Origin: a virus
Length of the DNA stretch: 22,162 nt
Direction: 5' to 3' (one strand)
Virus record (IMG/VR): IMGVR_UViG_3300027833_001292
Location: 1-22,162 of that record
The position numbers and the translations under genes were made by a program. Every line of letters begins with the position of its first letter. Within the stretch, counting starts at the first letter, position 1. The notes beneath the pieces are model-generated. The model worked only from the letters and a program-made list of their open reading frames with translations, did not search any database and was not told where the DNA came from. Below are positions 1 through 22,162 of the stretch, piece by piece.

Positions 1-1
1 T

Positions 2-1210
2 TTAGTTGATTTGTCATGGGTTAATGATCTTACATTGTCTTCTAATGGTAAAGAAATTGTGCCACGAGATTATCAGTTAGATGCTGTTGCACACGCACTT
101 ACAAAGAAACGTGCATTGCTAATATCGCCTACTGCATCTGGTAAATCTCTGATCATTTATCTGATTATTCGTTGGTACTTAGAACGATTTAATAAACGGG
201 TATTAATTATTGTACCTACTACTTCATTGGTACAACAGATGTATTCAGACTTTGGTGATTATAGCCAATTTGATGATACATTTAATCACGAAGAAATGAC
301 TCATAGAATCTATTCAGGCAGACCTAAGTTTGCTGAAAACGAACGAATTATTGTCTCTACCTGGCAGTCGATATATAAGCTGGGCGGTGAGTGGTTTAAT
401 CAATTTGGCACAGTGATCGGTGACGAGGCGCATAACTTTAAAGCTAAGTCTCTTATATCCATACTATCTAAGATGCGTGAAGCTGAATTTAGATTTGGTA
501 CAACAGGCACACTAGACGGAACACAGACACATAAACTCGTATTGGAAGGACACTTCGGACCAGCACATTATGTGACTACAACTAAGAATCTTATGGATTC
601 TGGTGATCTGTCAGAATTAGAGATCTCTATGATTTTGCTAAAGTATCCAGAAGATATACGCAAAGCCTGGGGTAAGAAGAAATACCAAGAGGAAATGGAT
701 TATATCGTTGCATATGAAAAACGCAACAAATTCATTACTAACCTAGCGTTGGATCAAGATGGCAATACTCTTGTTTTGTTTCAATATGTAGAAAAACATG
801 GTAAACCTCTATATGATATGATTAAGAAGAAAGCTCATGCTCGCAGACAGATATTCTATGTGTCAGGTGAGACGGGTGCGGACGTACGTGAAGATATCAG
901 AAAGATAACCGAGACTCAAAAGAATGCTATTATTGTGGCATCACTTGGAACATTCAGTACTGGTGTCAATATTAGAAACTTGCATAATGTTATATTTGCG
1001 AGTCCATCTAAGTCACAAATTAAAGTATTACAATCTATTGGTCGTGGATTACGTAAATCTGATAACGGCCAAGCAACTAAGCTATTCGATCTTGCTGACG
1101 ATCTTCATTGGAAGTCTCGTAAAAACTACACATTGCTTCATGCGGCAGAACGCATGAAGATCTACGGCAAAGAAAAATTTAAATACAAGATATACGAAGT
1201 GGATATATAA
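2..1210 (+). CDS. uvsW: UvsW-like DNA/RNA helicase, 5' end outside the window
   Basis: Superfamily 2 helicase of the T4 UvsW type. In T4 it unwinds R-loops and branched DNA, remodels stalled forks and shuts off origin-dependent replication. The frame is open to the left edge, so the true start lies upstream and about 402 residues are visible, against roughly 500 in T4. Visible motifs are Walker A SPTASGKS (nt 125-148), the Walker B box DEAH (nt 422-433), motif III TTGT near nt 500, and the motif VI arginine box QSIGRGLRKS near nt 1028-1060. The in-frame TTG at nt 11 has no ribosome-binding site and is probably not a start. The stop overlaps the next gene's ATG by one base, so the two are probably co-translated. 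Family assignment is strong, and the name UvsW follows from motif layout and phage context. Confidence 0.93.
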   Translation, partial: LVDLSWVNDLTLSSNGKEIVPRDYQLDAVAHALTKKRALLISPTASGKSLIIYLIIRWYLERFNKRVLIIVPTTSLVQQMYSDFGDYSQFDDTFNHEEMTHRIYSGRPKFAENERIIVSTWQSIYKLGGEWFNQFGTVIGDEAHNFKAKSLISILSKMREAEFRFGTTGTLDGTQTHKLVLEGHFGPAHYVTTTKNLMDSGDLSELEISMILLKYPEDIRKAWGKKKYQEEMDYIVAYEKRNKFITNLALDQDGNTLVLFQYVEKHGKPLYDMIKKKAHARRQIFYVSGETGADVREDIRKITETQKNAIIVASLGTFSTGVNIRNLHNVIFASPSKSQIKVLQSIGRGLRKSDNGQATKLFDLADDLHWKSRKNYTLLHAAERMKIYGKEKFKYKIYEVDI

Positions 1211-1614
1211 TGGACGATAATGTATTAAAAGATATTAACATTCAGCACTTTAAACTAGTGAATGGTGAAGAGTTCATCGGACTGGTTAGAGGCACTGAGA
1301 ACAATAGAATTCTTATAGAGTTTCCTTTAATGCTTAATGTTATGTCATTAGGGGCTGGCAAAGAATCATTTTACTTTACTGAATGGATGCCGATGGCTAG
1401 AGACGAAGTAATCCATGTATATCCAACTACTATTATCACACACTCTGAAGTGACAGATCAATTTAAAGAACACTATATCCGTACGGCTCTTAAGTTTAAA
1501 GAGAAGCCTAACACAGTATATGGTGCTGATGAAGATGATATATATGATGAGATGTTTGATAATGATGATGAGGATTTTGATAACGTAGTAAGTATTAATA
1601 AGACAATACACTAA
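1210..1614 (+). CDS. Sm-like small phage protein (paralogue of the gene at 15350)
   Basis: A 134-residue protein of unproven function. The N-terminal half (about residues 12-65) looks like a small beta-barrel: a KLVNGEEFIGLV strand-turn-strand, then a hydrophobic strand around EFPLMLNV and a FTEWMP segment. It resembles the Sm-like proteins known from cyanophage-type marine phages, and the gene at 15350 has the matching pattern VRISTGEELLCTV. The C-terminal 35 residues are very acidic (runs of D and E) and probably disordered. If the Sm-like reading is right it could bind RNA, but this is inference from pattern and not from a diagnostic motif. It follows uvsW with a one-base overlap, in the same transcription unit. 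A minus-strand promoter just downstream points into this gene. Confidence 0.7.
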   Translation: MDDNVLKDINIQHFKLVNGEEFIGLVRGTENNRILIEFPLMLNVMSLGAGKESFYFTEWMPMARDEVIHVYPTTIITHSEVTDQFKEHYIRTALKFKEKPNTVYGADEDDIYDEMFDNDDEDFDNVVSINKTIH

Positions 1615-1648
1615 TATGGTACCTCTACCCTCAGCAGCATACTCTCTT

Positions 1649-1677
1649 ATTATACCACAGTTTACCCCTTTTGTACA
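1649..1677 (-). promoter_or_regulatory. Minus-strand class I promoter (antisense to the Sm-like gene and uvsW)
   Basis: Read on the minus strand this is TGTACA (1677-1672), a 17-bp spacer ending in TGTGG, and a perfect TATAAT (1654-1649). Sequence and spacing match the nine plus-strand promoters in the window. Transcription would start near 1642 and run left, antisense to the Sm-like gene and uvsW. No convincing minus-strand gene follows; the minus ORFs there look like shadows. It could make an antisense RNA or be a relic of a rearrangement. Confidence 0.7.
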
Positions 1678-1721
1678 CAGTTAATTGCGGTATAAACTAA
1701 AATAAATTAATAAAAAATATG

Positions 1722-1750
1722 TGTACATTTCCTAAGAATCGTGTTATAAT
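1722..1750 (+). promoter_or_regulatory. Class I (early/middle-type) promoter of gene 55
   Basis: TGTACA at 1722-1727, a 17-bp spacer ending in CGTGT, and TATAAT at 1745-1750. The expected start is near 1757, giving a leader of about 30 nt before the ATG at 1786. This is the GTGT variant of the extended -10, shared with the promoters of genes 44 and 43. Confidence 0.85.
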
Positions 1751-1785
1751 AATCTTAACATGGTAAAATATACTAGGAGTATATA

Positions 1786-2388
1786 ATGACTAAGATAAAA
1801 CCAAAGATGAAGCCCCATTACGTCAACAATAGAGAATTCTCTTACTCCGTTGTTGATTACGTGAAAAAGGTTAACGAGGCACAAGAAGCACAGATTGCTT
1901 TACCCATTGTGCCTGACTATATAGCCACATGCTTTCTAAAGATTGCAGAAGGACTATCACACAAATCTAACTTTATCCGATATACCTATCGTGAAGAAAT
2001 GGTAATGGATGCAGTTGAGAATTGTCTTAAAGCAATCACAAACTATAATATTGAAGCAGCAACCCGCACTGGTAACCCTAATGCGTTTGCATACTTTACT
2101 CAAATCTGCTATTATGCATTCTTGCGTCGTATTGCCAAAGAGAAGAAGCAACAAGATATCAAATTCAAATGGATTGAAAAAGCTGGTATCGAAGACTTCC
2201 TATCATATGGCACTGCTGATACTGGTGGATCTCCAATTGGTACTGAACGTGCGTTCGTTGAAGAACTACGTACTCGTATTGATAAGATCCGTGATACCGA
2301 TAACTCACTAAAAGAGTTTGGTAAGCAAGAGAAACAAGCAGAGAAAGAGCGTAAAGCTAAAGGTCTCGAATTGTTTATGGGAGGCTAA
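1786..2388 (+). CDS. 55: Late-transcription sigma factor gp55
   Basis: A 200-residue homologue of T4 gp55 (185 aa), the small sigma-family protein that directs host RNA polymerase to TATAAATA late promoters, working with the sliding clamp gp45 and a co-activator. The middle of the protein carries the family pattern: PDYIATCFLKIAEGLSHKSNF, a predicted helix EEMVMDAVENCLKAITNY, then NAFAYFTQICYYAFLRRIAKEK, which corresponds to the sigma region 2 core and -10 recognition surface. The basic C-terminal tail ends LELFMGG; a hydrophobic C-terminus is where T4 gp55 docks on the clamp. The ATG follows AGGAG with good spacing and a class I promoter. Late boxes upstream of Hsp20, the thermonuclease and tmRNA are its expected targets. 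Confidence 0.9.
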   Translation: MTKIKPKMKPHYVNNREFSYSVVDYVKKVNEAQEAQIALPIVPDYIATCFLKIAEGLSHKSNFIRYTYREEMVMDAVENCLKAITNYNIEAATRTGNPNAFAYFTQICYYAFLRRIAKEKKQQDIKFKWIEKAGIEDFLSYGTADTGGSPIGTERAFVEELRTRIDKIRDTDNSLKEFGKQEKQAEKERKAKGLELFMGG

Positions 2389-2389
2389 T

Positions 2390-3160
2390 ATGCCATATAT
2401 CACTGTATGGGGTAATGGCTATGTAGGCAGTGCATACTCTGACTATCTTGAAGAGAATGGATATCATGTAACTCGTGTTGATCCAGCTCAGGGTTTGCAT
2501 CCTACTCCTTTAGCATATAAACAACCTTCTATCATATGTGTGCCAGCTCCTACTCTTGAAGATGGTACAGTAGACTACTCAATCATTAATGACATTATGT
2601 CACAGATTGAAAAGCCTATTATGATTAAGAGTACAATACTTCCAGACTATGCAAATTATATCGATAGTAATGCGGTATACTCTCCTGAGTTTTTGACTGC
2701 AACAAATGCAGCTGAAGATATCAGGAATCAGAAGGACATGGTTATAGGTGGTGAAAAACCATTGTTCTGGTCAGTATTGTTTGAATCACTCGGTAAAACT
2801 ATTCATAAGACAGATGCAAGAACTGCATCCTTTATGAAGTATACCGTCAACTCATTCCTTGCTACTAAAGTTGCATATATGAACGAACTGTATGATCAAT
2901 ACGGTGGAGATTGGAATGAACTTAAAACACTATTACAATTAGATCCTAGATTAGGCATATCCCACTTAGACGTGCCTGGTCCTACTGGAGAATACGGATA
3001 TGGCGGGGCATGTTTTCCCAAAGATGTACAGGCATTTTTAAGCTATACCAAAGCTAGAGAGTTCAACACTCAAATGAGTATACTAGAACAAGCTAGCATA
3101 TCAAACGAAGAGAACTTAACTGAGCAACGGAGAAAATTATGTCGTACCATGTACTCTTAA
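2390..3160 (+). CDS. UDP-glucose/GDP-mannose 6-dehydrogenase-like protein lacking the C-terminal domain
   Basis: A 256-residue NAD-dependent nucleotide-sugar dehydrogenase of the UDP-glucose/GDP-mannose family, which oxidises the sugar C6 to a uronate. The Rossmann motif GNGYVG is at residues 8-13, CVPAPT near 50, and SPEFL at 98-102. The central-domain helix has catalytic K150 and N154 (FMKYTVNSFLATK), and the catalytic cysteine is C208 in YGYGGACFPKD. The usual enzymes have about 390-450 residues; the whole C-terminal UDP-binding domain is absent, although all visible catalytic residues remain. I take the ATG at 2390, preceded by GGGAGG, over the upstream in-frame ATG at 2318, which lies inside gene 55. 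The 3' end overlaps the SDR gene by 22 nt, so the pair is probably coupled and may act in phage or host surface sugar modification (inference). Confidence 0.85.
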   Translation: MPYITVWGNGYVGSAYSDYLEENGYHVTRVDPAQGLHPTPLAYKQPSIICVPAPTLEDGTVDYSIINDIMSQIEKPIMIKSTILPDYANYIDSNAVYSPEFLTATNAAEDIRNQKDMVIGGEKPLFWSVLFESLGKTIHKTDARTASFMKYTVNSFLATKVAYMNELYDQYGGDWNELKTLLQLDPRLGISHLDVPGPTGEYGYGGACFPKDVQAFLSYTKAREFNTQMSILEQASISNEENLTEQRRKLCRTMYS

Positions 3161-3873
3161 CCGGCCATGAAGGCTATGTTGGATCACATTTAACTAAAGC
3201 ACTTGCTGAACGAGATGTTATAGTAGGAACATTTCACGGAGATTTGCTTGACGTTGATTGGGAGAAGCAAGAAAAGAAATTCGATATGGTTATCCATCTC
3301 GCTGGTCTTGCTGGAGTTCGACGATCTTTTAAAGAACCACAAGAATACTATAAGAACAATGTTGAACTATCTAGACGAATCTTTAAGTACTGTGAGCGTA
3401 CACGTACAGAAGTGGTTTATGCTTCATCGTCTAATGCTCATGAATGGTGGTTAAATCCGTATGCTACTACTAAACAGATGATTGAAGAAATGGCATCGAT
3501 GCTTTCTATTAAACACATTGGTATGAGATTTCATACAGTGTGGCCAGGGCGTGAAGATATGTTATATAAGCGATTGCAAAAAGGTTCTGTTGATTATATT
3601 AATGAAGATCACTTCAGAGATTGGATTCATATTGAAGATTTATGCAATGCTATATGTACAATCGTTCAAAAATGTTATATAATAGACCAATCAGTTGTTG
3701 ATGTTGGCACAGGTCACGTCACGCCGGTTGCACAACTTGCTAAGAAGTTTGACTTCAAAGGTGAATGGCGTAGCGGTGAAGCGCCAGGTGAGCGTATGGC
3801 AACGCGAGCTGATATAGATTATTTACTTGCTTTAGGTTGGACTCCTGAGCACAATATTATGAATGAAGGTTAA
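3139..3873 (+). CDS. NAD-dependent epimerase/dehydratase (extended SDR)
   Basis: A 244-residue extended short-chain dehydrogenase/reductase of the nucleotide-sugar epimerase/dehydratase group. The nucleotide-binding motif TGHEGYVGSHL has GxxGxxG at residues 9-15. HLAGLAGVR lies near 53-61, the catalytic serine region ASSSN at 95-99, and the YxxxK pair is Y108 and K112 (YATTK). A later DWIHIEDL segment matches the RDfihveDl pattern of UDP-sugar epimerases. It is shorter than typical UDP-glucose 4-epimerases (about 310-340), mostly in the C-terminal substrate domain. It overlaps the dehydrogenase gene by 22 nt, and ACGGAGA precedes the ATG. Substrate cannot be read from the sequence; a pathway with the upstream dehydrogenase is likely. 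Confidence 0.88.
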   Translation: MSYHVLLTGHEGYVGSHLTKALAERDVIVGTFHGDLLDVDWEKQEKKFDMVIHLAGLAGVRRSFKEPQEYYKNNVELSRRIFKYCERTRTEVVYASSSNAHEWWLNPYATTKQMIEEMASMLSIKHIGMRFHTVWPGREDMLYKRLQKGSVDYINEDHFRDWIHIEDLCNAICTIVQKCYIIDQSVVDVGTGHVTPVAQLAKKFDFKGEWRSGEAPGERMATRADIDYLLALGWTPEHNIMNEG

Positions 3874-3881
3874 ACTAACAT

Positions 3882-4943
3882 ATGAAAGTAGCAATACTAA
3901 ATGACACTCATTGCGGGTGTCGCAACTCATCAGATATTTTTATTAAGTACCAGGAGCGCTTCTATCAAGAAGTGTTCTTTCCGTACTTGGAAGAGCATGG
4001 CATCACTCAGATCTTGCATCTAGGTGATTACTATGACCATCGAAAGTATGTGAACTTTAAAGCACTGAATTCAAATCGCAAAGTCTTCCTTGATACAATT
4101 CGTGAGAAAGGAATTCATATGGACATAATTCCTGGCAATCATGATGTGTTCTATAAGAATACTAATGATCTATGCTCTTTAAAGGAATTGTTAGGCCATT
4201 ATACGTCCAATGTGAACATTATCATGAAGCCGAAAGTGCTGAACTATGATGGGTGTGACGTTGCTGTAGTGCCATGGATTAACAACGAAAACTATGCTGA
4301 ATACACTGACTTTATAAAGAACTGCAAAGCATCTATCATTGGCGCACATCTTGAGCTAGTCGGATTTGATATGATGAAAGGTATGCCAAACACCCATGGT
4401 ATGGGTACTGAATTATTCGATCGTTTTGAATTAGTAATGTCTGGTCATTTCCATACTAAGTCTAATCAAGGTAATATCCACTATCTTGGTAGTCAAATGG
4501 AGTTTACATGGTCAGATGCACACGACAATAAGTTCTTCCATGTTCTTGATACTGAAACACGTGAACTGACACCTGTAAGAAATCCTATAACTATTTTTCA
4601 AAAAGTAGTGTACGATGACCGAAAAACAGTGTATAATGATTACAATGTAGAAACTCTACGTGATAAGTTTGTTAAAGTAGTCGTTGTTAATAAGTCTGAA
4701 CCATACTTGTTTGATCGATTCATTGACCGTATCCAAGGAGTAGATACTAATGAATTGAAGATTGCTGAAACCTTTGATGAGTTTATGGGTGAGAATGTGG
4801 ATGATTCCGATATCTCTATCGAGGATACCACTACCTTGCTTGACTCATATGTAGATGCAGTTGAAACAGACCTGGATAAAGATAGGATTAAGAATATGAT
4901 GCGTGGTTTATATGTAGAAGCACAGAATCAGGAGATCATTTAG
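3882..4943 (+). CDS. 47: Recombination endonuclease subunit gp47 (Mre11-like)
   Basis: A 353-residue calcineurin-type metallophosphoesterase matching T4 gp47 (339 aa), the nuclease subunit of the gp46/gp47 complex that resects DNA ends for recombination-dependent replication. Metal-binding motifs appear in the canonical Mre11 order: D8 and H10 (NDTH), GDYYDHR at 48-54, GNHD at 85-88, GAHLE in the middle, and GHFH near 188-191. The acidic C-terminal part probably forms the gp46-contact region. The gene lies 8 nt after the SDR gene and one base before gene 46. The weak Shine-Dalgarno (GAAGG) comes from the end of the preceding gene, suggesting coupled translation. Confidence 0.95.
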   Translation: MKVAILNDTHCGCRNSSDIFIKYQERFYQEVFFPYLEEHGITQILHLGDYYDHRKYVNFKALNSNRKVFLDTIREKGIHMDIIPGNHDVFYKNTNDLCSLKELLGHYTSNVNIIMKPKVLNYDGCDVAVVPWINNENYAEYTDFIKNCKASIIGAHLELVGFDMMKGMPNTHGMGTELFDRFELVMSGHFHTKSNQGNIHYLGSQMEFTWSDAHDNKFFHVLDTETRELTPVRNPITIFQKVVYDDRKTVYNDYNVETLRDKFVKVVVVNKSEPYLFDRFIDRIQGVDTNELKIAETFDEFMGENVDDSDISIEDTTTLLDSYVDAVETDLDKDRIKNMMRGLYVEAQNQEII

Positions 4944-4944
4944 T

Positions 4945-6660
4945 ATGATTAAGTTTAAGAGTATCTCATGGCAGAACTTTCTGTCAACTGGAAATGAGAC
5001 TACTGTTGTGCAGTTAGACCGATCACCAACTACATTGATTGTAGGACAAAACGGTGCAGGCAAATCAACGATGCTAGATGCTTTGTCATTTAGTTTGTTC
5101 GGTAAGCCACATCGTGATATTAATAAACCACAATTAGTTAACACTATTAACAATAAGAATTGCGTTGTTGAAATTGAATTCGACGTAGGTATCCATAGCT
5201 TTAAGATTGTACGTGGCATTAAGCCAAGTAAGTTTGAGATTTATCAGAACGGCAATATGATTAATCAGTCTTCTATGGCAAGAGACTATCAGAAGTTCCT
5301 TGAACAGAACATCCTAAAGCTTAATCATAAATCATTCCACCAGATCGTGGTGCTTGGTTCATCTTCGTTTATCCCTTTCATGCAGCTCCCGGGTGGGCAC
5401 AGGCGTGACGTGATAGAAGATCTATTAGACATTAATATCTTCTCTAAGATGAATGGTATTCTCAAAGAACGTAGTGCAAGAATTAAAGAAGATCTTAAGG
5501 ACATTAACTATAATCTAGATCTGCTAAAAGAAAAGATTACTATTCAAAAGAAGTATATCCGAGATATTGCTCAAATGAATGATGATCAGATTCGTTCTAA
5601 GCGTGATAATATCGTTGCATTCCAAGGTGAAATCAATGAGATGCAAGAGTCTAATAATCAATATAGTATCACTATTGAGAATCTACAAGATGGATTATCA
5701 GATCGATTAAAAGCTGCTCATAACAAGCGTCAATCATTGATGCATTATCAAGCTCAGTTCCAGCAGCAAATGAATACTGTTGTTAAGGATGCAAAGTTCT
5801 ATGAGAACAACGATCAATGTCCTACATGCACTCAGGATATAGATGTAGCCATTAAAGCCGAAAAGCTTGAATCATCACAGATCAGAGCTAAAGAACTACA
5901 AGAAGGTATGTCTAAAGCAAATGAGCAAGGTGATTTAATAGAGACTACTATTGAAGAATTGAATGATATTGCTGAAAAGGTTAGAAACAATACTGCTGTT
6001 ATTACTACAAACAATCGTGATATCTCTCGTCTTCAAAGTCAGATCAATAATCTAGAAACTGATATCACTGATCTTAGTTCTCGAGAAGGAGATCTAGGTC
6101 AGGCAAATAGCGATCTGGATACTCATACTAATAATCGTGATAGCCTCTCAGAGAAGAAGCTTACAATGCTAGATGAGCGTTCATACAACGATGCTGCAGC
6201 AGAGATGCTAAAAGATGGCGGTATCAAGACAAAGGTTGTTAAAGAATATCTTCCTGTGATGAATAAACTTATAAATAATTACTTGCAGGTATTAGACTTC
6301 TTTGTAGCATTTGATCTAGATGAGAACTTTACTGAGACTATTCGTTCTCGCCATAGAGATACATTTAACTATGCGTCATTCTCTGAAGGTGAGAAGCAGC
6401 GTATCGATTTGGCACTGTTATTCACATGGCGTCAGATTGCACGTATGAAGAATTCAACGTCTACAAACCTGTTAGTGCTAGACGAGACATTTGATTCGTC
6501 ACTTGATCATGATGGTGTAGATAATCTAATGAAGATTCTTGGTACCCTTGAAGATGATAGTAATGTATTTGTTATATCACATAAGGGTGATTTGCTAGAT
6601 GGTAAGTTCAGATCTAAGATTGAATTCACTAAAGAGCATAATTTCTCAAAAATAAGCTAA
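4945..6660 (+). CDS. 46: Recombination endonuclease subunit gp46 (Rad50-like)
   Basis: A 571-residue SMC/Rad50-type ATPase, close in length to T4 gp46 (560). Together with gp47 it processes double-strand ends. Walker A GQNGAGKS is at residues 34-41 and a Q-loop region lies near 130. Long coiled-coil arms flank a zinc-hook CPTC at about 292-295. The ABC signature FSEGEKQR is near 478-485, and Walker B LLVLDETF near 509-516, followed by a D-loop and an ISHK switch histidine. Every expected element is present, so the complex is probably functional. Start ATG at 4945, one base after the gene 47 stop. A class I promoter follows the stop, closing this operon. Confidence 0.95.
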   Translation: MIKFKSISWQNFLSTGNETTVVQLDRSPTTLIVGQNGAGKSTMLDALSFSLFGKPHRDINKPQLVNTINNKNCVVEIEFDVGIHSFKIVRGIKPSKFEIYQNGNMINQSSMARDYQKFLEQNILKLNHKSFHQIVVLGSSSFIPFMQLPGGHRRDVIEDLLDINIFSKMNGILKERSARIKEDLKDINYNLDLLKEKITIQKKYIRDIAQMNDDQIRSKRDNIVAFQGEINEMQESNNQYSITIENLQDGLSDRLKAAHNKRQSLMHYQAQFQQQMNTVVKDAKFYENNDQCPTCTQDIDVAIKAEKLESSQIRAKELQEGMSKANEQGDLIETTIEELNDIAEKVRNNTAVITTNNRDISRLQSQINNLETDITDLSSREGDLGQANSDLDTHTNNRDSLSEKKLTMLDERSYNDAAAEMLKDGGIKTKVVKEYLPVMNKLINNYLQVLDFFVAFDLDENFTETIRSRHRDTFNYASFSEGEKQRIDLALLFTWRQIARMKNSTSTNLLVLDETFDSSLDHDGVDNLMKILGTLEDDSNVFVISHKGDLLDGKFRSKIEFTKEHNFSKIS

Positions 6661-6688
6661 TTATTTACACTTTTTTACAAATTAACTG

Positions 6689-6717
6689 TGTACATCCTTA
6701 TTTAACTGTGGTATAAT
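6689..6717 (+). promoter_or_regulatory. Class I promoter of the VWA/CobT-like gene
   Basis: TGTACA at 6689-6694, 17 bp ending in TGTGG, and TATAAT at 6712-6717. The expected start near 6724 argues for translation from the ATG at 6746 behind TGAGGAGAG rather than the in-frame ATG at 6731. The upstream AT-rich stretch resembles that of the promoters at 8958 and 14704. Confidence 0.87.
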
Positions 6718-6745
6718 GGTACCATAATCAATGAGGAGAGACATA

Positions 6746-8908
6746 ATGATTAGTACATCACAAACAACCTTAGCTAAATTATTGGCTAAAGAGAACATTG
6801 AAGTCCAGCATGGCAATTTCCGCACTGCGTTCTTTGATGTTGAAAAGCGTATTCTAGGTCTACCATTATGGAAAGACCGTGGCAAGGACGTATATGACTT
6901 ACTGACCGGCCACGAAGTAGGACACGCTTTATATACACCAGCCGAAGGATGGCATGACTCTACGTCAGAAATCCCAGGCATACCGCGTTCATACGTAAAC
7001 GTTGTTGAAGACGTACGTATTGAAAAACTTGTACAGCGCCAGTATCCTGGTCTTGTCTCCTCATTTAAGCGAGGATATGCTGTGTTGTATAAGGAAGATT
7101 TCTTCCAGATCGCAGGCGTTGATCTCTCCTCACGCAATGTTGTTGATCGTATTAACATCAAAGCAAAATGCCGCGATCTGGTTGAAGTCAGTTTTTCTGC
7201 GCAAGAACAACCAATTGTAAATCAAGTTATGGCTGTCGAAACATGGGAAGATGTTATCGAAGCATGCAAAGCTTTATATGAATTTATGAAGGATCAACAG
7301 GAACAAAATGAAGAAAATAAACCACAGTATTCTTTCCCTGATGAGGATGATCAAGGAGAAGATGAACTATCGAATAGCGATTTTTCGCAGGATAATTCTC
7401 AGGTGGAGAATTCAGAGACAACTGAACAGGATTCAGAAGAAGATGAATCTGGATCCGGCATGGTCACAACTCAAGCATCCGATGCCGAAAAAACCGGAGA
7501 AGATTTCTCACAAGTAAATGATGAATCTGATATCACGAAAGTTAAATCTGATGAAGCATTTAGAGATAATGAGCATAAGCTGCTAGAAGGTGATCAAGGA
7601 TTACAGCCTATATTTGCAAACGGCATTAGTCGAGAGCAACTAAATCGTACTGTAATACCATACGCTGAAGTTAAAAAGTGTCGTGAAAAAAATGCCGATT
7701 TCTCTTTGCAAATGGTTGCATCTAATCCATATTATGGATACAGCGATGTCAATGTAAATGATGTTATTGCTAAGTTTGAAAAAGATACTAAGTCTGTAGT
7801 GTCAATTATGGCAAAAGAATTTGAAATGCGTAAGGCTGCATATCGTTTAAAGCGTGCTCAAACTTCTCGTTCAGGCGCTATTAATGTTAATAAGCTTCAC
7901 AGCTATAAATTCAATGATGATATCTTTGCAAAAATAACTAACCTAGCAGATGCTAAATCTCATGGTATGGTTATGTTTATCGATTATTCTGGATCAATGT
8001 CAAAAGTAATTGGTAAAATCATTCGTCAAACTCTTACACTTGTAGACTTCTGTTCTAAGGTTAATATTCCTTTTGTTGTATATGGATTTACTAGCAGGTA
8101 TGAGCACGAAGATCATAAAGATTTTCCTGGAAATGTATTTGCTGATGGAGCTGGAGTATTTGAATTGATATCATCCAGCCTTAGCCGTGCTGAGATTAAG
8201 AATGCTCGTGAGGTATTACTTCGTCAGTCTATAGATCTTGACGTTTCATATCGTTCACCTCTAATGTCTAAGTATGAATCTTTAGGATCTACTCCTTTAT
8301 TTGAAACTATTCTTTGTGCCGAATACATCATTACTGACTTTAAAGCCAAGCATGGTATTCAGAAAGTAAACGTTGTATTCTTAACTGATGGTGATGGCGA
8401 TCCATTAGAAACATATAACAATGATTGGATATCTGATGATAATAAACTGCCATCATCAGGCTGGCGTTGTGGTTATAATATTCGTATGAACAGCGGTATG
8501 GTTAAAGCTTCAGATCGTTATGACTTAGGTCCTGCTTTATTAGGACAACTTAAGAAAATCAAAGGTGTAACAACAATAGGTTTCTATGTATGTACTGATA
8601 CGTATGGTTGGAAAAATCAAATGTACAGAGCTTATCGTAGCACATACTGTTCAACTGAAATTATGGCAGATGCTCGCAAATCATATAACAGTAATAAGTT
8701 TATATCTCTTAATGGCAAACTTGGATACGATAAGTACTTCTTATTGAACGGTAAAGCATTAAGTACTGATACCGAAGAGTTATCTTTGGATACTGATTAC
8801 TCAGCATCAGCTACTAAAGCTCAGATCACAAGAGCATTTAAGAAGCATACTTCTTCTAAGAAAGGAAACAAAGTACTTGCTACTCAGTTTGCTACATTAG
8901 TAGCGTAA
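6746..8908 (+). CDS. CobT-like protein: HExxH domain, acidic linker, von Willebrand A domain
   Basis: A 720-residue protein with three visible parts. Residues 1-180 carry a zinc-metallopeptidase-like HEVGH at 56-60, followed by NVVEDVRIE at 85-93, a possible third metal ligand. Residues about 185-275 form a very acidic, low-complexity linker. From about 360 there is a basic helix and a von Willebrand A domain with a complete MIDAS DYSGS at 413-417 and a second acidic loop TDGDGDP near 547. This layout matches CobT/CoxE-like VWA partners of MoxR-type AAA+ ATPases, and such an ATPase is encoded at 9178. The pair probably acts as a chaperone or remodelling machine. A true cobalt chelatase is unlikely, as no other cobalamin gene is visible. 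Peptidase activity is inferred from the motif only. Start chosen at 6746 for its TGAGGAGAG site. Confidence 0.82.
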   Translation: MISTSQTTLAKLLAKENIEVQHGNFRTAFFDVEKRILGLPLWKDRGKDVYDLLTGHEVGHALYTPAEGWHDSTSEIPGIPRSYVNVVEDVRIEKLVQRQYPGLVSSFKRGYAVLYKEDFFQIAGVDLSSRNVVDRINIKAKCRDLVEVSFSAQEQPIVNQVMAVETWEDVIEACKALYEFMKDQQEQNEENKPQYSFPDEDDQGEDELSNSDFSQDNSQVENSETTEQDSEEDESGSGMVTTQASDAEKTGEDFSQVNDESDITKVKSDEAFRDNEHKLLEGDQGLQPIFANGISREQLNRTVIPYAEVKKCREKNADFSLQMVASNPYYGYSDVNVNDVIAKFEKDTKSVVSIMAKEFEMRKAAYRLKRAQTSRSGAINVNKLHSYKFNDDIFAKITNLADAKSHGMVMFIDYSGSMSKVIGKIIRQTLTLVDFCSKVNIPFVVYGFTSRYEHEDHKDFPGNVFADGAGVFELISSSLSRAEIKNAREVLLRQSIDLDVSYRSPLMSKYESLGSTPLFETILCAEYIITDFKAKHGIQKVNVVFLTDGDGDPLETYNNDWISDDNKLPSSGWRCGYNIRMNSGMVKASDRYDLGPALLGQLKKIKGVTTIGFYVCTDTYGWKNQMYRAYRSTYCSTEIMADARKSYNSNKFISLNGKLGYDKYFLLNGKALSTDTEELSLDTDYSASATKAQITRAFKKHTSSKKGNKVLATQFATLVA

Positions 8909-8957
8909 CATATATATCACAGTATACAACTATTTACAATATCTTACAAAATAGTTG

Positions 8958-8986
8958 TGTACAAACATGTTTACTTGTGGTATAAT
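8958..8986 (+). promoter_or_regulatory. Class I promoter of the 44-aa membrane peptide and CobS-like gene
   Basis: TGTACA at 8958-8963, a 17-bp spacer ending in TTGTGG, and TATAAT at 8981-8986. A 28-nt stretch just upstream (about 8923-8953, containing TTTACAATATCTTACAAAAT) is repeated upstream of the promoter at 14704. The leader TTGAGGAGAGACA nearly repeats that of the VWA gene. Confidence 0.87.
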
Positions 8987-9015
8987 GGTTACATAAATGA
9001 TTGAGGAGAGACAGT

Positions 9016-9150
9016 ATGACTTTACGTGAAAAGATTTCTGAGGGCTTTGGCTACCTATTAATGACAATGTTCGTTATGGGATGGATTGATGTTGGATTTG
9101 GACCACAGTATACTTGGTGGAATCTAATAGCTCTTTTCGGCCAGCACTAA
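9016..9150 (+). CDS. Small membrane peptide, 44 aa
   Basis: A short ORF of 44 residues beginning MTLREKISEG. It has one hydrophobic segment (about residues 11-26, GFGYLLMTMFVMGWID) and a tryptophan-rich C-terminal half ending LIALFGQH. It is probably a real gene: a strong TGAGGAGAG site sits 6-7 nt before the ATG, and a class I promoter lies about 30 nt upstream, with the same leader as the VWA gene. It lies between the VWA and MoxR-type genes and would be co-transcribed with the ATPase. I do not recognise a family. It could tether or regulate the neighbouring machine at the membrane, but that is speculation. Confidence 0.65.
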   Translation: MTLREKISEGFGYLLMTMFVMGWIDVGFGPQYTWWNLIALFGQH

Positions 9151-9177
9151 TATATTATATAAATTTAAGGATACATT

Positions 9178-10332
9178 ATGAACTTTATTGAAAAAACACT
9201 AACGGAAACCTTGGCAACTCGCTTTCCTGATCAAGTAAATTTCCGCCCAGCGGAAGTAACTGCTATAGCCCGTGAACTTGGTATCAAGGACGGCGAAGCA
9301 TATAAATTTGCTACATCATTTCCTAAAATACGTCGTGGACTTTACAACTTAGAAAACGTTGTTGTGCCATTTCGTCAAATTCCAACTAAGGAGGCTAAAA
9401 ACTTGCCATCTGGTGTACAGTCTATTATTAATAGCGAAGTGTACGTGCCTTCTAAAGATCAATACTATGTTTCATGGGGACACTCAAAAGATGTAGAAAT
9501 GATCGTGAAGTCTATGTCATTTTATCCAACATTCGTTACTGGTTTATCAGGTAACGGTAAGACAACCATGGTCGAGCAAGCATGTGCTAACTCCCGCCGT
9601 GAGTACGTTCGAGTTCAAATCACTCCTGAAACAGATGAAGATGATTTGATCGGTGGCTTCCGTCTTATTGATGGTGAGACCGTTTTTGCAAAAGGTCCTG
9701 TCATTAAGGCTATGGAAGCAGGTGCTCTGCTGTTAATCGATGAGATTGACCGTGGTTCTAATAAGATCATGTGTTTACAAGGTGTTCTTGAAGGCAAACC
9801 TATCATGATCAAAAAGACTGGTGAGGTTATTAAACCTGCAGCTGGTTTCAATGTGATTGCTACTGCAAATACTAAAGGTCAAGGTTCAGATGATGGTCGC
9901 TTTATTGCAGCTACTATCATTGATGAAGCTTTCCTTGAGCGTTTTACTATCACACTTGAGCAGCCATATCCGACTCTAGCTACTGAGAAAAGAATTGTTC
10001 TCAAGCATATGGATAAATTTGATTGTAAAGATGAAGACTTTGCTAATCGTTTGACACAATGGTCAGAAACTATTCGTAAGACATATGCTGATGGTGGAGT
10101 AGATGATATCATTTCAACACGTCGTTTATGCCATATCACACAGACATTCGCAATCTTTAAAGATCGTGCAAAGTCTATTGATTTATGCATTAGTCGTTTT
10201 GACTCCGACACAAAAGAAGCTTTCAAAGATCTATATGCAATGATAGATGAAAGCATTAATACTGAGATAACTGCAAATGATAATGTTTCAATAGATGATA
10301 TGTTAGATACTGCACTCGATCAAACAACATAG
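9178..10332 (+). CDS. cobS: CobS/MoxR-type AAA+ ATPase
   Basis: A 384-residue AAA+ ATPase of the MoxR/CobS group, common in marine T4-like phages. Walker A GLSGNGKT is at residues 122-129, Walker B LLLIDEID at 184-191, sensor 1 ATAN at 228-231, and a probable arginine finger at R255 in FLERF. QITPETDEDDLIGGF at 147-161 is the usual MoxR segment between the Walker motifs. The N-terminal 90 residues form a small helical domain with a predicted DNA-binding-like pattern, as in other phage CobS proteins. Such ATPases work with a VWA protein, here the gene at 6746. The name cobS reflects homology only; no cobalt chelatase activity is implied. ATG follows AAGGA. Confidence 0.9.
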   Translation: MNFIEKTLTETLATRFPDQVNFRPAEVTAIARELGIKDGEAYKFATSFPKIRRGLYNLENVVVPFRQIPTKEAKNLPSGVQSIINSEVYVPSKDQYYVSWGHSKDVEMIVKSMSFYPTFVTGLSGNGKTTMVEQACANSRREYVRVQITPETDEDDLIGGFRLIDGETVFAKGPVIKAMEAGALLLIDEIDRGSNKIMCLQGVLEGKPIMIKKTGEVIKPAAGFNVIATANTKGQGSDDGRFIAATIIDEAFLERFTITLEQPYPTLATEKRIVLKHMDKFDCKDEDFANRLTQWSETIRKTYADGGVDDIISTRRLCHITQTFAIFKDRAKSIDLCISRFDSDTKEAFKDLYAMIDESINTEITANDNVSIDDMLDTALDQTT

Positions 10333-10340
10333 AGGATTTA

Positions 10341-10619
10341 ATGGATTACAAATTTAATGAAGATAACTTAATAGCAGAGTTCGCGGATTACGTGGACTCT
10401 ACTTATGGCTTACATTATGGTCAAACAAAACTGCAGGCTAATGAAGTTATTATTGATCGTGGCAATGGTATGGGTTTTATGCTTGGAAACGTTGATAAGT
10501 ACCTTGATCGCTTTGGCAAGAAAGGTACACCTGAAGAACATCGCAAAGATCTATTTAAGATGTTGCATTATACGCTAATCGGATTATATGTTCTTGATAA
10601 AGAAAATAATTCAAAATAA
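10341..10619 (+). CDS. DUF3310-like small protein
   Basis: A 92-residue protein. The core GMGFMLGNVDKYLDRFGKKG (residues 43-62), followed by RKDLFKMLHYTLIGLYV, resembles the DUF3310 pattern (a GF-LGNa-KYl-R-G-K segment with a trailing helix) seen in many phage small proteins. Function is unknown. It lies 8 nt after the CobS-like gene behind AGAGGA, in the same unit. A class I promoter follows within four bases of its stop codon. The family match is from pattern memory and moderate. Confidence 0.6.
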   Translation: MDYKFNEDNLIAEFADYVDSTYGLHYGQTKLQANEVIIDRGNGMGFMLGNVDKYLDRFGKKGTPEEHRKDLFKMLHYTLIGLYVLDKENNSK

Positions 10620-10622
10620 CTA

Positions 10623-10651
10623 TGTACAAACAGTTCAAACTGTGGTATAAT
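10623..10651 (+). promoter_or_regulatory. Class I promoter of the clamp gene 45
   Basis: TGTACA at 10623-10628, 17 bp ending in CTGTGG, and TATAAT at 10646-10651. It begins four bases after the stop of the upstream gene. The ATG at 10680 follows TGGAGAAATC. Confidence 0.87.
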
Positions 10652-10679
10652 AACCTATATTATTCATTATGGAGAAATC

Positions 10680-11363
10680 ATGAAACTATCGAATGAAACC
10701 ATTGGCGCTCTCAAGAACTTTGCCGCCATCAACAGCCAGATCGTTCTGAATCCTGGCAATGTGATTAAGACAATGTCTGAGTCAAAAACAATATTATCGT
10801 CTGCAACTATTGTAGAAGATATCCCTGCACAAATCGGTATCTATGATCTCCATGAGTTCCTAGGTGCAATCGGAATGTTCGAAGATCCTGAGTTGACCTT
10901 TGATCCCGAGTTTAAGTCTGTACGTATCTCTAAAGATCGTCAGGCAATTAAATACTTCTTCTCGGAACCGTCTATCTTGACGTCTCCTTCGAAGGATGTT
11001 GTTATGCCTTCAACGGAAGTTGCATTTACTTTGACACAAGAAAACATGGCGTCAATTCGTAAAGCAGCCTCTGCATTAGGTATAAATACTGCAGTAATCA
11101 CAGGTAAAGCCGGTGAGAACACTGCGTCAATCGTAGTTACAGATGTAGATGATCCTACATCAAATAGCTTTGAGATCGAACTGGAAGACATTACTCGTGA
11201 AGAGGAAGCCTTTCGCCTAGTGTTCAATATCGGAAACTTTAAGTTTACAAATGGAGACTATGATGTAGCTATCACTAAAAAGCTAATTTCACACTTTAAA
11301 AACACTAAAGAGCCTGTAGAATACTGGGTTGCTTTAGAGAAAAACTCATCATACGGAGAATAA
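10680..11363 (+). CDS. 45: Sliding clamp gp45 (DNA polymerase processivity factor)
   Basis: A 227-residue protein, matching T4 gp45 at 228. The trimeric ring tethers polymerase gp43 to DNA and, in T4, activates late transcription through gp55. The opening MKLSNETIGALKNFAAIN, the IYDLHEFLGAIGMF segment and FNIGNFKF-GDYDVAITKKLISHF near the C-terminus are characteristic of the T4 clamp. No enzymatic motif is expected. It has its own class I promoter and a GGAGAAA ribosome site. It is followed by a small acidic protein and the DsbA-like gene, grouping clamp and late-transcription functions. Confidence 0.94.
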   Translation: MKLSNETIGALKNFAAINSQIVLNPGNVIKTMSESKTILSSATIVEDIPAQIGIYDLHEFLGAIGMFEDPELTFDPEFKSVRISKDRQAIKYFFSEPSILTSPSKDVVMPSTEVAFTLTQENMASIRKAASALGINTAVITGKAGENTASIVVTDVDDPTSNSFEIELEDITREEEAFRLVFNIGNFKFTNGDYDVAITKKLISHFKNTKEPVEYWVALEKNSSYGE

Positions 11364-11365
11364 TC

Positions 11366-11635
11366 ATGAGCGAAGAACAAACAACTGCGGCAGCAGAAAC
11401 TGAAACACAAGCACCAGCAGCTGAACCAATTCAGCTAGGTCTTAATGATCTACAAGCTTGTATCCAAATTATTGACGTGGCATCAACACGAGGAGCCTTC
11501 CGTGGAGAAGAACTTACAGCAGTGGGCGGAGCCCGCGATCGAATCAACGCTTTCCTTGAAGCAAATAAGCCTGCAGAACCAGCAGCAGATGAAGCTGCGG
11601 CAGCTACAGAACCAGGTGATGTTAATGCTGAGTAA
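11366..11635 (+). CDS. Small acidic Ala/Glu-rich protein, unknown function
   Basis: An 89-residue protein with disordered, alanine-, glutamate- and proline-rich ends and a compact middle (about residues 22-66): QLGLNDLQACIQIIDVASTR, then GAFRGEELTAVGGARDRINAFL. The middle block resembles a conserved small protein of marine T4-like phages, but I know no function for it. It begins two bases after gene 45 and overlaps the DsbA-like gene, so it is co-translated with replication and late-transcription genes. Confidence 0.75.
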   Translation: MSEEQTTAAAETETQAPAAEPIQLGLNDLQACIQIIDVASTRGAFRGEELTAVGGARDRINAFLEANKPAEPAADEAAAATEPGDVNAE

Positions 11636-11870
11636 CGATTTAGATCGTAAAAAGGTATTAGACTGCATGAAAGAGATGTCGAATTCGATGACTCGTATTG
11701 ATGCAGAACGTGAGTTCCAAAAAGAAGCAGCTAATGCTCTGGTGGATGATGTTGATATCGATAAGAAGTATATCAATGCATTAGCCAAGATCTATCATAA
11801 ACAGAATTTTGCTCAGTTTCAACAGCAAAAGGAAGAGATTGAAGATCTTTACGAATCGATCGTTAAATAG
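11625..11870 (+). CDS. dsbA: DsbA-like late-promoter DNA-binding protein
   Basis: An 81-residue helical, charged protein. The C-terminal half, KYINALAKIYHKQNFAQF followed by EEIEDLYESIV, closely parallels the end of T4 DsbA (a RLLALYHKDN segment then EEVVELYDTVF). T4 DsbA is an 89-residue double-stranded DNA-binding protein that binds late-promoter regions and helps late transcription. The open frame extends upstream to 11445, but that part is in the preceding gene's sequence. I choose the ATG at 11625 (MLSNDLDRKK) behind AGGTGA, an 11-base overlap; an ATG at 11619 is an alternative. Location next to gene 45 fits a late-transcription role. Confidence 0.75.
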   Translation: MLSNDLDRKKVLDCMKEMSNSMTRIDAEREFQKEAANALVDDVDIDKKYINALAKIYHKQNFAQFQQQKEEIEDLYESIVK

Positions 11871-11879
11871 TTAATGCGT

Positions 11880-11956
11880 CAGTGTGTAGCTCAGTCTGGT
11901 AGAGTGCTACACTTGGAATGTAGATGTCGTAGGTTCGAGTCCTGCCACACTGACCA
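11880..11956 (+). tRNA. tRNA-Pro (anticodon TGG), CCA encoded
   Basis: A full cloverleaf can be drawn. Acceptor CAGTGTG (11880-11886) pairs with CACACTG (11946-11952). The D-stem is GCTC/GAGT and the anticodon stem CTACA/TGTAG around loop CTTGGAA, giving anticodon TGG. The T-stem GTAGG/CCTGC encloses TTCGAGT. The discriminator is A, and CCA is encoded (11954-11956). C1:G72 with A73 is typical of bacterial tRNA-Pro. It reads CCA and probably other CCN codons. It lies in the 104-nt gap after dsbA, in sense with the flanking genes. Confidence 0.95.
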
Positions 11957-11974
11957 AATTAAGAAAGTTATATT

Positions 11975-12265
11975 ATGACAAGTTTTATCATGGATTGGTG
12001 GAACGTGATTATGGATCATGAAAAGAATCCATTGTCTAACATCAAAGATTTAAGAGTACGCCATATGGTAATGCAGATTCTTGCATGGATGTGGTGTATT
12101 GTATTTACTGCAATGACCGGAACATGGATGTACCTCGGTGTTAATATACTATTACATGCATTGTTATTGGGTGGAATTTTTGTAACAGTTTCCGTATTTG
12201 AAGCTGCTAAACGTAAACCTCAAATCTTTTACACATTGCGCGGTGATGGTGGCGAGCACGAATGA
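11975..12265 (+). CDS. Small membrane protein with two transmembrane segments
   Basis: A 96-residue protein. It has a short charged N-terminus (NPLSNIKDLRVR), then two strongly hydrophobic stretches at about residues 31-52 (MVMQILAWMWCIVFTAMTG) and 54-77, and a basic then acidic C-terminal tail. This is the pattern of a small inner-membrane protein, and similar two-helix proteins occur in marine T4-like phages. Function unknown. The Shine-Dalgarno is weak (AAGAAAG), and a second in-frame ATG at 11990 is possible. The stop overlaps the next gene's start (ATGA). Confidence 0.7.
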   Translation: MTSFIMDWWNVIMDHEKNPLSNIKDLRVRHMVMQILAWMWCIVFTAMTGTWMYLGVNILLHALLLGGIFVTVSVFEAAKRKPQIFYTLRGDGGEHE

Positions 12266-12405
12266 AACATCTAAAAGAAGTTGAAATGTCTTACATGGGT
12301 CACCTGATCCATGCATTTTCAATTGCAGCAGTTCTTATAGTTCATGGTTTAATCCCATGGGTATGGGAAACTAAAGCATCGGATATGCTTTGTAAAAAGA
12401 AGTAA
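12262..12405 (+). CDS. Small DUF6356-like membrane protein, 47 aa
   Basis: A 47-residue protein starting MKHLKEVEMSYMGHLIHAF, with a hydrophobic stretch AAVLIVHGLIPWVW and a basic end (CKKK). The order of a charged HLKEVxMSY start, a histidine, an apolar helix and a HG/HA-L-P segment resembles the small DUF6356 family found in phages and alphaproteobacteria. It starts within the stop of the preceding gene (ATGA overlap), supporting coupled translation. Function unknown. Confidence 0.65.
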   Translation: MKHLKEVEMSYMGHLIHAFSIAAVLIVHGLIPWVWETKASDMLCKKK

Positions 12406-12430
12406 ATAGGAACATTAAATCTTGTGGGAT

Positions 12431-12481
12431 TGATATATTAATGTATATCAGTACGCGGTTTTGATATACCTTTATATATCA
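12431..12481. repeat. Two tandem 20-bp palindromes upstream of the clamp-loader promoter
   Basis: TGATATA-N6-TATATCA occurs twice, at 12431-12450 and 12462-12481, each with 7-bp arms and a 6-nt centre, and each followed by GTA. The centres are 31 bp apart, about three helical turns, so proteins bound to both would face the same side. The distal end is 19 bp upstream of the -35 box at 12501. This may be an operator pair, or two RNA hairpins at the 3' end of the upstream transcript. The rest of the gap 12406-12556 holds only the promoter and leader. Confidence 0.6.
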
Positions 12482-12500
12482 GTATCATGTAAAATAAAGA

Positions 12501-12529
12501 TGTACATATCCAACCGGATGTGTTATAAT
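12501..12529 (+). promoter_or_regulatory. Class I promoter of the clamp-loader operon (44, 62, regA)
   Basis: TGTACA at 12501-12506, 17 bp ending in ATGTGT, and TATAAT at 12524-12529. The leader runs to ATG 12557 with ATGGAGAA as ribosome site. It has the GTGT variant, like the gene 55 and gene 43 promoters. Confidence 0.87.
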
Positions 12530-12556
12530 AGACCTATTATATAATGGAGAATGTGA

Positions 12557-13495
12557 ATGTCTAATGAATTTCTATGGGTAGAGAAGTATCGTCCAGCCAC
12601 TCTTGATGATTGTGTGCTGCCGAAATCTCTAAAATCTTGCTTCGGCGAGATAATGACTACGGGTCAGTTGCCAAACATGTTGTTTAGTGGTACAGCTGGC
12701 GTAGGTAAGACTACAGTTGCAAAGGCTCTATGTAATGAGCTTAACTTAGATTACATCATTATCAACGGTTCCGAAGAAGGAAATATCGATACACTTCGTG
12801 GCAAAATCAAACAATTTGCTTCTAGTGTATCTTTACAAGGTGGTTACAAGGTAGTAATTCTGGATGAGGCTGATTACCTTAATCCTCAATCAACCCAACC
12901 CGCCTTACGTGGTTTCATTGAAGAGTTCTCTAGTAACTGTCGTTTCATTATGACATGTAACTTTAAGAATCGAATCATTGAGCCACTTCATTCTCGTTGT
13001 TCTGTCTATGAGTTTGCCATTCCCAATGGTGAAAAGCCAGCGATTGCTGGTGCGTTTTATAAACGTCTCATGGATATTCTTACAACCGAGAATATTACGT
13101 TTGATAAAGCAGTGCTTGCACAACTTGTCGAACGTTACTTTCCCGATTGGCGTCGTGTCTTGAATGAATGTCAGCGCTATTCTGTTAGTGGTACTATTGA
13201 TGCTGGAGTCCTAGTTAATCTAGGTGACGACAATGTCAAATCACTAATGCAAAAGCTCAAAGGCAAAGACTTCAAAGGCATGCGTCAGTGGGTAGTTAAC
13301 AATATTGATACCGAACCACATGCAATCTTTCGTGCAGTATACGATAAGATGGCAGACCACCTTCAACCACAATCTATTCCTCAAGTAGTAATCATACTTG
13401 CTGACTATCAATACAAGAATGCATTTGTTGCAGATCATGAAATGAATGTTGTTGCTTGTATGACTGAGATTATGGCAGGTGCAGAATGGAAGTAG
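12557..13495 (+). CDS. 44: Clamp loader ATPase subunit gp44
   Basis: A 312-residue AAA+ clamp loader, close to T4 gp44 (319). With gp62 it opens and loads the gp45 ring. The start LWVEKYRPATLDDCVLP is the clamp-loader box II region. Walker A GTAGVGKT is at residues 45-52, Walker B VVILDEAD at 99-106, sensor 1 MTCNF near 132-136, and the trans-acting SRC motif at 146-148. All residues needed for ATPase and clamp loading are present. It heads the operon behind a class I promoter. Unlike T4, the next gene is a cytidylyltransferase overlapping by 10 nt, and 62 follows that. Confidence 0.95.
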   Translation: MSNEFLWVEKYRPATLDDCVLPKSLKSCFGEIMTTGQLPNMLFSGTAGVGKTTVAKALCNELNLDYIIINGSEEGNIDTLRGKIKQFASSVSLQGGYKVVILDEADYLNPQSTQPALRGFIEEFSSNCRFIMTCNFKNRIIEPLHSRCSVYEFAIPNGEKPAIAGAFYKRLMDILTTENITFDKAVLAQLVERYFPDWRRVLNECQRYSVSGTIDAGVLVNLGDDNVKSLMQKLKGKDFKGMRQWVVNNIDTEPHAIFRAVYDKMADHLQPQSIPQVVIILADYQYKNAFVADHEMNVVACMTEIMAGAEWK

Positions 13496-13890
13496 TAGGT
13501 ATCACAGCAGGTGCATTCGATTTGTTTCATGCTGGTCATGTGTTAATGCTTAAAGACGCAAGTAACCAATGTGATCACTTAATTGTTGCACTTCAAACAG
13601 ATCCAAGTATAGATCGCAAAGAAAAGAACAAACCTGTTCAGTCAATGTATGAACGGTTTGTTCAACTTGATGGTTGTAGGTATGTCGATGAGATTATACC
13701 TTATGAGACTGAAGATGATCTATATTCTTTAATCATGAATAATAATATAGATATTCGTATTATTGGCAATGAGTATCGCAATGAAGATTTTACTGCACGT
13801 GAAATCGGTATTGAAATATACTACAATGCTCGTAATCATAAATGGTCTACTACCGAACTGCGTGAAAGGATACTCGATGAATCCCTTTGA
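13486..13890 (+). CDS. Cytidylyltransferase-like nucleotidyltransferase (TagD type)
   Basis: A 134-residue protein of the HIGH superfamily nucleotidyltransferases, close in length to glycerol-3-phosphate cytidylyltransferase (about 130). The N-terminus ITAGAFDLFHAGH places the nucleotide-binding HxGH at residues 15-18. A KEKNKPVQSMYERFVQL segment and the C-terminal WSTTELRERI correspond to the RYVD/ISTTxLRxRI region of TagD-like enzymes. It would make a CDP-activated alcohol or sugar; the substrate is unclear. It overlaps gene 44 by 10 nt and gene 62 by 14 nt, so it is translated within the clamp-loader unit. It may serve the same surface or sugar chemistry as the genes at 2390-3873 (inference). 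Confidence 0.88.
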   Translation: MEVVGITAGAFDLFHAGHVLMLKDASNQCDHLIVALQTDPSIDRKEKNKPVQSMYERFVQLDGCRYVDEIIPYETEDDLYSLIMNNNIDIRIIGNEYRNEDFTAREIGIEIYYNARNHKWSTTELRERILDESL

Positions 13891-14254
13891 ATTTCTTAAC
13901 GCAATCAACACCACCAAAAAGAATGTCATGGTCGATGATCTAACTGAAAAGGCATATCCTGCCTTTATGATCAACAGATCCCTTTCATACTTTCCTGATA
14001 CTGTTTTACTCGCAAATGAGATGAATCGGTATCATCACCTAGACTCTAAACTCCAATTTTCTTTTTTGATAAATAGTGTTAGGAAAAAGAAACGTTTCGC
14101 CAAATGGGCTAAACCGACTAATCCTAATAACTTAGAAGTTGTTAAAGAATATTATGGCTACAGCAATGAAAAAGCACGCCAAGTTTTGACAATATTATCA
14201 AATGAACAGATTGAAGAATTAAGGATGAAGGTGAGCAAAGGTGGAAGAAAGTAA
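13877..14254 (+). CDS. 62: Clamp loader small subunit gp62
   Basis: A 125-residue protein beginning MNPFEFLNAINTTKKNVM, followed by KAYPAFMINRSLSYFPDTVL and NEMNRYHHLD, the recognisable N-terminal block of gp62. In T4, gp62 (187 aa) forms the 4:1 gp44/gp62 loader. This version is about a third shorter, as is common in marine relatives, and retains a basic middle (RKKKRFAKWAKP) and a helical end. The frame opens at 13763, but the ATG at 13877 with GAAAGGA gives the conserved N-terminus. It overlaps the cytidylyltransferase by 14 nt and the RegA GTG start by 14 nt. Confidence 0.85.
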   Translation: MNPFEFLNAINTTKKNVMVDDLTEKAYPAFMINRSLSYFPDTVLLANEMNRYHHLDSKLQFSFLINSVRKKKRFAKWAKPTNPNNLEVVKEYYGYSNEKARQVLTILSNEQIEELRMKVSKGGRK

Positions 14255-14648
14255 ACCCATAGAGTGGACTCCGGCATTAATGCTAGAAGTAACCCTCAAC
14301 GAACCAGACGATTTTCTAAAGGTACGAGAAACTCTAACACGGATCGGCGTGGCTTCACGTCATGACAACAAACTGTTTCAGTCTTGTCATATCCTACATA
14401 AGCAAGGACGATACTTTATTGTCCACTTTAAAGAGCTATTCTTGTTAGATGGTAAGCCATCAAACCTGCTAGAAAACGATATCCAAAGACGTAATACCAT
14501 TGCAACTCTATTGAGTGATTGGGGACTAGTCCAATTCTCTATGGAAGAAACATTGACAAAAGCGCCTTTGCGACAAATCAAAGTTGTTTCGTATAAAGAA
14601 AAGTCGAACTGGGAGTTATGTCCCAAGTACAATATCGGCAATAAATGA
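14241..14648 (+). CDS. regA: Translational repressor RegA
   Basis: Homologue of T4 RegA, an RNA-binding protein that represses translation of many early phage mRNAs by covering their initiation sites. The core VTLNEPDDFLKVRETLTRIG, then QSCHILHKQGRYFIVHFKEL, the DWGLVQF segment and the C-terminal KEKSNWELCPKYNIGN parallel T4 RegA throughout. I list the GTG at 14241, which has a good AAGGTGA site. An in-frame ATG at 14280 (MLEVTL) would give 122 residues, exactly the T4 length, but has only a weak, distant ribosome site. The position between 62 and 43 is as in T4, although here an accessory island separates it from 43. Confidence 0.93.
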   Translation: MEESKPIEWTPALMLEVTLNEPDDFLKVRETLTRIGVASRHDNKLFQSCHILHKQGRYFIVHFKELFLLDGKPSNLLENDIQRRNTIATLLSDWGLVQFSMEETLTKAPLRQIKVVSYKEKSNWELCPKYNIGNK

Positions 14649-14703
14649 TGTGATATAAATGTCACATCGTTACAACTATTTACAATATCTTACAAAATAA
14701 CTG

Positions 14704-14732
14704 TGTACATCCTTGCTTGATTGTGGTATAAT
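14704..14732 (+). promoter_or_regulatory. Class I promoter of the HAD / second Sm-like unit
   Basis: TGTACA at 14704-14709, a 17-bp spacer ending in TTGTGG, and TATAAT at 14727-14732. The upstream 28 nt (about 14671-14699) are identical to those before the promoter at 8958. The leader ends AAAAAGGAGAG. Confidence 0.87.
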
Positions 14733-14763
14733 AACACTATAATCAAAAAAAGGAGAGATTTAT

Positions 14764-15345
14764 ATGATGAATGAAAAAGTAATATTAACAGATTGTGATG
14801 GAGTCTTAGTTGACTGGGTTCATGGTTTTACCAAATGGATGATTAAGTCAGGCTATAAACAACAGCCAGGCGTTGCATCGTACGACATGGAAATCATGTT
14901 TGGCATCGATCGAAATGATTGTAAAAAGCTTGTAACACATTTTAACGAAAGTGCTCAAATGCGATATCTATCGCCATTACGTGACGCTGTTAAATATGTA
15001 CGTAAGCTGCACGAAGAACATGGTTACGTGTTCCGTTGCATTACTAGCATGAGCCTAGATCCTGCAGCAGCTCGACTACGCGAGCAAAACCTTTCAGAAT
15101 TATTCGGTCCTACAATCTTTGAAGAGATAGTATGTCTTGATACCGGCGCTGACAAAGACGACGCGCTAGAACAATATCGTAATAGCGACTGCTATTGGAT
15201 AGAAGATAAACCAGAAAATGCTGATTTAGGTTTACGCATTGGTTTAAACAGTTTACTGATAGCGCACGGCTTTAACGCCGACTATAAAGGACTATGTCCG
15301 CGTGTAGAGAACTGGAAAGAAATTTACAATATTATCACAGGATAA
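14764..15345 (+). CDS. HAD-superfamily phosphatase
   Basis: A 193-residue haloacid dehalogenase-type hydrolase. Motif I TDCDGVLVDW has the nucleophile D10 and acid/base D12. Motif II is the CITSMS segment near 92-97, a K near 130 may fill motif III, and motif IV is represented by WIEDKPENA near 146-154. The size and the WIEDKPENADLG pattern resemble phage 5'-nucleotidase-like HAD proteins, so nucleotide dephosphorylation is plausible; the substrate is not readable. Two tandem ATGs open the gene (14764, 14767) behind a strong AAAGGAGAG. It is the first gene of the island between regA and 43. Confidence 0.85.
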   Translation: MMNEKVILTDCDGVLVDWVHGFTKWMIKSGYKQQPGVASYDMEIMFGIDRNDCKKLVTHFNESAQMRYLSPLRDAVKYVRKLHEEHGYVFRCITSMSLDPAAARLREQNLSELFGPTIFEEIVCLDTGADKDDALEQYRNSDCYWIEDKPENADLGLRIGLNSLLIAHGFNADYKGLCPRVENWKEIYNIITG

Positions 15346-15349
15346 AAAT

Positions 15350-15643
15350 ATGAATGAAATTAAGATTGTCCGTATCTCTACGGGCGAAGAATTATTGTGC
15401 ACTGTGGATTCAAGTAAGTCATACAAAGATACACTTATGCTTAGTGACGTGGCTATACTGATTCCGACAGAAGCTAACTCGCTTGGCCTTGCTCCGTTTA
15501 TGGCATATTCTAATGCACCAAACGGAATGGAAATTAAGCGTACTTTTGTTATGTTTGTAGTAGATCCTGTAGATGCTCTTAAGAAGCAATATCAAACCAT
15601 GTTTTCTAAAATCATTACAAATGATTCTAAACTAATATTGTAA
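15350..15643 (+). CDS. Sm-like small phage protein (second copy)
   Basis: A 97-residue protein with a probable small beta-barrel. The IKIVRISTGEELLCTVD opening aligns in pattern with KLVNGEEFIGLV of the gene at 1210, then comes a LMLSDVAILIPTEA strand region and LAPFMAY. The C-terminal third (VDPVDALKKQYQTMFSKI) is a helix found in cyanophage Sm-like proteins. It lacks the acidic tail of the first copy. Function is unproven; RNA binding is a hypothesis. It starts 4 nt after the HAD gene and is probably co-transcribed with it. A late promoter box begins 5 nt after its stop. Confidence 0.7.
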   Translation: MNEIKIVRISTGEELLCTVDSSKSYKDTLMLSDVAILIPTEANSLGLAPFMAYSNAPNGMEIKRTFVMFVVDPVDALKKQYQTMFSKIITNDSKLIL

Positions 15644-15647
15644 TTTG

Positions 15648-15655
15648 TATAAATA
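15648..15655 (+). promoter_or_regulatory. T4-type late promoter box (TATAAATA) before Hsp20
   Basis: Exact TATAAATA, the gp55-dependent late promoter consensus, in the 73-nt gap after the Sm-like gene. The expected start near 15661 leaves a 56-nt leader to the Hsp20 ATG. No class I promoter precedes Hsp20, so this unit is probably late. Confidence 0.75.
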
Positions 15656-15716
15656 ACTCTGGAATGCAGAATTATCTGGTTCCTATACAATCTTGCTTTT
15701 CACTAAGGAGAACACA

Positions 15717-16187
15717 ATGACAGGCAAATACAACACCACTCTATTCCCATCTGCAGCTTTTGTAGGATTTGATCATCTATTAAAAGAATTGGATCATGTT
15801 ACTAAACATGCCCACGATCATTATCCACCTCATAATATCTTGAAAACTGGAGAAGACGATTACCTCATTGAATTGGCGGTAGCGGGCTTCAGTAAAGAAG
15901 GTATTGATATTGAGATGCATGAGCGCACGCTTACGGTAACAGGTGAACATGCTAGTAAAGGTCGCGAATACGTTCATCGTGGTATTTCCACGAAGAAGTT
16001 CAAACGCACTTTTAGGCTGTCTGAACACGTGCAAGTGCACGGAGCTGACATCATCGATGGTATCTTAGCAATTCAATTGAAAGTTATTATCCCTGAAGAT
16101 CAACGTCCTCGTAAAATTAACATTGGAAAAAACGAGGAATCCACAAATGACAACAATAACTCTCAACTACTTCGCGAAGGGCTATAG
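15717..16187 (+). CDS. hsp20: Small heat-shock protein Hsp20
   Basis: A 156-residue small heat-shock protein with an alpha-crystallin domain at about residues 36-135. YLIELAVAGFSKEGIDIEM and a TLTVTGEH segment form the first strands. The loop then carries REYVHRGI, followed by KKFKRTFRLSEHV and the domain-closing DGILAIQLKVIIPE, with PRKINIG at the end. These ATP-independent chaperones are frequent in marine T4-like phages and may help virion assembly. The ATG at 15717 with AAGGAG is preferred over an in-frame ATG at 15693. It sits behind a late box and its 3' end overlaps the next gene by 41 nt. Confidence 0.92.
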   Translation: MTGKYNTTLFPSAAFVGFDHLLKELDHVTKHAHDHYPPHNILKTGEDDYLIELAVAGFSKEGIDIEMHERTLTVTGEHASKGREYVHRGISTKKFKRTFRLSEHVQVHGADIIDGILAIQLKVIIPEDQRPRKINIGKNEESTNDNNNSQLLREGL

Positions 16188-16398
16188 ATTTACTCTAAAG
16201 CCTATTCTTAAATTTTTAAAAGGTCTTCTAAAAAGCCTGCACAATTCGATTGCACTATCTCGTCAACTGACGGCTAATCGTGAAATCGCACGGTACTTGC
16301 TTAAAGAATATCCAGGTCATACTTATGATTCTATGTTAGCACAACTTGACGATCAGGCTGTTGCACGGTTTCAAAAAGAGCTGGAAGAAGACAAATAA
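16147..16398 (+). CDS. Small basic helical protein, unknown function
   Basis: An 83-residue protein. The first half is basic and partly apolar (GYRFTLKPILKFLKGLLKSL), and could be an amphipathic membrane-associated helix. The second half reads SRQLTANREIARYLLKEY then YDSMLAQLDDQAVARFQKEL, two helices with a tail of acidic residues. Related helices occur in small phage proteins beside DUF3563-like genes, but I know no function. The ATG at 16147 follows CGAGGA. An in-frame ATG at 16123 lacks a clear site. It overlaps hsp20 by 41 nt, and its stop shares a base with the next ATG. Confidence 0.65.
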   Translation: MTTITLNYFAKGYRFTLKPILKFLKGLLKSLHNSIALSRQLTANREIARYLLKEYPGHTYDSMLAQLDDQAVARFQKELEEDK

Positions 16399-16586
16399 TG
16401 AAGTTTATAAAAGCGTGGGTAATAAAGAAATACAAACTATCGCAAATGTCAGAAGAAGAAAAATATCTGGCAAGCGCGGTAGATCTTGTTGATCTAGAAC
16501 GGCGTCAACGCGAATTGATGTACGGTAAAAATAGGTTTAGCACCTTTACAGGTGTTACACATTATAATACAATTCAACACCGTTGA
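16398..16586 (+). CDS. DUF3563-like small protein
   Basis: A 62-residue protein. The central EEEKYLASAVDLVDLERRQREL (about residues 19-40) strongly resembles the DUF3563 pattern (YL-xx-xDL-DLE-R-R-L) of small proteobacterial proteins of unknown function. The N-terminus is basic. It shares one base with the preceding stop (TAATG), so the two are coupled. A 7-bp hairpin (16572-16588, ATTCAAC/GTTGAAT) overlaps the stop codon. Confidence 0.7.
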   Translation: MKFIKAWVIKKYKLSQMSEEEKYLASAVDLVDLERRQRELMYGKNRFSTFTGVTHYNTIQHR

Positions 16587-16616
16587 ATGTTAAGTGTTGC
16601 GACTTAATACGCACGT

Positions 16617-16640
16617 GAGAGGCCATAAGGTTAGCCTCTC
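16617..16640 (+). other. Hairpin in the leader of the secreted protein gene
   Basis: GAGAGGC (16617-16623) pairs perfectly with GCCTCTC (16634-16640) around a 10-nt loop. No T-run follows, so it is not a classical terminator. It may stabilise the RNA or set an mRNA 5' end upstream of the gene at 16669. Confidence 0.45.
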
Positions 16641-16668
16641 ATCTCAACTTTAAAAGGAATAATAAAAA

Positions 16669-17007
16669 ATGAAAAATGTAATCATTGCGGCTGCTGTGGC
16701 CGGAACTTTTGCAACAAGTGTTGCCGCCGAAGAATGGACTCGTCCAGCAGTAATCGGTAAAACTGAATATAATGTAACAACTGAAAAATGGGCATATGAT
16801 GCTGGCGTACAAGTAGATATGCTCGGATTAGTGTTGACACCTAAAGTTAAGGGTGCGTACTCAAGTGCGACTAACTTCGACTTCCTTGGATCAGAAATCA
16901 ATGCTGCGTATGCGGTTCATAAAACAGCAACTGCATATGTGACAGTTACTGCTGATGACAACTGGAAGTATAAAGATGCTACAGTAGGTGTAAGCTTCAA
17001 ATTCTAA
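16669..17007 (+). CDS. Secreted small beta-barrel-like (outer membrane type) protein
   Basis: A 112-residue protein with a clear signal peptide: MKN, a hydrophobic core (residues 4-17) and a likely cleavage after VAA at 18-20, giving a mature start EEWTRP. The mature part alternates polar and apolar residues as amphipathic beta-strands (WAYDAGVQVDML, LVLTPKVKGAY, ATAYVTVTADD). It ends DATVGVSFKF, with the terminal aromatic strand typical of BAM-inserted outer-membrane proteins. At about 92 mature residues it is too short for a full large porin, but could be a small barrel or oligomer. I do not recognise a named family. AAAAGGAATAA precedes the ATG. It may modify the host surface late in infection (inference). 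Confidence 0.7.
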   Translation: MKNVIIAAAVAGTFATSVAAEEWTRPAVIGKTEYNVTTEKWAYDAGVQVDMLGLVLTPKVKGAYSSATNFDFLGSEINAAYAVHKTATAYVTVTADDNWKYKDATVGVSFKF

Positions 17008-17012
17008 TAACA

Positions 17013-17053
17013 ATGGTTCCCTTGTATAAATAACATAAACACAAGGGAACCAT
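17013..17053 (+). promoter_or_regulatory. Late promoter inside a 13-bp inverted repeat controlling the thermonuclease gene
   Basis: ATGGTTCCCTTGT (17013-17025) and ACAAGGGAACCAT (17041-17053) are perfect inverted repeats around a 15-nt loop. TATAAATA at 17025-17032 lies at the arm-loop border. The 3' arm contains AAGGGA (17043-17048), the ribosome site for the ATG at 17057. Read-through RNA would hide the site in the hairpin. RNA started from the late box (about 17038) would lack the 5' arm and leave it free. Confidence 0.75.
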
Positions 17054-17056
17054 AAC

Positions 17057-17506
17057 ATGTATGAATACAAATGCACTATCGTGCGAGTTGTTGACGGTGA
17101 TACTGTTGACGTAGATATTGACTTAGGCTTTGGCATAATCATGGCAGATGAACGAGTTCGTATCATGGGTATTGATACACCCGAATCACGTACAAGTGAT
17201 AAAGTAGAAAAGCTATTTGGCAAAGCTGCCAAGGCAAGATTAGAGGAGCTGCTTGGAGAAACAAGCGTTCTAAGAACACAAATCAATAAAAATGGCGAAG
17301 ATATGAAAGGCAAGTTCGGCCGTGTCTTAGGTGACTTTGTTACTGAAGACGATAGACTTGTCACCGAAATCCTATTAACAGAAGGACATTGTGTTCCTTA
17401 TACAGGTGGATCAAAAGAAGAAACACATGCTGCACACCTTGCAAACAGACATCGTTTACTTGGTGAAGGCATTGTTACACAACAACAAATAGATGAAGTG
17501 GATTGA
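17057..17506 (+). CDS. Thermonuclease-like (staphylococcal nuclease family) protein
   Basis: A 149-residue staphylococcal-nuclease-fold enzyme, the length of mature nuclease. VVDGDTVDVDIDLG supplies the acidic calcium site (D15, D18, D20, D22 region). ERVRIMGIDTPE gives catalytic R35 and E43 with D40 and T41, and KFGRVLGDF gives the second arginine, R89. It has no signal peptide, so it probably acts in the host cytoplasm, for example on host DNA or RNA. Its ribosome site lies in the 3' arm of the hairpin at 17013-17053 with a late promoter box, predicting late-only synthesis. That would suit a toxic nuclease. Confidence 0.9.
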   Translation: MYEYKCTIVRVVDGDTVDVDIDLGFGIIMADERVRIMGIDTPESRTSDKVEKLFGKAAKARLEELLGETSVLRTQINKNGEDMKGKFGRVLGDFVTEDDRLVTEILLTEGHCVPYTGGSKEETHAAHLANRHRLLGEGIVTQQQIDEVD

Positions 17507-17509
17507 CAT

Positions 17510-17716
17510 GTGAAAAATCAAATTAATAAAGCGGTATTAAAGCATGCTGAAGGCGTGCAAGAACTGGCTAAGACTAATATACTAGTGTATATGAATCATC
17601 CAGTAGGTATCGGTGAACATAGTGATATTGTTGAAGCTATTCAATTAGAGCTAGACAAGATGGCTGCAGCTCAAGATCGTATTGATATGATGAAATTAGT
17701 AATGAGCGAAAGTTAA
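17510..17716 (+). CDS. Small conserved phage protein, unknown function
   Basis: A 68-residue protein starting at GTG 17510 behind GAAGTGGA; an overlapping ATG at 17508 is immediately followed by a stop. The stretch MNHPVGIGEHSDIVEAIQLE followed by KMAAAQDRIDMM is a pattern I associate with a widespread small hypothetical protein of T4-like marine phages. Function unknown. It is predicted helical with no membrane segment. It lies 3 nt after the nuclease gene and abuts the transporter ATG. Confidence 0.72.
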   Translation: MKNQINKAVLKHAEGVQELAKTNILVYMNHPVGIGEHSDIVEAIQLELDKMAAAQDRIDMMKLVMSES

Positions 17717-18199
17717 ATGAAAAATGAAGGAAAGCAGCTTTGGAAAAAGGTTAAGAAAATGGATCTAGGTAACCCTATAATAACAGCACTAGTTGGTCTA
17801 GTAATATTTTATATCGGCCTTAAAACATTCTCCGGCGGAATGAAATCTATGGGCAATATGGAGCATCTTAATTGGTTCCTTGGTAATCCCATATATATGT
17901 TCTTCGGTGGAATCATTATGACTCTACTGTGGCAATCATCATCTCTATCAACTACAGCTATTATTGCCTTAGTTGCTGCTGGTGCATTACCATTACCCGC
18001 AGCAATTGCTTGTGTTCTCGGAGCTAATATTGGTACGACAGGTACCATTTGGCTTGCTGGAATGCTTGTCTCAGATGGTATGCCTAAAGGAGATACTCTT
18101 AGAATCGCCTTAGCGCACACTGGAATGAATCTATTAATGGCATTAGCTTTGCTACCATTTGTAGGACGTATAGGCCAATTACTATTAAGAGTTGGCTAA
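17717..18199 (+). CDS. Half-size Na+/phosphate cotransporter-like membrane protein
   Basis: A 160-residue membrane protein with one Na/Pi-cotransporter repeat. The family signature QSSS is at residues 73-76 (LLWQSSSLSTTAIIALVAAGA), followed by GANIGTTGT at 102-110. About four to five hydrophobic segments are visible (near 21-36, 57-71, 78-92, 94-116 and 128-150). The usual bacterial NptA/YjbB-type proteins have two inverted QSSS repeats in 300 or more residues; only one is here, so a functional unit would have to be a dimer. Its role may be phosphate uptake during infection (inference). The ATG directly follows the preceding stop. It belongs to the late-type unit headed by the nuclease. Confidence 0.82.
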   Translation: MKNEGKQLWKKVKKMDLGNPIITALVGLVIFYIGLKTFSGGMKSMGNMEHLNWFLGNPIYMFFGGIIMTLLWQSSSLSTTAIIALVAAGALPLPAAIACVLGANIGTTGTIWLAGMLVSDGMPKGDTLRIALAHTGMNLLMALALLPFVGRIGQLLLRVG

Positions 18200-18201
18200 A
18201 A

Positions 18202-18393
18202 ATGGAAGCATCCTTCAAAGATAAATGCAGAATATTCTATATGGTAAAGGGTGGTTTAAAAAATACCAACGTTGCTACTATAGAAGACTGCTATGAAGGA
18301 TATTTTAAACGACTTTGGGGTAATCACGAAGCTACTTATAGAGAGATTGGCTTTGAGGAACACTATAAAGAATTTAGCGAATCGCTAAAATAA
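18202..18393 (+). CDS. Small unknown protein, 63 aa
   Basis: A 63-residue charged protein (starting MEASFKDKCRIFYMVKGG, ending FEEHYKEFSESLK), rich in aromatic and acidic residues, with no signal or membrane segment. I do not recognise it. It begins two bases after the transporter stop, with only a weak ribosome site, so translation is probably coupled. A short hairpin (18373-18389, TTTAGCG/CGCTAAA) covers its last codons, just before the tmRNA promoter. Confidence 0.55.
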   Translation: MEASFKDKCRIFYMVKGGLKNTNVATIEDCYEGYFKRLWGNHEATYREIGFEEHYKEFSESLK

Positions 18394-18396
18394 ATG

Positions 18397-18425
18397 TGTA
18401 CATTATGTCATATTTGTGGTATAAT
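18397..18425 (+). promoter_or_regulatory. Class I promoter of the tmRNA
   Basis: TGTACA at 18397-18402, 17 bp ending in TTTGTGG, and TATAAT at 18420-18425. The expected start is about 18432. It sits directly upstream of a late box. Confidence 0.85.
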
Positions 18426-18426
18426 G

Positions 18427-18434
18427 TATAAATA
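18427..18434 (+). promoter_or_regulatory. Late promoter box (TATAAATA) of the tmRNA
   Basis: Exact TATAAATA beginning two bases after the class I -10 box. The expected late start (about 18440) falls at the first base of the acceptor piece, G of GTAAAC. The tmRNA could thus be made both early and late. Confidence 0.7.
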
Positions 18435-18439
18435 ATATC

Positions 18440-18735
18440 GTAAACGTTGAAGCAACGTGAAATCGGATCGGACTCGGGGGCAGTACCCGACAGCTCCACC
18501 AAAAACATACTAGTGTCCAGTTAAGTTTGGAACACATCTGATAAAGTGGCTAGTATGTTTTTGATGGGGCTGAACTAGGATCGACGGACGGTGTAGTGAA
18601 GTGGAGTTTACCGGATGACTGCGTTATTGGTCAAAATTACTAAACGCAAACAATAACTTTGCACCTTCTGGATTCGCGCTAGCCGCGTAATCACAGGGAG
18701 CTGGCCACTTGCTTAGCAACAGAAAAGTGGCACAT
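18440..18735 (+). ncRNA. ssrA: Circularly permuted (two-piece) tmRNA
   Basis: The acceptor half comes first. T-stem TCGGG/CCCGA encloses the loop GGCAGTA, then acceptor CAGCTCC (18491-18497), A and encoded CCA (18499-18501). The coding half begins GGGGCTG (18566-18572), which pairs with CAGCTCC and gives the G3:U70 pair that marks alanine charging; GGATCGACGG follows as in tmRNA D-regions. GTAAAC (18440-18445) can pair with GTTTAC (18606-18611). The tag frame is at 18646-18690, and a GCCACTT/AAGTGGC hairpin (18704-18731) fits the last helix. The spacer holds a perfect 13-bp inverted repeat (18501-18513 with 18550-18562) that is presumably cut out. This order is typical of alphaproteobacteria. 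Ends are approximate. Confidence 0.93.
18646..18690 (+). other. tmRNA tag reading frame
   Basis: The resume codon GCA at 18646 opens ANNNFAPSGFALAA and ends with TAA at 18688-18690. The final ALAA matches the degron end recognised by ClpXP-type proteases, and the A-N-x-N-F start resembles alphaproteobacterial tags. Confidence 0.9.
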
Positions 18736-18757
18736 TACCTTTATTATGGAGAGACTT

Positions 18758-18787
18758 ATGAATTATTATTATGTTAGTTCGAATTAA
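18758..18787 (+). other. Nine-codon ORF with a good ribosome site
   Basis: ATG at 18758 follows TATGGAGAGACTT and encodes MNYYYVSSN before TAA. The leader resembles those of real genes here. It lies between tmRNA and the gene 43 promoter. It may be a leader peptide or the remnant of a deleted gene. Confidence 0.35.
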
Positions 18788-18790
18788 TAG

Positions 18791-18819
18791 TGTACATTCC
18801 CGCAAAAGCGTGTTATAAT
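18791..18819 (+). promoter_or_regulatory. Class I promoter of DNA polymerase gene 43
   Basis: TGTACA at 18791-18796, 17 bp ending in GCGTGT, and TATAAT at 18814-18819. The expected start near 18826 leaves a leader of only about 20 nt with CGGAGA before the TTG start. Confidence 0.87.
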
Positions 18820-18845
18820 ATACATATTAAATCGGAGATACCCCT

Positions 18846-21362
18846 TTGGAATTCTATACTAACGTTGCTCGATATGGCAACTCAATCTTATATCGTGGCT
18901 ACAAGAACGGACATCGGTTTGAAGACCGTGTCAGGTTTGGCCCAACCCTATACCAAAAAGATATCAATGGAACAGCTACAGCCTTAGATGGCGAGCGTGT
19001 ATCCCCTATTCTATTTGACAAGATGAGTCAAGTCAAAGAACGTGAACAGCAATACGGCGGCATCGGTGCCAAAGAGATGTATGGCAACAAGAACTATGTT
19101 GTCCAGTTCCTACAAGAAAAGTTCCCAGACAATATTGAATTCGATCGTGACGTAATCAATGTAACAAGCATTGATATCGAAACTGCATCTGATGACGGCT
19201 TCCCAGAACCTCAACTCGCTGAGAAAGAAGTTACCGCCATTTGTATGAAAAACAATATCGATGGCATCTACTATGTGTGGAGTTGCATCGAATGGTCTAA
19301 ACAAGAAACCATCCTAAAGCATCTTAATGTTGTCTATGAACATTGCAAAGACGAGAATGAATTGCTAGTCAAGTTCATTGGTCACTGGTCATCTCCGATC
19401 TATTGTCCTGATGTTGTTACTGGATGGAATACTCGATTCTTTGATATTCCATACCTTGTCAATCGTATCGCAAAACTCTTCGGTGAAGATGTTGCCAAGC
19501 GTATGTCACCATGGGGCTTAATCAATGAGCGTCGCATTACTACTATGGGTCGTGAGCAACAGGCTTATGAAATCACTGGTATTGCACAGCTAGACTATCT
19601 TGAATTGTTCAAGAAGTTCGGTTACTCATATGGTCCACAAGAATCATACAAGCTTGATCACATTGCGCACGTCGTTCTAAATGAGCGTAAGCTTTCATAC
19701 GATGAGTATACTGACTTACATTCGTTGTACAAGAATGATCCACAGAAGTTCATTGACTATAACATCAAAGACGTTGAGCTGATAGATCGCCTTGAAGATA
19801 AGATGGGTTTGATTACCCTAGCTTTGACTATGGCTTACCGTGGCGGTGTTAACTACTCCGATACTCTTGGCACTACTGCGATATGGGATGCAATTCTATA
19901 TCGTGACTTGGCCAATCGTGGAGTTATCGTTCCTCCTAATGGCGAGAAGTTCAAAGCCGATTACCCTGGCGGTTATGTTAAACCACCTCAGGTTGGCATG
20001 CACGAATGGGTTACCTCATTCGATCTTAACTCACTATATCCTAACATCATTGTTCAATGGAATATGTCACCCGAGACTGTAGTCGAAGGTGAACGTTGCT
20101 CTATGAATCCTGATATTGCATTGGCCGAAGAGCATCGTAATTCTCATAGCGAGTATGCACTTGCTGCCAATGGCGTCTATTTCAAAAAGGAAAAGCAAGG
20201 TGTTCTTCCTAAGATCATTGTTGATTACTACAATGAGCGTAGTATCGTCAAGAAGAAGATGCTAGCTTCGCAACAAGAGAAAGAGAACACTGACAAGAGT
20301 AATGAGGTAGAGATCATTCGCATTGAGCGTGACATATCTCGTTATGAGAACCAGCAAATGGCCATTAAGATCTTGCTTAACTCTCTATATGGTGCACTCG
20401 GTAACAAGTACTTCCGTTACTTTGATCTACGTGTTGCCGAGGGTATTACTCTCACTGGTCAAACTGTTATTCGCTGGGCTGAGAAGTCAGTTAACCAGTT
20501 TATGAATAAGGTCTGTGAGACCAAAGAGACTGATTATGTTATCGCTATTGATACTGATTCGGTCTATGTGAATTTCGGTGATCTGGTTAAGAAGTATGTT
20601 AAACCAGGCACTGAGGTTGCAACCATCGATAAGATTTGTGAAGAGCAGTTCCTTCCAATGCTCGAGAAGTCTTACGCTCGGTTGTATGAAATGTTCGATT
20701 GTTATACTCCTCGCATGGTTATGGCACGTGAAGCAATTGCAGATCGTGGCATATGGACTGCTAAGAAGCGTTACATATTGAATGTTCACAACAATGAAGG
20801 TGTACAATACGCAGAGCCAAAGCTCAAGATCATGGGCATCGAAGCTATTAAGTCGTCTACACCTTCCGCTTGTCGTGATGCACTAAAAGCCTTGTTCAAA
20901 GTTATCGTTAACGGTGATGAAGAGCAAGTACAAAAAGCAATCGCAACCTTTAAGAAGTACTTCAGTACGCTGTCTCCTGAGCAGGTATCTTTCCCTCGTG
21001 GTGTAAATGATATCACTAAGTGGGCACGTAAGCGTGAGGGCATCTATGCAAAAGGTACTCCCATACACGTACGTGGGGCATTGCTATATAATCATCATAT
21101 CAAGGCATTAGGTCTGCAGAAGAAGCATGAGCTAATTCAAAATGGTGAGAAGATCAAGTTCTGTTACCTTAAGTTACCAAATAGTATTCGTGAGAATGTC
21201 ATATCATTCCCGACATACCTGGCACCTGAGCTGCAGCTTGATAAGTATATTGACTATAACAAGCAATTCGAAAAGACCTTCCTAGATCCAATTATACCAA
21301 TCTTGGATGCCATTGGCTGGTCAGCTGAACCTAGGATTTCATTAGAGGATTTTTTTGTATGA
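18846..21362 (+). CDS. 43: Family B DNA polymerase gp43 (TTG start)
   Basis: An 838-residue replicative polymerase with 3'-5' proofreading, a little shorter than T4/RB69 gp43 (about 900). Exo I DIET places D110 and E112, close to RB69 D114 and E116. Exo II is [14 protein letters not shown] and Exo [15 protein letters not shown]. Polymerase motif A is [10 protein letters not shown], motif [14 protein letters not shown], and motif C IDTDSVY with both catalytic aspartates. The N-terminus [11 protein letters not shown] matches gp43 starts, and no ATG exists nearby, so TTG at 18846 behind CGGAGA is the likely start. The C-terminus ends ISLEDFFV, a short hydrophobic clamp-binding tail as in T4. It overlaps the next gene by 4 nt. 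Confidence 0.96.
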
Positions 21363-21811
21363 TTAAACATATTTCAATATTGGACATTGCTAAGACAGAG
21401 GCATATTATACCAAGAAAGATGGTGTGCCTGTTAAGTATGTCTGTACTACTGCGCTATATAAACATGCAGACTTCGCTGCAGACATATATTATCGTGAGA
21501 CACCTCACTCTGAGTTTGGTAATCACTATTTTGGCTTGTATCGGAATCAATTCGCTGACGATGCTGTGGTAACAATTGTTAATGCAGATACTGCTGTAGC
21601 AGAACTAAGTATTGATATGATTGAAGATGGTAATGGTGATCTACACTATTCTGCGCATAGGCATGATTATCGTAAAATCGGAAATCACATGATTGACGGT
21701 GGAAGATCATACACTAGATGTGATGCCTATTCAGTAGTAAAGTCTTTTGTTGTTGAAAAAGGTAAATTAGTTAAAAATAAAGATGTACAATATCCCGAAG
21801 ATGTGGTATAA
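21359..21811 (+). CDS. Unknown phage protein, 150 aa
   Basis: A 150-residue protein I do not recognise. It starts [20 protein letters not shown] and looks like mixed beta structure with several aromatic and histidine residues ([27 protein letters not shown]). No catalytic motif or membrane segment is visible. The ATG overlaps the polymerase stop (ATGA), so it is co-translated with gene 43. Its last codons contain the next promoter, and the -10 box supplies the stop codon. Confidence 0.75.
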
Positions 21812-21812
21812 T
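21784..21812 (+). promoter_or_regulatory. Class I promoter of the MazG-like gene, inside the end of the upstream gene
   Basis: TGTACA at 21784-21789, 17 bp ending in ATGTGG, and TATAAT at 21807-21812. TAA at 21809-21811 of the -10 box is also the stop codon of the gene at 21359. Confidence 0.85.
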
Positions 21813-21836
21813 GGTAGTATTATAAGGAATAATAAA

Positions 21837-22076
21837 ATGAATACAACAGAAGAACTTCTAGTTATCTTTATGGAAGAATGTAATGAAGCTGCTATTGAAG
21901 CTTCAAAGATCATTCGTTTCGGCAAGGGTACAGAGCGACTTGAATCTGAAGTGGGCGATGTTATATGCATGATTAAACTACTTGAAGAGCAAGGCATGAT
22001 TGACATGACTAATGTACAATATTGTGCAGATGCTAAACGTGAAAAACTAAAAAAATGGAGTAATCTAAATGTCTGA
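21837..22076 (+). CDS. MazG-like nucleotide pyrophosphohydrolase
   Basis: A 79-residue all-helical protein with the MazG-type metal-binding pattern. EECNEAAIEASK supplies the ExxE pair, and after a loop ESEVGDV supplies ExxD. Such enzymes hydrolyse NTPs or dNTPs to monophosphates, and in phages may clean nucleotide pools or adjust alarmone levels. At this length it is a minimal single-repeat form. The ATG at 21837 (MNTTEELL) has TAAGGAATAA upstream and a class I promoter; an in-frame ATG at 21783 starts inside the promoter and is rejected. Its end overlaps the last gene by 8 nt. Confidence 0.8.
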   Translation: MNTTEELLVIFMEECNEAAIEASKIIRFGKGTERLESEVGDVICMIKLLEEQGMIDMTNVQYCADAKREKLKKWSNLNV

Positions 22077-22162
22077 TTGGGCACACGATATCCACATGAT
22101 GCACCACCAGTTCGGTGTTAAAGAGTGGTTTGAAAAGAATAAACACGACAAAGATCTAATGG
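22069..22162 (+). CDS. Unknown protein, 3' end outside the window
   Basis: Only 31 residues are visible, starting MSDWAHDIHMMHHQFGVKEW. The ATG at 22069 has TGGAG upstream and overlaps the MazG-like gene by 8 nt. The opening (an IHxMHxxFGVxxW pattern with a helical follow-up) is reminiscent of a second MazG/HisE-type phage protein, but too little is seen to be sure. Confidence 0.6.
   Translation, partial: MSDWAHDIHMMHHQFGVKEWFEKNKHDKDLM

Follow-up and report, generated by a model that had tools for sequence, protein, structure and literature searches.

A phage genome fragment whose tmRNA gene has its halves in permuted order raises the questions of whether such a gene is intact, where it came from, and what lies in the segment between the halves. 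The fragment analysed here, called the window, is the 22,162-nt IMG/VR record IMGVR_UViG_3300027833_001292 over its whole length. An earlier note, made from the letters alone, had described a permuted tmRNA at 18440-18735; the intervening segment (IVS), which is the unusual part, was absent from that account.

Identity and anatomy of the tmRNA gene

ARAGORN made a single permuted tmRNA call in the window, with the tag ANNNFAPSGFALAA, and two Rfam covariance models, neither of which contains pseudoknots, matched the same locus. The alpha_tmRNA model (RF01849) scored 115 bits against a gathering cutoff of 50 (E 4e-31) over 18382-18734, covering model positions 1-355 of 355, and the tmRNA_permuted model (RF04321) matched at full length over 18440-18690 with 118.4 bits against a cutoff of 47. 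By direct reading, GGGGCTG at 18566-18572 pairs with CAGCTCC at 18491-18497 in 7 of 7 positions including G3:U70, and the alanine identity set is complete (G3:U70, A73, CCA, and an acceptor stem of 7 bp). The parts of the gene are as follows.

18440-18501, + strand: acceptor piece, with the GTAAAC helix strand (18440-18445), T-arm, CAGCTCC (18491-18497), discriminator A73 (18498) and CCA (18499-18501); from Rfam alignments and ARAGORN
18502-18565, + strand: IVS of 64 nt, predicted to be removed by processing; a three-way-junction RNA (loops UUAAGU and AUCUGAUAAA) enclosed by the closing helix; from covariation
18566-18734, + strand: coding piece, with the acceptor 5' strand GGGGCTG, D-arm region, GTTTAC (18606-18611), tag reading frame and 3' terminal hairpin GCCACTT...AAGTGGC; from the full-length RF01849 match and the fold
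18646-18690, + strand: tag reading frame ANNNFAPSGFALAA, codons 18646-18687 and TAA at 18688-18690; from ARAGORN

The two pieces are joined by pairing of GTAAAC with GTTTAC. The tag frame is open, with a resume codon and C-terminal hydrophobic and alanine residues ending in ALAA, and tag variants occur in relatives. No group I intron was matched in the window tmRNA by Rfam at gathering cutoffs, and the T-loop is uninterrupted. A chance match was excluded because of the Rfam scores and the homologues found at the same place in contigs L002, L049, L007, L008, and L016, two of which (L002 and L049) share the tag ANNNFAPSGFALAA, so that the conserved tag expected under the earlier note's reading was recovered in related phages. 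The coordinates, the order of the halves and the acceptor stem given there were likewise borne out, as was the assignment to the alpha type in a T4-like genome. On sequence grounds we regard the window tmRNA as an intact, phage-adapted, alpha-type two-piece form, ordinary for marine phages.

This anatomy bears on the proposal, made for a tag-less RNA of mycobacteriophage DS6A, that such a phage RNA is a decoy that competes with the host tmRNA for SmpB and thereby blocks tagging. An RNA consisting only of the tRNA-like domain does inhibit tmRNA, according to work cited in a passage of PMC4131195, but in the window the tag frame is intact and ends in ALAA, the resume codon is conserved and the coding piece is full, and we consider a decoy role very unlikely.

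Genomic setting and promoters

The window comes from a T4-like phage, a virus of marine-type bacteria, and its genes include those for a DNA helicase, a late sigma factor, gp46/47, a CobS-like protein, gp45, the clamp loader, a regA-type repressor, and gp43. The tmRNA gene is flanked upstream by a Na/Pi-cotransporter-like gene and a small ORF and downstream by the gene for gp43.

17717-18199, + strand: Na+/Pi-cotransporter-like gene of partial length, 160 aa (PF02690, 60.4 bits)
18397-18425, + strand: phage promoter upstream of the tmRNA, TGTACA-N17-TATAAT, matching 10 of 12 consensus bases, its -10 preceded by TG in the extended form TGTGG
18791-18819, + strand: another copy of the phage promoter, preceding gp43 (motif match)
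18846-21362, + strand: DNA polymerase gp43 (phrog_262, 1021.7 bits)

The window has 11 matches to the motif TGTACA-N15..19-TATAAT, for which shuffles predict 0.08, and the motif also stands upstream of the tmRNA in L002, L049, and L007. Since copies of it are located just upstream of both the tmRNA and gp43, transcription of the tmRNA probably starts at a promoter of its own. The 11 near-identical promoters (1649-21812) are on the + strand in 10 cases, are often intergenic and mostly have TGTGG or TGTG before the -10; the same promoter precedes gp43 in relatives such as L002, L004-L008, L011, and L039.

The order nuclease gene, tmRNA, gp43 is common to L002, L049, L007, L008, and L016, and no tmRNA is present at the gp43 site in the other close gp43 relatives, L003-L006, a pattern that points to inheritance within a subclade and gain or loss across the wider group. 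The cotransporter-like gene is also directly before the tmRNA in L007 (93% identical), L008, and L016 and is absent from that place in L002 and L049. SmpB was not called among the window proteins tested.

Two-piece tmRNAs of phages and the origin of the gene

Two-piece tmRNAs are already known from phages. Buchholz et al. (2022; PMC9004378) described one in the Methylophilales phage Melnitz and counted 53 in phages, 50 of them aquatic; they proposed that these derive from alphaproteobacteria and take part in rescue or in proteolysis directed by the tag. The window, with a permuted tmRNA on a T4-like genome, has what defines their group. Under strict pairing rules we found 256 permuted tmRNA loci in IMG/VR, a count that includes a few repeats of one contig or records from outside IMG/VR, and 201 after removal of duplicates. 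The earlier note's statement that the known phage tmRNAs are one-piece is contradicted by these 53 published cases and the hundreds in IMG/VR. Melnitz, like the window, is a T4-like (Kyanoviridae) marine phage with an alpha-type permuted tmRNA near replication genes, and it resembles the window's sister phages L002 and L049 in having a related ORF in the IVS. Unlike the window, it carries the tag ANDNYVPVDYALAA at another genomic place and a glutamine riboswitch that the window lacks, and its sequence gave no blastn match to the window tmRNA. Alphaproteobacterial ssrA (RF01849) shares with the window the order of halves, the T-arm, acceptor, resume region and 3' hairpin, and a tag of the type A-N-x-N...ALAA; the window differs from it in a longer and exchangeable IVS and in the tag ANNNFAPSGFALAA, which was found only in phage sequence.

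The tag belongs to a family, A[DN]N[FY]APSG[FY]ALAA, present in at least 120 viral contigs. When tags were compared with bacterial genomes, as the earlier note had suggested, the family pattern with F at position 5 matched once among 84,980 species represented by one genome each. The sole match, L202 (NHBR02000136.1), is a contig of a 'Muricauda' MAG. It carries a permuted tmRNA besides genes for T4-like clamp and clamp-loader proteins, and is likely a misbinned phage contig. In the viral contigs L155, L157, L162, L181, L187, and L198 the permuted tmRNA encodes an unusually long tag, of 18-31 residues.

The earlier note had proposed capture of the gene from an alphaproteobacterial host. As an old origin this agrees with our data, the alphaproteobacterial model being the best match, and the Melnitz tmRNA was placed with alphaproteobacteria by Buchholz et al. 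(2022). As a recent event involving the current host it is most improbable, given the number of viral contigs with this tag family, the single match among species genomes, itself a T4-like phage contig, and the presence of the gene at the same place in several related phages. Based on the spread of the tag and the phage nature of that single match, phages most likely passed the window tmRNA on by inheritance and by exchange with one another.

Exchange of the intervening segment between phages

A single tract spanning the IVS and the tmRNA sequence on either side of it is related to other phages than the rest of the gene.

18470-18585, + strand: exchanged cassette of 116 nt, 100% identical to the unrelated T4-like contigs L132, L419, and L428

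These three contigs encode a different tag, ANDNFAPEFALAA, and outside the tract L132 and the window share no nucleotide similarity. The remainder of the window tmRNA and the gp43 side are 90-95% identical to L002 and L049, and the upstream neighbours 80-91%. Those two contigs encode the window's tag but have a quite different, ORF-bearing IVS. Judged from these alignments, IVS content is exchanged between phages. The window is a metagenomic fragment and may be a chimeric assembly at the tmRNA; a second contig with the same junction was not found among the records searched, from which near-identical ones may be missing.

Structure of the intervening segment

Among 160 segments of at least 36 nt, the two ends of the IVS pair in one fixed register at 94% of positions, compared with 32-60% in other registers, and do so with many pair types. 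This indicates that a conserved helix continues the acceptor stem of the precursor; the helix is 10-13 bp long and strongly covarying, and the same end pairing was seen in some of the few bacterial examples.

The core of the window IVS was found in 25 viral contigs; in 22 it lies within a tmRNA gene, and the tags that these genes encode are diverse. It forms a three-way junction in which the loops UUAAGU and AUCUGAUAAA are invariant across all 25; 9 of its 20 pairs are changed on both sides, 99.0% of cells are paired, and the covariation score was reached by 0 of 500 shuffles. A search of Rfam with the window IVS returned no credible match, the miRNA matches being due to chance. This RNA also occurs in a decayed tmRNA of L414 (8014-8045), and in L423 and L424 it lies in a long hairpin outside any tmRNA. 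Many weak matches to its model (R1) in other IVSs were mostly ascribed to the general closing helix and were not counted as members; a match in L154 (48 bits, E 9e-9) stands apart from these.

Reading frames within the intervening segment

The window's own IVS contains no ORF. The IVSs of L002 and L049 each carry one of 27-29 codons with a Shine-Dalgarno sequence (SD), MIKRIKKFFYDWITKKELEAKVPKYLAGK and MIKKIITSYKNWLAKKESDVPKYLGAK respectively. Among IVS clusters of at least 90 nt, 23 of 62 contained an SD+ATG ORF 25 or more codons long, compared with 1 on the antisense strand and a mean of 1.8 (maximum 5) in 200 rounds of dinucleotide shuffles, this chance model covering the contigs retrieved by our searches. 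Seven ORF families recur across different contigs, with lengths of 27-77 codons among relatives.

Family B (63 codons; L216 and others) is DUF6356 (PF19883; 46.2 bits against a Pfam cutoff of 24.4, E 5e-12). Its pN/pS was 0.09-0.19 in all pairs but one, which had no amino-acid change, and such values of about 0.1 indicate strong purifying selection within the IVS. About 9 of its 49 viral loci are in a tmRNA IVS, most others being in ordinary operons. In L379 and L381 an acceptor half is followed by a DUF6356 ORF with no coding half directly behind, possibly a decayed or rearranged tmRNA. For family C, pN/pS was 0.12-0.31; neither B nor C gave a tblastn match in phage isolates. Family A (27-29 codons) was in the IVS at 9 of 15 loci and free-standing at 6, twice directly behind tRNA-like sequence. 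In L445 and L447 the family A microprotein gene lies directly 3' of an apparent tRNA 3' end (GTTCAAGTCC...GGCCA).

Cultured phages provided one case. The IVS of Melnitz is 142 nt long and contains an unannotated ORF (from Melnitz position 46096) starting MFKWLSKTRLVVITRDYFRERNRKADAKIPKYLSG, whose stop is reached inside the coding piece; it matched the family A profile with an E of 7e-4, above 1000 of 1000 shuffles of itself, and is not mentioned in the tmRNA section of PMC9004378. No convincing SD+ATG ORF was seen in the IVSs, 93-109 nt long, of isolates infecting Ruegeria, Rhodobacter, and Mesorhizobium. Searched by blastn against phage records, the window tmRNA matched only 43 nt in Sinorhizobium phage Phosso. 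Phosso (L204/L438) has an unannotated permuted tmRNA with a 410-nt IVS and the tag ANDNVSTKVALAA, which ARAGORN missed.

In the literature, the fullest tmRNA collection in print, a database of 97,179 sequences, reports one tRNA-Ala and one repetitive element inside an IVS, and protein-coding ORFs or conserved RNA modules are not named in the main-text passages on IVSs and inserts (PMC11915505). A search of the open-licence literature found no paper describing IVS ORFs, and an earlier report elsewhere is possible. An exchangeable, cargo-bearing IVS seems, from what we could compare, to be undescribed. Homing endonuclease genes sit in group I introns of tmRNA and, like the IVS ORFs, are protein genes in a removed segment of a tmRNA gene. 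The IVS ORFs differ from them in having only 27-77 codons, in matching no endonuclease family, and in a predicted removal by ordinary processing and not by splicing.

The simplest account of the IVS would be that an ordinary two-piece tmRNA contains neutral filler, its ORFs and hairpins being passengers without function. The mature tmRNA is independent of the IVS, many IVSs are short hairpins of 25-29 nt without an ORF, and no ORF was found in a small bacterial control of 9 plasmid-derived records with IVSs of 22-95 nt. Neutral filler is nevertheless unlikely in view of the low pN/pS of the DUF6356 family within the IVS, the confinement of the SD+ATG enrichment to the sense strand, and the invariant loops of the window-type RNA.

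The position of the ORFs suggests a further account, in which they act in cis. The 5' strand of the closing helix contains or adjoins their SD and start codon. In several ORFs the first stop is a TAG inside the coding piece, 13 nt beyond the cleavage site, so that RNase P cleavage would cut them. Translating ribosomes might then open the helix or meet the 3' end made by RNase P, and the state of translation or tmRNA activity would control maturation of the tmRNA or production of the peptide, as in arfA; for the ORFs that stop in the coding piece, we speculate that cleavage yields a nonstop message under such control. This cis account is quite improbable, because two ORF families are also free-standing, which argues that the product itself is what is kept, and most IVSs have no ORF and many ORFs end before the cleavage site.

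A proposed cargo slot in a two-piece tmRNA

The joint explanation that we prefer, with a probability of roughly 70%, is an intact two-piece tmRNA for ribosome rescue whose IVS loop serves as an exchangeable cargo slot. The phage promoter would give one precursor transcript, which host tRNA-processing enzymes would cut at CCA (18501/18502) and at G1 (18565/18566) into the acceptor and coding pieces, and the RNA would be charged with alanine through G3:U70. Together with host SmpB it would release ribosomes that have stalled on broken mRNAs in the infected cell, where host mRNAs are presumably being degraded, so that rescue, a role the earlier note also had in mind, is plausibly what the window tmRNA does. 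The stalled products would be tagged for proteolysis. ClpXP accepts ssrA tags ending in ALAA, and tags with this ending should suit the host enzyme.

The 10-13-bp helix would close a cargo loop, which holds a structured RNA in the window and small protein genes in relatives. The IVS, being removed, would be free to vary and to carry cargo, and the conserved tmRNA halves on both sides would offer homology for exchange; recombination within them could swap the cargo, leave the mature tmRNA unchanged and have the new cargo expressed together with the tmRNA.

We give somewhat better than even odds to the broader proposition that the IVS of phage permuted tmRNAs is a general cargo slot, that is, a protected, helix-closed loop of a strongly expressed RNA into which microprotein genes and structured RNAs are recombined. 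On this view, processing of the precursor would lead to release or translation of the cargo, and the halves would act as exchange anchors between unrelated phages. Because the RNA annotation masks them, gene callers overlook small ORFs that lie in a tmRNA gene. On our reading, these loci show that a functional RNA gene can have protein genes and structured RNAs nested in the part of it that is discarded, and they may offer a way to study how phages rapidly exchange modules at conserved RNA genes.
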